Part shown: piece by piece, positions 1-64,000 of the stretch
Numbering within the stretch: the stretch's first letter is position 1
How the letters are laid out: every line of letters begins with the position of its first letter
Source of the DNA: Akkermansia biwaensis
GTDB taxonomy: Bacteria > Verrucomicrobiota > Verrucomicrobiia > Verrucomicrobiales > Akkermansiaceae
DNA length: 64,000 nt
Direction of reading: 5' to 3'
Assembly: GCF_026072915.1 (NCBI RefSeq)
Contig: NZ_AP025943.1
Coordinates: 3,100,001 to 3,164,000, forward strand
The notes under the pieces: model-generated
Databases searched by the model: none
What the model was told of the DNA's origin: nothing
The model's input: only the letters and a program-made list of their open reading frames with translations
Translations under genes and position numbers: made by a program

Positions 1-328
1 CTGCGACAACGTCATTTTTACCACGAACCCCGTGGAAGCCGTCCGGGACGCCTCCGTCATCAACACGGACGTCTGGCTTTCCATGGGCCAGGAGGCGGAA
101 GGACAGTCCAAGGAAAAGCACTTCTACCCCTACCAGGTGAACGAGGAACTGCTGGCTCACGCGGCCCCCGGCCATTCCGTGTTCCACTGCCTGCCCGCCT
201 ACCGCGGGAAGGAAATCACGGAAGACGTGCTGGAACGCTTCGCCCCGGTCATCTTCCAGGAGGCGGAAAACCGGGTGCATGCCCAGAAAGCCGTTCTCGC
301 CACGCTTGCCGAAGCCAGCAAGGCATAA
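1..328 (+). CDS. argF: Ornithine carbamoyltransferase, C-terminal part (5' end outside window)
   Basis: This is the last ~108 residues of an ornithine carbamoyltransferase, which makes citrulline from ornithine and carbamoyl phosphate in arginine synthesis. The open frame (codons starting at base 2) runs in from the left edge, so the gene start is not in the window. The diagnostic HCLPAYRG motif (ornithine-binding HCLP loop) is visible, preceded by TDVWLSMGQE and followed by an ending typical of the family (EITEDVLERF, then ENRVHAQKAVL). The stop is at 326-328 and sufE starts 18 bases later on the same strand, so the two may be cotranscribed. Confidence 0.93.
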   Translation, partial: CDNVIFTTNPVEAVRDASVINTDVWLSMGQEAEGQSKEKHFYPYQVNEELLAHAAPGHSVFHCLPAYRGKEITEDVLERFAPVIFQEAENRVHAQKAVLATLAEASKA

Positions 329-346
329 CCTTTCCATTCCCCCGCC

Positions 347-769
347 ATGAATTACGAAGAACGCCTGCAAGACCTGCTGGACGAACTGGACCTGTTCCAG
401 GACTGGACGGAACGCTACGAATACATCATCAGCCTGGGCAAAAAGCTTCCCCCGCTGGAGGAGGCGTACAAGACGGACGAGTCCCTCATCAAGGGCTGCC
501 AGTCCAGGGTGTGGGTGCATACGGAACAGGACAGCAACGGCCTTCTGAAACTCTACGCGGACAGCGATTCCCTGATTACCAAGGGTCTCATCGCCGTATT
601 CGTACGCCTGCTCTCCGGCCTGCCGCCGGAAGAAGTCCTGAAAGCGGACATGTCCAAGCTGGACAAGACCGGACTCAAGGACCACCTGGCGCCCACCAGG
701 GCCAACGCCCTCAACTCCATGGCAGCCCAAATCAAGCAGGCCGCCATGCGCATGGTTGAAAACAAGTAA
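347..769 (+). CDS. sufE: SufE-family cysteine desulfuration protein
   Basis: A 140-residue protein of the SufE family, which accepts sulfur from the cysteine desulfurase SufS and passes it to the Fe-S cluster scaffold. The length is typical. The acceptor cysteine falls at residue 51 in the stretch LIKGCQSRVW, as in characterised SufE, and the C-terminal LAPTRANALNSMAAQI region is also characteristic. It sits between argF and a small lipoprotein gene (14 bases downstream), with no suf operon visible nearby, so it probably acts in trans. Cytoplasmic, with no signal peptide. Confidence 0.9.
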   Translation: MNYEERLQDLLDELDLFQDWTERYEYIISLGKKLPPLEEAYKTDESLIKGCQSRVWVHTEQDSNGLLKLYADSDSLITKGLIAVFVRLLSGLPPEEVLKADMSKLDKTGLKDHLAPTRANALNSMAAQIKQAAMRMVENK

Positions 770-783
770 CCGTCCCTTCCCCC

Positions 784-1182
784 ATGTTCTCCAGACTCCT
801 TCCCCCTCTGGCCCTTCTGGCCGCCGCGGCCTGTTCCTGCATCTCATGCAGCAGCACTTCCGGAGACATGACGATACGCAGCATTCCTTCCGGGGCCAGC
901 CTGCGCGTCAACGGGGAGTACGTGGGGCAGGCTCCCGCCACCCTCTCCCTGAACAGGCACAAGCCCATTCACGTGGCGGCGGACAAGCCGGGCTACTACT
1001 CCGCGGAAAAAACCTTCCACCCGGAAATGACCACGGGAGGGGCCATTCTGTGGGGACTCAACAACGAGAAGTCTAAAAACTTCAAGACCGATACCCTGAC
1101 CATCCGTCTCAAAAAGAGAAATTCCGAAGCGCCCCCGCTGGAGAAACTGCCTCCGGCATGGGAGCAAGGCCATAAGCTTTAG
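784..1182 (+). CDS. PEGA-domain lipoprotein
   Basis: A 132-residue protein with a hydrophobic N-terminal segment ending in several cysteines (AAAACSCISCSS), consistent with a lipoprotein signal peptide, although the cluster makes the exact lipobox cysteine uncertain. Residues ~29-70 (MTIRSIPSGASLRVNGEYVGQAPATLSL) match the PEGA domain, a small beta-rich surface module whose name comes from its PEGA motif (here PSGA). The function is unknown; PEGA proteins are usually envelope-associated. It starts 14 bases after sufE and may be the last gene of the argF-sufE transcript. The C terminus is charged and low in complexity. Confidence 0.75.
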   Translation: MFSRLLPPLALLAAAACSCISCSSTSGDMTIRSIPSGASLRVNGEYVGQAPATLSLNRHKPIHVAADKPGYYSAEKTFHPEMTTGGAILWGLNNEKSKNFKTDTLTIRLKKRNSEAPPLEKLPPAWEQGHKL

Positions 1183-1435
1183 TAAGGGCACGGGCCGGAA
1201 AAGTTGATTCATCCACAGCCATTCAGAGAGGCAACGGCCATCCTTTTTCCATCAGGGACCGCAACGCCCGGATTTCTCCCGGCTTCAGGCTTCACCGGGC
1301 ATCAGGAGAGTGCCCTCCCTTTCTTTTGTAAAACGGCAAAACCGTCCGCCATTTCCCCAATCCGCATCTTCAGGGAATCCGGAAAAGGTGCCGGCGCATT
1401 CCTTTCACCGGCCAGGGCGGCGATTACGGCATCCG
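1183..1435. other. Intergenic region between convergent genes; open frame on the minus strand
   Basis: A 253-base gap between the 3' ends of the PEGA lipoprotein gene and glgB. No clear intrinsic terminator is seen. On the minus strand an open frame of roughly 45-50 codons, shifted one base relative to glgB and lacking a start codon, reads like protein (contains ADAVIAALAGERNAPAPFP) and ends near 1290. It may be a decayed extension of glgB or chance. Confidence 0.35.
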
Positions 1436-3472
1436 CTACGCATCCGGTTCAGCGGGACGGGCCATCACGGCGGACCCCACCCTTTTCAGCACCAGGGCCG
1501 TGCGGGGAAGCAGGTACAGGGAGAGCCTGCCCTCTTCATCCGTGAAATGGTGCACGGATCCGTCCTGCCGCCCGAATCCGCCGAACCGGGCATTGTCCGT
1601 ATCCAGCACCACCTTCCATTCCCCTTTCTGGGGTGCGGGCAGCGTGTAGTCCATGATCGCCCGGTCCCCGGACCAGTTGAATACGAAGACAAGCCCCCCG
1701 CGATGGAAGGCCATGATCTGGTTTCCCTCGTCAATATTCAGCGGGAACGGCGGGGGATTGTTCAGCAGGCGCGCCTCCAGGGCCAGCTGCACCATGGCAT
1801 GGTCAAAAGCGTTCAGGAACTTGAACCTCAATCCGGGGTTGTCCACCAGCGACCACTGGCGGCGGCAATGGCTGTAGGACCAGCCGTTGCCCTCCCGCGG
1901 AAAATCAATCCATTCCGGATGCCCGAATTCGTTGCCCATGAAGTTCAGCCAGCCTTCCCCGCCCGCGGCCAGAGTCACCAGGCGGATCATCTTGTGCAGG
2001 GCCATCCCGCGGTCAATGACCAGGCTTTGCTGGTCCACGGCCATCTTCCAGTACATTTCCTCATCCATCAACCGGAACGCCAGGGTCTTGTCCCCCACCA
2101 GGGCCTGGTCATGGCTCTCGCAGTAGGCCACGTGCGGTTCTCCGTAACGCCTGTTCGTCAGCGTGTACCACATGTCCCCCATGCTCCATTCCTCGTCCTT
2201 CCTCTCCTTGAGCAGCTTGATCCAGTAATCCGGAATGCCCATGGCCAGCCTGTGTGAAAAACCAATGCCGCCTTCATCCACCGGACGGCACAGCCCCGGC
2301 ATGCCGGACATGTCTTCCGCAATCGCAACGGCGCCCGGCTTCACCCGCTGGATCAGCGTGGAAGCCAGCTGCAGGTAGGCGACGGCATCCGGATCAACGG
2401 AGGAGCCGAAGTACGCGCCCAGCTCCCCGAACGGCTCATGCCCCCTGTGGAAGTACAGCATGGACGTTACGCCGTCAAAGCGGAAGCCGTCGAACCGGAA
2501 CTCTTCCAGCCACCACCGGACGTTGGAAAGCAGGAATTCGATCACCTCGTCCCGGCCGTAGTCAAAGCAGCAGGAATCCCAGTCCGGATGGCGGCCGCGC
2601 TCCCCGGGCAGAAAATACATGCCGCCGGAACCGTCGAAGTCGTTCAGCCCCTCGGCCTCGTTCTTCACGGCGTGGGAATGCACCACATCCAGAAGCACGG
2701 CAATGTTCAGGCCGTGCGCCTGGTCGATCAGGTACTTCAAATCCTCCGGCGTTCCGAAACGGGAGGAAGGCGCGAAAAACGAAGAAACATGATAACCGAA
2801 CGAGCCGTAATAGGGATGCTCCTGCACGGCCATCAGCTGGACGGTGTTGTACCCCAGGGCCGCGATGCGGGGAAGCACCTGGTCCGCAAACTCGCGGTAC
2901 GTGTGCACGCGCTCCTCCTCCCCGCTCATCCCCACGTGCGCCTCATAAATGAACGGCACGTCCACTCGGGAAGGGTCGAACCCGGAGTTCCTCCACTCGT
3001 AAGGACGTTCCGGCATCCATATTTCCCCGGAAAAATCATAGGTGGAAGGGTCCTGGACCGTCCTGGTGATCCAGGCGGGAATCCGGTCCTTGCCCGTGCC
3101 GTCCGCCCCCACCACGTGGACTTTCACCTTCTGGCCGTGGGCGAGGGAATCCGGAGGAAGGGTGATTTCCCACACGCCGCGTTCATTCCGCACCAGCGGA
3201 TGGCTCCTGCGGTCCCAGCCGTTGAAATCTCCCGTCAGGAACAATCCGCGCGCGGCGGGCGCCCATTCCCGGTAGGTCCATGCCCCCGTCCCCGAGTCCC
3301 GGTTGAATCCGTAATAGCGGTAGCCCTCCGCATGCCTTTCCAAGGTCCCGGAACGCTGAATGATCCTCTTCATCTTCAGATCAAACAAACGCTGGCGGTC
3401 GCGGATCTGGCGCGCATACGGCTGCAGCCATCCGTCGGCCATCACCAGGCCGGGAATCGGGGGTCTTCTCAT
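1436..3472 (-). CDS. glgB: 1,4-alpha-glucan branching enzyme (GH13)
   Basis: A 678-residue branching enzyme, which cuts alpha-1,4-glucan and rejoins the chain as alpha-1,6 branches in glycogen. An N-terminal CBM48-like segment (EWAPAARGLFLTGDFNGW) precedes the GH13 barrel. The nucleophile is in FRFDGVTSM (Asp ~333), the acid/base in AIAEDMSG (Glu ~386) and the third acidic residue in YCESHDQ. The order and spacing resemble the shorter eukaryote-like type (GH13 subfamily 8) rather than the E. coli enzyme; that assignment is from memory of the family. The start chosen gives the full N terminus. It is monocistronic, convergent with the PEGA gene, and its 5' side faces the polysaccharide group. 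Confidence 0.92.
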   Translation of the reverse strand: MRRPPIPGLVMADGWLQPYARQIRDRQRLFDLKMKRIIQRSGTLERHAEGYRYYGFNRDSGTGAWTYREWAPAARGLFLTGDFNGWDRRSHPLVRNERGVWEITLPPDSLAHGQKVKVHVVGADGTGKDRIPAWITRTVQDPSTYDFSGEIWMPERPYEWRNSGFDPSRVDVPFIYEAHVGMSGEEERVHTYREFADQVLPRIAALGYNTVQLMAVQEHPYYGSFGYHVSSFFAPSSRFGTPEDLKYLIDQAHGLNIAVLLDVVHSHAVKNEAEGLNDFDGSGGMYFLPGERGRHPDWDSCCFDYGRDEVIEFLLSNVRWWLEEFRFDGFRFDGVTSMLYFHRGHEPFGELGAYFGSSVDPDAVAYLQLASTLIQRVKPGAVAIAEDMSGMPGLCRPVDEGGIGFSHRLAMGIPDYWIKLLKERKDEEWSMGDMWYTLTNRRYGEPHVAYCESHDQALVGDKTLAFRLMDEEMYWKMAVDQQSLVIDRGMALHKMIRLVTLAAGGEGWLNFMGNEFGHPEWIDFPREGNGWSYSHCRRQWSLVDNPGLRFKFLNAFDHAMVQLALEARLLNNPPPFPLNIDEGNQIMAFHRGGLVFVFNWSGDRAIMDYTLPAPQKGEWKVVLDTDNARFGGFGRQDGSVHHFTDEEGRLSLYLLPRTALVLKRVGSAVMARPAEPDA

Positions 3473-3767
3473 TATTCAATGATACTCCGCCGTAATCAGC
3501 AGGGTCAAGGAGAAAGCCGTCCCCCCTCCCCCATGCATCCGCACAAAAATGCAGGAGTCTTCCGTTCAGCATCCTTCCCCTGTCCGCAAATGCCGGACAT
3601 TCAGGAAGAAAACCGGAGGAAAAGTTGACAAAAAACAGCTTCCATTCAAAGATGGATGCCGTGCACGCCTGCCGGACACTCTTCCCGGAAGCCGTTCCGC
3701 AAGTCTCCCTTCCTGCCATTCCCGGCTATCGTCAATCCCGCTAGAAGTTCAACATATTCACCATGAT
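3473..3767. other. Divergent intergenic region between glgB and the GT32 gene
   Basis: A 295-base region between divergent genes, so it must hold promoters for both. A consensus -35 box TTGACA at 3626-3631 lies on the plus strand in AAAGTTGACAAAAAAC, but no good -10 box is at 17 bases and the GT32 start is ~135 bases further on, so this is only a weak promoter candidate. No RNA gene is recognised. Confidence 0.3.
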
Positions 3768-4532
3768 ATGATTAAAAAAATCCATTATTGCTGGTTCGGC
3801 TCTCCTGTTCCTGAAGCAGTCCGGCAAAATGTCCGGAAATGGAAGGAACTGAATCCGGATTTTGAGATAATAGAATGGAATGAGTCCAATATTGACGTCT
3901 CACGTTTTGAATTTGGCAGAAGATGCCTGGAACAGAACAAATGGGGGTTTTTGGGAGACATCGTCCGCCTTCAGGCCCTGGTGGAGCACGGAGGTTTTTA
4001 TTTGGACTGCGACGTGGAACTGTTCCAGCCCCTGTCCCGGCTTCCCGTGGACCATCGCTTTACGCTGGGGTACATGTATAACTGCGCTCTGGGCACCGCT
4101 TTTCTTTATGCTCCGCCGCAGCATCCCCTCTGCATCAGCCTTCTGAGCCTGCATAATGAAATAAGGAAAGAATGCTGGCCCGTTTCCAACACGATTTATA
4201 CGGATTACTTCATCAATGAAGTACCCGAATTCCTGCTGAACGGAAAAAAATGGCAAAGCGATCTGGCAACCTTGTATCCCAAGGAGTTTTTCGAGCAACC
4301 CGCCTTCATCCGTTCCCGCGGTTTTTCCATCCACCACTGCTGCGGTTCCTGGATGCCGGGAAAAAGCCATTCCTTCATCCTGAACCAGGCATTCTGCCAC
4401 CAGGTCAAATGGCTCAAGCGCAAGATCAATACGGCCCTGGCTCTCCGCAGGAACGAGTTTTATCCCTATTACCGTGCCGCTCTGAAGGGCGTTTCCCTGA
4501 AAAAGAATTATGACTGGCGTATCAGGCAATAA
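3768..4532 (+). CDS. Glycosyltransferase, GT32/OCH1-like (Gly_transf_sug)
   Basis: A 254-residue retaining-type sugar transferase of the GT32 (OCH1/capsular polysaccharide) kind. It begins MIKKIHYCWFG, the usual opening of this family, and has WGFLGDIVRLQALVEHGGFYLDCDVELF with the metal/nucleotide-sugar DxD motif as DCD. The start at 3768 was chosen because the frame upstream, though open back to 3549, shows no family similarity. The last 23 bases overlap the start of the pyruvyl transferase gene, indicating translational coupling. Cytoplasmic or membrane-peripheral, probably adding one sugar to a surface polysaccharide or lipopolysaccharide; donor and acceptor cannot be read from the sequence. 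Confidence 0.85.
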   Translation: MIKKIHYCWFGSPVPEAVRQNVRKWKELNPDFEIIEWNESNIDVSRFEFGRRCLEQNKWGFLGDIVRLQALVEHGGFYLDCDVELFQPLSRLPVDHRFTLGYMYNCALGTAFLYAPPQHPLCISLLSLHNEIRKECWPVSNTIYTDYFINEVPEFLLNGKKWQSDLATLYPKEFFEQPAFIRSRGFSIHHCCGSWMPGKSHSFILNQAFCHQVKWLKRKINTALALRRNEFYPYYRAALKGVSLKKNYDWRIRQ

Positions 4533-5781
4533 CAGGAACACCCCTCCGCACTGGGACATCGCGCTGCTGGGACTGTGGTGGAGCTGCAACTATGGGGCTG
4601 TTCTAACGTCCTTCTCCCTGCACTGCGTATTATCCCGGCAGGGCTACAGGGTTCTTCTGCTGGACCATGCCCCCATGACCATGGCCTCCCATGTTAATGA
4701 TCCTGGTTCCGTATTCCGCACGTTTTTCAGGGAGGAAGGAATAGAGTCCATTCCCATCTCTTCCCGCAGGGATGCGGAAAGGACGAACAGGCTGGCGGAT
4801 ACGTTCATCGCAGGTTCCGACCAGTTATGGAATTACAAATATACGCATAATCAGGATATGCAGTATTATCTTGATTTTGTGGATGGAGAAAAACGTAAAA
4901 TCGCGTATGCCACCTCTCTGGGTGATTTGCCGGTTCAGCCTCCACAGGATTACCTGGACCGCATACCGCGTTATTTGGACTGTTTTCACGCCATTTCCGT
5001 GCGGGAAGGCGATTCCGTACGGACACTGCGGGAAAGATACCACATATCCGCCACGCATCTTGTTGATCCCGTTTTCCTGACAAGCATGGAGGACTGGAAC
5101 CGGCTAACGCAGAAAGCCTCGCCCATGCCTGATGGAATGTTGACCTATTTTCTGGACATCACTGAATCCTACGGACAGGCCTGTGCAGCCATCTCACGCG
5201 AACTCGCCCTTCCCTCAGCACATTTACTGGACCCTTCCGGTGATATGGAACTCAAAAAACAGTATTTTCCGGAAGGCCGCGTGCATGCGGCAGCCACTAT
5301 CTACGAATGGGTGCGCGCATTTCAGGATTGCAAATGTGTGATTACCGACTCATTTCACGGGACATGCTTCGCCATTATCTTCAACAAGCCCTTTTTGTGC
5401 ATCAAAAACGCGCAAAGAGGAGCAACCCGCTTCACATCCCTGCTAAAGCAATTCGGCCTGGAAGACCGTCTCATTCATTCCCATGAAGAATTGCCCGGTA
5501 AAATTCATCTTCTGAGGTTCATGGATGAAGACGCCGTTTCCCTAAAGAAGCATTCCCTGAAACAGCGTGCTCTGGACTGGCTCCAGACCAATCTTTCCAA
5601 TCCCGTTTCCGAGGAAACCAAGGAAAAGGGCATCAGGTGCCGACAAGAACTTTCCTGCTGGAGACCCTCCTGGAAGCTGCGTTTGAGGCGCCGCATCAGC
5701 AAACTGGCAAGATACTGCCTGAATGAGAAGCTCCAGAAAAAGATTTTCCCCATCATGGGAAAATTGATTCCGAGATCATGA
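4510..5781 (+). CDS. Polysaccharide pyruvyl transferase family protein
   Basis: A 423-residue member of the polysaccharide pyruvyl transferase family (PF04230), whose characterised members add pyruvate ketals to exopolysaccharide sugars. Recognisable parts are WWSCNYGAVLTSFSLH near the N terminus, the FIAGSDQLWNYK box, the ISVREGDSVRTL segment and the CVITDSFHGTCFAI motif typical of the C-terminal half. The ~90 C-terminal residues are basic and family-atypical. It overlaps the GT32 gene by 23 bases and so forms a two-gene operon with it. The downstream neighbour is convergent (ends at 5882). The pathway product is unknown. Confidence 0.82.
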   Translation: MTGVSGNNRNTPPHWDIALLGLWWSCNYGAVLTSFSLHCVLSRQGYRVLLLDHAPMTMASHVNDPGSVFRTFFREEGIESIPISSRRDAERTNRLADTFIAGSDQLWNYKYTHNQDMQYYLDFVDGEKRKIAYATSLGDLPVQPPQDYLDRIPRYLDCFHAISVREGDSVRTLRERYHISATHLVDPVFLTSMEDWNRLTQKASPMPDGMLTYFLDITESYGQACAAISRELALPSAHLLDPSGDMELKKQYFPEGRVHAAATIYEWVRAFQDCKCVITDSFHGTCFAIIFNKPFLCIKNAQRGATRFTSLLKQFGLEDRLIHSHEELPGKIHLLRFMDEDAVSLKKHSLKQRALDWLQTNLSNPVSEETKEKGIRCRQELSCWRPSWKLRLRRRISKLARYCLNEKLQKKIFPIMGKLIPRS

Positions 5782-5881
5782 GACTTTTTCCTGCAGGAAA
5801 GAGCCTGCATTCCGGCAGGGAATTTCAGTAAATCTCCAACGGAATACATATTCCCCGGCCTCCCGGCGCCTCATGGGCAAA

Positions 5882-6916
5882 TCATCGCTTCAGGCGGTAC
5901 ATCAGACACAGCAGCCGGCCATAGACCGGCAAAGGCAGAAGCTTGAGAGGATTTCTTTTGAAGTATGGCCAATGCCGCATTTTCCGGCCCAACGTCATTT
6001 CCGGCCATTCAACCTCCATGCGGAGCTCCCGAATGAATTCTTTTCTATTTTCCAAATCCCTGCAGACAGACTCGATATGGGGAGAATTTTTATCCGGGCA
6101 TGATTCCAAAAACATTTCCGTCATGCGCACAATAGCCTCCTGTGCCTGGATAAAAGATTGGTTGATGCCTTTCAAACGGCTGATTCCCTTAAGAAAAGTC
6201 TCCATATTCCGGTTCTTTAACCGGGGATTGATCCTGGAAATATTGGAACTGTGTTCAACATACAAAACGAGTTTGTTCCGCAAAACCACGAGTCCTTCAT
6301 GCAGCCATGCCCTATGAGCTTCATACAAGTCCTCGCACATGGACAGATTCCGGATTTCCGAATAGGGGGCACGCAAGGAGCGTCTGATGGCGGATGCCGT
6401 TCCGAGAAACGCCCTGTGAGCAGTTCCATCCTGCGGAAGGAAGGCACGCAGGCCTTTATCCTCTTCCAAATGGGCAGGCCATACAGCCTGCCCGGCGGAT
6501 TCGCAGACAACCAGTTCCACATCAGAGGCAATATATCTTGCCTGAGGGTACTTTATGATGGCTTCGGCAAGAATGCGGCAGCGGTGCGGGAAAGAGCGGT
6601 CGTCCCCGTCCATTCGCATAACCCATTCATGAGACGCCAGGGAATACACCTTTTCCAAATGGTCAGTGATACCCATGTTTTGCTCATTGCGGTTTAATTT
6701 GATGGAATGGGAGCCCCGGTACGCCTGCTCCATTTCCCTCATGATTTGGAAAGTTCCGTCGGAAGATGCATCATCTGAAAAAATATATTCCAGCTTTCCC
6801 GCGTAATCCTGATTCAAAACACTCTCAATCGCCCCCCGGATGCTACTTTCCTGATTAAATCCTGTTACAACAACAGTCAAGGCAGGCAATTCATGGAATG
6901 TATTTTGCATAAACAC
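5882..6916 (-). CDS. Glycosyltransferase family 2 protein
   Basis: A 344-residue GT-A fold glycosyltransferase. The N terminus ALTVVVTGFNQESSIRGAIESVLNQDY, the nucleotide-binding FSDDASSDGTFQIM and the DxD-type MRMDGDDRSFP are classic GT2 motifs. No transmembrane segment is apparent, so it is likely peripheral at the inner membrane and works on a surface polysaccharide. It is convergent with the GT32/pyruvyl transferase pair. Upstream, at 6984-7012, a -35/-10 pair contains the CGGATT-N3-AATCCG palindrome also found in two invertible-promoter-like elements in this window. An alternative start two codons in (MQNTF) is possible. Confidence 0.87.
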   Translation of the reverse strand: MFMQNTFHELPALTVVVTGFNQESSIRGAIESVLNQDYAGKLEYIFSDDASSDGTFQIMREMEQAYRGSHSIKLNRNEQNMGITDHLEKVYSLASHEWVMRMDGDDRSFPHRCRILAEAIIKYPQARYIASDVELVVCESAGQAVWPAHLEEDKGLRAFLPQDGTAHRAFLGTASAIRRSLRAPYSEIRNLSMCEDLYEAHRAWLHEGLVVLRNKLVLYVEHSSNISRINPRLKNRNMETFLKGISRLKGINQSFIQAQEAIVRMTEMFLESCPDKNSPHIESVCRDLENRKEFIRELRMEVEWPEMTLGRKMRHWPYFKRNPLKLLPLPVYGRLLCLMYRLKR

Positions 6917-7214
6917 AGCATTCTTTTATCATATCTACATTCCTCCTTGAAACAAAACCATTAGATAATGGCGTCTCTGCATGCACATACCGGATTATGA
7001 ATCCGGAGTCCAGCTACAATTCCAGAAGGGACCTGCGGATGCACGGCTGCATCCAGAAAACTCCGTGCAACAGAGAAAATGGAACGTTCCCCTTGTTTCA
7101 TCAACACGCGCATCATGATCAAATCCTTCTACTTTTTCCAAGGGCGCATTCAAGGCTGTGCATTCTTTCCTCCCTCCCCCGGCTTTTGTTTGAAAAATGC
7201 GCCTTGCCTTCCAC
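6917..7214. other. Intergenic region upstream of the GT2 gene
   Basis: A 298-base gap between two leftward genes. It holds the palindromic promoter at 6984-7012 and a second perfect palindrome, CCATTA-GA-TAATGG at 6958-6971, lying in the expected 5' leader of the GT2 gene and therefore a possible operator. A small hairpin GATGCACGGCTGCATC lies near 7037-7052. No gene is seen. Confidence 0.5.
6984..7012 (-). promoter_or_regulatory. Promoter with palindromic spacer, upstream of GT2 gene
   Basis: Read on the minus strand: -35 TGGACT (7007-7012), a 17-base spacer containing CCGGATT-CAT-AATCCGG, then -10 TATGTG (6984-6989), about 65 bases before the GT2 start. The same arrangement occurs at 19072-19100 and 39255-39284, where the palindrome has an inverted mate. 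No mate was found here. Confidence 0.5.
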
Positions 7215-7832
7215 TCAGCGCAGCTCGTACAGCTTGTCCTTGGCGGCACGGCCGTAAGCCGTGTTCGGGTATCTCTTGACAGCCTCCTGCCAGTATTTCA
7301 CGGCCTGCTCCGGATTATTGAGCAGGGAGGAATAAATTCCCCCTATTTTATACAGGAAAAGGGCGCGGTCCTCCTTCCTCCATCTTCGGGATGCCAAGCC
7401 TTCCTGTAATAATTCAACGGATTCCGCGTACTTGCGCATATCATTCAGCAGACCGGATTCCATCAGCCAGGGACGCACCATTCCGGGATTCTCCCTGCGA
7501 TTGCGTTCCAAAAGCTCCAGGGCGCCCGCCGCGTCTCCGGCTCCCAGCATGCGCCGGGCCGCGTCCACCAGCACTTCCTCGTCCGTGGTGATGTTGGACG
7601 CATACAGGGTTTTCGTGACCAGGTCGCTCATGCCCGGAAGCAGGTATTTGACCACCAGCCATATTTCAAAGATAATGACCGGAATCAGTCCGCACAGGGC
7701 CTGGAGCGGACTCAGGGGAATGGCCCGCACCAGAAAGGCAAAGATCCCGAGAGGGAGCAGCAGCCACAACAGGCGTATGAAGGTATGGCGGGCAAGAATA
7801 AGAATCGTTTTCCACATGGCGGCATCTTTCAT
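7215..7832 (-). CDS. Membrane-anchored TPR protein
   Basis: A 205-residue protein with two N-terminal hydrophobic helices (residues ~8-35 and ~40-66) followed by a soluble part (~75-205) with TPR-like helical repeats, e.g. AGDAAGALELLERNRRENPG, YAESVELLQEGL and NNPEQAVKYWQEAVKRYPNTAYGRAA. This suggests an inner-membrane scaffold for protein assembly. No enzymatic motif is visible. It stands between the GT2 gene and a beta-barrel gene on the same strand, with gaps of ~100-300 bases, so cotranscription is uncertain. Specific function unknown. Confidence 0.7.
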   Translation of the reverse strand: MKDAAMWKTILILARHTFIRLLWLLLPLGIFAFLVRAIPLSPLQALCGLIPVIIFEIWLVVKYLLPGMSDLVTKTLYASNITTDEEVLVDAARRMLGAGDAAGALELLERNRRENPGMVRPWLMESGLLNDMRKYAESVELLQEGLASRRWRKEDRALFLYKIGGIYSSLLNNPEQAVKYWQEAVKRYPNTAYGRAAKDKLYELR

Positions 7833-7890
7833 GAATCATACGTTATTCCCCGGACAGAGCAGGAAACGGCACATGCCGCCGAGGGTTTTC

Positions 7891-7912
7891 TTCCTCCCCG
7901 GACGGGGAGGAA
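7891..7912. terminator. Candidate hairpin terminator downstream of the beta-barrel gene
   Basis: TTCCTCCCC (7891-7899) pairs with GGGGAGGAA (7904-7912), a 9-bp stem with a 4-base loop. It lies just past the stop of the leftward outer-membrane gene at 7934. It lacks a clean run of T, so this is only a candidate. Confidence 0.4.
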
Positions 7913-7933
7913 AGACGCCCCCGGAGGCCGTTG

Positions 7934-8782
7934 TCAGAATCTGTACACGGCTTCCACGCCCACGCGGATGCGGAAGTCTTCAATGGTGCTCATGCCGGTA
8001 TAGCGGCGGATATCGGAACGCGTGTTCCCCGCCCAGTCAAACTGGATGAAGGGAATGACGCGGAAGCCGTTCTGCGAATCCACGCCGGAAATGCGCACGG
8101 GAGCCGCCAGCTTGATGTTGAACTGGTCGAATCCGGCCACGCCGGCGCCCCAGTAGCTGGAGGAATAGCTGGTGCCCGCGCTCAGTTCCAAATCCACCTT
8201 TTCATGAATCAGGCCGCTCCAGCGCCTGCCCGCATTCAAATCGATGCGCCAGCCCGTCATGCCGTAAAAACCGTACTGGACATCCAGAGCGCCGAAATAG
8301 CCGTGCCCCGGATCGTCGTACGCCAGCCCGGCGGTAAAGGATTGGGCCACGGAATGGGGGGCCTTGCCCGTGTATTTGCTCAGATAGCCGGGAAGACCGC
8401 CGTAATTGAATTCATAACCGCCCCGGAAAGTCAGGTTCGGGAACAATTCCTTCACGGCCTTCCAGTCCGCGTCAAAAGCGTTCTTGTCGCTCAGCAGACC
8501 GTCGCAGAAGGCCAGGTATTCCGCACCGATTTCCTGCTTCCAGTCCTTGACAAGGTTCAAGTCCACTTCCCCGCCGAAGGTGAACACGCCGCTGCGATTC
8601 AGCAGGGAGGAGGCTACCAGGTCCTTGTAGGCATAGCGGGAGTCGTAGCCAATTCTGGCCGCGCCGCTGATCGTATCATTGTAGGCACTTGCCGGCCGGG
8701 GATCATATCCGTATCCGTCATAGGCGCCGGCGGAAACCGCGGCCAGGGCTCCGGCCGTCATGAACAGGGCTGTTGCTTTCAT
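7934..8782 (-). CDS. Secreted outer-membrane beta-barrel-like protein
   Basis: A 282-residue protein with a signal peptide (MKATALFMTAGALAAVSAGA) and a mature part made of alternating short beta-strands rich in Tyr, Gly and aromatic residues (RIGYDSRYAYKDL, FTFGGEVDLNLV, LTFRGGYEFNYGG, FGALDVQYGFYG). It ends in FRIRVGVEAVYRF; a terminal Phe on an amphipathic strand is the usual C-terminal signature of barrels folded by the BAM complex. It is therefore probably a small outer-membrane barrel. Cargo or function is unknown. It is followed on the same strand by the TPR membrane protein. Confidence 0.72.
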   Translation of the reverse strand: MKATALFMTAGALAAVSAGAYDGYGYDPRPASAYNDTISGAARIGYDSRYAYKDLVASSLLNRSGVFTFGGEVDLNLVKDWKQEIGAEYLAFCDGLLSDKNAFDADWKAVKELFPNLTFRGGYEFNYGGLPGYLSKYTGKAPHSVAQSFTAGLAYDDPGHGYFGALDVQYGFYGMTGWRIDLNAGRRWSGLIHEKVDLELSAGTSYSSSYWGAGVAGFDQFNIKLAAPVRISGVDSQNGFRVIPFIQFDWAGNTRSDIRRYTGMSTIEDFRIRVGVEAVYRF

Positions 8783-8940
8783 AGTAAACTTATCTTAACC
8801 ATTCCACGCCGTCCAAAGCAAGCAGAATCCCGGACGCACGCGGAAAATGCGCCAGGGGCCATTTCCACCGCCGGAGCATGGTGAAATAATGCAGGGTTAG
8901 CCTTGGAGAACAAGCCCGTGACCTGTATGCTGGCGCCGTC

Positions 8941-9684
8941 ATGGAGTGGAATGCGGATTTTTATGAAGACAAGCACGGCTTTGTCGCGGACTACGGGAAA
9001 GACCTGCTCTCCCACGTTCCGGACAATCCGGGACAGGCCATTCTGGACCTGGGCTGCGGCACGGGCGCACTCACGCAGGAACTGCTGGCCAAATCCGCCC
9101 ATGTCGTCGGGGCGGACGCTTCCCCGGACATGGTGCGCAAGGCGCGGATGCTTCACCCGGACATCGACTTCCGGGTGGTGGACGCCTGCCGGATGCCGTG
9201 GTCCAACCGGTTCGACGTCGTTTTCTCCAATGCCGTTTTTCACTGGATTTCCGATCAAAAGGCCCTGCTGGAAAACATTTTCCGCGTGCTGAAACCCCAA
9301 GGCAGGCTGGTCTGCGAATTCGGCGCCGTCCGCAACATACACCGCATCCAGCAAGCCTTTCAATCCAGCCTTTCCCGGCAGAAAAGGCATCATGAAAATC
9401 CCTTTTACTTCCCCACCGTGGAGGAATACCGGAAACTGGTGGAACAGGCCGGACTGCACCCGGAACTGGTCATGGATTACGACCGCCCCACGCCGCTGAA
9501 GGACGGGGAGAACGGCTTGCGCAACTGGGTGCGGCAGTTTTTTGCCTCCGACCTGTCCCCTCTGCCGGGAGCCGGCCGCATCCGGATTCTTGAAGAGATG
9601 GAGTCCGCCCTCCGGGACGAGCTGTGGGACGGCACCCAATGGGTGGCCGACTACCGACGCATTCGGGTCATAGCCGTGAAATGA
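8941..9684 (+). CDS. Class I SAM-dependent methyltransferase
   Basis: A 247-residue methyltransferase. It has motif I ILDLGCGTGALTQEL (S-adenosylmethionine-binding GxGxG), VVGADASPDMVRKAR, and motif IV-like FDVVFSNAVFHWISDQ. The N terminus WNADFYEDKHGFVADYGKDLL and the FHWI segment resemble trans-aconitate 2-methyltransferase and related small-molecule methyltransferases, but the substrate cannot be fixed from sequence. Cytoplasmic. It is transcribed divergently from the beta-barrel gene and its nearest downstream neighbour is 242 bases away, so it is probably monocistronic. Confidence 0.85.
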   Translation: MEWNADFYEDKHGFVADYGKDLLSHVPDNPGQAILDLGCGTGALTQELLAKSAHVVGADASPDMVRKARMLHPDIDFRVVDACRMPWSNRFDVVFSNAVFHWISDQKALLENIFRVLKPQGRLVCEFGAVRNIHRIQQAFQSSLSRQKRHHENPFYFPTVEEYRKLVEQAGLHPELVMDYDRPTPLKDGENGLRNWVRQFFASDLSPLPGAGRIRILEEMESALRDELWDGTQWVADYRRIRVIAVK

Positions 9685-9926
9685 CATTTTCCGCACCCGC
9701 TTTTCCATGAAAGGAAGGTTTCCTTTCCGTGCAGAGCTGCCACGGAAGCACCGGATATCCGGCTAAAGGAGGTTTTCGCGGAGCCACGCCCGGGCTTTTC
9801 CTTCTTTTCCTTCTTTTCCTTCCCGCATCCGGTCATTCCGGGTAAAAAGGGGAACTTCCGGAACTGCATGCGGGGTACGCGCATAATGCTTGAGAGTTCT
9901 CCGGTCATTTTGTACAACCCCCGGCA

Positions 9927-11312
9927 ATGAGTACGTTCACTCCTTTTGAAGAAAAGATGGAGTCCGCGGGCATCTCCACCGCAGCCATCAAGGCATTTTC
10001 CCGCTGTTACGAAGCTCTCGTTTCCAACCATTCCGGCATGATCCCCGAAACGGACATCAGTCCGGCGGACCAGGTGGCGGACTGGACGAACATCACGGAT
10101 TCCACGGCACCGGCCGGGAAAGACCTGATTTCCCAGTGCGTCTGCATCAAGCTCAACGGCGGCCTGGGAACGAGCATGGGACTCCAGAAGGCCAAGAGCC
10201 TGCTCAAGGTGAAGGGGGAGGACACTTTTCTCGATCTCATCGTCAGGCAGGTGAAACACCTGCGCACCGTATCCGGAACCCCGGTGCGCCTGCTGCTCAT
10301 GAATTCCTTCTCCACCAGTGCGGACACGCTGGCCTATCTGGAAAAGTATGCGGCGGACGGTTTTGCCGACGCCCATCAGGTGGAACTGATGCAGAACCGC
10401 GTGCCGAAGATTTTGGCGGATACGCTGGAACCAGCCTCCTATCCGCAGCAGCCCGAACTTGAATGGTGCCCTCCCGGCCACGGGGACCTGTACCCGGCCC
10501 TGCTGGGTTCCGGCTGGCTGGACCGGCTTCTGGAAGACGGCGTCAAGTATGCCTTTATCTCCAATTCCGACAATCTGGGAGCCCAGCCTGACATGAATTT
10601 CCTGCGCTGGTTTGCGGAAAGCGGAGCCCCCTTCGTCATGGAAGTCACGCGCCGCACGGAGGCGGACAAGAAAGGCGGCCACCTGGCCGTCAGGAAGTCC
10701 GATGGTCACCTGATCCTGCGGGAGGTAGCCCAGTGCCCGGACGCGGACATCCCCGAATTCCAGAACATTTCCAAGCACCGTTATTTCAATACCAACACGC
10801 TCTGGATCCGCCTGGATTCCCTCAAGCAGATTCTGGACGCCAACGGAGGCGTACTCCCCCTTCCCATAATCCGGAACAGCAAGACGGTGAACCCCAGGGA
10901 CCCGAAGTCCGCCAAGGTGTTCCAGCTGGAAACGGCCATGGGCGCGGGCATCGAATGCTTCCCCGGCGCGCGCGCCGTCAATGTGCCGCGCTCCCGCTTT
11001 TTCCCCGTTAAAACCACCTCCGACCTGCTTTTGCTGCGTTCCGACGCGGTTTCCGTAGATGCAGACGGCAAGGTGGCCCTGGCTCCGGAACGGAACGGAA
11101 CCGCCCCCATCGTGGACCTGGACCCCGGGCTGTACAAGCTGGTGGATTCCCTGGACAGCCTCGGCCTGCCTTCCCTGGTGGGGCTGGACAAGCTGACCCT
11201 GCGCGGCCACTTCCATTTCCAGGACGGGGCCGTCCTTCAAGGCACCCTGCTGATGGAGAATAACACGGAGGAAACGAAGGAAATCCTTCCTGGCGTTTAT
11301 GCTGGAGCCTGA
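9927..11312 (+). CDS. UTP--glucose-1-phosphate uridylyltransferase, eukaryotic (UGP2) type
   Basis: A 461-residue UDPGP-family pyrophosphorylase making UDP-glucose from UTP and glucose-1-phosphate. The nucleotide-binding loop CIKLNGGLGTSMGLQKAKSLLKV and the PVRLLLMNSFST, EWCPPGHGDLYPALLGSG and YAFISNSDNLGA segments are those of the eukaryote-like UGPase family, not of bacterial GalU. UDP-glucose would supply the glycosyltransferases in the same window. The C terminus has the beta-helix-like end (LRGHFHFQDGAVLQGTLLME). It overlaps the next gene by 14 bases, so translation is probably coupled. A low-complexity TTCCTTC-type run precedes it at about 9798-9823. Confidence 0.9.
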   Translation: MSTFTPFEEKMESAGISTAAIKAFSRCYEALVSNHSGMIPETDISPADQVADWTNITDSTAPAGKDLISQCVCIKLNGGLGTSMGLQKAKSLLKVKGEDTFLDLIVRQVKHLRTVSGTPVRLLLMNSFSTSADTLAYLEKYAADGFADAHQVELMQNRVPKILADTLEPASYPQQPELEWCPPGHGDLYPALLGSGWLDRLLEDGVKYAFISNSDNLGAQPDMNFLRWFAESGAPFVMEVTRRTEADKKGGHLAVRKSDGHLILREVAQCPDADIPEFQNISKHRYFNTNTLWIRLDSLKQILDANGGVLPLPIIRNSKTVNPRDPKSAKVFQLETAMGAGIECFPGARAVNVPRSRFFPVKTTSDLLLLRSDAVSVDADGKVALAPERNGTAPIVDLDPGLYKLVDSLDSLGLPSLVGLDKLTLRGHFHFQDGAVLQGTLLMENNTEETKEILPGVYAGA

Positions 11313-11853
11313 ACATACATCATCCGAAACACTTCCCAGTCCGGTGAAAACCGGCCTGGGGGTGGACGATATCCGCCACATTCCCGTGCAGGAGCGGGAA
11401 TTGCGCTTTACGCGCAACCGGGCGGGAGCCCTGCTGACCGGGTCGGCTTTCCTGCTGATTGCCATAGCAGGCTTTCTCCAGCTTGCGGGGCACGGCACCA
11501 TCACACCCTATCTTCCCGCTCCCTTGTGGGCCATGCAGGCTGCGGCCGTGGTCCCGGCCGTCCTCTTCCTGTATCTGGGGCTCCGCTGCCTGAAGCATGC
11601 GGCCGTCATCGTCACGCCTCTGGGCGTGGAAATTCTCCCCTTTGTGCGTCCGCGCCACACCATGCGGTGGCACCTCTGGCAGCAGATATGCTCCGCAGAG
11701 CGGGACGGAACACGGCTGACGCTCCGCCTGGCGGACGGAACAAACGCCGTCATCGGAATGGCTCCCCTGACGGCGGCCAGCCGGGACATGCTGGTCCATG
11801 CCGTTCAAGCGCGCCTCAACTCCCTGCATCACTCCGGTTATGGTAAGGCCTGA
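11299..11853 (+). CDS. Two-helix membrane protein with PH-like C-terminal domain
   Basis: A 184-residue protein of unknown function. Residues ~43-65 and ~73-97 are hydrophobic helices forming a hairpin. They are followed by a soluble beta-rich segment (AVIVTPLGVEILPFVRPRHTM, RDGTRLTLRLADG) and a C-terminal helix, a layout common in small bacterial PH-like membrane proteins. It starts inside the last codons of the UGPase gene (14-base overlap) and overlaps the start of the release-factor-like gene, making a coupled three-gene operon. No catalytic motif was recognised. Confidence 0.65.
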   Translation: MLEPEHTSSETLPSPVKTGLGVDDIRHIPVQERELRFTRNRAGALLTGSAFLLIAIAGFLQLAGHGTITPYLPAPLWAMQAAAVVPAVLFLYLGLRCLKHAAVIVTPLGVEILPFVRPRHTMRWHLWQQICSAERDGTRLTLRLADGTNAVIGMAPLTAASRDMLVHAVQARLNSLHHSGYGKA

Positions 11854-12202
11854 AAAACTCGCCGCCCTGAAGGAGCGCATGGAATCCCTGGGAATCCGGG
11901 AGCAGGACCTGGAGGAAAGTTTTGTTAGAGGCGCCGGGCGCGGCGGCCAGAAGGTGAACAAAACCAACAATTGCGTTTATCTGAAACATGTCCCGACGGG
12001 CATCGCCGTCAAGTGCCACGTGGACCGTTCCCGGGAGCTCAACCGCTTTCTGGCGCGCCGGGAACTGTGCGACGCCGTGGAACGGCAGCAGACAGGCCAG
12101 TGCGCCGCAAAAGCCCGCGTTATCCAGCGCATGCGCAAACAGAAGGACAGGCGCAGAAGGCGTTCTTCGGCGCATTCCCGGCCGCCAGCGGAAGACATGT
12201 AA
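11840..12202 (+). CDS. Small release-factor-like peptidyl-tRNA hydrolase (RF-1 domain with GGQ)
   Basis: A 120-residue protein consisting of just the class I release factor catalytic domain. GAGRGGQKVNKTNNCVYLKHVPTGIAV carries the GGQ tripeptide that hydrolyses peptidyl-tRNA in the ribosome, and the C terminus is strongly basic (RMRKQKDRRRRR), as in ribosome-rescue factors such as ArfB or mitochondrial MTRFR. There is no codon-recognition domain, so it is a candidate rescue factor rather than RF1/RF2. The start at 11840 was preferred over the upstream in-frame ATG at 11798 because similarity begins here; the stop of the preceding gene lies at 11851-11853, so the two overlap by 14 bases. Confidence 0.8.
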   Translation: MVRPEKLAALKERMESLGIREQDLEESFVRGAGRGGQKVNKTNNCVYLKHVPTGIAVKCHVDRSRELNRFLARRELCDAVERQQTGQCAAKARVIQRMRKQKDRRRRRSSAHSRPPAEDM

Positions 12203-12293
12203 GCAATCCCCGTGGACGCACCGCTGCATGTATCCCTGCTCCATGGGCAATTTCCGGTAGTCCCCGTTCTGCCGGACGGAACTGGTTTCTGTA

Positions 12294-12339
12294 TTGACTT
12301 TCCGGTATGTCCTGATATTTTTAGTCCGAAATCAGACCA
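12294..12339 (+). promoter_or_regulatory. Promoter and putative MarR operator of the efflux operon
   Basis: TTGACT (12294-12299), a 16-base spacer and TATTTT (12316-12321) form a good promoter 28 bases before the marR start. Immediately downstream is an imperfect inverted repeat TAGTCCGA-AA-TCAGACCA (12322-12339; six of eight positions symmetric), the size and place expected for an autoregulatory MarR dimer site. Confidence 0.55.
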
Positions 12340-12348
12340 TTTTATTGC

Positions 12349-12786
12349 ATGCACCTCGACCTCAAATCCACGATCAGGCGTTACTACCAAATCTGGCTTG
12401 AAACCAACAATCTTTATTCCCAATGGGCCGAACAGCACGGAATCACGATCAACACACTTCTGGTGCTGTACATGGTGCGGAATACCGAACGCTGCACCCA
12501 GACGGACCTATGCAGGATACTCATGCTTCCCAAGCAGACGGTGAACAGCATCCTCAAAAACCTTGAAAGCCGTGGTTACGTTTCACAGCAGACGGATAGC
12601 GCCGACAGGCGCAGCAAGATCATCATTTTTTCCCCTGAAGGCAGGGATTATGCGGAACACGTCCTGGCCGAACTTTACGAGGCCGAATCGGAAGCGTTCA
12701 ATGCCATGAGCCCCGAAGAGGTCAACGGATTGATCAGCCACAGCGGCGCGTACCTCCGCCATTTCCGGAAAGCCGCCCACCAATAG
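12349..12786 (+). CDS. MarR-family transcriptional regulator
   Basis: A 145-residue winged-helix regulator. The central part TLLVLYMVRNTERCTQTDLCRILMLPKQTVNSILKNLESRGYVSQQTDSADRRSKIIIFSPEGRDYA shows the helix-turn-helix, the recognition helix and the D-x-R-(R) wing of the MarR family, flanked by dimerisation helices. It is followed nine bases later by an SMR efflux gene, so it probably controls that gene and itself in response to a ligand, acting through the inverted repeat at 12322-12339. Confidence 0.88.
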   Translation: MHLDLKSTIRRYYQIWLETNNLYSQWAEQHGITINTLLVLYMVRNTERCTQTDLCRILMLPKQTVNSILKNLESRGYVSQQTDSADRRSKIIIFSPEGRDYAEHVLAELYEAESEAFNAMSPEEVNGLISHSGAYLRHFRKAAHQ

Positions 12787-12795
12787 GAGGACGCC

Positions 12796-13119
12796 ATGCC
12801 GTATTTGTATTTGCTGCTGTCCATAGCGGGAGAATTGATGGGGACTCTCTGCCTGAAATACGCGGAAGGGTTCACCCGTCCCTGGCCGACGGCAGGAGCC
12901 ATTGCCGCCTATGTCATCTGTTTCTTTTTCCTGTCCAAATCCCTCAGGGGCATCGAGCTGAGCATCGCGTACGCTTCCTGGTCCGGCATCGGAATAGTGG
13001 CCGCCACCTGCCTGTCCGTATTCCTGTTCAAAGAGCATCTGAATGCCGCAGGCGTTTTTGCCATCGTCCTCATTGTGACGGGCACCGTGCTTCTGAATGT
13101 TTCCGGCTCGGCGCATTAG
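12796..13119 (+). CDS. Small multidrug resistance (SMR/EmrE-type) transporter
   Basis: A 107-residue, four-helix inner-membrane protein of the SMR family. The N terminus is close to EmrE in pattern (Y-L-L-x-A-x-E-x-x-G-T-x-x-x-K-x-x-E-G-F-T-R) with the essential proton/drug-binding glutamate at residue 13, and the third helix has the usual ELSIAYASWSGIGIV segment. It would exchange protons for cationic lipophilic compounds as an antiparallel dimer. It lies directly behind a marR-type gene; SMR pairs with dedicated regulators are common. Length is normal. Confidence 0.88.
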   Translation: MPYLYLLLSIAGELMGTLCLKYAEGFTRPWPTAGAIAAYVICFFFLSKSLRGIELSIAYASWSGIGIVAATCLSVFLFKEHLNAAGVFAIVLIVTGTVLLNVSGSAH

Positions 13120-13239
13120 GGAGGAATTTTGGGCCGTCAAGGTTCGAGGGACTTTCCCCGGGCGGACGGCGGAAAAGGCACGGCAGACTTCCCCGGAAAA
13201 TTCTCTGCGAGGGAAGGAGGCAAACCGCAGGGAATCTTC

Positions 13240-13767
13240 CTATTGGCCGCCCTGCCGGCGCATTTCCTCCGTCAGGGTTTTATATTTCTTCTTGAGCAGG
13301 GCGAACACGTTCGGGGGAACGTAACGGCTCACCTGGCTTTCCCATCCTTCCGGCCCGATCAGGCCCTTGATCATGCTGGAGGACAATTCCGCCGTATCGC
13401 GCGGGGGCATCAGGAACACGGTACAAACCTTGGGAGCCATATCCGCATTGATATGGCGCATCACGCGTTCATATTCATAGTCCTGAGTGGAACGGATGCC
13501 GCGCAGCATGAAGGAGGCCTCATGCTCCTTGGCAAAGTCCACCAGAAAGCGGTTGTGGAATTCGGCAATGCGGACCTCCGGCATATCGGAAAGCGCCGTA
13601 CGAAGCATGTCCATGCGTTCTTCATGGGAAAACGTGTAATGCTTTTCCGGATTGTCGCCGATGGCCACAATCAGCTCATCAAACATCCGCGCCCCCTGCC
13701 TGATCATCCACAAGTGGCCATTGGTCAGGGGGTCGAAACTACCGGCGTACACGGCGATGCGCTTCAT
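13240..13767 (-). CDS. coaD: Phosphopantetheine adenylyltransferase
   Basis: A 175-residue nucleotidyltransferase catalysing the penultimate step of coenzyme A synthesis (4'-phosphopantetheine + ATP). The N terminus [18 protein letters not shown] carries the (T/H)xGH signature at residues 15-18; [14 protein letters not shown] and the [11 protein letters not shown] segment near the C terminus are also typical (the latter matching the ISSS-x-x-(R/K) motif). Cytoplasmic, monocistronic, convergent with the SMR gene. Slightly longer than the usual ~160 residues because of a charged tail. Confidence 0.93.
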
Positions 13768-13971
13768 CCGTGCATGCTATACGCCCTCTTTTGGAAAATA
13801 CAATCCTTTTCCATCATCCCTTGTGATCCCCTTTGCGAACATCATGGCCGAACCTCCGCTTTTCATCGGAATCCGTCTTGACAATTTTACGAACAGCTTT
13901 AAAGAGGAACTGTTCCCTGTGCAGCCGCGTGCAGGGAATCCTTCCTGTTCATTCCTCTCCCGACAACTCCC

Positions 13972-15576
13972 ATGGCAGGCCAGCCCTCTCTCTTTCCGGA
14001 ACGCCCGGCGTTTCCGTCAATTCCAGCAGACACGCCCGTCCTTCCTCCGGCTCCGGACCTCCCCCCTTCCTGGTGGAGGCACGGGAACATACCGCTCGTT
14101 GCCCTGGCATGCAGCGGCTTTGCCGCGGATTTCATGTTCGGCACCCTGCAAGGGCTGGGAATCGGCACGGCGCTGGGCATCCTGCTGTACACCGCGGCCT
14201 TCCTCATGCTGCGGACGGATATCAGCCGCAAGGAACAGTGGTTCCTGGGCGTCATGGCCGTTCTGAATGCCACCGCTGTAAGCCTCAATCTTTCCCCGGA
14301 TTCCCATTACAACTTGCTTGTCGCCATGTTTCTTCCCCTGGCCATTATTTTCCTGCCGCGGAAGGAGGGTAACGGCTACGTTCCCGGAACAAGATATACT
14401 TCCTGGCTGGAATACAGATTTTTCCGCATGAACCAGGTTCGAAAGGCGGCGCAGAGCCTCAAGGGAAAACTTCCTCTTGCCGCCAGCGTCGCCATCGGCA
14501 TATCCCTGTTTCTGTTCTTTCTCTCCATTTTTGCGGACGGGAATCCTGTCGTCGCTTCCGTCAGGACCGCCATGAACGAGCTGGCCGTCCGCTACCTGTC
14601 CTGGCTGCTTCCCAGCAGGGAGATGTTTATTCACTTCCTCCTGTGGGTACTGGGTTCCCTGTCCTTCGGCATTCTGACCATGCACCGCAGATGCGCCCCC
14701 TTTGGCGAGGACCGGCCCATCCGGCCGGAGAAGCCGTGGCTGCCATCCCTTCCGGTCATTTCCCTGCTGTTCATCAACCTGGCTTTCCTGGTCAATAACG
14801 GAACGGACATCTCCTTCTTGTGGAGCGGGACGGTGCCGGAAGGTATTTCCCAGACAGGCTACCTGCATGAAGGGGCGGACTCCCTTACGCTGGCAGCCAT
14901 TCTTTCCGGCTTGATCCTGCTGGTCATGTTCCGCTCTTCCGGGGCCGTAAGGGCTTCAAAAACGGGGACCGTCCTCGGCTTTATTCTCGCTGTCCAGACA
15001 GGGCTGATCGCCGCCAGCGTCGCGATGAGGCTGTACAACCAGATAGAAGACTTCGGCTTTTCCCCCACGCGTGTTACGGCCGGAATTTACCTGCTCCTGG
15101 GGGCCTGTTTCCTGGGCCTTCTGTTCGCCTACATGGCCGGCAGCGGCAACTGGGAACGCTACGGGGTGCGCTGCGGGGCCTTGTCCCTCGTCTTCCTGTG
15201 CCTGGCGGGATTCCGCAGCCCTTCCCAGTTGAGCGGGGACCTCAACCTGATGACCATGGACAGCCACCCGGAGTGGTATTTCAGCGACGGCGACCTGTCG
15301 CGCTTTGAAATCCGTGACAATTTTTCTTTTGCGGCAGCTGTTTACCAAAGGCTGGGAGCGGACACCGTAGCAGGAGCCAATGTATACCAGATGATTAGAG
15401 AGTCCATTTTTTACTATAAGATTTCCAACTGGAGATCCTTCAATTTGCAGGGATGGCGCAAAAAATGCCAGGACGAGGCGTTCAGCCGCCTTCCCGTTCC
15501 CACGGCGGAGGCCACTTACGAGACCGATGCCTGGAAACCCTCCCGGCGCCCCACGGGCATGAAACCCGAGGCTTAA
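13972..15576 (+). CDS. Multi-pass membrane protein, DUF4153/DUF4173-like
   Basis: A 534-residue polytopic membrane protein. Around ten hydrophobic segments are seen between residues ~35 and ~415, followed by a ~120-residue soluble tail (DLNLMTMDSHPEWYFSDGDLSRFEIRDNF...). The membrane core, with segments such as YLSWLLPSREMFIHFLLW and TPTRVTAGIYLLLGA-like SPTRVTAGIYLLL, resembles the DUF4153/DUF4173 families of unknown function. The N terminus is proline rich and cytoplasmic. A weak promoter (TTGACA at 13878-13883) is upstream. dxr follows 86 bases downstream. No enzymatic motif was recognised. Confidence 0.65.
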   Translation: MAGQPSLFPERPAFPSIPADTPVLPPAPDLPPSWWRHGNIPLVALACSGFAADFMFGTLQGLGIGTALGILLYTAAFLMLRTDISRKEQWFLGVMAVLNATAVSLNLSPDSHYNLLVAMFLPLAIIFLPRKEGNGYVPGTRYTSWLEYRFFRMNQVRKAAQSLKGKLPLAASVAIGISLFLFFLSIFADGNPVVASVRTAMNELAVRYLSWLLPSREMFIHFLLWVLGSLSFGILTMHRRCAPFGEDRPIRPEKPWLPSLPVISLLFINLAFLVNNGTDISFLWSGTVPEGISQTGYLHEGADSLTLAAILSGLILLVMFRSSGAVRASKTGTVLGFILAVQTGLIAASVAMRLYNQIEDFGFSPTRVTAGIYLLLGACFLGLLFAYMAGSGNWERYGVRCGALSLVFLCLAGFRSPSQLSGDLNLMTMDSHPEWYFSDGDLSRFEIRDNFSFAAAVYQRLGADTVAGANVYQMIRESIFYYKISNWRSFNLQGWRKKCQDEAFSRLPVPTAEATYETDAWKPSRRPTGMKPEA

Positions 15577-15662
15577 CGGAAAACCTCCCCGCTCCGCCAC
15601 GGCAAGATTTTCATCCCCCGGCTTGTCAAGAGGCCGTATTTTTTGCATCATTCTTTTCCGTT

Positions 15663-16829
15663 ATGCAGAAACGACGCGTCGTTATCCTGGGTTCCACGGG
15701 TTCCATCGGAACCAGCGCCCTGAAAGTAGCCCGGGACATTCGGGACAGAATGGAAGTGGTGGGCCTGGCCGCCGGCAGCAACGCGGAGGCCCTGGCCCTC
15801 CAGGCACGGGAATTCGGCGTTCACAACGTCTGCATTTACGATCTGTCCAGGGCGGAGGAACTCTCCCGCGCCCTTCCCGGTGTGCAGGTTGAAACAGGGG
15901 AAAAAGGCCTGTGCCGCCTGGCACAGCTTCCGGAGGCGGACATGGTGCTGATTTCCATCGTGGGCACAGCGGGGCTGCGCCCGGCACTGGCCGCCATTGA
16001 GGCGGGGAAGGACCTGGCCATCGCCAGCAAGGAAATTCTGGTCATGGCCGGACAGATCGTGATGGAAAAAGCGAGGCAGGCCGGAGTGCGCGTACTGCCC
16101 GTGGACAGCGAGCACAACGCCATTTTCCAATGCCTGAACGGCAACCACGGGGGGCCGGAAGCCGTCTCCCGTCTGATCCTGACAGCCTCCGGAGGCCCCT
16201 TCCGCACCTGGAAGAAGGAAGACCTGGAACACGTCACTCTGGAACAGGCGCTCAAGCACCCCACCTGGACCATGGGCCGGAAGATCACCATCGATTCCGC
16301 CACCCTGTTCAACAAGGGACTGGAGATGATCGAAGCCCGCTGGCTGTTCGATGTCCCCATGAACAAGGTGGACGTGATCGTGCACCCGCAAAGCATCGTG
16401 CATTCCATGGTGGAATACATGGACGGCACCGTTCTGGCCCAGATGAGCAGTTCGGACATGTGCTTCCCCATCCAGTACGCCGTCACCTGGCCCGACCGCG
16501 TTCCCAATTCCCTGAAACAGCTCAATTTCGCGGAGATCGGCCAACTGGTTTTCGAGGCCCCGCGGCCGGACGCCTTCCCCGCCCTGGACCTGGCGCGCAG
16601 GGCCGGAGAATGCTGCGGCACGATGCCCGCCGTGTACAATGCCGCCAATGAAGTGGCGGTGGACGCCTTTATCCGCGGCGATCTCCGCTTCACCGGCATC
16701 TGGAAGCTGGTGGAAGCCGTCATGAACGACCATGCGAACACGGACCCCCGCGGAAACCTGGCCCCCATTCTGGAGGCGGACGCCTGGGCCAGGGACCACG
16801 CCGCCGCACTGATACCTTCCATGCACTGA
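15663..16829 (+). CDS. dxr: 1-deoxy-D-xylulose 5-phosphate reductoisomerase
   Basis: A 388-residue enzyme of the methylerythritol phosphate isoprenoid pathway, converting DXP to MEP with NADPH. The N-terminal NADPH-binding VVILGSTGSIGTSALKV, the IASKEILVMAG and metal-binding VDSEHNAIFQCL motifs, LILTASGGPFRTW, and the NKGLEMIEARWLFDVP and VHPQSIVHSMVEYMDG segments are all diagnostic. The start at 15663 was chosen over upstream in-frame codons because the Rossmann fold begins immediately. It is followed 15 bases later by a DUF418-type membrane protein gene, possibly in the same transcript. Confidence 0.95.
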   Translation: MQKRRVVILGSTGSIGTSALKVARDIRDRMEVVGLAAGSNAEALALQAREFGVHNVCIYDLSRAEELSRALPGVQVETGEKGLCRLAQLPEADMVLISIVGTAGLRPALAAIEAGKDLAIASKEILVMAGQIVMEKARQAGVRVLPVDSEHNAIFQCLNGNHGGPEAVSRLILTASGGPFRTWKKEDLEHVTLEQALKHPTWTMGRKITIDSATLFNKGLEMIEARWLFDVPMNKVDVIVHPQSIVHSMVEYMDGTVLAQMSSSDMCFPIQYAVTWPDRVPNSLKQLNFAEIGQLVFEAPRPDAFPALDLARRAGECCGTMPAVYNAANEVAVDAFIRGDLRFTGIWKLVEAVMNDHANTDPRGNLAPILEADAWARDHAAALIPSMH

Positions 16830-16844
16830 TTTTTTCCTTCTCTC

Positions 16845-18062
16845 ATGACAGCCCGGAGTTCCTCCGGGGCCCCCGCTCCCGCGCCCCGGATCACCATTCT
16901 TGACATTCTCAGGGCACTGGCCCTGCTGGGCATCGTCATCGTCCACGCGCACGACCATTTCAACCTGTACCTTCCCGTTCTCCCCGCTGCGGGATGGCAG
17001 GCGGCGGCCAACGGAGCCGCGGACTGGCTCTACGAACATCTTTTCGTCAGCAAGTCGTTCCTTCTCTTTTCCTTCCTGTTCGGCCTCAGCTTCTTCATCC
17101 AGCTGGACAGGCAGGAGCAAAGAGGCGTGGATTTCCGGAAAAGATTCATGTGGAGGCTCGTTCTGCTGTTCCTGCTGGGCCTGGTCCACACCCTGTTTTA
17201 CGACGGGGACATTCTCACCATCTTTGGAGTCCTTGGGTTCGCGCTGGTTCTGCTGTACAGGCGCAGCACTCCTTTTCTTGTCATTCTGTGCCTGCTGTGC
17301 CTGATGCAGCCCGTCAACGTCATGGATGCGCTGGCCCGGGCCGGAATGGCGGAGGGCTGGCCCCATTCCTCCGGCTGGTTCCTCCCGGATTCCCCGGCGG
17401 CGGGGCCTTCCCGGGAATTCCTGTACGCCGGCGACTCCTGGGGGGAGGCGGCCTGGTGGAACCTCACCCGGGGGCAGCTCGGGAAATGGCAGTTTTTCCT
17501 GCTCAGCGGCCGTATCTGGCAGACGCTGGGGCTGTTTATTCTGGGCATGCTGGCAGGCAGATGGAGGCTGTTTGCGGACGCTCCCGGCAAGCGTGTTCTG
17601 TTCCTCCGGCTGCTGGCAGTTTCCCTCTTGCTATTCCTGTCCCTGCTGGCCGTGCGGACGCTCCTTGTTCCGCTGACGTCCTCCCCCGCGGGTTCCGACC
17701 TCCGGCACCTTGTCCTTCAGTGGGAAAACCTTTCCTATGTAGCGGCTTTCGTTTCCGGAGCCGTCCTGCTGTTTTCCCGCCCCGGGCTTCCCCTGCCCTC
17801 CGCCCTGCTCAGCAGCACCGGAAAATGCACGCTGACCTGCTACGTAACGCAAACGCTGATATTCACGTTCCTGTTCTTCGGCTGGGGCCTGGGGCTGGCG
17901 CAGAGCATGGGGCCATGGATATGCCTGTGTTCCGCCGTGGCGGTCTTCTGCCTTCAGGCATGGGTATGCCGCCAGTGGCTGAAGCACTTCCTGTACGGCC
18001 CGCTGGAATGGCTGTGGCGCACGGCCACCATGTGCCGGATGCAGCCGTTCATCAGGAAATAA
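16845..18062 (+). CDS. DUF418/YeiB-like multi-pass membrane protein
   Basis: A 405-residue membrane protein with about nine to ten hydrophobic helices. ITILDILRALALLGIVIVHAHDHFN at the N terminus, SKSFLLFSFLFGLSFFIQLDR, the WRLVLLFLLGLVHTLFYDGDILTIFGVLGF segment and the C-terminal SSTGKCTLTCYVTQTLIFTFLFFGWGLGL segment are hallmarks of the YeiB/DUF418 group, related to membrane acyltransferases. The substrate is unknown; a role in envelope modification is plausible but inferred. It starts 15 bases after dxr, and the next gene is convergent. Confidence 0.78.
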   Translation: MTARSSSGAPAPAPRITILDILRALALLGIVIVHAHDHFNLYLPVLPAAGWQAAANGAADWLYEHLFVSKSFLLFSFLFGLSFFIQLDRQEQRGVDFRKRFMWRLVLLFLLGLVHTLFYDGDILTIFGVLGFALVLLYRRSTPFLVILCLLCLMQPVNVMDALARAGMAEGWPHSSGWFLPDSPAAGPSREFLYAGDSWGEAAWWNLTRGQLGKWQFFLLSGRIWQTLGLFILGMLAGRWRLFADAPGKRVLFLRLLAVSLLLFLSLLAVRTLLVPLTSSPAGSDLRHLVLQWENLSYVAAFVSGAVLLFSRPGLPLPSALLSSTGKCTLTCYVTQTLIFTFLFFGWGLGLAQSMGPWICLCSAVAVFCLQAWVCRQWLKHFLYGPLEWLWRTATMCRMQPFIRK

Positions 18063-18141
18063 GGCCAGCACCTCGCACAGGACTCCCTTCCTCAAGCCAG
18101 GGAAGCGCGGAAAGCGGTTTTCCCGTGGAACGGCGGCGGAT

Positions 18142-18687
18142 TCACAGTCCCCACACGGAATAGCACAGGACAAGCACAATATTGACTGCGGCGGCGAGAA
18201 AAAAACGGCCGATTTTCAAATAGCCGATTTTTCCCAGCACGAGCGACAACAGCAGAAAGGTGGAATACAGGGCAATCCAGATTAGGGCGAACGCCGCCAG
18301 GGCGCTGCCATTGCCTCCTCTGTCAAGGGTCATGTGCCAGCCGGACAGAATCAGCGAGAGTGCGGGCATGACCGCATAAACGGCATACACCCAGTTCCGG
18401 ACTACCGGTCTGGAGGTGACGACCAGCGGGTCCTTGTCAAAAAGAACGTGGCCGGACTTGATCGCAGTCCCGGTCTCCCTGCGCAACGCAAAGGGTAAAT
18501 AGAACGGTACCAGCATCGGCAGAAGGGCGGGCCATCCGTACACAATCGCCCCCAGGCCGATGATGAAGGCTAAAACTGAAACAAGAATGACCGGCGCCAG
18601 TGCGATCAACAGGAAGACGAGGCCCGTTTTGCGATCAGCCCTGTCCCCCATTTTCAGGAATGTCCATGAGATATAAGCCATAAGCAC
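18142..18687 (-). CDS. Small four- to five-helix membrane protein, unknown function
   Basis: A 181-residue hydrophobic protein. Hydrophobic segments occupy residues ~22-50, ~51-67, ~100-118, ~128-150 and ~160-181. There is no recognised motif and no signal peptide. It is convergent with the DUF418 gene and divergent from the membrane protein at 19168; the 480-base space between the two holds an inverted-repeat element (18765-19093) whose inversion would point its -35 box toward this gene. The exact start is uncertain (ATG at 18687 or two codons later). Confidence 0.6.
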   Translation of the reverse strand: MLMAYISWTFLKMGDRADRKTGLVFLLIALAPVILVSVLAFIIGLGAIVYGWPALLPMLVPFYLPFALRRETGTAIKSGHVLFDKDPLVVTSRPVVRNWVYAVYAVMPALSLILSGWHMTLDRGGNGSALAAFALIWIALYSTFLLLSLVLGKIGYLKIGRFFLAAAVNIVLVLCYSVWGL

Positions 18688-18764
18688 CAGTCAGGATGTT
18701 CTCCTTCCGACCTTATTACGATACAGGCCCCAAGCATGGATGGCAAGAGATTTGCAGACTTCAC

Positions 18765-19093
18765 GGATTGGGAATCCGGAATATATTCTGAAAGAAGCTG
18801 CCGCTCTTTTTCTGGTTGGCACCAAACGGCATGTTTCGTTGAACCATCAAATCCGATTCGTTTTTTCAACAAGGAAGAAATATACTGCAAATAAATTGTT
18901 TCTGCCCTTCACCAAACCAGGAAAGGTCGAAAAATGGAGGAGAATTACCCTGCCGCAGCGCTTCGAAAACCATTCGGTTCCGAAAGCCGAAAGTCTTCCG
19001 TTCCCAGTGGAACTCCTTCAGATAAATAAAAAGGAATTTTACTCCAACTGCTTTTCTATCAAAATTGCATGTTGACTTCCGGATTCCCAATCC
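18765..19093. repeat. Inverted-repeat pair, candidate invertible promoter segment
   Basis: GGATTGGGAATCCGGAA at 18765-18781 is repeated exactly in inverse orientation at 19077-19093, bounding 295 bases. Each arm is itself a near-palindrome (GGATT-N3-AATCC) and both share the same core triplet. The right arm fills the spacer between TTGACT (19072-19077) and TACTCT (19095-19100). Inversion would take the -35 box away from the -10 box and turn it toward the leftward gene at 18687, the classical layout of a phase-variable promoter. Confidence 0.6.
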
Positions 19094-19100
19094 TTACTCT
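19072..19100 (+). promoter_or_regulatory. Promoter of the 19168 membrane protein gene, spanning an inverted-repeat arm
   Basis: TTGACT (19072-19077), a 17-base spacer that is almost entirely the inverted-repeat arm TCCGGATT-CCC-AATCC, then TACTCT (19095-19100). The start codon is ~68 bases downstream. In the orientation given here the promoter is complete, i.e. in the ON configuration. Confidence 0.5.
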
Positions 19101-19167
19101 CCGATAAGGATTTCAGGCTTGTACTGTTACCGCTTTTTCCAGCCAAAATAATATCTTCTCTTCCCAA

Positions 19168-20484
19168 ATGGTTGTCTTGAACAGCAAATCTTGGATTTTC
19201 TTATCTATTCTTTATCTTGCGCTGCCCGTCATGATTTGGCTTTGTGGATGGGTTCAGCCTTCTTTCTCGCTACCTCTTCTGGCGGTTTTGACAACAGGTA
19301 TTTTTCTTGTTTACCGCAAGCTTCCTTCGGAACAGGCTTCTCTTCCGCGTCTTCCTTTCATTGCATCTCTGGCAATTATTTTTTGCGCAACGGCCATCAT
19401 CGGATTTACAGGACATTTTGAACAGAATTCGGATTTTTTCCTTAGAAATCCCATTTACAGTAATTTGGTGCGCTATGACTGGCCACTTGTTTTTCCGGAC
19501 GGAAACCTGCTTGTCTATTACTTCGGGTTCTGGCTTCCTCCCGCCCTGGCGTCCAAATTCTTTCCCCTGGGATGGAGTCCGTACCTTTTATGGCTGTGGA
19601 GCCTGACCGGGATGGTGCTGTTTACAGGAACCATGTCCTTTTACTTTAAAAGCAGGATATGGATTTTCATCCTCGTACTCTTTTCCCTGGCACCTCTCAA
19701 CGTAGTGATCAACAAGACGGGAATCGTCTATTTTTTGCTGGGAGTGAAAGAAGTTGGACAAGACCTGCACTGGAACTGCTGCATGGCTCAACTGGTTTGC
19801 ACATTCAACCACTTTATTCCCTGCCTTGTGTTTGGAGGGGTTTTTATCAACAGGATGCTCGATAAAGGCAGCCTGCTTTTCTTCAGCAGCCTTCTCCTGT
19901 TGTGCTCCCCATTCGGAGGGATCGCCTTCCTGCCTTACCTGGCGGCCGCCATTTATCCGGACAAAAGTTTCTTTTCCGACATGTTCCGTTCCTGGAACGC
20001 ACGGTCCTTTTTCCTTACGGCGTCCGCTTGCGGAATCGTTCTGGTGACGGCTTTATTCATGTCTGGAGCCGGTTCCATGAACGTCCTGCTGCTTTTCCAG
20101 AAAGAAACGGATGAGTCCATGATCCTTCTGGGCAGAACCATCATTTTCCTTGCTGCCAACCTGGTCATTCCCGCAATTCTTCTTTACCCCGTTTTCCGGA
20201 AATCCTCCATGTTCTGGATAACGATCTGCGGTTTTGCAGCCTGTACACTCATTTACGTGGGAGTTCGCTACAATGAGCTTGTTTTCAAAACATCAGGCGT
20301 TTTCTTTTTCTTCCTTGCCATTCTATGTACACAGGCTTTTCCCATGCTGGGGAAAGTTCGGAAATTCCTCCTTGTTGCCTATATCGCCCTCTGCAGCATT
20401 TTTCCGATCAGGCTCTTCATGCATCATGCCAAGACATTTTCAGTCACCCCGGTAGGCATTCAGAAGAATATCCGCAATGAATGA
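19168..20484 (+). CDS. Multi-pass membrane protein, glycosyltransferase C-like, possibly truncated
   Basis: A 438-residue protein with about ten to twelve hydrophobic helices spread over its length and few charged loops (FEQNSDFFLRNPIYSNLVRYDWPLVFPDGNLLVYYFGFWLPP is the main early loop). This resembles membrane-embedded GT-C type sugar transferases or polysaccharide polymerases, but no decisive motif is present. Codon use is more AT-rich than flanking genes. After the TGA stop at 20482-20484 the same frame stays open for another 70 codons and reads like protein (KGSLYHPEHIAYWSIVKKP), so the stop may truncate a longer protein. The gene sits behind the candidate invertible promoter. Confidence 0.62.
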   Translation: MVVLNSKSWIFLSILYLALPVMIWLCGWVQPSFSLPLLAVLTTGIFLVYRKLPSEQASLPRLPFIASLAIIFCATAIIGFTGHFEQNSDFFLRNPIYSNLVRYDWPLVFPDGNLLVYYFGFWLPPALASKFFPLGWSPYLLWLWSLTGMVLFTGTMSFYFKSRIWIFILVLFSLAPLNVVINKTGIVYFLLGVKEVGQDLHWNCCMAQLVCTFNHFIPCLVFGGVFINRMLDKGSLLFFSSLLLLCSPFGGIAFLPYLAAAIYPDKSFFSDMFRSWNARSFFLTASACGIVLVTALFMSGAGSMNVLLLFQKETDESMILLGRTIIFLAANLVIPAILLYPVFRKSSMFWITICGFAACTLIYVGVRYNELVFKTSGVFFFFLAILCTQAFPMLGKVRKFLLVAYIALCSIFPIRLFMHHAKTFSVTPVGIQKNIRNE

Positions 20485-20747
20485 AAAGGCTCCCTTTACC
20501 ATCCTGAACACATTGCCTACTGGTCGATCGTGAAAAAGCCGACCCCGTTGGAACAGTTGCTGTTTTATTTCCGGGAAGGGGAAAGCGCCAAAGGAGTCAT
20601 GGCATGGTGCCGCACAGAACGGAACATGAGTACTCCAGTCCAACCTCCCGCAGAAGGAGGAAGCCATCTGGAAACGGCAGTTCCGCAAGACAAATAACGC
20701 CCCTGTTTGATATTGCCCCCCATGCCCCGGCGCGCTATCCTTCTTGC

Positions 20748-21200
20748 ATGGCATACCGAATTTGCAAATCGATCGAGCTGGAGAGCGGACACCTTTTATC
20801 CAAGCATCCGGGCAACTGCAAATTCCCCCACGGCCATACCCGTTCCGTGGAGATGGTGTTCCGCGCGGATTCCCTGGACGCCAGCGACATGGTGCTGGAT
20901 TTCAAGGCCGTCAAGCAGATGATGGGGGATTTTCTCCAGCAGTTCGACCATTCCCTGTGCATGAATACGGAAGATCCGAACTACGGGACCTTTCTAGCCG
21001 CGTACGGAGACCGCATTATTCCGTTTGACCGGGAAGACCCCACCAGCGAGGTGATGGCCCGCACCATTTTCATCTACGCCCAGGAAGCCCTGGAAAAGGC
21101 CAAGAAAACTTTCACGGAATACCCCGTCAGGGATTGCGTCACGCTGGAGCGCGTGCGCGTCTGGGAAACCAGCAGTTCCTGGGCGGAATACGGAGAATAG
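20748..21200 (+). CDS. queD: 6-carboxytetrahydropterin synthase / PTPS family (QueD-like)
   Basis: A 150-residue member of the 6-pyruvoyl-tetrahydropterin synthase fold. Zinc-binding histidines and the catalytic cysteine are in GHLLSKHPGNCKFPHGHTRSVEMVFRA, followed by DSLDASDMVLDFKAVKQMMGDFLQQFDHSLCMN, the usual family centre, and VRVWETSSSWAEY with the substrate-binding glutamate. QueD converts 7,8-dihydroneopterin triphosphate to carboxytetrahydropterin in queuosine/7-deazaguanine synthesis. No other queuosine gene is adjacent. The start at 20748 was selected because the upstream in-frame extension has no family match. Confidence 0.85.
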   Translation: MAYRICKSIELESGHLLSKHPGNCKFPHGHTRSVEMVFRADSLDASDMVLDFKAVKQMMGDFLQQFDHSLCMNTEDPNYGTFLAAYGDRIIPFDREDPTSEVMARTIFIYAQEALEKAKKTFTEYPVRDCVTLERVRVWETSSSWAEYGE

Positions 21201-21246
21201 GGAAAGAACAGGGCATTCCGGTCCCGGCAGAATGACCGTTCCTCTG

Positions 21247-22008
21247 TTAAAACGGATTCAGCGTCATCATGTGCTTGTTCGTCCTGTGCCCGTAGGCGGT
21301 GGAGTACACATCCGCAATTTCCCGCGCCCATTCATCAATGGTATGGTGATGATGGGCGTATTTTCTAAAGTCTTTGGTGTCCACGCCCAGCAAGGAACTG
21401 TGGTCTTCCTCATAATCCGCGAATTCGGAGACCACCCGGCCCCGGTCGTCACGCACGCGACCGGCCATGGCTATGTGCCCTTTCTTGATGAAACGTTTTG
21501 CCAGTCCGCCGCCCTTGATGCCGCTTAACGCCGTTACGAAAATCCCGGCTTTGGCATTCGTCGGCGTGATGGAAGTGATCGCCAGCTCCAGAGTATATGC
21601 CCCCCTGGTTCCCAGCGGTACCATGCGGAAATGAGGGGTTTTTTCCGCGGTTTTTTCAAGCTGGGAATTCACGCTTTTCCGGAAGTATTCCGCCAGGTCA
21701 CGCAAGGCCTCCTGACCTTCCGGAGTGTCCGGGCGCACGTCCATGTGCCCCGTGTCGACGGAAGCCACGGCCAGCAGGTTTTCCTTGCCATGCTCACCCT
21801 TTACCCGTTCATTCCAGGCTTTTTCATCGGGGGCGTTCCAGTACGCATCAAAGGGGATGTGGGAATCCCCGTTTTTGACGTGATGGGTTACAAATCCCGT
21901 CTGAGGCACCTTCTTGAAGTTATTGGAACAGGAGACCGCCGTCATGCAGACAAGCAGCATAAGCATCATCACGGAAAGCAGGGACAGGAAACGGCGCATC
22001 TTCATCAT
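21247..22008 (-). CDS. DUF3313-type lipoprotein
   Basis: A 253-residue lipoprotein: a hydrophobic signal ends in VCMTAVSCSNN, giving lipidation at the cysteine. The mature part (FVTHHVKNGDSHIPFDAYWNAP; YTLELAITSITPTNAKAGIFVTALSGIKGGGLAKRFIKKGHIAMAGRVRDDRGRVVSEFADYEED) matches the pattern of DUF3313 outer-membrane lipoproteins, whose role is unknown. A consensus promoter is directly upstream (22029-22057), giving a short leader of about 14 bases. It is convergent with queD. Confidence 0.72.
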   Translation of the reverse strand: MMKMRRFLSLLSVMMLMLLVCMTAVSCSNNFKKVPQTGFVTHHVKNGDSHIPFDAYWNAPDEKAWNERVKGEHGKENLLAVASVDTGHMDVRPDTPEGQEALRDLAEYFRKSVNSQLEKTAEKTPHFRMVPLGTRGAYTLELAITSITPTNAKAGIFVTALSGIKGGGLAKRFIKKGHIAMAGRVRDDRGRVVSEFADYEEDHSSLLGVDTKDFRKYAHHHHTIDEWAREIADVYSTAYGHRTNKHMMTLNPF

Positions 22009-22028
22009 CAGTCGTCAATTTGATCCCT

Positions 22029-22057
22029 TTCATACCCAATACACCCTTTTTTGTCAA
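22029..22057 (-). promoter_or_regulatory. Promoter of the DUF3313 lipoprotein gene
   Basis: On the minus strand TTGACA (22052-22057), a 17-base spacer and TATGAA (22029-22034) stand ~20 bases before the start codon at 22008. Just upstream is a small hairpin, CCCGGC-TTAT-GCCGGG (22062-22077), without a T run. Confidence 0.6.
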
Positions 22058-22201
22058 TAAAACCCGGCTTATGCCGGGCATTCGATCCGGAAACGCCCCT
22101 TTTCCCAATTCTCCCTGAATGGAAGCAGCATTCCCGGAAAAACCGGGGACGGCGCTCCTCAGCCATGTTTGCGCCGATTCCGTCGTCCGTTAGGAGAAAG
22201 G

Positions 22202-23857
22202 CTACCCGTCCTCCTCGTCCATGGGGCGGTATTTCACGGCCAGCTTTTCCAGGAGTTTCAGGGCCAGGGCTGCGCGGCTGCGGAAGGATTTGTAATCCCT
22301 GGGGTCGCAGTCGCTCCAGGCCCGTTCCGCCAGAGCCAGGGCACGGGGCCATGCCATGTATTCCACCAGTCCCATGTCGTAAAGGTATTCCGTCCAGATA
22401 TTGGCCTGGAGTCCGCGGATTTTCCGGGCTTCCTCCGGGGCCAGTTCCGGCAGTTCGTAGCCGTAAACCTGCCTGAGGGGTATGAGGCCGCCAATGGCCT
22501 TCGGTTCCGCGGCGGAGGCGGACTGGTAGTAGTCAAAATAGAAATGGGAGGAAGGCGAGAGGATGACGGAGTGGCCCTTCCTGGCCGCTCCCGCAGCGAC
22601 ATCATTGCCGCGCCACGCCATCACAAAGATGTGTTTGTCGGCTTCCAGTTCCCCGCCCTCGTCCCAGACGATGGCGTCATAGCCTCCCTGCCGCACATAG
22701 GACGCGACCTGTTGGAGAAAGTCCCTGCCGAGGGCTTTCAGGCTGTTTTCATTCAATTCTTTCAGACGGCTTTGGCAGTACTTGCAGTTCCTCCATGATT
22801 CCGTGGACACTTCATCATGCCCCAGATGGATGGGGGAACCGGGTGGAAAGATGGTCTTCAGTTCATCCACCACGTCTTTCACGAACCGGAGGGTTTCCGG
22901 CCGCCCCATGCAAACGGTATCCCGACCCTTCTTGCCTTCCACGGGAAAGTTGACTCCGTCGCAGACCAGTTCTCCGTAAGCGTGCATGGCGGCATACGCA
23001 TGGCCGGGCAGCTCTATTTCCGGAACGACGGTCACCCGGCGGCTCCGGGCATACGCGATGATTTCCTTCATCTGCTCCTGCGTGTAGAATCCGCCGTACG
23101 TCGCTTCCGGATCGTTTTCCTGAATGGCCAGCTTTACTTCCTGCCAGTTCCATTCCCCGCTGGCCAGCGGCACGCGCCAGGCGCTCATGGCCGTCAGGAG
23201 CGGGTATTTTTTGATTTCCAGCCGCCAGCCGGGACCGTCCGTGAGGTGCAGGTGCAGCCGGTTGAGCTTGAAGAGGGACATGGTGTCAATCATGCGCTTG
23301 ACTTCCGCCATCGTGAAGAAATGGCGGGAGACGTCCAGCATGATGCCCCGCCATTCGAACTGCGGAACATCCCTGATGGAGAATGCGGGTACGGAAAAGC
23401 CGCCTTCCGTCCGGTTGGCGTTCAGTATTTGCACCGCACTCTGCCACGCGTAGAAGAGCCCCTGCGGAGCCGCCGCGCGCAGATGCAGGACGCCTCTTCC
23501 TCCCTTCCGGTTTTCCAGGCGCATTTCATAGCCCTCTCCCGTTTCTGCGGACTCGCCTTCCAGGGAACACAGCACGTCCGCGGATTCCCTGTCCCCGGTC
23601 ATGGAGAGTCCCGTGACAATGCCCTGGGCATTCAGAACATTCAGCAGGGCTTCCACCGTTCCGGCGTCCCTGCCGGGGGCATAAACGGCCAGGCGCAGAG
23701 GCAGGCGCACGGGAACGGAGGCGTCGGACCTGCATTCGGACGGCGCGGGAAGCAAAACGTCTTCCGCAGGGACGGGAGCTCCTCCCGCGGCCGTCAGGCA
23801 TGCCGCCAGAGCCAGAATGGCGCTCATCCGGTGAAAACGTTCCCTGGTCAGCCTCAT
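22202..23857 (-). CDS. Beta-N-acetylhexosaminidase, GH20
   Basis: A ~551-residue secreted exo-hexosaminidase that removes terminal GlcNAc/GalNAc, for example from mucin glycans. A signal peptide is seen (residues ~1-31: SAILALAACLTAAGG), then an N-terminal GH20b-like domain (~40-150), then the catalytic barrel starting FEWRGIMLDVSRHFFTMAEVKRMID. The catalytic Asp-Glu pair is in IHLGHDEVS (Asp 348, Glu 349). The start at 23857 was chosen because the alternative at 23920 lies inside the terminator of ffh and would put a charged stretch before the signal peptide. Single gene, 88 bases downstream of ffh on the same strand but separated from it by the terminator. Confidence 0.9.
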   Translation of the reverse strand: MRLTRERFHRMSAILALAACLTAAGGAPVPAEDVLLPAPSECRSDASVPVRLPLRLAVYAPGRDAGTVEALLNVLNAQGIVTGLSMTGDRESADVLCSLEGESAETGEGYEMRLENRKGGRGVLHLRAAAPQGLFYAWQSAVQILNANRTEGGFSVPAFSIRDVPQFEWRGIMLDVSRHFFTMAEVKRMIDTMSLFKLNRLHLHLTDGPGWRLEIKKYPLLTAMSAWRVPLASGEWNWQEVKLAIQENDPEATYGGFYTQEQMKEIIAYARSRRVTVVPEIELPGHAYAAMHAYGELVCDGVNFPVEGKKGRDTVCMGRPETLRFVKDVVDELKTIFPPGSPIHLGHDEVSTESWRNCKYCQSRLKELNENSLKALGRDFLQQVASYVRQGGYDAIVWDEGGELEADKHIFVMAWRGNDVAAGAARKGHSVILSPSSHFYFDYYQSASAAEPKAIGGLIPLRQVYGYELPELAPEEARKIRGLQANIWTEYLYDMGLVEYMAWPRALALAERAWSDCDPRDYKSFRSRAALALKLLEKLAVKYRPMDEEDG

Positions 23858-23905
23858 TCCGGGTTTACGTTTCCAGAGGCAGAACCCTTTCACCCAGGGA
23901 AAACA

Positions 23906-23937
23906 AAAAAGGCGCGGCATGATGCCCGCGCCTTTTT
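23906..23937 (-). terminator. Intrinsic terminator of ffh
   Basis: A perfect 12-bp stem, AAAAAGGCGCGG (23906-23917) with CCGCGCCTTTTT (23926-23937), 8-base loop. It begins 9 bases after the ffh stop and has T runs on both strands, so it can act in either direction. Confidence 0.9.
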
Positions 23938-23945
23938 CAAAACGG

Positions 23946-25370
23946 TTATTTGCGGCCGCCGAACAGGCCCCCCAGACCTCCGCCGAGGCCTTTCAAGGCG
24001 CCCAGGCCTCCTCCCATTCCGGGAAGGCTGGGCATCTTGCCGCCTTTCATGGCCCCCATCTGCTTCATCATGGCGCCCATTTTGCCCTTGCCGGACATCA
24101 TCTTGCGCATTTCCGAAAAGTTCTTGATGAGCTTGTTCACCTCCATCAGGGAACGACCGGAGCCGGCGGCAATGCGCCGGCGGCGGGACGGGTTCAGCAG
24201 GTTGGGGTTGCTGCGCTCCCTGGCCGTCATGGAAAGGACGATGGCTTCCATGTGCTTCATCCTTTTGGGATCAAGCGCGCCGTCCGGGAGCTGCTTTTTG
24301 ATTTTTCCGAAGCCGGGCAGAAGTCCCAGCAGCCCTTCCAGGGGACCCAGGTTCTGCATCATTTTCATCTGGTCCAGAAAGTCGTTGAAGTCGAATTTGC
24401 CGGACATCATGCGGCTCATGGATTTGGCCGCCTGTTCCTCGTCAATGCGGGCGGCGGCATGCTCCACCAGGCCCACGATGTCCCCCATGCCCAGAATACG
24501 GTCCGCCATGCGGCCGGGGACGAAGGGGCCGAACTGGTCCAGTTTTTCCCCTTCCCCGGAGAATTTGATGGGCTTGCCCGTCACGGAACGCATGGAGAGG
24601 GCCGCGCCGCCGCGAGCGTCGCCGTCCAGCTTGGTCAGGACGATACCCGTCACGTTGACGGCCCGGTCAAAGGTCTGGGCCACGCCGACGGCCTGCTGCC
24701 CCGTGGCGGCATCCACCACCAGCAGGGTTTCACGGGGAGAGAGGAAGGAGTGCAGATGGCGCAGTTCGTCGATCAGCGCCTCGTCCACTTCCTGGCGGCC
24801 CGCCGTGTCAAAGATCATGACGGTTCCGTTCTGGGTTTTGGCCCATTCCAGGGCTTCCCGGGCCACGGCCACCACGTCCCGGCTGCCGGGCGCGGGCTTG
24901 TACACGGGCACCTGGATCTGTTCCGCCAGGGTAGCCAGCTGGTCAACGGCGGCGGGGCGTACCAGGTCGCAGGCCACCAGCAGGGGGCGGCGCCCTTCGT
25001 TTTTCAGGCGCAGGGCCAGCTTCGCGCTGGTGGTGGTCTTCCCGGCGCCGTTCAGGCCCACCACCATGATTCTGGCAGGGTCCGTCAGGTCCAGGCCTAC
25101 GGCATCGCCGCCCAGCAGGGAGGCGATTTCATCACGGAAGATTTTGACGATCTGTTCTCCGGGCTTGATGGATTTGAGCACTTCCTGCCCCATGGCGCGC
25201 TCCTTGACGCGGGCAATGAAGTCCCTGGCCACGCCGAACTCCACGTCGGCTTCCAGCAGGGCCAGCCGGATGTCGCGCATGGCGTCCGCAATGTTCTTTT
25301 CAGAAATCTTTCCCAGGCCCCTCAGCCTCCGGAACGTGTTGTCCAGTTTATCTGCTAAAAGTGAAAACAT
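23946..25370 (-). CDS. ffh: Signal recognition particle protein Ffh
   Basis: A 474-residue SRP54 GTPase that binds signal peptides and 4.5S RNA and delivers ribosomes to the membrane receptor FtsY. N domain: FSLLADKLDNTFRRLRGLGKISEKNI. G domain: VVGLNGAGKTTTSAKLA (G1), DLVRPAAVDQL, IFDTAGRQEVDE (G3), LTKLDGDARGGAALS (G4) and the SGEGEKLDQF closing motif. M domain: methionine-rich GKFDFNDFLDQMKMMQNLG and RRRRIAAGSGRSLMEVNKLIKNF. The C terminus is glycine/methionine rich. The start at 25370 (MFSLLADK) is the family start; in-frame codons upstream show no conservation. Divergent from nadA. Confidence 0.96.
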   Translation of the reverse strand: MFSLLADKLDNTFRRLRGLGKISEKNIADAMRDIRLALLEADVEFGVARDFIARVKERAMGQEVLKSIKPGEQIVKIFRDEIASLLGGDAVGLDLTDPARIMVVGLNGAGKTTTSAKLALRLKNEGRRPLLVACDLVRPAAVDQLATLAEQIQVPVYKPAPGSRDVVAVAREALEWAKTQNGTVMIFDTAGRQEVDEALIDELRHLHSFLSPRETLLVVDAATGQQAVGVAQTFDRAVNVTGIVLTKLDGDARGGAALSMRSVTGKPIKFSGEGEKLDQFGPFVPGRMADRILGMGDIVGLVEHAAARIDEEQAAKSMSRMMSGKFDFNDFLDQMKMMQNLGPLEGLLGLLPGFGKIKKQLPDGALDPKRMKHMEAIVLSMTARERSNPNLLNPSRRRRIAAGSGRSLMEVNKLIKNFSEMRKMMSGKGKMGAMMKQMGAMKGGKMPSLPGMGGGLGALKGLGGGLGGLFGGRK

Positions 25371-25482
25371 AATCGTGCGGTGTGCCAGACTGTGCCACAA
25401 TTCCCCGCCTCCGTCAACAGGCGCGGCCTGCATCAGGACATGATGCTTGACTTGCCGGGGCTTCCGTCCCATCTTTTCCCGC

Positions 25483-26418
<936 letters not shown>

Positions 26419-26433
26419 CCGCCGTTCCCGGAC

Positions 26434-27438
26434 ATGATACGCCTTTCCGACCACATCGCCGCAGCCGGGGGCTGGCTTTCCCTGGAAGCCTTCATGCAAC
26501 TGGCCCTGCACCATCCCGAGGAAGGCTATTATTCCACCGCCATTGAAAACATCGGAATGCGCGGGGATTTTTCCACCACGCCCACTCTTTCCCCCATTCT
26601 GGCCAAAGCCATCATCGCCCGCTGGAAGGAGGCGTGCGCCCGCTGCGGCACGCGCCTGCCCCTGCTGGAGATAGGAGCCGGGTCCGGCGCCCTGGCCGTC
26701 AAGATCATGGACCAGCTGGGCTTCTGGAACCGGCTGAACACGGATTACGTGATTGTGGAGGCGTCCCCCCGGCTCCGGGAGTTCCAGCACCTTTTGCTGG
26801 GCAGCCAGGCAAAAATCTATTCCGGCATGGAAAAAGCCCTGAAGCATTGCGGCGGAAAGGCCTTTATTTTTTCCAATGAACTGGTGGACGCCTTTCCCGC
26901 GCGGGTGTTCGAATACACGGAACAGGGCTGGCAGGAAGTCGGCCTGACCGTGAAGGACGGCGCCATCCGGGAGGAATTGCGTCCCGTCCTTCAGAAGCCC
27001 CTGTTTTCCCACATGCTGGAGTACGATTCCCAGCCGGGCCAGCGTATTGAAATCCATGATTCCTACGCCAAGTGGTTCACCGCATGGCTTCCCCTGTGGA
27101 GTACGGGCTCCATGACGGTCATCGACTATGGCGCGGAGATGGAATACCTGTACCATCGCCGCCCGAAGGGCTCCCTGCGCGGCTACAAGAGCCACCAGGT
27201 ACTGAGCGGGGAAGAGCTGTACCGCTACCCCGGCATGACGGACATCACCTGCGACGTCAATTTCACGGACCTTCTGGAACTTTCCCGCAATTGCATCGGG
27301 GACCGGGTCACCCTGACCACCCAGCGTGACTACCTGCTTCCCTACGCGGAAAACACGCCGCAGGACGCCTTCCTGACGGACGAATACGGCGCGGGCAGTC
27401 ATTTCCAGGTGCTGATTCACGAACGTTTGCAACCATGA
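26434..27438 (+). CDS. SAM-dependent methyltransferase, MidA/NDUFAF7 family
   Basis: A 334-residue Methyltransf_28 (MidA) family protein. The start LSLEAFMQLALHHPEEGYYST, followed by RGDFSTTPTLSPILAKAI, and the SAM-binding LLEIGAGSGALAVKIMDQL are typical. Conserved IFSNELVDAFPARVFEY and VIDYGAEMEYLYH segments follow. The eukaryotic relative NDUFAF7 methylates an arginine of complex I subunit NDUFS2 during assembly; bacterial roles are mostly unproven. It is notable that nuoB-nuoC lie less than 700 bases downstream on the same strand. It sits in an apparent operon with nadA and a small membrane protein. Confidence 0.83.
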   Translation: MIRLSDHIAAAGGWLSLEAFMQLALHHPEEGYYSTAIENIGMRGDFSTTPTLSPILAKAIIARWKEACARCGTRLPLLEIGAGSGALAVKIMDQLGFWNRLNTDYVIVEASPRLREFQHLLLGSQAKIYSGMEKALKHCGGKAFIFSNELVDAFPARVFEYTEQGWQEVGLTVKDGAIREELRPVLQKPLFSHMLEYDSQPGQRIEIHDSYAKWFTAWLPLWSTGSMTVIDYGAEMEYLYHRRPKGSLRGYKSHQVLSGEELYRYPGMTDITCDVNFTDLLELSRNCIGDRVTLTTQRDYLLPYAENTPQDAFLTDEYGAGSHFQVLIHERLQP

Positions 27439-27450
27439 ACTCTATTTCTC

Positions 27451-27732
27451 ATGACCATTCTGAATTTGCTGCTGGACCTTATTGATTCCCTGTCCCTGCT
27501 TTCCAGCCTCAATCCCTGCGCCCTCTATCCGGGAGAGTTTCTTTACTGGCGTCTTGGGGGCATCATCCTGCTGGCTTTCGTGCCGGGCGTATGGCTCTTC
27601 AGCGGCATGCTGGGGGACACGGCGTGCGTGGCGGCAAGCATTATCTCAGGGCTCTGGCTGATTGTTCATCTGGCCATCCGTTCCAGCCTTGCCTCCCACT
27701 ACGAGAGAGGACAATCTAACAAGAATTATTGA
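27451..27732 (+). CDS. Small membrane protein, unknown function
   Basis: A 93-residue protein with two or three hydrophobic segments (residues ~1-20, ~33-52, ~56-78) and a charged C-terminal tail (SHYERGQSNKNY). It starts 12 bases after the MidA gene and is probably the last gene of the nadA operon. No motif was recognised. Its stop is followed at once by the palindrome GAGTAT-CA-ATACTC (27731-27744). Confidence 0.6.
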   Translation: MTILNLLLDLIDSLSLLSSLNPCALYPGEFLYWRLGGIILLAFVPGVWLFSGMLGDTACVAASIISGLWLIVHLAIRSSLASHYERGQSNKNY

Positions 27733-27795
27733 GTATCAATACTCGAATTGCTCGTGTCATAATTTCTTCAACTTTTTTGAACGTCAAACCGTCAT

Positions 27796-27850
27796 GCGGA
27801 CTCTAACCTCCATCAGCAACAAACCGGACGGCGGGAGGTAGAGAGACCGC
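27796..27850 (+). ncRNA. Candidate structured RNA (interrupted hairpin before a terminator)
   Basis: Three helices stack around a 22-base loop: GCGG (27796-27799) with CCGC (27847-27850), CTCT (27801-27804) with AGAG (27840-27843), and ACCTCC (27806-27811) with GGAGGT (27834-27839). The loop contains GACGG, which could also pair with CCGTC just upstream (27790-27793 region) as a pseudoknot. The strong terminator at 27899-27930 would end such a transcript. The pairing is visible by eye; that it is a functional RNA is inference, and the strand is uncertain. Confidence 0.4.
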
Positions 27851-27898
27851 CGTTCATAATGGGGAGTTCTGAGTTTCATAGGTAATATAGTTGGATAA

Positions 27899-27930
27899 AA
27901 ACCCGCACGGGGGCAACCCCGTGCGGGTTT
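27899..27930. terminator. Perfect bidirectional intrinsic terminator
   Basis: AAACCCGCACGGGG (27899-27912) pairs perfectly with CCCCGTGCGGGTTT (27917-27930), a 14-bp stem with loop GCAA. The T run is longer on the minus strand (TTTTTA) than on the plus strand (TTTA), so it may end a leftward small RNA as well as the nadA operon. Confidence 0.9.
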
Positions 27931-27936
27931 ATTCAT

Positions 27937-27973
27937 CCCGTTCCGAATGGTTTGAAAGACCAGGCGGAACGGG
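27937..27973. other. Two-part hairpin in the nuoB leader
   Basis: CCCGTTCCG (27937-27945) pairs with CGGAACGGG (27965-27973). Inside, after an AA/GG mismatch pair, TGGT (27948-27951) pairs with ACCA (27959-27962) around a 7-base loop. It lies between the terminator and nuoB. The internal tandem purine mismatch is typical of structured RNA, but the function is unknown. Confidence 0.45.
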
Positions 27974-28061
27974 GCCGTAGAAAAACATGACTGAACCAAA
28001 TTAAGGCTTGAGAGTTGAAGGCAGGTCGCTAATCTGGCTCCAGCAAGATTTATCTATCATC

Positions 28062-28643
28062 ATGGTCACCACAAACGAACCGAATATTTACGAAACAGGA
28101 GTATTGGACACCAATGCGGAAGGCAATTTCGTCTACACCACGCTGGATGCCGCCATCAACTGGATTCGTAAAAATTCCCTCTGGCCCATGCCGATGGGGC
28201 TTTCCTGCTGTGCCATCGAATTCATGGCCGTGGCCTGCTCCCGGTACGATCTTTCCCGCTTCGGCTCCGAAGTGACGCGCTTTTCCCCGCGCCAGGCGGA
28301 CGTGATGATCGTTGCCGGCACCGTGACCTACAAGATGGCCTTGGCCGTGCGCCGCATCTGGGACCAGATGCCGGAGCCCAAATGGTGCATTGCGATGGGC
28401 GCCTGCGCTTCCACCGGCGGCATGTTCCGCTCCTATTCCGTGCTGCAGGGCGTGGACAAGATTCTGCCCGTGGACGTTTACATTTCCGGGTGCCCTCCCC
28501 GGCCGGAAGCCATTCTGGAAGCATTGCTCACCCTGCGCAAGAAGCTGGACACCCAGCATCCCGCCCGCACCTTCTTCAAGAAGGATGAACCCAGGGAAGC
28601 CAACTCCCCCATGCCGATTTCCACGGAAATGCCCATCGAATAA
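28062..28643 (+). CDS. nuoB: NADH-quinone oxidoreductase subunit B
   Basis: A 193-residue complex I subunit carrying the terminal [4Fe-4S] cluster N2. The cluster cysteines are visible in [23 protein letters not shown], in [14 protein letters not shown] and in [36 protein letters not shown] is also conserved. The start at 28062 was chosen over an upstream GTG/ATG-type extension because similarity begins after it. nuoC follows 35 bases later, but no nuoD or other complex I gene is next to them, so the remaining subunits must be elsewhere. Confidence 0.94.
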
Positions 28644-28678
28644 TCCTTCCCTCCTCCACCTTTTAACTCCTTTTCTCC

Positions 28679-29263
28679 ATGCCTTCTTCAGAATCACAGA
28701 TCAAGACCGCCGCAGACAGCGTCCTGAACCGCTTCGGCAGGGACGTCATCACAGACCGTTATGAATTCCGCGGAGACACCACGCTGACCGTGGCCCGCAA
28801 TTCCGTGGCGGAAGTCGTCCGCTGGCTGCGGGATTCCGCCGGGTTCGACATGCTGGTGAACCTCTGCTCCGTGGACAACATGGGCGAGAGCCCCCGCTTT
28901 GAAGTCATCTACACGCTGACCCAGGCGGAAACGGGCGTGAACCTGAGCCTCAAGACGAAGGTGGACGACGGCGAGGAAGTGCCCAGCGTCTCCGGGATTT
29001 TCCAGGGCGCCAACTGGCACGAACGCGAAGTGTGGGACCTGATGGGCATTAAATTCTCCGGCCATCCGGACATGCGCCGCATCCTGATGTGGGAGGGCTA
29101 TCCCTATTTCCCGCTCCGGAAGGATTTCCCCGTCCAGGGCCTGCCCACGGAAGTGCCCGGAGTGGCGTTTACGGAAGCAGCCCCCACCCAGGGAGCGCCG
29201 TTCGCCACGGAACAGGGCGCCTGCCCCAGTACATGCCGCGAACCCAGGTCACACAAGTTTTAG
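28679..29263 (+). CDS. nuoC: NADH-quinone oxidoreductase subunit C
   Basis: A 194-residue hydrophilic-arm subunit of complex I (30 kDa family). FDMLVNLCSVDNMGESPRFEVIYTLTQ, the diagnostic GANWHEREVWDLMGIKFSGHPDMRRILMWEGYPYFPLRKDFP and a short tail are seen. In many genomes nuoC is fused to or followed by nuoD; here it ends and is followed by an unrelated lipoprotein gene. The last ~25 residues (TQGAPFATEQGACPSTC...) are not family-like. Confidence 0.93.
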   Translation: MPSSESQIKTAADSVLNRFGRDVITDRYEFRGDTTLTVARNSVAEVVRWLRDSAGFDMLVNLCSVDNMGESPRFEVIYTLTQAETGVNLSLKTKVDDGEEVPSVSGIFQGANWHEREVWDLMGIKFSGHPDMRRILMWEGYPYFPLRKDFPVQGLPTEVPGVAFTEAAPTQGAPFATEQGACPSTCREPRSHKF

Positions 29264-29298
29264 CCCCGTTTTCCGCCCTGCGAGCCAGGGCCCGCCCC

Positions 29299-30129
29299 AT
29301 GATCCGTTTCGCCTCCATCCTGTCAGTATGCTTCATCAGCCTGCTCGGCAGCTGCCAGAACGCCAATCCGGCAGAGCAGGAATGGAAGGATCAGTTGTAT
29401 AAAAATCTGGCCCTCGTCGGAGCCAGGAATTGGATTGTCATTGCGGAGGCCTCTTTCCCGGCTTATACGGGCCCCGGCATCAAGACCATGGTTTCCGACA
29501 AGAAGTCCGACGAAGTTCTTCTTGAGGTTCTGGACATTCTGGAAGAGGAAGCCCACGTGCTGCCCCGCATCATGATCAGCTCCGAGCTGCGCAGCGTCAC
29601 GGAAGACTACGCCCCCGGCATCAAGCGCTACCGCAACAATATCAACAAGATGCTTCCCGGACGCCAGCATTTTGAACTGATGAGCCGCACGATCAATTCC
29701 CTGATCGAGGACGCTTCCAAACAGTTCAATGTATTGGTCATCAAGACCAAAACGGCGCTTCCCTATTCCAACATTTACATTGAACTGGATTCCGGCTACT
29801 GGAATTCGGAGTCGGAAACGGCCCTGCGCAAAAAGCTGGAGGCCAGGGACGCCGCCAACCGCCGCCAGGCCGGGGATACCGTTCTGGACGTTCCTCTTGC
29901 TCCTGTCCCGGTCCCCAATCCCGCAACCGCACCGGTGCAGCCCAGTTCCGAAGCCCCGCCGCCGGCCGTTCCCGCCGCATCTCCTGCGGACAAGCTCCCC
30001 GTGCTCCCCAAAGACGGCGGACAACCGGCCCCTGCCGCGCCTCCGGCCGGAGACAAGGCGCCCGGTATCGCCCCGCCGCCCATCAAGGACCCGCTGGGCG
30101 GCAAGTCAGCCATCGCCAGATTTTCATGA
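29299..30129 (+). CDS. Lipoprotein with RbsD/FucU-like domain and Pro-rich tail
   Basis: A 276-residue protein with a lipoprotein signal (MIRFASILSVCFISLLGSCQN, lipobox LGSC). Residues ~30-185 resemble the RbsD/FucU sugar mutarotase/pyranase fold: LALVGARNWIVIAEASFPAYTGPGIKTM corresponds to the N-terminal strand-loop, EAHVLPRIMISSEL to the middle and ALPYSNIYIELDSGYW to the SPYANIIL strand at the C terminus. The assignment rests on pattern only. From ~200 on the protein is proline/alanine rich. An envelope-anchored RbsD-like protein would be unusual. Its stop overlaps the next start by four bases (ATGA). The start follows the lipobox logic; longer upstream frames overlap nuoC. Confidence 0.55.
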   Translation: MIRFASILSVCFISLLGSCQNANPAEQEWKDQLYKNLALVGARNWIVIAEASFPAYTGPGIKTMVSDKKSDEVLLEVLDILEEEAHVLPRIMISSELRSVTEDYAPGIKRYRNNINKMLPGRQHFELMSRTINSLIEDASKQFNVLVIKTKTALPYSNIYIELDSGYWNSESETALRKKLEARDAANRRQAGDTVLDVPLAPVPVPNPATAPVQPSSEAPPPAVPAASPADKLPVLPKDGGQPAPAAPPAGDKAPGIAPPPIKDPLGGKSAIARFS

Positions 30130-30437
30130 ACCGACATATCGATAAGGCTACCGAGGAACGCCTCCGCATTGAAGCATGGGTGGGCGACGCCATTCTGGCG
30201 CTCTACGTAAGGGAGTGGATTCTGGCGGAGGAAGGAGCCATCAACGGCAAGCTCTTCGTGGAATTCACCAGCAATGATTTCCTGCGCCGCACGGGCAACG
30301 CCACGGGAGTGGAAGCGGAAATAGGCCGCATGTTCAAGGCGGAGGGACTGGAAGCCGCCTACGCCTGGATTGAACAGAATTTGAGACCCCGCATGGAGGA
30401 GCGCTGGCATACCCTGCGCCGGAAAGCCCTCAGGTAA
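30126..30437 (+). CDS. Mini-III-like ribonuclease III domain protein
   Basis: A 103-residue protein made only of an RNase III-type fold. RIEAWVGDAILALYVREWIL matches the RNase III signature helix (E-x-x-G-D-A-x-L) and is closest in pattern to Mini-III (AYIGDAVYELYVR). TSNDFLRRTGNATGVEAEIGRMFKAEGLEAAYAWIEQNL covers the second half. There is no dsRNA-binding domain. Mini-III matures 23S rRNA in Bacillus, but this protein is shorter and the second metal-binding acid is not certain. It is translationally coupled to the RbsD-like lipoprotein (ATGA overlap) and followed 10 bases later by menE. Confidence 0.7.
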   Translation: MNRHIDKATEERLRIEAWVGDAILALYVREWILAEEGAINGKLFVEFTSNDFLRRTGNATGVEAEIGRMFKAEGLEAAYAWIEQNLRPRMEERWHTLRRKALR

Positions 30438-30447
30438 TCCCGCCGCC

Positions 30448-31587
30448 ATGCCCGCTACCGGAACACCCATGCCCTGGGAACAAAACGCCGGACCGTGCGT
30501 GATGGCGCCTCCGCACCTGTCGGAATGGGCGCGCCGCGCCGCCGCTTTCCTGGAGCGGCAAGGCATGGAAGACCTGATCGCCTTCGCCACGTCCGGTTCC
30601 TCCGGCTCCCCGCCCAAGGCCGTTTTGTTTACCCGGCAGGCGCTGGACATCTGTGCCCGCGGCGCTCTGGAGCACCTGCATGCGGAACGCGGAGACTGGT
30701 GCTGCCCCCTGCCCGTCTGGCACGTGGGGGGCGCCATGATTTACCTGCGCGCCGGGCTTGCCGGCACGGCCGTGCATGCCCTGGAGGGCAAGTGGAATCC
30801 GCGTGCCTACGCGGACCTGATGAAAACTTCCGGAGCGCGGTGGTCCTCACTCGTGCCCACGCAGGTCGTTGACCTGGTGAACGGGGAAATACAGGCTCCC
30901 CCCGGCGTCCGGTGCATCATCGTGGGCGGCGGCGCGCTGGATATGGAGACGGGCAGGCGCGCCCGAGCGCTCGGCTGGCCCGTGGTTCAGAGCTACGGCA
31001 TGACGGAGTCCGGCTCCCAGCTGGCTACCGCCCTTCCGGATGAACCCTACCATACGGACCGGCTTTCCATTCTCCCGCACTGGGAGGTGGCGGCGGATTC
31101 CCTGTGCCGTGCGCGCTTCCAGGGGGAAGGCAAGCTGTGCGGACGCCTGCTGACGCAGGACAACGGCGAATTCCTGCTGGAACACGTGCCGTCCCGCGAT
31201 TGGTGGACTACCTGCGACCTGGTGCGCCTGGAAGGACGCTTCCTGACGTTCCTGCGCCGGGCCGACAGGCTCGTCAAAATCCTGGGGGAACTGGTTGATC
31301 CGGATGCGGTCCAGGAGGCCCTGCAGCGCCGCGCGCCCGGCGCCGTGGTGGAAGCCACGGCCCACCCGCGCGCAGGCGCGGAACTGGTGGCCTGCGGTCC
31401 TTCCATGGCACGTCTGAAAGAAGCTTCCCGCGAATGGAATGAAACGGCGCCCGGCCCGCAGCGCATAGGCTCCATCATGGAAACGCCCATACCCCTGACA
31501 ATCATGGGAAAACTGGACCGCACCGCCCTGCGCGCCATGATGCGGGAACATCCTGAGAAACGGGAGCGGGTGGACTTTCCCCGGTAG
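30448..31587 (+). CDS. menE: AMP-binding ligase, probable o-succinylbenzoate--CoA ligase
   Basis: A 379-residue acyl-adenylate ligase. LIAFATSGSSGSPPKAVLFTRQAL is the phosphate-binding loop (P-loop-like TSGSSGxPK); WCCPLPVWHVGGAMIYLRA, VVQSYGMTESGSQLAT (A5), WWTTCDLVRLEGRFLTFLRRADRLVKILGELV (A7/A8) and the C-terminal lysine in IMGKLDR (A10) complete the set. The short length and the LPVWHVGG segment are characteristic of MenE, which activates o-succinylbenzoate in menaquinone synthesis. No other men gene is adjacent. The start codon is uncertain; MAPPHLSEW at residue ~19 is an alternative. Confidence 0.78.
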   Translation: MPATGTPMPWEQNAGPCVMAPPHLSEWARRAAAFLERQGMEDLIAFATSGSSGSPPKAVLFTRQALDICARGALEHLHAERGDWCCPLPVWHVGGAMIYLRAGLAGTAVHALEGKWNPRAYADLMKTSGARWSSLVPTQVVDLVNGEIQAPPGVRCIIVGGGALDMETGRRARALGWPVVQSYGMTESGSQLATALPDEPYHTDRLSILPHWEVAADSLCRARFQGEGKLCGRLLTQDNGEFLLEHVPSRDWWTTCDLVRLEGRFLTFLRRADRLVKILGELVDPDAVQEALQRRAPGAVVEATAHPRAGAELVACGPSMARLKEASREWNETAPGPQRIGSIMETPIPLTIMGKLDRTALRAMMREHPEKRERVDFPR

Positions 31588-31751
31588 GAACGCATCCGTT
31601 CCGCGGCTTTTCATTTCGCCCTCCGGAGTGCCGGCAGAGGCATATCCGCCACTCCCGGAAAAAGAACGTGACATAATAAATATTTAAACATCAGGGCACG
31701 TGAAAAACGCTTGTAGGGCATAGGTTTTTCCTGTTAGAAAAGAACTAATCC

Positions 31752-34469
31752 ATGCGTGCCCGTCTTTTGCTTATTCCTTTTATTTTTTCCGCCCTGGCCA
31801 ACGCCCAGGACGTTCCCGCGGCATCGATGGAGACGGCGTCCGGAAAACCCGGACAGGTTCAGTCCCCGCATCTGGACCAACTGCCCATGGACGGAGGGTG
31901 GACTTACGGAGAACTTCTCGACAAGGCCCTGACGGGCGATTTTCGTGCCAATATGCTGGCAGGGGAGTACTGGATGGGGTTTTATTACCTGAACCGGGGC
32001 GACCTGCCCCTGGCCTGCCTGGAGCACATGCAGAGCTTTTTCCAGAAAGCGGCGGAGAAGTCCGGGCATCCGGCTCCGCGGCTGATGATGACGGACCCCT
32101 ACGGGATTTTCGGGATTTTCAAAACCGCCCCCATGCGGCCGGAACATGCGGAATGGCTCGCCGACTGCCGCAAGCTGGCGGAACAGGGGGACATGGATGC
32201 CGTGACGGCCCTGTACACGGTTACGGACCTTCCCGCGGAAGATTTGAAGCGTTATCTCGCGTCGCTGGAAAAGAAGGCGGCCAAGGGGGACCAGGACGCC
32301 CTGGCCCAGCTTGCCTTCATCAAAACGGACTGGCTGAAGGAAGACCCGGCCGCCACTCTTGCCACTCTGCAGAAGCACGGCAGAAATGCCAAACCGGTCC
32401 TGCTGGCGCGGATGGGTCAGCTGGCCCTTTCCCTGGGCAATTCCGTTCCCCAAAACGATCCGCGCCGGAAGGAATGGCGGGATTTGGCCGTTCAAACACT
32501 TTCCCGGGCTGCGGAACAGGGCCATGCCACGGCCATGCGTATCCTCGCGGCCATGCCGGAAGGAACCGATGCGGAAAAAAACAAGGGATTTCTGAAAAGC
32601 CTGTGCGCCCGGGGAGACCTGGAATGCCTGCTGGCCGGACTTTCCGGCTACATGAAGGAAAAGCCCGGTTCCGTGGACGGAAAGATGCTGCAGGACATGT
32701 TCGACAAAGCCCGGAAACTGGGCAGCAACAATGCCTGCGCGTGGTATTCCCAGCTTCTGTCCGAGGCCAAGCCTCCGCAGGAACAGGAAGTGCAGGAAGC
32801 GGCCCGGGCCCTGCTGGCGCTTCATGACGAACGGGCCATGCCCTTCCTGAAAGAACCGCTCGCGCTTCCGCAGAAAAAACTCAACCATCTTCCCCCCTAC
32901 GCCAAAACTCACAAGGAACTGGAACTGGCCTCCCAGATGGGGGACGTGGATTCCTGCGTCCAGCTCGGCGAGCTGTGGAAAGAGGAATTAGCCAATACGA
33001 TGGATTCCGTGGGAAAGGCCCATGAAGCGCAGGAGAACATGCGCACGTGGTACAAGATGGCGGCGGAGGAAGGCCACCCCCTTGCCAAATTGCGCCTGGC
33101 CCAGATGGAAGACCCCGACCTGCTGGAAAAACCGGCTTCGGAGCCGGGGGCAACTCTGCTGAACGACTGCCTGGCCAAAGCCGCCACCGGAGATTTCATT
33201 ACGTTGAAAGGCATTGCGGAGTACGTCACGCCGGAACAGTGGGAAACCCTGATAGCCCCCCTCCGCAGCAAGGCACGGGAAGGAGATTCCGTCAGCCAGG
33301 CCAATCTGGCTTATCTGATGCTGTTCAGCTACAGGAGCGAGGAGTCCGGCTACCCGGAAGCCCTTGCCTGGGCCCGCCTTTCCGCCGGACAGGGCGATCC
33401 CTGCGGCATGTACGTTCTGGGCCGCGCGCTGATTTATGAGTTCGGGCTGGAAAAGCGCATGGCGGAAGGAGATTCCTGGATGTTCCGCGCGGCCCTGAAA
33501 GGCCATGTGGACGCGGCGGACATATGGAGCTCCAACAACGAGAACCTTCAGCCCTACAGCGCCATGATGCATGGTCTTGCTTCCCGCGGGCACATCCCTT
33601 CCCTGCTTTTCCTGGCGAACCAGGCGGCCTATCCCCAGAATGCGGCGGAACAGACAGCCGGAGAGGAAAGGAAGGATGCCTCCCGCACGGACAAGACGGC
33701 CACGGGAGGGGAGGACACCGATCCCGGCGCCGTTCCCCCGTGGATGACCGAAAGCGGCAGGGAACGCAGCGCTCCGGAGCCCTCCACCGTCAATCCGGAA
33801 GCCGTGAAGTTCTGGGAACAGGCGGCGGAACTGGGAAGCCTGACCGCCCTGGACGAACTGGCCGCCTATTACGAAACCGTGGCCCGCAACGTGCAGGACC
33901 CGGCCGAACGCCAGCAGCTTCAGGCCTCCGCCATGACCGCTTCCACCGCACTGGTGAGAAAGAACGACGTGCGCGGATTCAAGCGCATGGCCCGTTATTA
34001 CGAGCAGGGAATCGGCGTGCAGCCGAACAAGGAGCTGCACAGGGATTACGTGCTGAAAGCTGCGGAAACGAACGATCCGGAAGCCCTGGTGGAAAAGGCC
34101 AGGCTGCTGATCAAGGGAGAAGGGATGGAACCGGACCCGAAAGCCGCTCTGGACATTCTGACGAGGCTGGAACCGAACCAGGTGCGTCCCGTTCCCGGAT
34201 TGTACTTCCTGCTGGGCTATCTGCATGAAGAAGGACTGGGCACGCAAAGGGACACCGCCCTGGCGTACCAGTTCTACATGAAGGGAGCGGAACAGGAAGA
34301 CGACAAGGCCATGAACAATCTCGGCTCCATGTATGAAGGAGGAAACGGAGTGGCTAAGAACCTGGAGGAAGCCAAAAAATGGTATGAACAGGCGGCCGCC
34401 CTGGGCAATGAAGACGCCCGGGCCAATATGAAACGGGTCAAGGAGAAGATGAAGAAGGCGATTAAGTAA
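31752..34469 (+). CDS. Secreted Sel1-like repeat (SLR) protein
   Basis: A 905-residue protein with an N-terminal signal peptide (MRARLLLIPFIFSALANAQ) and many helical Sel1/TPR-type repeats. The clearest are at the C terminus: ALAYQFYMKGAEQEDDKAMNNLGSMYEGGNGVAKNLEEAKKWYEQAAALGNEDA. Earlier units include MRTWYKMAAEEGHPLAKLRLAQM and EALAWARLSAGQGDPCGMYVLGRAL. A low-complexity acidic linker is near residues 630-670. Such proteins are periplasmic or surface scaffolds for protein contacts. No enzymatic motif. Monocistronic, preceded by an AT-rich stretch (31670-31745) that probably holds its promoter. Confidence 0.82.
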   Translation: MRARLLLIPFIFSALANAQDVPAASMETASGKPGQVQSPHLDQLPMDGGWTYGELLDKALTGDFRANMLAGEYWMGFYYLNRGDLPLACLEHMQSFFQKAAEKSGHPAPRLMMTDPYGIFGIFKTAPMRPEHAEWLADCRKLAEQGDMDAVTALYTVTDLPAEDLKRYLASLEKKAAKGDQDALAQLAFIKTDWLKEDPAATLATLQKHGRNAKPVLLARMGQLALSLGNSVPQNDPRRKEWRDLAVQTLSRAAEQGHATAMRILAAMPEGTDAEKNKGFLKSLCARGDLECLLAGLSGYMKEKPGSVDGKMLQDMFDKARKLGSNNACAWYSQLLSEAKPPQEQEVQEAARALLALHDERAMPFLKEPLALPQKKLNHLPPYAKTHKELELASQMGDVDSCVQLGELWKEELANTMDSVGKAHEAQENMRTWYKMAAEEGHPLAKLRLAQMEDPDLLEKPASEPGATLLNDCLAKAATGDFITLKGIAEYVTPEQWETLIAPLRSKAREGDSVSQANLAYLMLFSYRSEESGYPEALAWARLSAGQGDPCGMYVLGRALIYEFGLEKRMAEGDSWMFRAALKGHVDAADIWSSNNENLQPYSAMMHGLASRGHIPSLLFLANQAAYPQNAAEQTAGEERKDASRTDKTATGGEDTDPGAVPPWMTESGRERSAPEPSTVNPEAVKFWEQAAELGSLTALDELAAYYETVARNVQDPAERQQLQASAMTASTALVRKNDVRGFKRMARYYEQGIGVQPNKELHRDYVLKAAETNDPEALVEKARLLIKGEGMEPDPKAALDILTRLEPNQVRPVPGLYFLLGYLHEEGLGTQRDTALAYQFYMKGAEQEDDKAMNNLGSMYEGGNGVAKNLEEAKKWYEQAAALGNEDARANMKRVKEKMKKAIK

Positions 34470-34710
34470 TCCCCGCTTCCGGGAATGCCCTCAGCGTGGA
34501 GAACGGTTGTTTTCCATTCCCGTCCGCGCACGGAAACGGAAAACTCCGTCTTTCATGCTGAAAGCCCGCTGACGGCTCCCTGTCCGGTAGTGCATGGCGT
34601 CGTCCCATTTTTCTTTCCTCGCAGGGTCCGCATTCCTTCGGGCACGAAGACCCGAAGCTTCCGTTCCCCAAAAGGAGTTTGAAGGAGTTTTGGTGAAACC
34701 CGGCAGGGGA

Positions 34711-37700
34711 TTATTCCCTGGTCACTTTCAGGCGCAGAAAGCGGCGTCCCCCAGCAGCACCGACCGCTTCCGGGTCCACAAATTGCGCCGCAGTCTTTCC
34801 CGCCGTTTCCGCTTCACCCACCAGCGTCCAGGTTTTCAGATCCGTGGACGCCTCCACCTCATGCTTCACGTCCGTTGCATCCGGATTGACGGGCCACGAC
34901 AGAACCAGATGCATTTTCCCATCCTCTCCTTCCCTTGCCGTCACGCTGGTGACGCTTCCGCAGGGCCGGAGAGGATCAAGCCCCGTAGCGTATTTCATCA
35001 GGTTGACGATGCCGTCGCCGGAGGGTGCGGCCTCCGGGGCCGTCTGGTTCCCCGCCGTGCCGGAGGGGAATTTGTCCTGTACCCATTTGTCATATCCTGC
35101 CGTTTCAGGTGCTTCCTGCGTGACGCTGACGGAGCATTCCTGTCCGTCGGACGCCCGGAACACAACCGTTCCGGAACGCGGCCTTCCGGATTTGTTTTCT
35201 CCGGCCGTCAGAACCACCGTCGTCCGGCCGATGCCGGAATCCGCGGAAACGGATAACCATTCCGGACGGACGGTCACCATCCATCCCAGATTTTCCTCTT
35301 CCATCTGCACTTCCACGTCCGCCGTGCCGCCTTCCGCCGGCAGGGCGGCCCCCACGCGGGAGAGGGAAAAAGGAGAGGGCGTGTCGGGGAACGATGTGGA
35401 AGAGACATATCGATTGGCGGCGCGCAGCAGGGAACGGCGGTCAAAGTAGTTGTTCCGACCGGCGGAGTCCGCCAAGTCCAGCCCCAGGTCCCAGTACATG
35501 AATCCGGCCAGTTTCTGGTCACTGATGTATTTGGCCTTTCTCTTGATCGTCGTTACGCCGTTGTAATGGAGGGTTCGGGTTCCGTCGGAATAAGTATAAA
35601 CCGCCGTGTCGTTGTCCGGGTTGTCCGCTTCCGGACAATTGGCGGCTATGTCCCTGTATCCCTTGATATAGGTGCCGGGATTGGAGCCTCCGGGCGTTCC
35701 CTGGAAGGGCGCGCTCAGAATGATCTTGTTGTCCGGGAATCCCTGCTTCCGGAAATTGCCGCATGCCGTGACCATGCTGTTGTACGTGTTCACGTCAATG
35801 GACGGCCCGTAGTTCTGGAAAGTGAAATAGTCCACATACTGCATGTAGGCCGCCGGAAATTTGTAGGAAACCGTATGGAGGGAGATGGAGAAGAACATGT
35901 CCGGGCAGGCGGTGCGGATGGCCTGGGCCAGCATACCGTACTGGTTCCACTGGGCAGTGTTCTCATACATCCATTCAAAGTCCAGGTCCACACCGTCCAG
36001 CGGGTATGTTTTGATCAATTCCGCTATGTTGTCCGCAAATCTTTGACGCGCGGCGGCATTGGAAATCATGGAAGACCACGACCCGCTGGCAATGCCGAGC
36101 CGGATGCGCATGCCGGAAACGCCCGCCGTCCATTTGCGCAGGCAGCGCAGGTGTTCCGCCCAGGAAGCGGTATCGCGCCCGAAGATATCGCTATCGCCCC
36201 AGCGGGCGACAATGAGGCGGTCATTCCAATTGGGCTGTACTTCCGTACCCAGACGATTCACCGGCCGGGCCAGATGCCACACGCGCATTTCATCAATCCT
36301 GCCTTGCAGATCCCGCCCCACTACGGCATTCGCCGTGCCGTTCATATTCCCCGGGGAAGCTTTTGCCGTAGCCACAGCGGAACCGTTCACGTAAAAAACG
36401 CCCGTTCCCTCTGCGGAATTCCGGATGAAGGACAGCCAGAAGTATTCATGGAGGGCAATGGCAGGCAAATCCGCCTCCCAGGCGGCGGAGGAGCCAACCT
36501 GCAAACGGGCCTTGTAATGGTCGTCCGCCCATGACAGCGTCATGGACACGCTGTCGTTCTCAAACAGGGTGACGTTCTGTTCCCCCGCGGAAAGGGCCAT
36601 GTTGATTTCAATCGTAAACGCATTCGCATTGTTTCCCGTTACCAGGCCGTTGCCTACGTACATGCAGGCCCCGTCCCCGGAGAATTCCAGAACGTTCGTC
36701 CGCGTGCCGTCGGAAGGAAGAAGCCGCACGCCCCTGCTTTCCGTCACATCATTGTCCGGGTAGGAGAAATTGATTTCTCCATTGGCGGCAGGGGAAGCGG
36801 AACCGATGTAAATCAGGTCCGAATTATTGATCATGTGGGACCTGTTCGGCCAGTTCCACATGATATGGCTTTCACGCACATACCCGGTCACCAGCATGTA
36901 GCGGAATACGGCATTGTCCGTCACGATGGAGAATTCCGCTCCGGCAGGCGTCACCGCCTGGTAGGAACGGGTCAGGACACTCCCTGTTTTTTCCGCAAAT
37001 TCCGTCCATTTGGCATCCCGGAAATCACCGTCCAGCCTCCAGAGTCCGACCAGCCGGTCATACCTGGGATGCGCCATGGGCAGAGGCCCCGTCAGAAAGA
37101 AATCGTCACCGTCATCTCCCAGTGCGGCATTCCAGAACCGCACTTCATCCCTGGCACCCCTGAATTCCGCTTCCAGCACCACGCCGTTCCAGGCTTTTTC
37201 CGCGGCGGCGAGGAAAGGAGCGCCGGGAAGAGAACCCGCCGCAGCCCCGTCCACATACAGGCGGGCGTTTTCAGAATCCAGGGAAACGGCCACATGATGC
37301 CAGGACCCGGCGGCAAACGCGTCTCCGGATGCTTCCAGAACCGTTTCCCCTTCCTGTCCCGGGAAGGATAATTGAAGTTTTCCCCGGTTCAGGGAAAGGG
37401 AAATGTTTCCCAGAGACAGAATCCTGCCGGAAGAAGAGTCTCCTTCCGGCTTGATCCAGAGTTCGCACGTCATTTCACGGGAAGAGGACCATGTGTCCGC
37501 CGGCACAGGTAGCGCGACCGCGGCAGGAAGGGAAGTCAGGGCCCTGTTATGCAGCACGCTGACGGGCCTCGGTTCCGGTGCGGGAGGAGCCGGAGAGTCA
37601 TCCGTCATGACGGTAAGGGCATTCAGTTCCATCCTTCCGGAAGCGGAAGCATTCGCCTTCTTGGTTACGTCAAATTCCAGAACGCCGGAAGTGTCCGCAC

Positions 37701-38409
37701 AGGCCTTCCACTCCACCGCCATGTAAATGTCTCCTTCCGCCGTGTTCGCCGCGCCTGTCCAGGTTGTGCCATTCAAGGTTCCCGAAGAAGTCTGGAGGGC
37801 ATTCACCTCCTTCAATTCCCCGGAAACCAGGGAAACGGACTGGTACTGGGGTTTATTGGACCCCATGAAGAAAGAAACCGCATATTCCTTCCCCGGAAGC
37901 AGTCCGGACAGGGATACGCGCGCCGTGGCCGTGGCTTCAGGCGTACCGTTGGCACTCAGTCGTCCGCTGGCGTTGAATGCCTCGCAATGATTGGGAAAAT
38001 CAAATGCCGAAGGGGAATCCGGCGTGGCCGCCGCGTGAGTTCCACGGCTGGCCGAGTTTTCCTGCCATGTCCACAGTGTGTTGGAAGAAAGAAGATTATT
38101 AAAATTTCCAACATTTGCCTTGGCGGAAATGGACAGATATACGGCGTTGCCGAACAAGCTGCCCGCCATGATGGAGGAGGAGGAAGCCGCTCCGTTCCTG
38201 CTCAGCGGAACATTCACGAAGGTATTGGCCGCTCCGGCCCTGGTTGCCGTAAAGGACACATTGGTCCATCCCTCCTGAGTGGTGGAGGAGGCATTTCCGA
38301 AATCAACCCCAAAGGATTCCCTGGCGGATTCCCCATGCACCAGAGCACCCAGCCCGCATGCAAACGCCGCAATCAGACTGAGCAAGACGTTGTTCTTCAT
38401 CATGATCAT
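34711..38409 (-). CDS. Large secreted GH18 chitinase-like protein with LamG and BACON domains
   Basis: A 1232-residue exported protein (signal residues ~1-26). Residues ~30-270 form a beta-rich domain; ~290-440 and ~560-720 are two LamG/concanavalin-type modules (TCELWIKPEGDSSSGRILSLGN; FTIEINMALSAGEQNVTLFENDS). The GH18 barrel spans ~735-1010, with the DxxDxDxE signature as DGVDLDFEW (acid Glu 812). A BACON-like module follows (~1040-1115: GWMVTVRPEWLSVSADSGIGRTTVVLT), then a C-terminal beta segment. GH18 enzymes cut GlcNAc-beta-1,4 linkages in chitin, or N-glycans in endo-beta-N-acetylglucosaminidases; the intact acid suggests activity on host glycans, as inference. It lies on the same strand as and just downstream of the PEP-CTERM gene. 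Confidence 0.87.
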   Translation of the reverse strand: MIMMKNNVLLSLIAAFACGLGALVHGESARESFGVDFGNASSTTQEGWTNVSFTATRAGAANTFVNVPLSRNGAASSSSIMAGSLFGNAVYLSISAKANVGNFNNLLSSNTLWTWQENSASRGTHAAATPDSPSAFDFPNHCEAFNASGRLSANGTPEATATARVSLSGLLPGKEYAVSFFMGSNKPQYQSVSLVSGELKEVNALQTSSGTLNGTTWTGAANTAEGDIYMAVEWKACADTSGVLEFDVTKKANASASGRMELNALTVMTDDSPAPPAPEPRPVSVLHNRALTSLPAAVALPVPADTWSSSREMTCELWIKPEGDSSSGRILSLGNISLSLNRGKLQLSFPGQEGETVLEASGDAFAAGSWHHVAVSLDSENARLYVDGAAAGSLPGAPFLAAAEKAWNGVVLEAEFRGARDEVRFWNAALGDDGDDFFLTGPLPMAHPRYDRLVGLWRLDGDFRDAKWTEFAEKTGSVLTRSYQAVTPAGAEFSIVTDNAVFRYMLVTGYVRESHIMWNWPNRSHMINNSDLIYIGSASPAANGEINFSYPDNDVTESRGVRLLPSDGTRTNVLEFSGDGACMYVGNGLVTGNNANAFTIEINMALSAGEQNVTLFENDSVSMTLSWADDHYKARLQVGSSAAWEADLPAIALHEYFWLSFIRNSAEGTGVFYVNGSAVATAKASPGNMNGTANAVVGRDLQGRIDEMRVWHLARPVNRLGTEVQPNWNDRLIVARWGDSDIFGRDTASWAEHLRCLRKWTAGVSGMRIRLGIASGSWSSMISNAAARQRFADNIAELIKTYPLDGVDLDFEWMYENTAQWNQYGMLAQAIRTACPDMFFSISLHTVSYKFPAAYMQYVDYFTFQNYGPSIDVNTYNSMVTACGNFRKQGFPDNKIILSAPFQGTPGGSNPGTYIKGYRDIAANCPEADNPDNDTAVYTYSDGTRTLHYNGVTTIKRKAKYISDQKLAGFMYWDLGLDLADSAGRNNYFDRRSLLRAANRYVSSTSFPDTPSPFSLSRVGAALPAEGGTADVEVQMEEENLGWMVTVRPEWLSVSADSGIGRTTVVLTAGENKSGRPRSGTVVFRASDGQECSVSVTQEAPETAGYDKWVQDKFPSGTAGNQTAPEAAPSGDGIVNLMKYATGLDPLRPCGSVTSVTAREGEDGKMHLVLSWPVNPDATDVKHEVEASTDLKTWTLVGEAETAGKTAAQFVDPEAVGAAGGRRFLRLKVTRE

Positions 38410-38537
38410 TGATCATCCAACATATGGATCGCTTCACAAGCAAAAAGAGCTACCGGGACACCGGACAGGAAAGATTTTTTCTCCCCTTGTTCCGGCATTC
38501 CATGCAGCCCAGGAAACAGAAGCCATTCAAGCTCTAC

Positions 38538-39227
38538 TCAACCTCTGCGGCGGCGCATCAGCATGGCGGCCAGGCCTATCAATCCCAGAGACGCCGTAGC
38601 CGGTTCAGGAACCATTTCTCCGGAAATCTGAAGATTGGTGATCGACGCGGCCATGCCCCCTGACTGGCTCCCCGATTTATAGGCGTTAAAAATAAGCCCG
38701 TAGGAATCATAGGAGGCATCACCCATATTCAGGTCGATGGAAACGTGCATGCCATCGGAAGACAGGTTGTCAACCGCATCCGCCAGGGACCAGGTGCCGA
38801 TAACCGTGGAAGAGCCGTCGGCGGCAAACCCGTAAATGTCGCACGTGTAGGTGCATTCAAACTGAGCGGAACCCCACGTGCTGCTTCTGGCAATATCAAA
38901 GGACAAGGCAGAAGGAGCGGCGGCAGGGGCCAGAGAAAATTTGAGCCCGGCAAAGTTGCCGCCAGTGTTCTGGGAGGCCGCGCCCCCAACCTGCAAACTG
39001 ACAGCCCCGGCGCTGAATGCAACCTGGTTTGCCAAAGCCGACTTCTCCCAAACGCCATGCCAGGACATGAGATCATACCCCCATACATCCGCGGGAGTGA
39101 TCCCGTTCGCGTTCAAACCTGTAGTTCCGGAATCCACCGGGGACAGGTCCATCAGCACGGTGGAAGCCTCCGCTGCGGGAAGCAATGCGAGGCAACCTAT
39201 GAGATATAGATATAGAGTTTTCTTCAT
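38538..39227 (-). CDS. PEP-CTERM sorting domain protein
   Basis: A 229-residue exported protein: signal peptide (MKKTLYLYLIGCLALLPAAEA), a beta-rich middle resembling a lectin-like jelly roll (GLKFSLAPAAAPSALSFDIARSSTW, FECTYTCDIYGFAADGSSTVIGTW), and a perfect PEP-CTERM tail: VPEPATAS, a hydrophobic helix and RRRRG. The tail is recognised by an exosortase that removes it and processes the protein to the surface. Its promoter (39255-39284) overlaps one arm of an inverted-repeat element at 39262-39444, so its expression may be phase variable. The GH18 gene lies downstream on the same strand. Confidence 0.9.
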   Translation of the reverse strand: MKKTLYLYLIGCLALLPAAEASTVLMDLSPVDSGTTGLNANGITPADVWGYDLMSWHGVWEKSALANQVAFSAGAVSLQVGGAASQNTGGNFAGLKFSLAPAAAPSALSFDIARSSTWGSAQFECTYTCDIYGFAADGSSTVIGTWSLADAVDNLSSDGMHVSIDLNMGDASYDSYGLIFNAYKSGSQSGGMAASITNLQISGEMVPEPATASLGLIGLAAMLMRRRRG

Positions 39228-39254
39228 ATGAGGCTGTTAATATTTTATTGGTTA

Positions 39255-39284
39255 TAGATAACGGATTTCTAATCCGGAAGTCAA
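39255..39284 (-). promoter_or_regulatory. Promoter of the PEP-CTERM gene, spanning an inverted-repeat arm
   Basis: On the minus strand TTGACT (39279-39284), an 18-base spacer made of TCCGGATT-AGA-AATCCGT, then TATCTA (39255-39260), about 28 bases before the start at 39227. The -35 box lies inside the inverted-repeat segment and the -10 box outside it, as at 19072-19100. The orientation given is the ON state. Confidence 0.55.
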
Positions 39285-39444
39285 CGAAAAAATCTGGAGA
39301 AAAGTTGATTAGGGATAATAAATATATAAGGATAACAGGAATAACAGGGAGCAGCAAAATCCCCTATCATTCCTATGATCCTTATGTTCCCTGTCATAAG
39401 CATTCTTGCGTTGCGGCGTTGATTTATCACGGATTAGAAATCCG
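39262..39444. repeat. Inverted-repeat pair, candidate invertible promoter segment
   Basis: CGGATTTCTAATCCG at 39262-39276 recurs as its exact inverse CGGATTAGAAATCCG at 39430-39444, enclosing 153 bases. Both arms share the core triplet TCT/AGA, while the pair at 18765/19077 shares a different one (GGG/CCC), so arms match within a pair rather than between loci. This is what recombination between arms of the same element would maintain. Confidence 0.6.
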
Positions 39445-39512
39445 CAGCAGATGTTTTCCATATTCCTGCCTCTTGCTTATTAAATATTTACTTCAACTCA
39501 GAATAGAAAAAA

Positions 39513-39537
39513 GGAGCAGGATTTCCTATCCTGCTCC
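39513..39537 (-). terminator. Intrinsic terminator of the GH109-like gene
   Basis: GGAGCAGGA (39513-39521) pairs with TCCTGCTCC (39529-39537) with a 7-base loop. On the minus strand it is followed by TTTTTTCT. It lies 27 bases past the stop at 39564. Confidence 0.88.
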
Positions 39538-39563
39538 CTTGAAAACAATGGCGGGTTAATGGT

Positions 39564-40886
39564 TTAATATGCCAATTCACCATTCATGACGCGGCGTTCA
39601 AACTCGGCCACGTCCACCACCTTCCCGCTCAGGCGGGCGTGTTCCGTGGCAAAGGCCATCACGTGGGAATGGGCGGATTCCTCAATGGAGGTTGTCATGT
39701 CTGCCGGGGAAGGTACCGTGAGCATGTCGTCGTACAGCGCCTGCACCAGTCCCCAGTCGCCCCCGCCGTGCCCCTGGTAGCCGCCTTCCAGTTCTCCCAG
39801 TTCCACGACGCGGGGCCGGCCTCCGAAGTGGGGCGTCACGGTGATTTCCCCCGGGCCGTTTTCCTTGTAGAAGGCTCCGGCGCGGATCCTGCCTTTGGTG
39901 CCGTACACTTCAATGTGGCGCCCCTGTTCAAAGGCCGTCATGGTGAAGGTGCCGGTCAGGCTGCCTTCAAAGCGCATGATGGAGACCTGGTGGTCCGGCT
40001 GGTCGTTGTCGCACTGAAGGTAGTCCCTGCCCCACGGGGAGGTCTTGAGCCATTCATAGATTTCCTCAGCCGTGGCTTCCCAGGCGCGGTCGTACACCAT
40101 GCCCAGCCAGCGTTTGCATTCGTCGTCCGTGGCGTATTTGCGCGCGTCCCAGGGGTCTTCCCCCACTGGAGCGGTCCAGTCCGTGCAGCGTTCCGGACGC
40201 GGGGATGAGAGCGTCTTTCTCGTGAAGAAGGAGAGTTCCCCGAAGCTGGCGACGGACAGGCATTTGCGCCGCCCCATGAGCCAGTAGAGGATGTCCATGT
40301 CATGGCAGCATTTGGCTACGATCATGGGCGTGGAGGTTTTGCTGTTTCCCCAGTGGCCGCGAACGAAGGAGTGGGCGAAGTGCCACGCCCCCACGCCTTC
40401 ATTGGCGTTGAAGGTGACGATGTCTCCGATTTCCCCGCTGTCGATGATTTTTTTCAGCGTGCGGTAGAACTGGGTATAGCGCAGGACGTGGCACACGGCC
40501 ACGCGGCGGTCCAGGCGTTTCGCCAGGTCGCGCAGTTCCAGGGCTTCTTTCAGCGTTTTGGCGATGGGTTTTTCCAGCAGGACGTTATAGCCCAGTTCCA
40601 GGGCCTTTTTACAGGGGGTGTAATGGTAGTCATCCTGCGTGCCGATGATGGCGACGTCCGCCAGGCGCGGTTGCGCCAGCAGGGATTCCGCATCCGGAAA
40701 CAGGCGGACGGAGGCGCGTTCCTCCTCCGGGGCAAAGTCCCGCACGGCTTCCGCGCGTTCCTTCACGGGGTCCGCCGCCGCGGCAATGCGGTAACGGTCC
40801 TTCCGTTCCATGGCCAGCTCCATGTAGGTCCGGGTGCGGGAACCGCAGCCGATGCCGGCGAGGGAGAGTCTTTTTTGTCCAGGCAT
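39564..40886 (-). CDS. Gfo/Idh/MocA-family oxidoreductase, GH109-like
   Basis: A 440-residue NAD(P)-binding protein. The N-terminal Rossmann fold (LSLAGIGCGSRTRTYMELA), VAIIGTQDDYHY and the EKPIAKTLKEALEL motif with the conserved EKP lysine define the Gfo/Idh/MocA family. WHFAHSFVRGHWGNSKTSTPMIVAKCCHDMDILYWLMG is the substrate-side segment with the conserved HDMD. Large members with this arrangement include GH109 alpha-N-acetylgalactosaminidases, which use NAD to cleave terminal alpha-GalNAc (blood group A, mucin), but GH109 enzymes are usually exported and no signal peptide is seen here, so GH109 activity is only possible. It is followed by a terminator. Confidence 0.75.
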   Translation of the reverse strand: MPGQKRLSLAGIGCGSRTRTYMELAMERKDRYRIAAAADPVKERAEAVRDFAPEEERASVRLFPDAESLLAQPRLADVAIIGTQDDYHYTPCKKALELGYNVLLEKPIAKTLKEALELRDLAKRLDRRVAVCHVLRYTQFYRTLKKIIDSGEIGDIVTFNANEGVGAWHFAHSFVRGHWGNSKTSTPMIVAKCCHDMDILYWLMGRRKCLSVASFGELSFFTRKTLSSPRPERCTDWTAPVGEDPWDARKYATDDECKRWLGMVYDRAWEATAEEIYEWLKTSPWGRDYLQCDNDQPDHQVSIMRFEGSLTGTFTMTAFEQGRHIEVYGTKGRIRAGAFYKENGPGEITVTPHFGGRPRVVELGELEGGYQGHGGGDWGLVQALYDDMLTVPSPADMTTSIEESAHSHVMAFATEHARLSGKVVDVAEFERRVMNGELAY

Positions 40887-40910
40887 GAGTGTGACAGACG
40901 GGCGGACGGT

Positions 40911-43007
40911 TTAAAGAATGCCGGATTTGACAAGGAGGGCCTCCGCATCGGGATCACGCCCCATGAAGTCCCGGTAGAGTTCCGCCGCGGGCTTGCTGTT
41001 GCCCTTGCTCAGAATGCAGCGGCGGAAGTCGCGGCCGGTCTGCGGGTTCAGTACCCCTTCCTTCAGGAATCGGCTGAAGGCGTCCGCTTCCAGCACTTCC
41101 GCCCATTTGTAGGAATAGTAGCCCGCGGCATAGCCCGTGGGGTCCGCAAAGATATGGGTGAGGCGGCGTGCAACGGACGGGCCGCGGTGCGTCATCGGAA
41201 CCCGGTAGTCCGCCAGAATGCGTTCATCCGTTTCCTCCAGGGCGCCGCCCTTGTATTCGGGCCAGCGGGCATGCAGTTCCAGGTCCAGCTTGCCGAAGCA
41301 GAGCTGGCGCATGAATGCCGTGCCGCTCATGTAGTTGCGCGCGGCGCGCATTTTGGCGAAGAGTTCTTCCGGGATTTTTTCACCGGTTTCATAATGGGCG
41401 GCAAAGAGGTCCACGGATTCCCGTTCCCAGCACCAGTTTTCATTGATCTGGGAGGGCAGTTCCACAAAGTCCCAGGCCACGCTCGTTCCCGCCAGGGATT
41501 TCACTTCTACATCGGAAAGGAGCTGGTGCAGCAGGTGGCCGAATTCGTGGAAGACGGTTTCCACTTCCATGTGGGACAGCAGTGCCGGCCTGTTCCCTAC
41601 GGGCTTGGTCATGTTTCCGACCATCAGGCCCAGGTGGGGCACCCGCGGATTGCCGCCGCGTGGCGGCTCCCCGACGCTCAGGCAGTTCATCCAGGCTCCT
41701 CCGCGCTTGGAGTCGCGGGGATGCCAGTCGGCATAGAAGGAACCCATGTGTTCCCCGGTTTCCGAGTCGTGCAGGTCATAGAACAGCACATCCGGATGCC
41801 AGACTTCCACCGCGCCTTCCAGCATTTCTTCCCCGGGTTTGGCGACCGCCGTTTTTCTGGGCGTTACCGTGATTCCGTACAGTCCGGAGTAAATGGAGAA
41901 CAGGCCGTCCATGACCTTCTCCACGGAGTAGTAGGGCCGCAGGTCTTCCTCGTCAAAGGCGTACAGCTCCCGGCGGCGCTTTTCCGCCCAGTAGGAGGTT
42001 TCCCAGGGGGAGAGTTTTTCCACGGGTTTTCCGGTTTTTTCCTCCTTGTATTGGCGCACGGCTTCCATATCCGCCAGGAAGGAGGGCTTCACTTTGTCGT
42101 GCAGGTCATTGACGAAATCCAGGGCGTTTGCGCCGCTGGCCGCCATCCGGCGGGAGGTGGTGTAGTCCGCAAAGGTACCGAAGCCGAGCAGGCGGGCCTT
42201 CCGGTCGCGAAGGTCAAGGATTTCCGCGATGAGGGCTTCGTTGTCGTATTCCCCGCCCCTGCCGATGGTGCAGGAGCCTTCCCATACCTTGCGGCGCAAG
42301 TCGTCGGAATCCGCAAATTGCAGAACCGGCTGAAGGGAGGTGAATTTCTGCGTGAAGCGCCATTCGGGTTTTTCTTCCGTACCGTGGCCGTTGGCCAGGG
42401 CGTCCAGGCGGGCGGCTTCCCGCGCGGATTCCGGCAGGCCGGAAAGCTCCGCCTCATCCGTCACCACCAGTTCCCACGCATTGGTGGAGTCCAGGACGTT
42501 TTCCGCAAATTTCTTGGTCTTGAGGGAGAGCTGCGCTTCTATTTCCGCATATTCCGGTTTCACTTCATCCGGCAGATCCGCTCCGCTTTCGCGGAAGTCC
42601 GCCAGGGTTTCCTGGATGAAGCGCTGCTTCACGGGGGAGAGGTCTTTCACCCAGTCGCAGGCCGCGGCGGCCTTGAGCACCTTCCACAGCATGGGGTTGA
42701 GGGAAACGGAGGAGGAGAAGGCCACCACCTCCGGCAGCATTTCCCCGATGGCTTCGCGCTGGGAGGGTTCGTCGTTCACGGAGTCCAGATGCATGATGCG
42801 GCCCCAGCCGCGGTTCAGGTCCTCGGAGGCTTTTTCCAGGGCGCCGAATGTGTTTTCATAAGTCAGGGAGTCCAGAGGCAGGTCGCAAATGGCCTGGATG
42901 TTCGTCTTGGCGCGGGAGATGGCTTCCGTAATGTCCGGCTTGATGGCTTCCGGCGTCAGCCGGGACCAGGAGACCAGGAAGGAGGGGTCCAGATAAGGAT
43001 GGTTCAT
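40911..43007 (-). CDS. prlC: Oligopeptidase A / M3 family zinc metallopeptidase
   Basis: A 698-residue thimet-type peptidase. The zinc motif HEFGHLLHQ is at residues ~487-495, in the usual setting VETVFHEFGHLLHQLLS followed by WDFVELPSQINENWCWE, which holds the third ligand downstream. The C-terminal SYKWAEVLEADAFSRF is typical of oligopeptidase A/Dcp. It has no signal peptide and so degrades short peptides in the cytoplasm, including signal peptide fragments in E. coli. It stands 24 bases downstream of the GH109-like start on the same strand, so the two could be cotranscribed. Length is normal. Confidence 0.92.
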   Translation of the reverse strand: MNHPYLDPSFLVSWSRLTPEAIKPDITEAISRAKTNIQAICDLPLDSLTYENTFGALEKASEDLNRGWGRIMHLDSVNDEPSQREAIGEMLPEVVAFSSSVSLNPMLWKVLKAAAACDWVKDLSPVKQRFIQETLADFRESGADLPDEVKPEYAEIEAQLSLKTKKFAENVLDSTNAWELVVTDEAELSGLPESAREAARLDALANGHGTEEKPEWRFTQKFTSLQPVLQFADSDDLRRKVWEGSCTIGRGGEYDNEALIAEILDLRDRKARLLGFGTFADYTTSRRMAASGANALDFVNDLHDKVKPSFLADMEAVRQYKEEKTGKPVEKLSPWETSYWAEKRRRELYAFDEEDLRPYYSVEKVMDGLFSIYSGLYGITVTPRKTAVAKPGEEMLEGAVEVWHPDVLFYDLHDSETGEHMGSFYADWHPRDSKRGGAWMNCLSVGEPPRGGNPRVPHLGLMVGNMTKPVGNRPALLSHMEVETVFHEFGHLLHQLLSDVEVKSLAGTSVAWDFVELPSQINENWCWERESVDLFAAHYETGEKIPEELFAKMRAARNYMSGTAFMRQLCFGKLDLELHARWPEYKGGALEETDERILADYRVPMTHRGPSVARRLTHIFADPTGYAAGYYSYKWAEVLEADAFSRFLKEGVLNPQTGRDFRRCILSKGNSKPAAELYRDFMGRDPDAEALLVKSGIL

Positions 43008-43035
43008 GTCGATTAATGGGTTTTATTGAAAAGGA

Positions 43036-44640
43036 TTATTTGGCCGCGGCGCGGGCCTTTTTCATGGTTTCCAGCACTCCGGCGTGGTTGGGGAAGCGTT
43101 TCAGCCCCTGCTCGCACATTTCCAGGCTTTCCTTGTGTTTGCCGGCTTTCAGACAGGCGCGGGCCAGAATCCATTCTTCCGGATACGGCAGCACGGGGGG
43201 CAGCAGAAGGGAGGCGAAGCGCTGGTCCCGGATGGCGTTGGAAAGCCAGATGTTGGCGGATTCAGGGAACATCATGGCGCGGATTTCCATGGCATACGCG
43301 TTGCCGAGCTGCAGGCTACGGACCCAGTAGGAAAGGCTCATTTGCTGCCTGGCCGTCGCCGCGCCGTCCATCAGCAGACGGATGATGCCGGAGAGCTTGT
43401 CAAACCGGGCGGATACGGCGGCCGCCCCACCCTGCTGCGAGGAGTATTTGGCCCCCATGTACTGGGTGAGCATGGCCATCATGCCGTTGCTCAGGTCCGG
43501 GAAGCCCTTGGGGAGGGGAGCCGGCGAGGCCTTGAGGACGTATTCCTGCCGGGGAAGGTCCGGATTGGCCAGCATGAGGCGCACGGGAAGGTTCCTGGCC
43601 TCCCATATTTGCAGGAGCGTTCCGGGGGCGAGGGGATATTCTTTGTCCAGAGGAACGGAGGCGACGGCGGAGGCTATCCTGTCCGCCTCCTTGTAACGGC
43701 CCGCGCAGAATTCGGAAACCGCGCGGTAAATGGCGGAACGGAAGTAGGCATCGTTGAGGGCGCGGGGTACTTTTTCCGATTTCTCCCAGTCTATGCACAG
43801 GTCCTCCGATTTTTTAAAGGCGGCGGAGGCGCCCCGATAATCCCCCGTCCGGAACAGGAAATGGCCCAGCAGGTGATGGGCGGAAGAAGACTGCGGGTTG
43901 GCGGCCACGGCCCTGCGGGCGGTTTCCACCGTTTCCGGGGGGATGACGGGAGCCACTTCATCCAGCAGGGCGCGCATGAACAGGGCCGCCTGGGAGCCGG
44001 GACGCTTTTTCAGCACTTCGTCCACGATGCGGACAGCTTCCTCCTGCCCTTCTCCGGGTTTGCCCCGGTCGTCAAAGCCGTCCCGTAGGAGCATGGCGTA
44101 AAACAGGGGGGCGTAAGGGTCGCGCGGCCATGTCTCGTACAGAGTTTTCCACGCCTTGCGGGCTTCTTCCGGGCCATCCATGAGAAGCACGGCCAGGGCG
44201 TCCGCATAAGCCCGTTCATGTTCCGGGAAGGCGGGATGAAGCGCCAGCTCCTTCATGCTTTTCATGGATTCCACGCGCTCCTTCTGGAATTCCGGCCCTG
44301 CCGCCATGAGACTCATGCATACGCCCCAATGAGCCATCAGGCAGTCGGGGTCCAGCTTCAGGGCGGCGGAAAATTTCCGGTACGCCTTCATGTCGCCGAA
44401 GGTGAGCAGGTGCGTCATCCCCTCCAGCACCAGCGGCTGGGCCGCGGGGAAAGAGGTGCAGACGGCCATCATTTCCACACCGGGAGGCAGCGGCGGGGCC
44501 TGAGCCGGATGAACGGCAGCGGCCTCCTTCTTCCATGCATTCAGGACGGGACGGTCCAGCCAGGGAGCGGCATTTGCGGAAAGAGCCGCACACAAGCCGC
44601 ACGCGGCAGCCAGAAAAACACGGTTGAAGGGGAACTGCAT
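43036..44640 (-). CDS. Exported TPR protein, unknown function
   Basis: A 534-residue protein with a signal peptide (FLAAACGLCAALSANA) and TPR-like helices in the mature part, e.g. YRKFSAALKLDPDCLMAHWGVCMSLMAAG and SSAHHLLGHFLFRTGDYRGASAAFKKSEDL, ending in CEQGLKRFPNHAGVLETMKKARA. The overall pattern resembles periplasmic proteins annotated simply as tetratricopeptide repeat proteins. It starts 18 bases after the argS stop region on the same strand and ends 28 bases before prlC, so argS, this gene and prlC may form one transcript. No catalytic motif. Confidence 0.75.
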   Translation of the reverse strand: MQFPFNRVFLAAACGLCAALSANAAPWLDRPVLNAWKKEAAAVHPAQAPPLPPGVEMMAVCTSFPAAQPLVLEGMTHLLTFGDMKAYRKFSAALKLDPDCLMAHWGVCMSLMAAGPEFQKERVESMKSMKELALHPAFPEHERAYADALAVLLMDGPEEARKAWKTLYETWPRDPYAPLFYAMLLRDGFDDRGKPGEGQEEAVRIVDEVLKKRPGSQAALFMRALLDEVAPVIPPETVETARRAVAANPQSSSAHHLLGHFLFRTGDYRGASAAFKKSEDLCIDWEKSEKVPRALNDAYFRSAIYRAVSEFCAGRYKEADRIASAVASVPLDKEYPLAPGTLLQIWEARNLPVRLMLANPDLPRQEYVLKASPAPLPKGFPDLSNGMMAMLTQYMGAKYSSQQGGAAAVSARFDKLSGIIRLLMDGAATARQQMSLSYWVRSLQLGNAYAMEIRAMMFPESANIWLSNAIRDQRFASLLLPPVLPYPEEWILARACLKAGKHKESLEMCEQGLKRFPNHAGVLETMKKARAAAK

Positions 44641-44658
44641 GGGATAAGGCGGTGTTGG

Positions 44659-46416
44659 TTACATTCTGTCCGGCACGCGGATGCCAAGCAGCCCCAGCCC
44701 GTGTTCCAGCGTTCGGGCGGTCAGCTCGCACAGGGCCAACCGGGAATGGCGAACGGCGCCTTCCGATTTCAGGACCGGGCAGGCTTCATAGAAGGAATGG
44801 AAAGCGCGGGCCAGATCGAACAGGTAGGCGGCCAGGACGTTCGGACGGCAGTCGTCCAGCACCTGCGGAACGACTTCCCCATAACGGGCGAGAAGTCTTG
44901 CCAGGTGGATTTCCGCGTCCCGGGAGAGCTCCACGGGAGCGGTCCAGTCCAGCGGAGCGCCGTCCAGCTTCCTGAAAATGGAGCGGACGCGCACGTAGGA
45001 GTTCTGAAGGTAGGGAGCCGTGTCCCCCTGGAGGGCCAGCATTTTGTCCCAGTTGAATACGTAGTCCGTCATCCGGTTCTGGGAGAGTTCCGCAAATTTC
45101 ACGGCGCCGATGCCGACGATTTCCGAAACGCGCTTTTTTTCCTCTTCCGGCATGTCCGCGCTTTTTTCCTCCACTACGCGGGCGGCCCGTTCAATGGCTT
45201 CATCCAGCACATCCTGAAGGGAAACGGTATCCCCGGACCGCGTCTTGAAGGGTTTGCGGTCGTCGCCGAGAATGGAGCCGAACGCAATGTGGCGGTAATC
45301 CCCCTCCATGCCGCGGCGGCGCTGGGCGGAGAAGATCTGGCGGAAATGAAGCGCCTGAGGAGCGCCTACCACGTACCAGATGGAGTCCGCGCCCCAGGTC
45401 CTGATCCGGTGGTCCAGCGTGGCCAGGTCCGTCGTGGCGTAAAGGAAACCGCCGTCCGCCTTCCGGATAATGCAGGGATTGGCGCGCCATTCGCCCTTTT
45501 CCTGAACCAGGAAGGGGTCTTCATTCGGCGGAACGGAGCCGTCGGAAAATACGCAGATGGCTCCGTCGCTTTCCCGGGCCATTCCGGCGGCGATCATGCC
45601 GTCCACCAGCGGAGCCAGGGCGTCGTTGTAAAAGCTTTCCCCCAGCCAGTAGTCAAAGTGGATGTCAAGCTGGTCGTAAATCCTGGAAAGACCGGATTTG
45701 GAGACCTCCACGCAACGCTTCCAGATGGCGAGGTTTTCTTCGTCCCCGGCCTGGAGCTTCACCAGCTCCGCCTTGCAGGTATCCAGCAGTTCCGGCTTTT
45801 CCTTGCACATCAGGTTCACGTCCTTGTACACCCGCAGCAGCTCATCAATGGGGTTGGCCTCCAGGGCCTGTTCATCCAGAATGTTTTTCCAGCCCCACAG
45901 GATCATGCCGAACTGGGTTCCCCAGTCGCCGATGTGGTTGTCCGTAATGACCTTGTGGCCTACAAAGCGGGCTACGCGGGAAAGGGCGTCGCCGATGATG
46001 GTGGAACGGATGTGGCCCACATGCATCGGCTTGGCGACGTTGGGCGCGGAAAAGTCGATCACGATCGTTTTGGGGTCCCGCACCTGCTCCACGCCCAGCC
46101 GTTCGTCCGCCAGCATGGCAAGCAGGCGCGAGGCGTAAAATTCCGGCTTGATGCGGAAATTGATGAAGCCCGGTCCGGCGATTTCCAGTGAGCAGACATC
46201 GTCCTCCCCCGCCTGGTCGACCACCTGCTGGGCGAGCGCGCGGGGATTCGTTCGGCACTGCTTGGCCAGAACCATGGCGGCGTTGCTCTGGTAGTCCCCG
46301 AAGCGCAAGTCCGCGGACGGAGCCACGGTGGCGCGAAAATCGGCGGGAAGGTCCGCCCCCAATACCGCCTTCAATGCGGCCGATAACTTTTCTTCAAGTA
46401 TTCCGGGTATGGTCAT
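44659..46416 (-). CDS. argS: Arginyl-tRNA synthetase
   Basis: A 585-residue class I aminoacyl-tRNA synthetase. The N-terminal Add-1 type domain is followed by the HIGH motif in FSAPNVAKPMHVGHIRSTIIGDAL and by IGDWGTQFGMILWGW. The KMSKS-equivalent loop is GDDRKPFKTRSGDTV, as usual in ArgRS. The anticodon-binding DALR domain at the C terminus ends in LEHGLGLLGIRVPDRM, the standard ArgRS ending. It charges tRNA-Arg in the cytoplasm. First gene of a probable leftward operon. Confidence 0.96.
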   Translation of the reverse strand: MTIPGILEEKLSAALKAVLGADLPADFRATVAPSADLRFGDYQSNAAMVLAKQCRTNPRALAQQVVDQAGEDDVCSLEIAGPGFINFRIKPEFYASRLLAMLADERLGVEQVRDPKTIVIDFSAPNVAKPMHVGHIRSTIIGDALSRVARFVGHKVITDNHIGDWGTQFGMILWGWKNILDEQALEANPIDELLRVYKDVNLMCKEKPELLDTCKAELVKLQAGDEENLAIWKRCVEVSKSGLSRIYDQLDIHFDYWLGESFYNDALAPLVDGMIAAGMARESDGAICVFSDGSVPPNEDPFLVQEKGEWRANPCIIRKADGGFLYATTDLATLDHRIRTWGADSIWYVVGAPQALHFRQIFSAQRRRGMEGDYRHIAFGSILGDDRKPFKTRSGDTVSLQDVLDEAIERAARVVEEKSADMPEEEKKRVSEIVGIGAVKFAELSQNRMTDYVFNWDKMLALQGDTAPYLQNSYVRVRSIFRKLDGAPLDWTAPVELSRDAEIHLARLLARYGEVVPQVLDDCRPNVLAAYLFDLARAFHSFYEACPVLKSEGAVRHSRLALCELTARTLEHGLGLLGIRVPDRM

Positions 46417-46575
46417 GTCTGCTCAGATGAACGGACATTCCACCTCCATAGTCAAGGCGCAACTGTCATCAAGACATATCTTTTCCAGTAAAAAGAACAC
46501 GTTGCGGCACTCGCCCCCGCCATCCGGCCGATCCGGGCATGAAACGCCCAAACCGGCCTGTTTTCTCAGATCATT

Positions 46576-46722
46576 TTAAAAGGACCTCATTCTGGAAGAT
46601 TTCAGCCAGTCTTCCATTTTTTTGGAGGCTTTAGCCTCCCTGTTCACGTTGCCTTCCGGCGCGGCCTTCGGCGAGAAGGCCCTTGCCAGAACCGATGCCA
46701 GTTTGTTCTTTACGTTCATCAT
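46576..46722 (-). CDS. Small basic protein of 48 residues, unknown function
   Basis: A short reading frame beginning with two ATG codons (46722 and 46719) and ending in TAA. It translates to a basic, probably helical peptide: MMNVKNKLASVLARAFSPKA, then APEGNVNREAKASKKMEDWL, then KSSRMRSF. Codon use resembles neighbouring genes. It stands alone in a 476-base gap between argS and a lipoprotein gene, behind a leader with a GC-rich hairpin (CCGTTCCC-GCG-GGGAACGG, around 46788-46806). No family is recognised and no strong Shine-Dalgarno sequence is seen, so it is a candidate small protein only. Confidence 0.45.
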   Translation of the reverse strand: MMNVKNKLASVLARAFSPKAAPEGNVNREAKASKKMEDWLKSSRMRSF

Positions 46723-46892
46723 GTTTTTCTATCAGGTTTGAACCCCTTGGAACAGGAAGCGTTCAGTGAGGAACCGCACCGTTCCCGCGGGGAACGGCGC
46801 CTACTTATTGTACAAGATACATTTATAGCAATAGAAAAAATTCCTCCTTTTGTCATACTTATAACGATAAGCCGGAGAGAAATGACAACCGG

Positions 46893-47417
46893 CTAATCAA
46901 GAGACGATTCCAGAAGACGGCTTTCCCTAGCGGCCTCCTCGCTGAACGGCTTGCCTATCTTTTTCATTTCCGCTTCCACCCTCCGGTGTGACGAGTTGTC
47001 CTCCATCATATCGTCCACGGAACGCTTCAGGGAAGCCAGGTTGGACGTATACAGCTTCCGACGGTCCGCCGTACGGGACAGGAGAACGCCCTTCCGGTCA
47101 AACAGGACTAGAACGGTATAAACGTCTCCATTTTTGCCTCCGGCGATCAGCCCCACGCCAAACAGGGGGATATTGCCCACCAGATTGTTTTTCGCCTTCC
47201 GGTAGCGGTACGTCCACAGCACTCCCTTTTCCATCTCCAGCACGTCGGAAGGCTGCCCCAGTGTCTCGTAAACGTCGGCCTTGGTGGCCCTGCCCGGCTT
47301 CAGTCCTTCATAGCTTGAAGCGGAAGCCACCGCCTTGTTCCCGTAAGTCACGGAACAGGCCGCCAGCACCAGGCCGCCGGCGGCCACGCATGGAAGAACC
47401 GCGTAAAGATTTCTCAT
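46893..47417 (-). CDS. Lipoprotein with SmpA/OmlA (BamE-like) domain
   Basis: A 174-residue lipoprotein: signal MRNLYAVLPCVAAGGLVLAAC with lipobox LAAC. The segment LKPGRATKADVYETLGQPSDVLEMEKGVLWTYRYRKAKNN has the helix-turn plus W-x-Y strand pattern of the SmpA/OmlA fold found in BamE and related outer-membrane lipoproteins, followed by VYTVLVLFDRKGVLLSRTAD. It could assist barrel assembly or simply be a small envelope protein. The start at 47417 was chosen because it begins the signal peptide; an upstream codon at 47468 adds 17 unrelated residues. Confidence 0.72.
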   Translation of the reverse strand: MRNLYAVLPCVAAGGLVLAACSVTYGNKAVASASSYEGLKPGRATKADVYETLGQPSDVLEMEKGVLWTYRYRKAKNNLVGNIPLFGVGLIAGGKNGDVYTVLVLFDRKGVLLSRTADRRKLYTSNLASLKRSVDDMMEDNSSHRRVEAEMKKIGKPFSEEAARESRLLESSLD

Positions 47418-47530
47418 GACGGCAACGGTACGCCGTCCCGCCGCCAAGTCAATCACCCGCGCAGCCATTCACAACAACATCTTCCCGGACGGCGGAAAGG
47501 CAGGAAATGCCGAGCCGCTGCCGGGACGGT

Positions 47531-48385
47531 CTAATTTTCCCCGAATTCGTACTTTTCCGTCTTCCAGAGAAACATCCTGCGGTACACATGGTATTCCGTC
47601 AGGCAAAGAATCGGCATCCCGATGATGCCGATGAAGGGCAGCAGCCGGAACAGGTGGCGGCACAGAAAGAGGAATACCATCAGGAAGCTTTCCCGGAATA
47701 CGGTCATGTACAGGGAATAGGGGTCAATGAGCGTCCGCTTGTACAGGGATGAGGCCAGGAGAGGCCCCAGAATGGGGATGATCCCCAGAAACACCACGGC
47801 CCCGAAGGTCCACCAGGTACGCCGGGAAATGTAGGTGTCATAAATGTCCACGGACCGTTCCCCCTGGAGCACGGCCTTCCCGCACGCCGGGCATTTCTGC
47901 AGCAGGGTGGGTTCCTTCAGCGGCTCCCCGCAGTAAAAGCACCTGCGGAAGCTACGCAGGGCTTCTTCATGCCTGATTCTTCCGGATTCCGGCACCACTT
48001 TCCGGAGACGGGAATACCCGAGCCAGTTCAGGGCGCGGGGAAAGGGATTCGGCGCTCCGCATTTGGGACAGTGGAGGCCGCAGGGATACATCACGGTACC
48101 GCATTCCGGACACACGATGCGGTGCCTGTATTCCCTTCTCTTGCAGAAATGGAACATGGCCCACATGCCCGCGCCGCCCAGAATGGCCAGGAGAATCACC
48201 ACCCCGGGATACAGGAGGGAATACGCCACCAGGTACTCCGACCAGGAATGGTCCGAATGATGCATGAGGGATTCCGGCCGTATGGGATTCTGCTCCACGT
48301 CGGGAAGCTGGCTCACATATCTTTCCCCCATGTCCCTCAGCGGCCCCGCGGGGAGCCATTGTTGTATGGGATAGGGTTCTCTCAT
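47531..48385 (-). CDS. Membrane protein with two zinc-ribbon motifs
   Basis: A 284-residue protein with one N-terminal hydrophobic helix (residues ~53-77) and two or three near the C terminus (~190-270). Between them lie two cysteine clusters: IVCPECGTVMYPCGLHCPKCGAPNP and RRCFYCGEPLKEPTLLQKCPACG, each of rubredoxin/zinc-ribbon type. The soluble zinc-binding loop between membrane parts suggests a regulatory or assembly role, but no family was recognised. It is divergent from the GNAT gene, with ~190 bases between. Confidence 0.68.
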   Translation of the reverse strand: MREPYPIQQWLPAGPLRDMGERYVSQLPDVEQNPIRPESLMHHSDHSWSEYLVAYSLLYPGVVILLAILGGAGMWAMFHFCKRREYRHRIVCPECGTVMYPCGLHCPKCGAPNPFPRALNWLGYSRLRKVVPESGRIRHEEALRSFRRCFYCGEPLKEPTLLQKCPACGKAVLQGERSVDIYDTYISRRTWWTFGAVVFLGIIPILGPLLASSLYKRTLIDPYSLYMTVFRESFLMVFLFLCRHLFRLLPFIGIIGMPILCLTEYHVYRRMFLWKTEKYEFGEN

Positions 48386-48578
48386 GATCGGATGTGCATA
48401 CGGTGCTCACATTACAGACAGGATTCCCCCACGGTTTCCGTCAAAAAAGCCTGTGTCATTCATCGTAAGGTCCCGGTCCGGAAACATGGAGAAAAAAGTC
48501 AGCCATTGCCGGAAAATTCCGGCGGCGGACGGAAGCCGCACTTTTCATGAAAAGCCTTTCCGTGTAACATTCGTAGCC

Positions 48579-49079
48579 ATGCCGACACTCCGCCAAGCCA
48601 CCAAAGACGACATCATGCTCATCCACGAACTGGCACAGCAGGCTTTTCCCGCCACCTACCGGGACCTCCTTTCCCGGGACCAGATGGAATTCATGATGGA
48701 CTGGATGTATTCCCCCGCCAACCTGCTCAAGCAGATGGAGGAAGGTCACGTGTACTTCATCGCCACCCACGAAGGGGAATACTGCGGCTACCTTTCCGTG
48801 CAGCCGGAGGAACCGGGCATCTTCCACCTGCAGAAGATTTACGTGCTGCCCGGCTTCCAGGGAAAGCACATCGGCAGCTACCTGTTCCGCCAAGCCGTCA
48901 GCTACATCAGGAGCATCCATCCCGCGCCCTGCCAGATGCGCCTGAACGTCAACAGATACAACACCAGAGCCGTCGAATTTTACAACCGCATGGGAATGAA
49001 GGAAGTGGAGCGCGGAGACTTCCACATCGGCCACGGCTATTACATGACGGACTATATCATGGGCCTGGACATTGCCTGA
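48579..49079 (+). CDS. GNAT-family N-acetyltransferase
   Basis: A 166-residue acetyltransferase. The fold markers are LRQATKDDIMLIHELAQQAFPATY at the N terminus, the acetyl-CoA loop LPGFQGKHIGSYLFRQAV (pattern Q/R-x-x-G-x-G/S) and the C-terminal MRLNVNRYNTRAVEFYNRMGMKEVERGDFHIGHGYYMTDYIM. The substrate is unknown. The start at 48579 was selected because the in-frame upstream sequence (from 48384) runs through the promoter region of the divergent gene and lacks similarity. Confidence 0.85.
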   Translation: MPTLRQATKDDIMLIHELAQQAFPATYRDLLSRDQMEFMMDWMYSPANLLKQMEEGHVYFIATHEGEYCGYLSVQPEEPGIFHLQKIYVLPGFQGKHIGSYLFRQAVSYIRSIHPAPCQMRLNVNRYNTRAVEFYNRMGMKEVERGDFHIGHGYYMTDYIMGLDIA

Positions 49080-49129
49080 GTACTCCGGCACAGGAAACCC
49101 GCACTTCTGGACGGATGCATGTTCCCTGC

Positions 49130-49159
49130 TTGACTCTCAATGGAAAATGTTCCATCATT
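49130..49159 (+). promoter_or_regulatory. Promoter of the TlpA-like gene, near-leaderless
   Basis: TTGACT (49130-49135), an 18-base spacer and ATCATT (49154-49159). The predicted start of transcription falls next to the ATG at 49167, so the mRNA would be leaderless or nearly so. This also argues for 49167 rather than the upstream ATG at 49140. Confidence 0.4.
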
Positions 49160-49166
49160 CTTTTAT

Positions 49167-50177
49167 ATGAGAACCCTGACCACTCTTTTTCTTGCCGGAA
49201 CCCTGGCCGCCGTTACGGCGCCGGCATGCATTCATGCGGCGGAAACCGGCAAGGGTGCCAAGGTCACCTACCCCGCCTTTGACGACAGCAAGTACATCCA
49301 CGGCCCGAAAATCACGGCTTCCAGCCTGAAAGGGAAAGTCGTCTTTTTTGAATACTGGGGCATCAACTGCCCGCCGTGCATCGCCAGCATGCCGCACCTT
49401 CAGGAACTCCAGGATAAATACCAGTCCAAGGGGTTCACCGTCGTTGGAAGCCACAGGCAGGGACTTTCCCCCAGGGTGAAGCAGTTTCTGGAAGAAAAGA
49501 ATATTTCCTTCCCCGTTTACCAGGGGCTGGATATTCCGGCGGCCTCCTGCCCGGGCGGACTGCCCCATGCCGTCTTGATCGGGGCCAATGGAAAAGTCGT
49601 TGCCAAGGGATACCCGCCCGAACTTTACGACCTGGTAAAAAAGGAAGTGCTCAAGGCGGAACGCGGCCTTCCCATTCTGGAAGACGTGGAGTTGAACAAG
49701 TACAAATCACTGGCAAAAACGGTCGTCTCCAACGGCAGCAACATCGAGTCCAAAATCACACCCCTGCGAAAAAAGACGGACGATGAGGAAGCACAGGCCG
49801 TGTGCGCCGCCTTTGACGACTGGCTGGGGGACGCCAAGGACATGGTGCAGGCCCAAATCAGCACCAACCCTCTGGAAGCGGTCTCTGCCATCACGCGCCT
49901 GAAAACCGCCGTGCCGTCCGTCAAGGAGTTCGATGAAGCCCTGGCAACCCTGAAAGCCAACAAGGACCTGCCCAGGCTGGCGGATATCAATAAAAAGATT
50001 TCCGCGCTGGAACAGCGCAAGGCCAAAGGGCGCAAGGTAGCGGAAGCGGACCTTAAATCCCTGACACAGGCTGTGGACAAATTCGCGGAGTCCGACAACG
50101 AAGCCACACAGACCGTGGCGGCCAACCTGAAAAAATCCCTTTCAGCCCTGGCCGCTTCCTCCTCCGACGAAAAATAA
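49167..50177 (+). CDS. TlpA-like thioredoxin-fold protein with helical C-terminal domain
   Basis: A 336-residue exported protein with a signal peptide (LTTLFLAGTLAAVTAPACIHA). The redoxin domain (~25-160) has the active site in VVFFEYWGINCPPCIASMPHLQELQDKY, a CPPC pair, and the cis-proline region CPGGLPHAVLIGANGK. From ~165 to 336 the protein is highly charged and helical (KTDDEEAQAVCAAFDDWL; ISALEQRKAKGRKVAEADLKSLTQAVDKFAESDNEA), without a known family. It probably handles disulfides or redox signals in the periplasm. A terminator follows at 50211-50233. Confidence 0.82.
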   Translation: MRTLTTLFLAGTLAAVTAPACIHAAETGKGAKVTYPAFDDSKYIHGPKITASSLKGKVVFFEYWGINCPPCIASMPHLQELQDKYQSKGFTVVGSHRQGLSPRVKQFLEEKNISFPVYQGLDIPAASCPGGLPHAVLIGANGKVVAKGYPPELYDLVKKEVLKAERGLPILEDVELNKYKSLAKTVVSNGSNIESKITPLRKKTDDEEAQAVCAAFDDWLGDAKDMVQAQISTNPLEAVSAITRLKTAVPSVKEFDEALATLKANKDLPRLADINKKISALEQRKAKGRKVAEADLKSLTQAVDKFAESDNEATQTVAANLKKSLSALAASSSDEK

Positions 50178-50210
50178 CCTTTTCCGCCGGACAGTCCAAT
50201 TTCCGACACA

Positions 50211-50233
50211 AACAGGCGTCACAGACGCCTGTT
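50211..50233 (+). terminator. Intrinsic terminator of the TlpA-like gene
   Basis: AACAGGCGTC (50211-50220) pairs with GACGCCTGTT (50224-50233) around ACA, followed by TTCTTTTT. It overlaps the stop codon of the convergent TfoX-domain gene. Confidence 0.88.
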
Positions 50234-50581
50234 TCTTTTTGCTCCGGAAGTTTTTTTCTTTTTCCCACCGGATAAAACGTCGGGAGCCGAAAGAACGGAG
50301 CATGTTTTCCGGACAAAAGAGGAAAGAGCCCGGTCATCGTCCAGTTCCGTCACCAGGAAATGCGGTTTGGCACCGGGATAAGGACTGCCCTGCTCCTGTT
50401 CCGGGAGCATCTCCAGCCCGGGAGCCGTCACCTTTACAAACAACTGGTTGTCGCATACCAGACCGAAATATTTCCGGTCACAGTACAGACCGTACTCCCC
50501 GAACATTTTCTTGAAGGAAATTTCCCCGGCATGCCGGAGCTGGAAACAAACATATTCTACAAAATCCGGAGACGAGGCCAT
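50219..50581 (-). CDS. TfoX N-terminal domain protein
   Basis: A 120-residue protein. FVEYVCFQLRHAGEISFKKMFGEYGLYCDRKYFGLVCDNQLFVKVT matches the TfoX/Sxy N-terminal domain, named after the competence regulator of Haemophilus. Stand-alone N-terminal-domain proteins are widespread and their function is not established, so a competence role should not be assumed. The C terminus is strongly basic (GGKKKKTSGAKRNRRL). It is convergent with the TlpA-like gene and its stop lies in that gene's terminator hairpin. Confidence 0.8.
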   Translation of the reverse strand: MASSPDFVEYVCFQLRHAGEISFKKMFGEYGLYCDRKYFGLVCDNQLFVKVTAPGLEMLPEQEQGSPYPGAKPHFLVTELDDDRALSSFVRKTCSVLSAPDVLSGGKKKKTSGAKRNRRL

Positions 50582-50880
50582 GTCTTATATTCCCATATAC
50601 ACGGCCTTCCCTGCAAGCTGTAAACGAACATCTTTTGTATCCATGATGCCTTTTATGGAATCCGTTCCGCCATCACTCGTTTTCATCCTGCGGCGATTCG
50701 GAAACCTTTCGCGGAAAAACCGTCCCTGCCGTCTTCCCCTCAAACCGCTGCAAATCCGTTCTTATCCCGTTCACGGGTGCTGGGGCACCTCTTTCCCTGC
50801 TGCTTTGAACTCATGCGAAACATAAAACAGGCTTTACAGCAAAAAATTTTCAAGATACTTTACGCCCACGCTTTTTGCAT
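50582..50880. other. Intergenic region upstream of tRNA-Ser
   Basis: A 299-base gap with no convincing coding sequence. The last 40 bases, AT-rich before the tRNA (AAAAAATTTTCAAGATACTT around 50841-50860), probably contain the tRNA promoter. Confidence 0.35.
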
Positions 50881-50968
50881 GGAGAGATGGCAGAGCGGTT
50901 TAATGCAGCGGTCTTGAAAACCGCCGTGGGGAAACCCACCGTGGGTTCGAATCCCACTCTCTCCGCCA
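50881..50968 (+). tRNA. tRNA-Ser (anticodon TGA)
   Basis: An 88-base class II tRNA including the encoded CCA. GGAGAGA (50881-50887) pairs with TCTCTCC (50958-50964), discriminator G at 50965, CCA at 50966-50968. The anticodon stem-loop GCGGTCTTGAAAACCGC shows anticodon TGA (reads UCA). A long variable arm (GTGGGGAAACCCACC region) identifies it as serine. The T-arm is GTGGGTTCGAATCCCAC. It marks the left border of the lower-GC accessory region; no repeat of its 3' end was found further right. Confidence 0.97.
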
Positions 50969-51019
50969 GTTTTTCCCATGTGCAGAATAGGTTGTCCCCC
51001 AGGTATGAGGCAACGTCTC

Positions 51020-51056
51020 CCCGCTGAAGCTTGTTCCGGGGAGATACGTTCCGACA
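51020..51056. other. Hairpin between tRNA-Ser and the glycosyltransferase operon
   Basis: AACGT-C-TCCCCG pairs with CGGGGA-GAT-ACGTT around a 13-base loop (about 51020-51056). It lies just beyond the stop of the last glycosyltransferase gene (51077, leftward). It could be a weak terminator for that operon, although no T run follows. Confidence 0.4.
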
Positions 51057-51076
51057 CCAAATGTTGCGTTATGGAC

Positions 51077-51886
51077 TTAATCCAGGGATAGATCCACGTA
51101 CGGACTTTTTGCCTCCTGAAGCAGCGGAAGGATATCAGTCCGGAAACGATTCACCAACCCGGGATTTTGAGGAAGAGGAATGACCTCATCTTCCCTGAAT
51201 TCCCGGATAACATTTTTGTATCTGGCTTTTCTCCGGAAGTGCATCCAGCAGGCTCTGGAATAGGCTTTGATGCAGGGGTGACGGGCAATGTCCACTTCGT
51301 AAGGTGCAGCGACTCCAAAATGCGGCAAATTGTTCATGCCGCAAATTAATGAATCACTTCCCCCGTTTCTTGGCCGTGGACCAAAGATCATCAGCCTTTT
51401 CTGAAAAACCAGAGTATTATGGCCCCCTATGGAAACGCAATCTTCCGGTTTGCGTGCCATTTGGAAAGCCTCCTCCAATTCCTGCGTAAAATAGATTTGA
51501 TCAGCATCCACTTTACCTACACAGAATGATTTCCCGGCGTAAAGATCACGGATGAAATCCATTCCGAAATTCAAGTAGGTATCAATCCTGTTTTCCCTGG
51601 GAAGAATCCTCAAGTCATCTACGGAACGGGGAGGAACCACATGATGCGGATAATGAAGAAAGCTCATGCGACACTCATAGTTATCTTCAATATGCCGTTT
51701 CCATGCTTCCATGAGCTCTATACTGCGGTCCTCCGTATCCGACCACAGAATAATAATATGATCCAGAACGGGAGCTACACTTAAAAGGCAGGGAATAATA
51801 GTATTTTCTTCGTTGAGAATACGAAGAAAGCCTATCCGTTCCAACCTTTCTTCCGAAGAGCTTGCTGTTTGTATGAGAGATTTCAT
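51077..51886 (-). CDS. GT2-like glycosyltransferase family protein
   Basis: A 269-residue protein. RIGFLRILNEENTIIPCLLSVAPVLDHIIILWSDTEDRS at the N terminus and FCVGKVDADQIYFTQELEEAF, with a DAD in place of a DxD motif, suggest a GT-A fold transferase of the GT2 or a related family that opens with an INEENTI-type motif. MIFGPRPRNGGSDSLICGMN follows. No membrane segment. It is the last gene of the five-gene leftward operon, 41 bases behind the GT10 polyprotein gene, so it probably adds another sugar to the same glycan. Donor and acceptor unknown. Confidence 0.68.
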   Translation of the reverse strand: MKSLIQTASSSEERLERIGFLRILNEENTIIPCLLSVAPVLDHIIILWSDTEDRSIELMEAWKRHIEDNYECRMSFLHYPHHVVPPRSVDDLRILPRENRIDTYLNFGMDFIRDLYAGKSFCVGKVDADQIYFTQELEEAFQMARKPEDCVSIGGHNTLVFQKRLMIFGPRPRNGGSDSLICGMNNLPHFGVAAPYEVDIARHPCIKAYSRACWMHFRRKARYKNVIREFREDEVIPLPQNPGLVNRFRTDILPLLQEAKSPYVDLSLD

Positions 51887-51927
51887 GTTGATCCTGGCAG
51901 TGTTTAAATATGGATGATATTATAATT

Positions 51928-54900
51928 TCAGGCGGATATGCTTGTTGCAGATTCACTTGAATTTTCTCCGCATCCGCTTTGCGTTATTTTATGAAACATT
52001 TCGTTCATCCATGAATGAATCAATTCCGGTTTTTGCTTTACCAATTGTGTGATTTTTCCATGAACGAGGGCAATGTCCTCATCATTTTCAGCGTGATGAA
52101 CATATGTTTTTGTCAGATAAGGCTCTAATCTTCTTGTTGCTTCTGCATCACAGTCCCAATGTGGATTTGAACTGTAAAAACCAAACAGGTGCAGACCGGA
52201 GAATTTTTCCTGCCGCAGTATCGCCAGAGGATCTCCATAACGTTGGAAAAGAGACAAAAACGTTTTTTTCTTCCTTACCTGTTCATGCGCCGGAGAGATG
52301 TATTTCCCCTGATGCATAGGTGATTCGCCGCTGAAATCAAGCGGCCAGGGACATCCCCAAACGCCTAGGTGAAGATAAGGAAAATCTTTTTTCAACCGAA
52401 AGGCCAAAATCAGGGCCATGAGGGCATCCTTGCAAATGCCTGTCAGAAGAATGGATTTGAGTCCGGGCATCTTCCTTATTTTATGTTCGATATCAAGCTG
52501 CATGCGGTCCAGCAGGAGAAGCCCTTCCCATTGATGATGTTTAATGCCCATGAAGGGACTCCGCAAGTTACGGAATACGGAATTATTGCCGTCATAGAGA
52601 TTAATGAGCAATTCATCCGCATATTTATTCACTTCATTAATGGAAGAGGAACAATGGTAATTCAGGTATTGGTATTTTCCCTTTTCCGTTTCATAAAATT
52701 CCTCCCTGCCCCAGTTGTCCCATTGAAGAACGAGCTTTTCTTCATCATGATGAAGAATAGCTGCAGTATCATTGCCGTGGAGCCTGCGTCCCCGTTTCCC
52801 ATGTATACGAAATTGATCCGTCCATTGGGGATGCCTGATGACAATGTCCTGCACGGATTCCTGTGGCATTGAGGGAATCTCTAAAGAAGCGGAACCCGGC
52901 AATGGAGGAGAGGAATAATGAAATTCCCCAGCCTCATCCTCCAGAATGGGAATTACCCTTCCATGGGCGATGAGGGACTGAATATAGGCATTTTCCACAG
53001 GAGCATGATGTTTGGGAATTCCGGGAGCTCTCACATTCATATCCGTATCTCCCAAGTAATAGAGTTGGGCATCAGGAAACAGATAGTCCGCCAGGCAAAG
53101 AGCTTTGCTCAATGTCGTGAAGTTAGGGGTACTCCGATGAACTGCTCCCGGCATGAATTTCCAGTTTTTCAGACCTTCCCGGCAGGCAAATTCATTGGAA
53201 TACTCCAATTCTTCATTATTGAAATAGATTTCCGGGATTTCAGGAAGCATATCCATATGCCTTTCCGCAGGAGAAAAAGACAGATACCCGGGAAAGCATG
53301 AAATCAAAAGGATATCCGTTCTTGTTCCCGCCAAACCGGAATTCAGGTTATCCATTTTACTAACCCGCATGACTTGGTCACAGGAATCAACAAATGCTGA
53401 ATAATTGCGTTTCAAATTCCGTTTATTGGAGATGATGCATACTCGTTTCTTGTGTCCTTCAGAAGCCAGAAAACGCTGATATTCTTCATTTCCGCTTAAT
53501 CTTGACAACAGCTTCCATTCCTCTTCCGTATCAATTTGCAAACAACAGGGAAAATCGTTTGAATACGGACGGGAACCGTTATCAAACAGAGTGCCGGATT
53601 CCTGAAAATGCTTCCGTGTGATAATATTAATATTGCCATCAAAGAAATAGAAAAATTTCCTGGCATCCTGTTCGCGATGAGCCACGTGAAATTGCCCATC
53701 CAGATGGCCGATCATTTTAATTCTATGGGCCGTATAGGCTGAGTGAATTTCCCCTTTTTCCATGTCTTCCGCCATCTGGCGCAAGAGTCCTGCCCTGCGC
53801 AAGGGAGAAGTCGGTTGAAGGACGGCCAATATTTCACAAGAGAATCTGGACAGAACCTGGCGAACGCAATTTTCCATTCTCCGGTCATCCACCGTTTCCC
53901 GGAAATAACGGATGCCTTCCCGGCGGCAGCATTCCATGATATCTTCACTGTCCGTACTGACAACCGGTACAAACCCTTCCTGAAGAGCATACGAAACAGA
54001 ATATAAGAATAACGGACGCCCTGCGAACAAGCGACAGTTTTTACCGGGACAGCGCTCCGAGTTTTTTTTGGCCGGAATAACGGCCAGTTTATAAAACAAA
54101 CGCGAGGCCGTGTCTTCTTTACCTGGCTCAAAGACAGAAGAAACGGATTTTTTCACCATCCGGGGCAGCCTGAGTTCCATTTTCCCATGCCATTGCTTGC
54201 CATCATCATACCGGGACATTACAGGATAGCCATGATGTAAGCGCCGCGCCTGGATGTGCGGCCTGCCGGTACGGCATATTTTCCCCGTTGAAACTACCAT
54301 GGAAAAGAATTCCTCCAGGCGATGCATGTATTCCCTGATGTCCGGCCGGCCGGGAGCAAAAACGGGACCATCCATGTAACTCAGATAGAGCTCTTCATCC
54401 TGGTCAAGCCGGATAATGTATTCAGCCAGGGCTTCCGGGGATAAAAAATCCCCGGCATTGACAAACCGTGACGGATTGACTTCCTTTCCGACATCGGGTG
54501 CACCCCAGTAAATGGGGAGGGAAAGGGCTGCCAGAGGGTCAATCAGTTTTTCAGTAGTGTAACCGGCAGCCGGGTAGTTTTCAAAGGCAATCGTAAATTT
54601 ATAGGATGAACAGAAGGCGATCTTGTCCCGCACACATTCTCCCATGTTGTTCAGCACCGTACCTCCGCAATCTACGGGCTTGTATTGGGAAAGAAGACGC
54701 ATAAAGTGAATTCTTTCCGGAGAATTCCCATTGGAATATACAAAGTTGCAAAAACGCGTGTGCCTGGACAAAAGAGATCTTTTATCCTTGGGATATTGTT
54801 CCACTACCCCAGTCCTTTTTATATAATCCCTTCCCATCCAGTTGGGAAGACGCAAATGGCATTCGGGATAGAGGACATCCTCCCTCATGAATGAAATGGC

Positions 54901-55140
54901 ATAGTCGCATTCATCCCACAACGGTTTTACAGATTCAGCCGTATAGAAAACCCGGATGCCTTTAAACTGGCGGTATGCATTTCCAAAGACGGAGTAAATC
55001 AGCAAATCGGCTTCATCCTGCCTATCCACAATGACCATATTCAGCCGCTCCCTTAAGACTGCTGATAAAATGGAATCATGCGGATTGAATCCCTGCCAAA
55101 AGTCGGCAAAGGCCACACGCGTCGATTTCTTGCCATTCAT
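51928..55140 (-). CDS. Multi-enzyme protein: GT10 fucosyltransferase + CMP-sialic acid synthetase-like + GT29-like + hydrolase-like
   Basis: A 1070-residue protein with four enzyme-like parts. ~60-290: GT10 alpha-1,3/4-fucosyltransferase (IRVFYTAES, FENYPAAGYTTEKLIDPL, PIYWGAPDVGKEVNPSRFVN), very like Helicobacter FucT. ~350-550: acylneuraminate cytidylyltransferase (VIPAKKNSERCPGKN, VVSTDSED, LQPTSPLRRAGLL; lysine replaces the usual arginine in IPAR). ~564-745: sialyltransferase(GT29)-like (VCIISNKRNL, VDSCDQVMRVSKM, GTRTDILLIS). ~765-830: the W-D-x-W-G module shared with two neighbours. ~840-1050: possible alpha/beta hydrolase, with G-x-C at LLTGICKDALMA. The start at 55140 gives an ATGA overlap with the upstream gene; an alternative ATG is at 55158. 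GC is low (26 of 60 bases at 53001-53060). GT10 and cytidylyltransferase are firm; GT29 and hydrolase are tentative. Confidence 0.82.
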   Translation of the reverse strand: MNGKKSTRVAFADFWQGFNPHDSILSAVLRERLNMVIVDRQDEADLLIYSVFGNAYRQFKGIRVFYTAESVKPLWDECDYAISFMREDVLYPECHLRLPNWMGRDYIKRTGVVEQYPKDKRSLLSRHTRFCNFVYSNGNSPERIHFMRLLSQYKPVDCGGTVLNNMGECVRDKIAFCSSYKFTIAFENYPAAGYTTEKLIDPLAALSLPIYWGAPDVGKEVNPSRFVNAGDFLSPEALAEYIIRLDQDEELYLSYMDGPVFAPGRPDIREYMHRLEEFFSMVVSTGKICRTGRPHIQARRLHHGYPVMSRYDDGKQWHGKMELRLPRMVKKSVSSVFEPGKEDTASRLFYKLAVIPAKKNSERCPGKNCRLFAGRPLFLYSVSYALQEGFVPVVSTDSEDIMECCRREGIRYFRETVDDRRMENCVRQVLSRFSCEILAVLQPTSPLRRAGLLRQMAEDMEKGEIHSAYTAHRIKMIGHLDGQFHVAHREQDARKFFYFFDGNINIITRKHFQESGTLFDNGSRPYSNDFPCCLQIDTEEEWKLLSRLSGNEEYQRFLASEGHKKRVCIISNKRNLKRNYSAFVDSCDQVMRVSKMDNLNSGLAGTRTDILLISCFPGYLSFSPAERHMDMLPEIPEIYFNNEELEYSNEFACREGLKNWKFMPGAVHRSTPNFTTLSKALCLADYLFPDAQLYYLGDTDMNVRAPGIPKHHAPVENAYIQSLIAHGRVIPILEDEAGEFHYSSPPLPGSASLEIPSMPQESVQDIVIRHPQWTDQFRIHGKRGRRLHGNDTAAILHHDEEKLVLQWDNWGREEFYETEKGKYQYLNYHCSSSINEVNKYADELLINLYDGNNSVFRNLRSPFMGIKHHQWEGLLLLDRMQLDIEHKIRKMPGLKSILLTGICKDALMALILAFRLKKDFPYLHLGVWGCPWPLDFSGESPMHQGKYISPAHEQVRKKKTFLSLFQRYGDPLAILRQEKFSGLHLFGFYSSNPHWDCDAEATRRLEPYLTKTYVHHAENDEDIALVHGKITQLVKQKPELIHSWMNEMFHKITQSGCGENSSESATSISA

Positions 55141-57500
55141 GACTGCTTTCTCAACCACGCGTGCCCTCCATATTTGGAAAGCGATTTATCCTTCACCAGG
55201 ATTTTAACCCTATGCTTGAGCCCCATAAGATGATAGCGGTTAAATACCAGAGTCTCAGGGAACAAATATTCCGGTCCCAGAACAAGGGGATGCCTGCCGA
55301 TCACATATTTGTTGATGTGGCTTTCATCATGCCAGACAGCTATAATTCCATTGTCGAGGTCCCGTTTGACAGCCCCTGCCAATTCCCGGCACATGGAAAG
55401 AAAGTCCCTGGCCTTTCCTCCATTGAAACCTCCGGCGACATAGTATTCCCCCTGTCCGGGAGGAATTCGCGCTTCGGACATTCCATTTTTTTCATAGGGA
55501 TAACAGGAACGGGGAAGTTCGTAAAATCCCGGATGAAGAGTCACGGCAAGTCCCTGCCGATCATTCGGAAAGATTTCCTCTCCAATGGGAGAGACCGGCA
55601 ATAACGTACCATTCATAAAATAAATGTAGTCATATTCCTGCAATTCTTTCTCAATACTTAAGAAAGTCTCAAACCGCCTTAAGGTTTCCATCGGCCAGGG
55701 ATAGAACGGCTTGCTGACAAGCGTTACATCATCAGCAGTTTTTACTTCATCATGATCCGTGAACAGAAAATAGCGGACATCGTGGCCTGGCAGAAAATAT
55801 TGCTTGGAGGCTGCATAAAAATCTTTCCAAAAGGTTATATAGCGCCCTGTAGAGATATATAGTACAGCCACTTTCTTTTTCCGTGAGGAAGGAGAATGCT
55901 GCTGATTTCCATTTCCTGAAAGGAAAAACGAACCGTCTTCTTTCCTTCTGAATGTCTCCGTTCCCCATTGATCCCATTTAAGGGTCACTTCTTCATCGGT
56001 CAAGGAAAGGACGTCAGCCCAGTCATTCCTCTGAAAACGGCATGCCCGGCCGTCAAAAACACGTACGATGTCGTACCATTGGGGATGACTGATTTCCATG
56101 AGCGATTCGGCATTGGCCCGGCTGGTGGAGATGCGCCAGTTTCTTCCCCGGAAGTCTCCCGGCACCAGTCCTCCGCGTATCACGGAAGCATTGTTGGTCT
56201 GAATGACCAAATGCATCGGAAGAGACATTTCCTGTACGTAACGGATACGGTTGCAACTCCCGGTGTCAATCATGAGCTTATGCATGAGATTATCCTCCGT
56301 AAACCCGTATCCGGAATGTCCCAGCCTTGGAGAAATCTCGGAGATTCTTCCGGGCTCCTGCTCACAGGTGATTAATTTTTCAAGGACATCTCTGCTGAAT
56401 ACCATGGTGGGACCGAAACAGCTGAAAAAGCCATTCCCGCAAAGCGGATAACCCCCACGGGCGTTCAGATATTGGCCAAAGCCGCAGTAATAACTGCTGA
56501 ATTCCGGCGGAAGATGCTGATGGAAGTCATTGACGGATTTAAAATAGTCCCTTCCGTACAAATCATCGTCGTCAATTTTGGCAAAAAGGTCGTAGTTGGA
56601 GATATCCAGATCCCGTACCGTATCTAAAAAGTTGGAAAGCTGGTTTTTGTTCGGGAACAGCCTCATTGTCAGCCGTCCTTCCTGGATGAAATGCTCAAAA
56701 AGAGGAAGAACGGTCTTGCGGTATGTTGTTTCCGGAATGCCTTTAACAGCGGCAAAAACATGGAAATTCTCATAGCTCTGGTCCATCATGCACCAGATTT
56801 GCCTCTGTAAATCCGTCAAACGCCTGTAGGAAGCAAGGCAGGCCGCAATGCGGCAGGCCGGTCTTTTTTTTGTCCGTTCATGCTGGTAAAACAAATTGTG
56901 ACGGGCAACCCGAATATTGAGTTCGCCACTGCTGTTGGCCGCCTCCAACGCAACATCTGTTGGCAGCCGATAATCGGCAAAAACCTGAATGACTTTTTTC
57001 CGTTTGCAAGAGGGAATTACCATGGCATGCGTTCCCCATACATAGGCCGTGTTGGAGTCGGTCCCTCCCGTTTTGAAATCTTCAAACAAAAGTTCATCAG
57101 ACTCAAACGGATTTCCCTGAGGCGACCAGACGGCATGGTGAAAGAGTCTGAAAATATCCGTTTCCGGGTGCTCCTCCATCTCTTTCCTCAAAGCCGCCTC
57201 CAAACGTGATGAAGCCACCATGGGAACGGCATCGCTTTCTCCGAAGATAATCAAGTCATTTCCGGCATATCTCCTGTCTTCCAATACCTGGATGAAGGAT
57301 GCCCTCAGGGAACGGACATGGGAGCGTTCCGCGGAACAAGGCTCCCGTCCGATAAATGCGGCGCTTTCCTTCTCCCGTGTATCCTTCAAGGATGAAAGAT
57401 CCCGGGTGGAAGGATAGAGTTCCAATTCATATCCCATCCGGTGCAGTTCGGAAGCTCCTTCCGCCATCTCGCCGGAAGATACAATCAAGACGCATTTCAT
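55137..57500 (-). CDS. Multi-domain glycosyltransferase: GT25-like + GT2 + GT6 (ABO type)
   Basis: A 787-residue protein. ~1-205: GT25-like domain (AERSHVRSLRASFIQVLEDRRYAGNDLIIFGESDAVP in the place of the GT25 acidic loop). ~212-445: GT2-type domain with KIDDDDLYGRDYF (Asp 310-313) and SGYGFTEDNLM. ~465-530: the shared W-D-x-W-G module (HPQWYDIVRVFDGRACRFQ, VTLKWDQWGTETF). ~543-765: GT6 domain (VAVLYISTGRYITFWKDFYAASKQYFLPGHDVRYFLFTD; VAGGFNGG; WHDESHINKY), the family of blood group A/B transferases. Instead of the animal DVD or the bacterial NxN, it has N-G-T at 630-632. It couples by ATGA to the next gene and starts 12 bases after the previous one. GT6 is firm, GT25 tentative. Confidence 0.83.
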   Translation of the reverse strand: MKCVLIVSSGEMAEGASELHRMGYELELYPSTRDLSSLKDTREKESAAFIGREPCSAERSHVRSLRASFIQVLEDRRYAGNDLIIFGESDAVPMVASSRLEAALRKEMEEHPETDIFRLFHHAVWSPQGNPFESDELLFEDFKTGGTDSNTAYVWGTHAMVIPSCKRKKVIQVFADYRLPTDVALEAANSSGELNIRVARHNLFYQHERTKKRPACRIAACLASYRRLTDLQRQIWCMMDQSYENFHVFAAVKGIPETTYRKTVLPLFEHFIQEGRLTMRLFPNKNQLSNFLDTVRDLDISNYDLFAKIDDDDLYGRDYFKSVNDFHQHLPPEFSSYYCGFGQYLNARGGYPLCGNGFFSCFGPTMVFSRDVLEKLITCEQEPGRISEISPRLGHSGYGFTEDNLMHKLMIDTGSCNRIRYVQEMSLPMHLVIQTNNASVIRGGLVPGDFRGRNWRISTSRANAESLMEISHPQWYDIVRVFDGRACRFQRNDWADVLSLTDEEVTLKWDQWGTETFRRKEDGSFFLSGNGNQQHSPSSRKKKVAVLYISTGRYITFWKDFYAASKQYFLPGHDVRYFLFTDHDEVKTADDVTLVSKPFYPWPMETLRRFETFLSIEKELQEYDYIYFMNGTLLPVSPIGEEIFPNDRQGLAVTLHPGFYELPRSCYPYEKNGMSEARIPPGQGEYYVAGGFNGGKARDFLSMCRELAGAVKRDLDNGIIAVWHDESHINKYVIGRHPLVLGPEYLFPETLVFNRYHLMGLKHRVKILVKDKSLSKYGGHAWLRKQS

Positions 57501-57512
57501 AAAATTTCAATG

Positions 57513-59768
57513 TTAAAGTTTAATCCAGGTTGGGCAGAAAATATCCTGTTCATCTTCAATATTTCCGGTAAACCACTTTTTTTGAATGAAAACCCGTTGC
57601 TGGGAGCCCAGCCACGCCCCCCACCAGGAAAAGGAGGAGCAAGAGAGGACAAGTTCCTGCATGGCCGTCAATTCCCGCAGGGCGTCCAGTGTTTCATGCT
57701 CATCCATGACTATTTCAAAACGCCTGGCTTCCGGAACATCCTCCACCAGCTTCCGGGCCAGATCCGGAGAGTCGGAAAAAACAACCAGTGTTCTGATATT
57801 GTCGGAAAGATTTTTAAACGCCTCATTAAGGAAGGCGGCATCCGGGGTATGGTACACATCCGTTTTCTGAAGGTAATCTCCCATTCTCAGATGAACGCCG
57901 GCTGTACTTTCCCGCACGGGTGCGATGAGGGGCTGGAACAGCGAACGTATTTCTTCAGCAAAATCCTTAAAATACCGTTCACTCTGAAAGTAGCCGCTCA
58001 ACGCGCCGCGACGGACCGTATCCGGGATGGACCTGTAAGAAAATCTGGATTCCCTGTATGTTACGGGATCAGAATAACCGCCATCCGGACACGGGGAACA
58101 CGCACCCCCCAAATAAGACATCAGCTTCCAGGTGTTCAAATCGTGCCGCCAGGGAATGCGGCATCCCACATCCGTTCTAAGCGCATGGGCGTAAGTGGCG
58201 GCTATCTGGAACAAATGTCTGCCTGTTCGTGAGTTTGGAATGAATTGCGTAGTAACGTATTCGGGAGAAATCTGTTCTGAATCAGAAGACAAAGACGGGA
58301 GCTTTCTGGATTTGCTCTTCTTCGGCTTCCCCGCATCCAGGCAAACGGCGCCCAGTAGGTCAAAAGGATGCTCGTCACGGTCAATGCGTCTTTCAAGGCA
58401 TTGAAGATGCAGATAACGTGACTCGCCCGGAGCATGCTGTGAAACGTGAAATCCGAATTCCTCCAACAGATATCTTAGAAAATCGGTATTCCACAGGGAC
58501 TGATGCCGGTAGGCTTCCATAAGAATGCACAAGTCATGTTCCGGAACCGGCTTTTCCCGGAGCCGTTTTTTCAAATATTGTTTAAATGCGGGAGAAATCA
58601 CCCCGTGCATCAAACGAATATCACGGAAACTCAGACGCAAAATGCCTCCCGGTTTCAAGCAACGGAATGCCTCCGCAAAGAAACGGCAGGCTTCTGGGGG
58701 CGTGACCTTGTCGATCACATGTTCCAGATAAAATGCATCTACCGAGCTATCCTTCCATGGAAGCGGACGGGTAATGTCATAGTTGGGGGAATCCAGGTTC
58801 AACCAGCCATTCAATCTCCGGTTGCCGCAGCCCAGGTGAATGTACAGCAGAGGAGACTGGTCCATGATTTCGGCACTGCTGGCAGAGGGGGGGCTTTCAG
58901 ACCACAACCGGTACAGAGAAGGCATGCCTGGGCGCTGGTGAATTTCCATTTCCGAGCCGATATAGGAATCTCCTTCTAGAAGAAGCTGTTCCATCGGCCA
59001 CATCTGCCATTTCAACGTCAGTTCCTCTTTCTGTCCAACACTCCACCAGCCATAACAGGAAGTATCACGGCGGCGGAACACCCCATTGGAATAAAACAGC
59101 ATCTCGCCTTTCCAATGGAGATGTTCTACGTCGCAAACAACTGAAGGAACTTTGTGATTGAAAGTATGCAGGGCACGCAGAATGGCGGGCGTACACCAGT
59201 GCGCCGTCACCATGTCGTTGTCCTTATACGGATAATGGACATTGCTCATGTAAAGACGGCCGGTTGACTTCAGCCGGCCTCCCAGCCTTCCTGCCAGTTC
59301 ACCCACAATCAGGTCCTCCGCTCCGCAGTCAGGAAAACCGGGCGCCTCCACAAGCTTCTCCACCATGCTTCTCTTCAGGAAATAACCCGCTCCTCCACTC
59401 GGTGAGTTGCGCATGGACACCAGCGCATCCCCGATCAGGTCATACTCATCATCAACCAGGGATTCCAAACGTCCCAAGTCCACATACGTGTCGTCATCGC
59501 ACTTGAACAACCACTCAAAGTCGTAGTTCTCAAGCGCATACACAAAGAAAGATTTCACCTTCCCCGGAAGCTCGTTGTAGCCGTCCGCTGTGTCCAGCAC
59601 CACCGTATCCCTCCTTTCCTCTTCCACTCCTTCCTTTCCTCCCACGAAGAACACGCATTCTATCCCATCCGCCGGATGCCTCAGCCACGTCTCCCTCACC
59701 GCATCCCTCTTTTCCTTCATCCGCTGGCACGAGCAGATTCCTACCAGTATCTTCACTTGCTTTTTCAT
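57513..59768 (-). CDS. Multi-domain protein: GT31-like + methyltransferase + GT11 (alpha-1,2-fucosyltransferase)
   Basis: A 751-residue protein. ~1-205: GT31/fringe-like transferase (KILVGICSCQRMKEKRDAVRETWLR, WLFKCDDDTYVDLGRLESL with DDD at 91-93, GGAGYFLKRSMVEKLVE, GAEDLIVGELA), the family that adds beta-1,3-Gal or GlcNAc. ~215-275: a divergent copy of the shared module (ELTLKWQMWPMEQLLLEGDSYIG). ~305-460: SAM methyltransferase-like (YIHLGCGNRRLNGWLNLDSP, FRCLKPGGILRLSFRD). ~504-750: GT11 alpha-1,2-fucosyltransferase (NSRTGRHLFQIAATYAHAL, GVHLRMGDY with the HxRxGDY motif at 626-632, VVFSDSPDLARKL, SCSSFSWWGAWLG). The order suggests backbone extension followed by H-type fucosylation. Starts 14 bases after the GT4 gene. 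GT31 and GT11 assignments are strong by motif. Confidence 0.85.
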   Translation of the reverse strand: MKKQVKILVGICSCQRMKEKRDAVRETWLRHPADGIECVFFVGGKEGVEEERRDTVVLDTADGYNELPGKVKSFFVYALENYDFEWLFKCDDDTYVDLGRLESLVDDEYDLIGDALVSMRNSPSGGAGYFLKRSMVEKLVEAPGFPDCGAEDLIVGELAGRLGGRLKSTGRLYMSNVHYPYKDNDMVTAHWCTPAILRALHTFNHKVPSVVCDVEHLHWKGEMLFYSNGVFRRRDTSCYGWWSVGQKEELTLKWQMWPMEQLLLEGDSYIGSEMEIHQRPGMPSLYRLWSESPPSASSAEIMDQSPLLYIHLGCGNRRLNGWLNLDSPNYDITRPLPWKDSSVDAFYLEHVIDKVTPPEACRFFAEAFRCLKPGGILRLSFRDIRLMHGVISPAFKQYLKKRLREKPVPEHDLCILMEAYRHQSLWNTDFLRYLLEEFGFHVSQHAPGESRYLHLQCLERRIDRDEHPFDLLGAVCLDAGKPKKSKSRKLPSLSSDSEQISPEYVTTQFIPNSRTGRHLFQIAATYAHALRTDVGCRIPWRHDLNTWKLMSYLGGACSPCPDGGYSDPVTYRESRFSYRSIPDTVRRGALSGYFQSERYFKDFAEEIRSLFQPLIAPVRESTAGVHLRMGDYLQKTDVYHTPDAAFLNEAFKNLSDNIRTLVVFSDSPDLARKLVEDVPEARRFEIVMDEHETLDALRELTAMQELVLSCSSFSWWGAWLGSQQRVFIQKKWFTGNIEDEQDIFCPTWIKL

Positions 59769-59782
59769 GTCTTTTCTCCTTT

Positions 59783-60829
59783 CTAGGCAGGAAGCTGTTC
59801 CACCGCTTCAAAGATTTCCTCCCAGCTGGCTACCGACGATTCCAGCCCCCCCAGCTCCATACCGCGCTCCCGAGCCGCCTCCGCCATATCCCTCCTCAGG
59901 TTCGGTTCGTAGGCCATCTTGCTGGCGTAGTAGATGAAGTCCCTTTCATGGTCGCACAGCCATCCGGTTTTGCCGTGCTCCACCATCTGGCGCCAACCTC
60001 CGCGGTTGTCCACCACCAGTACGCTTCCGCTGGCCATCGCCTCAAAGCCCACTCTCGGCCAGTTTTCCGTCGTGTCCGTGGGCTGAAGCACTATTTCACA
60101 GTGCTTGTAGAAGTCCTGCTGGCTCACCTCCCTCTGGTCGCGCGCCGTGCGTATCCACCCGTAGGGCTCTCCGATTTTCTCCCGGCTCCTCTGGTCGAAG
60201 CCCAAAAACAGGCCACGCTTGAAGAGAGGGGAGACGAAGTATTCGTAGATGTGGAGCGTGTTGGCGGCGAATTTGTCCGCGTCCTGCCGGGAGATGCGCC
60301 CGCAGCCGAAGTATTCCCCGCTTCTCTCGGCGATGAAGGGGAAGGAGTCGTTGTGGAAGTAGGGCTTGAAGGTGAGGAAGGAGATGGCCGGATCGTCGTT
60401 GCAGCGCTTGAGCAGGGGCATGTTTTTCTGGCGGACTTCTTCGTTCTGGTAGAGGAACATGGCAATCATGCCCTGCTTCATGAGTTCCTTTTCCTTGTTG
60501 AAGAGCCAGGTCATGCAGTTGACGAAGATGGTGCGCCTGGTTTTTTGGCGGATGGCGGGGAGGTTTTCCAGGTATTCGCCGTTGCAGAATCCGATGATGG
60601 CATCGCCTTCTTCCAGGACGGACCAGTCGTTGGGAGCGTGGATATGGACGCCCAGCCTGACCATGTCCAGATAGAGGATTTCGTTTTGGAAGCCGTCGTT
60701 GGTGGGGATGATGTGGACGTCAATGTCCATGTGTTTCCAGACCAGGATCTGGTGGTGGAGTTCGGTTCCCGCTCCGCCGTAGAGGCTGGGGAAGCCGTTG
60801 ACATAGATTTTCTTTAAGGAGGTGCTCAT
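59783..60829 (-). CDS. GT4-type glycosyltransferase (first gene of operon)
   Basis: A 348-residue GT-B fold transferase. SLYGGAGTELHHQILVWKHMDIDVHIIPTNDG is the N-terminal domain; SREKIGEPYGWIRTARDQREVSQQDFYKHCEIVLQPTDTTENWPRVGFEAMASGSVLVVDNRGGWRQMVEHGKTGWLC is the C-terminal donor-binding domain with the E-x(7)-E type motif (GFEAMASGSVLVVD). GC is clearly higher than in the next three genes, so the operon looks composite. It heads the leftward cluster and may start the glycan or transfer the first sugars. No promoter was assigned with confidence in the upstream AT-rich region. Confidence 0.82.
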   Translation of the reverse strand: MSTSLKKIYVNGFPSLYGGAGTELHHQILVWKHMDIDVHIIPTNDGFQNEILYLDMVRLGVHIHAPNDWSVLEEGDAIIGFCNGEYLENLPAIRQKTRRTIFVNCMTWLFNKEKELMKQGMIAMFLYQNEEVRQKNMPLLKRCNDDPAISFLTFKPYFHNDSFPFIAERSGEYFGCGRISRQDADKFAANTLHIYEYFVSPLFKRGLFLGFDQRSREKIGEPYGWIRTARDQREVSQQDFYKHCEIVLQPTDTTENWPRVGFEAMASGSVLVVDNRGGWRQMVEHGKTGWLCDHERDFIYYASKMAYEPNLRRDMAEAARERGMELGGLESSVASWEEIFEAVEQLPA

Positions 60830-61343
60830 GGGTTAATTCTCAAGTGGATTCACTGAGCGACGCTAGCACGCAAACTTTTATCCTGGCAATGGACAAGTTT
60901 GGAAAATATGGCAAAGAAATACCTGCCACCGGAGAAGAATCCTTCCCTTTTTCCACATTGCCATCCGCCTCCAAAACTCATCGATCCTCCTTAACGCTTC
61001 CAGCGTGTTTACACTGGTAGTCTCTGTTTTCAGAACAGTCGCAACCATTTACAAGGCGACTTCTTCGTCAACGGTCTCACCGCTCCCGTCCTTGTTGCCA
61101 AACGCCCGGCTTCCGCCAATACCCGACATGAATGGTTCGGATACCTCAAAGTCACCACGGCTAAAACCTGTTTTCTCTCCCTCCATGCCCTATATAATAG
61201 ATGTACTCAATAATTTATCCCCGGGAAGTGATCTTTACGAATTTAAAAATCCTGCATTGAAATTGAACTAAGTTATTTATTTTTAATAATCTTGACAGGA
61301 ATTCATTAAGTATATAAAATACTTTTTTGAATTAAAATATGTT
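60830..61343. other. Intergenic region with a decayed coding remnant
   Basis: A 514-base region. Around 60990-61210 one plus-strand frame without a start codon reads like protein (contains NHLQGDFFVNGLTAPVLVAKRP and RHEWFGYLKVTT) and is richer in GC than its surroundings, suggesting the remnant of a gene that could not be identified. An alternative 88-codon frame in the same stretch (61005-61271) is not convincing. From 61210 on the DNA is very AT-rich. Confidence 0.35.
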
Positions 61344-61841
61344 ATGACTACAATAATTTTTAATAACAGATGGATTTCAGGAATTAACCCGATAGTGATA
61401 GTGGTTTTCCTATTCCTCTGTTTCATCTGCATATTCTTTCCCGTCGTTTTATATTCATTTATCATCGAATTAAATAAGGAAACCAATGGCCATTTCATAA
61501 TTCTGGGAATCACGTCCTTTTTTTCTTTGATTTTCATTATTGCAACTTTCTACATCAGTTTGCTGATTGTTTTTGGAAAATTACATATTGTCTTAGATCA
61601 TTTTAAAATTGTTATTGACCAATATGTGCTGGGAATACGCATGGCATCAAAGCAGATTCCTTTAAGCGGCGATACCCGTATTATTCTGGAAAGCGGTCCT
61701 TCCGGTTCAAATGCCCATATCTTTAAAAACAATGGTAAGGTCCAGGCATTCCTGATGGCTCCAGTCGTATACAGTATCAAAATTCAGGAGGCAGGCAGAT
61801 CAGACGTTGTTCTTTCATCAGGTAATTATTACTGGTATTAA
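61344..61841 (+). CDS. AT-rich membrane protein, possibly 5' part of a frameshifted gene
   Basis: A 165-residue protein with two hydrophobic helices (~15-42 and ~48-76) and a soluble C-terminal part (LDHFKIVIDQYVLGIRMASKQIPLSGDTRIILESG) resembling PH-like beta strands. Composition is strongly AT-biased (19 of 60 bases GC in 61501-61560), unlike the chromosome, pointing to acquired DNA. The stop at 61839-61841 follows NYYWY. A second frame, one base back, is already open from 61826 and continues to 62374, so the two frames may once have been one gene. No family recognised. Confidence 0.5.
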   Translation: MTTIIFNNRWISGINPIVIVVFLFLCFICIFFPVVLYSFIIELNKETNGHFIILGITSFFSLIFIIATFYISLLIVFGKLHIVLDHFKIVIDQYVLGIRMASKQIPLSGDTRIILESGPSGSNAHIFKNNGKVQAFLMAPVVYSIKIQEAGRSDVVLSSGNYYWY

Positions 61842-61963
61842 AAATATTCCGCCAGATCTCCAGCCTATATCCGGAATTAACGGCTGAAATTGATACGAGC
61901 AGTGAAAAAAGATTACTTGATGAATACAGAAAGCGGATAAATTCCGTAAAAAAACGGTCCGCA

Positions 61964-62374
61964 TTGGCGCTTTCTCTTTTATGCTTTTTTGGCACGATAC
62001 TAACAGGTCTTCCTTTATCTGTGGAATACGTGAATTATAAATATTCCAGACACTGGGTTGAAATCCAGGGGAGAGTGGAGGAAATGCAGAAATCTGAACA
62101 CAAGGATGGATTCCGTGTAGCATATTCTTGGAAAGGGAAAAAATTGTATACATCCCTGTATGAGAAAAGTTTCCTGTGGCACCAGCATGGGGAAAATGCC
62201 ACGAAAGGAAATCTGGTCCGTCTCTATGTTAATCCCGAGGATCCGGAGCAATACACTTTTGGCAGTTCCATATTGTCAAGTATGATAGGACTCCTTATTT
62301 GTTTTTGCTTATTACTACTATTTTCCCTATTACTATTCTGTGCGTTTTTGAAGCTTAGAAAAAACAAATCTTGA
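61964..62374 (+). CDS. DUF3592-like membrane protein, possibly 3' part of a frameshifted gene
   Basis: A 136-residue frame from a TTG codon. It has two hydrophobic helices, one near the N terminus and one at the C terminus (ILSSMIGLLICFCLLLLFSLLLFCAFL), around an extracytoplasmic part (NYKYSRHWVEIQGRVEEMQKSEHKDGFRVAYSWKGKKLYTSL...LVRLYVNPEDPEQYTFG) of the DUF3592 type. The frame stays open upstream to 61826 without ATG, GTG or TTG and reads like protein there (LYPELTAEIDTSSEKRLLDEYRKRIN), so the true gene probably began in the preceding frame. AT-rich. Confidence 0.45.
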   Translation: MALSLLCFFGTILTGLPLSVEYVNYKYSRHWVEIQGRVEEMQKSEHKDGFRVAYSWKGKKLYTSLYEKSFLWHQHGENATKGNLVRLYVNPEDPEQYTFGSSILSSMIGLLICFCLLLLFSLLLFCAFLKLRKNKS

Positions 62375-62542
62375 CCATAAAGTATTTAAATTGAATACTT
62401 TGTTGTACTATTTCCAGAAACCTTCCAAAACGATTGCTTTTCCAGAAACTGAAATACCCGCCTCCTTTGAACGGCGGCATATTCAAGCATGTAGTACCAG
62501 AACATCTTGAACCGACCAACATTTGTCCTCCTTTTTAAAATT

Positions 62543-62920
62543 ATGAAAATCATAAAATACTTTGTCGTAATATTATCAATATTGGTTACAATTTTTATAA
62601 TTGGGCATAGTATTCTATTTTGTCCGTCTTTGGAAGATCCCTTTAATCTACACGGTCGTAATATTTATAAAGACTATTATTTATACTATTTTCAAGAAGG
62701 AGATATGTATGTCCTGTGGAAAAAGTATTCTTCGTTGCCTGACATACCCTTTAACCAGGCGGTTTCCTGTATTTATCGAAATGATATTCATACCATTTCC
62801 GTGTGTATAGACAATGAATGGTATGAAGTAGATATGATGAATGATAATATTAAAAAAATATCTGGAAATACTTTAACGCCACATTCTGTACCCTCACCTA
62901 TTTTCTATAAACAATTATAG
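62543..62920 (+). CDS. Small AT-rich membrane-anchored protein
   Basis: A 125-residue protein with one N-terminal hydrophobic helix (IIKYFVVILSILVTIFIIGHSILF) and a ~100-residue soluble domain with aromatic residues (YYLYYFQEGDMYVLWKKYSSLPDIPFNQAVSCIYRNDIHTISVCIDNEWYEVDMM). The ATG at 62543 is preferred over a TTG at 62507. Composition matches the preceding AT-rich genes. No family recognised. Confidence 0.45.
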   Translation: MKIIKYFVVILSILVTIFIIGHSILFCPSLEDPFNLHGRNIYKDYYLYYFQEGDMYVLWKKYSSLPDIPFNQAVSCIYRNDIHTISVCIDNEWYEVDMMNDNIKKISGNTLTPHSVPSPIFYKQL

Positions 62921-62958
62921 GAGTCATCTGACAAAATCGGCCTTTGTCCATACATAAA

Positions 62959-62990
62959 AACGCCGTTCCGAAAAAATCCGGAACGGCGTT
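62959..62990 (-). terminator. Intrinsic terminator of the uvrA-family gene
   Basis: AACGCCGTTCCG (62959-62970) pairs perfectly with CGGAACGGCGTT (62979-62990), 8-base loop. On the minus strand it is followed by TTTATG after the stem. It begins 13 bases past the stop at 63004. Confidence 0.9.
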
Positions 62991-63003
62991 GCAGATGTTA
63001 CGG

Positions 63004-64000
63004 CTATTTACTCTCAACCAACTCCCGGCGTATGTATTCCGCTGTGGGCGAATCCTTTTGAGCGATTTGCTCCGGGGTTCCGCTGGCTACGATGCGGCCG
63101 CCTTCCTCTCCCGGTCCGGGCCCCATGTCGATAATATAATCCGCCTCCGCCATGATTTCCGTGTTGTGCTCAATGACAATGACCGTATTCCCCTGGTCCG
63201 CCAGGCGGTGCAGCACGTCGATAAGAAGACGCACGTCCCGCGGATGCAGGCCGATGGAGGGTTCCTCAATGAGGTACAGGTCGCCGGGCAGTTCCTTGCC
63301 TTTCATCAAGGCGTTCCGGCTGACGCGCCGCCCCTTGATGAGCTCCGTCACCAGCTTGAGCCGCTGGGCTTCCCCGCCGGAGAGCGTGTTGGAGGCTTGC
63401 CCCAGTGTCAGATAGCCCAGACCGGTTTCCGCCAGCAATTTGAGGGGATCTGAAATGCGGGGCTGGCTTTCAAAGAATTCCGCCGCTTCCGAGAAGTCCA
63501 TCCGCAGCACGTCCGCAATAGTTTTCCCCTTGTACCTCACGGTCAGGGTGGCGGCGTTGTAACGCTTGCCCCGGCAGGTTTCACAGGGCACGTAGCAGGG
63601 AGGCAGGAAGTCCATTTCCAGCTTCTGCATGCCTGTTCCCTTGCAGGATTCGCAGTTGCCCTGCCCCGTGTTGAAGGAGAAGCGCCCGCGGTCGAAGCCC
63701 AGCCTGCGGGCGTCCGCCGTCTGCGCGAACAGGGTCCGGATGTCGTCCAGAAAGCCCACGTAGGTGGCCGGGGTGGAACGGGGAGTTTTGCCGATGGGAC
63801 TCTGGTCCACGCCGTACACCATACGGATGGAGTCAAAGCCGGAGGAGGTTTTCCACAGCTTCTTCTGCTCACGGGTCAGTTTGTCCCCCAGCGCCTGGCG
63901 CGCCGCCAGACGGATGGTCCCAGTCATCAGGGAGGTCTTTCCCGCTCCGGAAACGCCGGTCAGCACGGTAAGACGCCCCTTGGGAATAGCCACGTCCACA
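63004..64000 (-). CDS. uvrA: Excinuclease UvrA-family ATPase, C-terminal part (5' end outside window)
   Basis: The last ~332 residues of a UvrA-type ABC ATPase; the frame runs off the right edge, so the start is not in view. Visible parts are the Walker A of the second ATPase domain (TVLTGVSGAGKTSLM), the zinc module (CESCKGTGMQ and CYVPCETCRGKRYN), the ABC signature LSGGEAQRLKLVTELIKG and a Walker B reading LYLIEEPSIGLHPRD, where Asp is replaced by Glu. The IEEP variant is typical, from memory, of the UvrA2-like branch rather than housekeeping UvrA, so the gene may be a second, paralogous uvrA. A strong terminator follows. Confidence 0.88.
   Translation of the reverse strand, partial: VDVAIPKGRLTVLTGVSGAGKTSLMTGTIRLAARQALGDKLTREQKKLWKTSSGFDSIRMVYGVDQSPIGKTPRSTPATYVGFLDDIRTLFAQTADARRLGFDRGRFSFNTGQGNCESCKGTGMQKLEMDFLPPCYVPCETCRGKRYNAATLTVRYKGKTIADVLRMDFSEAAEFFESQPRISDPLKLLAETGLGYLTLGQASNTLSGGEAQRLKLVTELIKGRRVSRNALMKGKELPGDLYLIEEPSIGLHPRDVRLLIDVLHRLADQGNTVIVIEHNTEIMAEADYIIDMGPGPGEEGGRIVASGTPEQIAQKDSPTAEYIRRELVESK

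Follow-up and report, generated by a model that had tools for sequence, protein, structure and literature searches.

Domain-shuffled polymodular glycosyltransferases around a shared module in an Akkermansia biwaensis operon, probably making a terminal host-like glycan

Results

Organisation of the operon

The window, that is the whole 64,000-nucleotide stretch of Akkermansia biwaensis DNA analysed here, contains between positions 51077 and 60829 five co-directional ORFs on the minus strand, on which all the operon features given below lie: g1 (269 aa), g2 (1076 aa), g3 (787 aa), g4 (751 aa) and g5 (348 aa). The genes are tightly packed, with 41 bases between g1 and g2, an overlap between g2 and g3, and 12 and 14 bases in the two following intervals, g3-g4 and g4-g5. 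The length of 1076 aa for g2 assumes a GTG start; the alternative ATG at 55140 would give 1070 aa and an ATGA overlap with g3. These coordinates agree with a preliminary description of the locus as five leftward genes with gaps of 12-41 bases or ATGA overlap. The G+C content of the operon is 0.490, compared to 0.582 in positions 1-51000 of the window, and because of this low value the operon was probably acquired from an outside source.

Domain composition of the encoded proteins

The first gene of the operon, g5 (59783-60829), encodes a GT4-type glycosyltransferase of 348 aa (PF00534, 43 bits, cut-off 26.4), and a second locus of the same genome holds a 99% identical copy. It is followed by g4 (57513-59768), whose product has the architecture GT31 - module - methyltransferase - GT11. 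The GT31 (Galactosyl_T) match covers residues 20-108 (59445-59711; PF01762, 44.4 bits, cut-off 23), and a DDD stretch, KCDDDTYV, could be read by eye in the ORF; a divergent copy of the module described below occupies residues 215-271 (58956-59126); the methyltransferase core lies at residues 331-377 (58638-58778; Methyltransf_11, 28.4 bits, cut-off 21.2), and the GT11 domain, of the alpha-1,2-fucosyltransferase family, at residues 590-750 (57519-58001; PF01531, 52.8 bits, cut-off 23.9). All three domains, which had been named from the sequence letters, score above the curated Pfam cut-offs.

In the 787-aa product of g3 (55137-57500) an N-terminal domain is followed by a GT2-like domain, the module (residues 471-527; 55920-56090) and a GT6 domain. 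The N-terminal domain (residues 1-212; 56865-57500) had been regarded as GT25-like; this assignment found no support, since in the 19 homologous stretches aligned neither the Pfam nor the PDB sequence search gave a match to GT25 or any other GT family, and only one of the 19 had any Pfam match, to an unrelated family (E 0.096). The GT2 assignment of residues 213-465 (56106-56864), which contain an IDDDD stretch, stands only by homology: the domain itself has no direct PF00535 match in the Pfam scan, but 4 of 7 scanned proteins from viral contigs match this family (E 2.2e-5 to 9.5e-10), and one of them, L201_1119, aligns with g3 (E 2.1e-10). On the other hand, the GT6 domain (residues 543-787; 55140-55874) was confirmed by Pfam (PF03414, 108.9 bits, cut-off 25), while falling just under the cut-off of NCBIfam NF041524 (240.3 bits vs 250). 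It aligns over the whole enzyme with BoGT6a of Bacteroides ovatus (PDB 4ayj, E 3.5e-57; also PDB 4cj8), a metal-independent histo-blood-group A-type transferase, with the difference that in g3 it sits behind the N-terminal domain, the GT2-like domain and the module. We compared the 13 positions named in the excerpt of PMC3961637 considered here, namely the catalytic Glu192 and the substrate contacts: 11 are identical, including E192 and N95 and, with them, Lys231, His239 and Arg243. The two substitutions are Asn97 to Thr and Thr134 to Pro, so that the NXN site found in place of DXD reads N-G-T, with the first Asn present and the second replaced; according to the same excerpt, Asn97 of BoGT6a makes no substrate interaction. 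Two donor-pocket positions also carry the BoGT6 letters. Given the 11 positions retained, blood-group-A-type GalNAc transfer appears the likeliest activity of this domain.

The largest protein, encoded by g2 (51928-55158), combines GT10, CMP-sugar synthetase-like, middle, module (residues 775-831; 52666-52836) and C-terminal domains. FucT_N and GT10 occupy residues 15-262 (54373-55116; PF18025, 64.3 bits, cut-off 27.2; PF00852, 71.5 bits, cut-off 23.9), and residues 1-330 match the alpha-1,3-fucosyltransferase structure PDB 2nzw (E 2.1e-33), which we take to be Helicobacter pylori FucT; unlike the latter, the GT10 of g2 shares its chain with a CMP-sugar synthetase-like domain, two further domains and the module. 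The synthetase-like part, a CTP_transf_3/CMP-ketose synthetase-like domain (53464-54108), is above the cut-off of PF02348 (42.3 bits, cut-off 22.6) and below that of the PseF equivalog TIGR03584 (53.1 bits, cut-off 205.7). Both GT10 and the CMP-sialic acid synthetase-like domain had been proposed, and both were recovered. The same cannot be said for the middle domain (residues 561-770; 52849-53478), read as GT29-like by eye: its six homologues gave no PF00777 match at E 10, and a scan of the whole genome with PF00777 found none. The invariant H157 and E162 of its alignment (A4) form an H-x4-E, presumably a motif form of GT29, and comparison with bacterial GT29 in the region of sialylmotif L by hhalign gave P 0.0062, a probability of 6% and 31% over 51 columns; with a two-sequence GT29 profile the g2 orthologues rank 4th (E 4.6). 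Such a weak profile match is at most suggestive. For the C-terminal domain (51931-52653), which also occurs as module plus C-terminal domain in 386-aa frames of two other genomes (G016 and G060), the hydrolase-like reading found no backing in Pfam (no match at E 1) or in the PDB profile search (best E 0.71). Thus, of the three multi-enzyme proteins first described, the fusions themselves and six domain types passing Pfam stand, the GT29-like label is only suggestive, and the GT25-like and hydrolase-like labels are without support.

The last gene, g1 (51077-51886), encodes 269 aa weakly resembling the beta-1,4-N-acetylgalactosaminyltransferase CgtA (PF06306, 19.4 bits, under the Pfam cut-off of 21; E 8e-4). 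In A. glycaniphila the homologue of g1 forms a single chain with a g2-like protein, and the C-terminal part of this fusion (L097; same contig stretch as L155) is also weakly similar to CgtA (E 1.7e-3). As both are under the Pfam cut-off, we consider CgtA a lead rather than an assignment.

As for the supply of sugar donors, the genome encodes gmd, for GDP-fucose (573.7 bits, cut-off 415), as do 6 of 14 control genomes. NeuB gave no match in the genome and was positive in 9 of the 14 controls, so that sialic acid, if used at all, would have to come from scavenging.

Conservation in the genus

Orthologues of g2 were found in 7 of 76 genomes of the genus Akkermansia, and the survey of relatives recovered g2, g3 and g4 in the same order, at 71-93% protein identity, in six genomes besides the present one (the piece from G050 is incomplete, the contig end cutting g4, and g5 is not on it). 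This conservation indicates that the operon is not a chance arrangement. One could suspect that such large proteins come from genes in decay or wrongly assembled, their parts having met accidentally and retaining little activity, and split frames do occur in relatives (g1 in two parts in G016, g3 in two parts at L142), together with one in-frame TGA in the g2-like region of G008. However, we consider this highly improbable, because the orthologue frames of g2-g4 stay open at that level of identity (764-791 and 1084-1085 aa, with a contig end truncating one g4), and most of the GT6 positions checked are retained.

A shared module

All three fusions contain a module of about 57 residues, beta-rich and uncatalogued (HPxW...KWDxWGxExF), which was absent from the preliminary description. 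When a profile of 32 copies from Alphaproteobacteria and viral contigs, without those of Akkermansia, was searched against 881 frames of the window plus 60 shuffled decoys, it ranked g3 first (E 2.9e-19), g2 second (E 5.7e-15) and the divergent copy of g4 third (E 0.026). In Pfam, 51 copies gave scattered unrelated families (best E 0.044); the best PDB profile match was a designed protein (E 0.0072), with no stretch passing; in NCBIfam, none of the models passed its cut-off across the module in 10 module proteins, the first residues of the module being touched by two matches, both with E above 0.04. By these sequence comparisons, the module is new, having no significant match in Pfam or the PDB. 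AlphaFold models, only partly confident (mean pLDDT 67.5 and 54.3), fold it as 6-7 short beta strands, the g3 copy included, and its conserved aromatics are W5, W39 and W42 of alignment A3.

The module also occurs outside Akkermansia. In one order of Alphaproteobacteria it was found in 24 of 43 genomes, and five viral contigs carry it; on three of these, phage head or tail genes lie close by. The alignment of g3 with one viral-contig gene extends over 321 columns, and the GT2-like domain and the module cover nearly the whole of that gene. Within Akkermansia, homologous transferase domains lie beside the module (m) in other orders, and the architectures vary between species: GT31-m-MT-GT11, pyruvyltransferase-GT31-m-MT-GT11, GT10-m-pyruvyltransferase, GT10-GT2-m and, with two copies, GT31-m-MT-X-GT2-m. 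The module is also joined to GT92 and sulfotransferase-like domains. The domains of the architectures listed occur without it too, as stand-alone GT11 (L148_183, L094_10920, L106_6013) and as N-terminal domain plus GT2 (L080_6397). The proposed 'preassembled enzyme chains' are better described as lineage-specific shuffling of transferase domains beside one recurring module, also found outside glycosyltransferases. The module, which two phyla and viral contigs have in common, may be a cut-and-paste unit through which transferase domains are gathered in a single chain.

Rather than binding glycans, the module could serve in protein docking or oligomerisation, perhaps as an SH3-like barrel, and so cluster the transferases; we regard this as a genuine, if not the favoured, possibility. 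Six to seven short strands in so few residues would fit it, and so would an ankyrin-repeat protein with three copies and small Alphaproteobacterial proteins with a hydrophobic N-terminus (anchored), a single copy and no enzyme domain; proteins of this kind, having no recognised glycan enzyme, mean that a glycan-binding role is not forced. By contrast, when 40 module proteins were run through Pfam, 26 hit a glycosyl-, nucleotidyl-, pyruvyl- or sulfotransferase family (one of them, L071_9944, below cut-off), a company that is partly a selection effect, as the loci compared were mostly fetched for carrying the module, and the three tryptophans would suit sugar stacking as well. The others comprise one ankyrin protein, one match below cut-off to an unrelated family and 12 without any Pfam family.

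Discussion

The observations made here, namely the individual domains, the module, the varied ways in which relatives combine them and the conserved gene order, are best explained, with a probability of about 0.55, by a likely imported operon of polymodular enzymes that arose by domain shuffling beside a shared module and act on one glycan, a predicted product that is probably terminal and host-like. The enzymes would act in the cytoplasm on one growing chain: the GT4, GT31 and GT2 domains may build a galactosylated backbone, to which GT11 would add alpha-1,2-fucose (H), GT6 alpha-1,3-GalNAc (A-like) and GT10 alpha-1,3/4-fucose (Lewis-like), and scavenged sialic acid might be added via the CMP-sugar synthetase and the adjacent possible sialyltransferase. 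The role of the module would be to keep the acceptor glycan in place, or to tether the transferases to one another, allowing successive steps on one chain. The earlier proposal of a host-like blood-group and Lewis glycan holds to the extent that GT11 (H), GT6 (A/B), GT10 (Lewis) and GT31 are present and fused, and gmd is encoded. Its sialyl-Lewis part is weakened by the profile-unconfirmed GT29 and by the CMP-sugar synthetase being encoded in a genome without NeuB. The proposal is further weakened by the g2 orthologues of 2 of the 6 other genomes (G070 and G098), in which the GT10 part is missing.

It may also be that GT11, GT6 and GT10 are genuine and their acceptors are not host-like, the product being a strain-specific capsule or LOS repeat, the likeness to ABO/Lewis lying in the enzyme families only, and phage or immune pressure, not mimicry, driving diversification. 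To this we attach a lower, still appreciable, likelihood. The pairing of the same domains with pyruvyltransferase and methyltransferase, and of the module with GT92 and sulfotransferase-like domains, none of which takes part in ABO/Lewis synthesis, speaks for it, together with the differences in architecture between species and the GT2-like module genes of viral contigs, three of these contigs also carrying phage head or tail genes close by. Nevertheless, GT31, GT11, GT6 and GT10 in one operon are what ABO/Lewis synthesis requires, and the closest solved enzyme, BoGT6a, turns 2'-fucosyllactose into A-antigen-like products (PMC3961637, excerpt). The Akkermansia clusters cps1-cps3 (PMC13343947) share the genus and a general role in surface polysaccharides, and cps1 has a GT11 gene; in the table of that paper, however, cps1 consists of successive genes that are each annotated on their own, Wza, Wzy and Wzx among them, and the main text has no occurrence of Lewis or blood group.

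A more far-reaching version of the host-like reading, which we think unlikely, is that the module is a plug circulated by viruses in two phyla for interchangeable glycosyl-, sulfo- and pyruvyltransferases, that the fusions of the operon would yield combined A/H/Lewis caps and that, with g1, they might also make a sialylated beta-1,4-GalNAc (Sda/GM2-like) cap from mucin-scavenged sialic acid, through steps that in A. glycaniphila would be fused in a single protein.

The mucus layer is the habitat of Akkermansia, which is under study as a probiotic. Should its surface carry A-, H- or Lewis-like sugars, this would bear on host tolerance, on natural anti-A/B antibodies and on phage or lectin binding. 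The module may offer a handle on how bacteria quickly rewire their surface glycans, and a practical tag to find and annotate proteins unnamed in current libraries, such as the 12 of 40 mentioned above.

Organisation and conservation of the operon

The five ORFs lie on the minus strand at positions 51077–60829 of the window, itself bases 3100001–3164000 of a single 3,175,525-base contig, and in the order of transcription they are g5 (348 aa), g4 (751 aa), g3 (787 aa), g2 (1076 aa from a GTG, 1070 aa from an ATG) and g1 (269 aa). From g5 to g1 the spacings are 14 bases, 12 bases, an overlap and 41 bases, in agreement with the closely packed leftward genes of the preliminary description. The G+C content of the operon is 0.490 (0.456–0.485 in g1–g3), versus 0.582 in positions 1–51000 of the window, which suggests that the operon was acquired from outside. 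A search of plasmids with g3 returned only matches to its GT6 part, in a single record each of Phocaeicola and Prevotella. Scans for promoters and terminators gave scores no better than those of shuffled sequences. A phase-variable promoter was rejected: inverted repeats of at least 11 bases were found neither in 60700–61400 nor in 50550–51150, and the only homopolymer runs of at least 8 bases were two T8, located inside g2 and g3.

The order g5-g4-g3-g2-g1 is repeated in five other genomes (G016, G060, G070, G098 and G272), and G050 shows it as far as its contig reaches. A sixth gene, encoding GT10, GT2 and two copies of the module described below, is found downstream in G016 and G060. The g1 homologue of G016 is read as two overlapping frames (L075:8667-9489) and may be broken there. 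Orthologues of g2 (at least 71% identity) occur in 7 of 76 genomes of the genus, the window genome included, and five of the seven keep the GT10 part, which is absent from G070 and G098. GT6 was found in 15/76 genomes, 14 over the cut-off, with seven in frames of 789–791 aa. At 1e-20, g2 matched 36/76 genomes, many through the GT10 part only and in frames mostly of 320–390 aa, so that separate genes are the usual case, as had been anticipated. In the window genome, a second locus (L071, G000:C1:1448000-1467000) holds at 6607–10873 copies of g5 (99%) and g4 (68%), together with a gene joining the module to a sulfotransferase-like domain (PF03567, E 6.5e-4, below cut-off). In addition to the GT11 domains of the fusions, the same genome has a stand-alone GT11 at G000:C1:486758-487141 (L001), beside a 249-aa ORF.

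Domain assignment

The enzyme families and the domain arrangement of the operon were established mainly by Pfam with curated cut-offs. Above cut-off, g5 is a GT4; g4 contains GT31 (residues 20–108), Methyltransf_11 (331–377) and GT11 (590–750); g3 contains GT6 (543–751); and g2 contains FucT_N (15–108), GT10 (136–262) and CTP_transf_3 (359–482), thus bearing out the catalytic families that had been read in g4, the GT6 of g3, and the GT10 and CMP-sugar synthetase of g2. The match of g1 to CgtA is below cut-off (E 8e-4). Sequence searches of the PDB related g3 to BoGT6a, the GT6a of Bacteroides ovatus (E 3.5e-57), g2 to the α-1,3-fucosyltransferase 2nzw (E 1.5e-31; E 2.1e-33 with the first 330 residues) and to CMP-KDO/CMP-sialic acid synthetases, and g4 to the GalNAc 3-β-galactosyltransferase 7q4i (E 1.1e-6). 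Structure models were also predicted for g3 and for residues 351–1076 of g2, and Foldseek recovered the same folds, namely BoGT6a for g3 (E 8.5e-14) and CMP-KDO/CMP-sialic acid synthetases for g2. Among the best 50 matches of each model, those of g3 were all GT6 and those of g2 all nucleotidyltransferases, including IspD and GlmU, and no fold could be placed there for the N-terminal domain of g3 or the C-terminal domain of g2.

Other names proposed earlier fared differently. The GT2 domain of g3 gave no direct Pfam match; the name is kept because relatives on viral contigs match PF00535 (4 of the 7 scanned), and one of these, L201_1119, aligns with g3 at E 2.1e-10. For the N-terminal domain of g3, described as GT25-like, profile searches with 19 homologous stretches (alignment A6) found neither a Pfam family nor a PDB match, and no glycosyltransferase was returned; GT25 was thus dropped. 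The hydrolase-like reading of the g2 C-terminus was likewise abandoned, since nothing was found in Pfam with g2 or with a 386-aa frame consisting of the module and this domain (L092), nor any significant match in the PDB. The middle domain of g2 (alignment A4), proposed as GT29-like, has no significant Pfam or PDB match. By eye, six sequences share a stretch resembling sialylmotif L and an invariant H-x4-E, when compared with motif forms that we take to be those of GT29. According to the accessible part of PMC10225777, GT29 has four motifs, with the catalytic His in motif VS. Bacterial GT29 sequences were found in 4/288 genomes of the phylum; with two of these proteins hhalign gave P 0.0062 and a probability of 6% over 51 columns, and with a profile of two GT29 sequences the g2 orthologues ranked fourth, at E 4.6. 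The resemblance of the motifs is suggestive of GT29, and we did not accept the assignment.

A module shared by the three fusion proteins

The three multidomain proteins share a β-rich module of about 57 residues, at residues 215–271 of g4, 471–527 of g3 and 775–831 of g2, all on the minus strand, with the consensus HPxWxDxxRI...R..R....DxAxVL.....LxLKWDxWGxExF.....GxY. In the models of g3 and g2 it forms 6–7 short strands, with pLDDT averaging about 79–93 in blocks of 10 residues over nearly all of it. Pfam gave nothing below E 0.044 in 51 copies, the PDB no significant sequence match, and no NCBIfam model reached its cut-off over the module in 10 proteins. Run against 881 frames of the window and 60 shuffled decoys, a profile of 32 Alphaproteobacterial and viral copies, themselves collected with an Akkermansia profile, detected g3 at E 2.9e-19 and g2 at E 5.7e-15. 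The copy in g4 came third at E 0.026; it is a divergent variant and is mainly supported by the Akkermansia profile.

The window genome has nine copies, and the module was found in 20 of 59 sampled genomes of the genus. In a sample of the phylum, with at most 16 candidates scored per genome, 19/387 genomes were positive: 16 of the same genus, two of other genera of the family and one of another family of the order. The third iteration of the profile search collected 80 copies in 63 frames from 41 sources (the window and 40 fetched loci, duplicates included). The frames formed 41 clusters, whose representatives carry the module internally (15), C-terminally (17), N-terminally (6) or otherwise (3), several frames ending at contig edges.

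BLAST of the window domains revealed that homologous domains recur in differing orders, in loci mostly fetched for carrying the module (m), the company of which is therefore partly selected. With GT31 we found GT31-m-MT-GT11 (MT, methyltransferase), pyruvyltransferase-GT31-m-MT-GT11, GT31-m-MT-X-GT2-m (X, the g3 N-terminal domain) and, with a GT32-like domain (Gly_transf_sug/Gb3_synth), GT32-like-GT31-m-X-GT2-m; with GT10, GT10-m-pyruvyltransferase, GT10-GT2-m-m and GT10-GT2-m; with the CMP-sugar synthetase-like domain (CTP) and the middle and C-terminal domains of g2, CTP-mid-m-Cterm and CTP-mid-m-g1-like. The last is a 785-aa protein of A. glycaniphila (L155), 54% identical in the g1 part and 49% in the g2 part, and this fusion hints at a common pathway for g1 and g2. 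The domains also occur without the module, as in stand-alone GT11 frames (L148_183, L094_10920, L106_6013) and an X-GT2 frame (L080_6397).

Pfam detected a glycosyl-, nucleotidyl-, pyruvyl- or sulfotransferase in 26 of 40 module proteins (29 from Akkermansia, 11 from Alphaproteobacteria), L071_9944 only below cut-off and L158 as an arylsulfotransferase; the others gave ankyrin (1), an unrelated sub-cut-off match (1) or nothing (12). The partners of the module are not all glycan enzymes. In fact L087, one of five three-module Akkermansia frames of 1117–1128 aa (with L086, L103, L104 and L105) and the only one covered by Pfam, has ankyrin repeats and no glycan enzyme in Pfam; a hydrophobic N-terminus is visible in it and in L104. 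We infer that the module would probably hold the acceptor to the enzyme, or enzyme to enzyme; the main rival explanation is a pure docking role.

The module in Alphaproteobacteria and on viral contigs

Ten module sequences were used to scan a collection of 84,980 species; the scan requires [KQ]WDxWGxExF and therefore sets a lower bound. It found 37 loci, by record title 16 of Akkermansia/Akkermansiaceae, 19 of Alphaproteobacteria and 2 of Clostridiales. The titles of 8 of the 19 Alphaproteobacterial loci point to animal gut (sheep, roe deer, yak, 'Lapin'), and the remaining titles are uninformative. Between 4 and 11 copies are present in every one of the 13 Alphaproteobacterial genomes tested, and 24/43 genomes of one order carry the module. 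With the 19 loci, these counts rule out a module restricted to Akkermansia and, on their own, make misbinning an unlikely source of the Alphaproteobacterial copies. The two contigs titled Clostridiales (L142, L145) appear to be misbinned Akkermansia sequence, since together they encode orthologues of g1–g5, and were excluded as a third phylum.

The 11 Alphaproteobacterial proteins comprise 6 GT2 proteins in which the module lies towards the C-terminus, 1 arylsulfotransferase, 1 GT6 and 3 without a Pfam match. In the GT6 (L175:8212-9540) the module comes after a hydrophobic N-terminus, a layout resembling that of type II Golgi transferases, and the NXN site is N-G-D. Small frames with a hydrophobic stretch and one module (L159:11955-12338, L166:7725-8180, L167:7731-8186, L168:7830-8186, L172:1396-1791, L174:2077-2517) are possibly a surface or periplasmic form.

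On five IMG/VR viral contigs (L199–L203) the module ends GT2-like or unplaced genes. The gene scan covered L199, L201, L202 and L203 (L200 is a near-repeat of L199). Flanking genes of L199, L201 and L202 match tail or head families of phages, and the one flanking gene tested of L203 matches only families of unknown function. Two module genes stand in a row in L199, L200, L202 and L203, the L199 pair one gene before a tail gene. Phage records contained no match to two viral-contig proteins. The viral gene L199_4200-5177, for which Pfam gave nothing significant, aligns with residues 217–526 of g3 (36% identity, E 6e-51), so that a viral contig carries the GT2-module unit as a complete gene, a candidate for a simple origin of that part of g3.

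Proposed function of the operon

At the positions that we take to be Leu266/Gly268 of human GTA, g3 has Ala/Gly, as does BoGT6a, a GalNAc transferase, and the GT6 of g3 is predicted to transfer GalNAc, i.e., to be A-type. The role of position 266 is described in the accessible part of PMC4202792. A loss of catalytic residues was looked for, and g3 keeps 11 of the 13 BoGT6a positions taken from the accessible part of PMC3961637, the catalytic Glu192 and Asn95 among them; Asn97, without substrate interaction according to the same text, is replaced by Thr, and Thr134 by Pro. A supply of GDP-fucose is plausible, because the genome contains gmd (573.7 bits, cut-off 415, passed by 6/14 control genomes). 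NeuB had no match in the window genome, 9 of 14 control genomes being positive; sialic acid, if activated by the synthetase domain of g2, would thus have to be scavenged.

As to acceptors, products and location, we infer that the operon would most likely build, in the cytoplasm, a terminal structure on a surface glycan. The backbone would come from the GT4, GT31 and GT2 domains, to which GT11 would add H, GT6 an A-type and GT10 a Lewis-type structure, possibly with scavenged sialic acid and GalNAc from g1. The main rival to this host-like structure is a non-mimetic surface polymer.

In one open library of papers we found none on fused Akkermansia glycosyltransferases or on the module. Lewis and H structures are known to be made by bacterial GT10 and GT11 enzymes. 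Bacterial GT6 enzymes making blood-group-A-like products are already known (accessible parts of PMC3961637 and PMC4202792), and the Akkermansia capsule loci are rows of separately annotated genes in the accessible part of PMC13343947, which makes no mention of Lewis or blood group. Kin of these enzymes are already known, and what we regard as new are multidomain glycosyltransferases with an accessory module that is found in two phyla.
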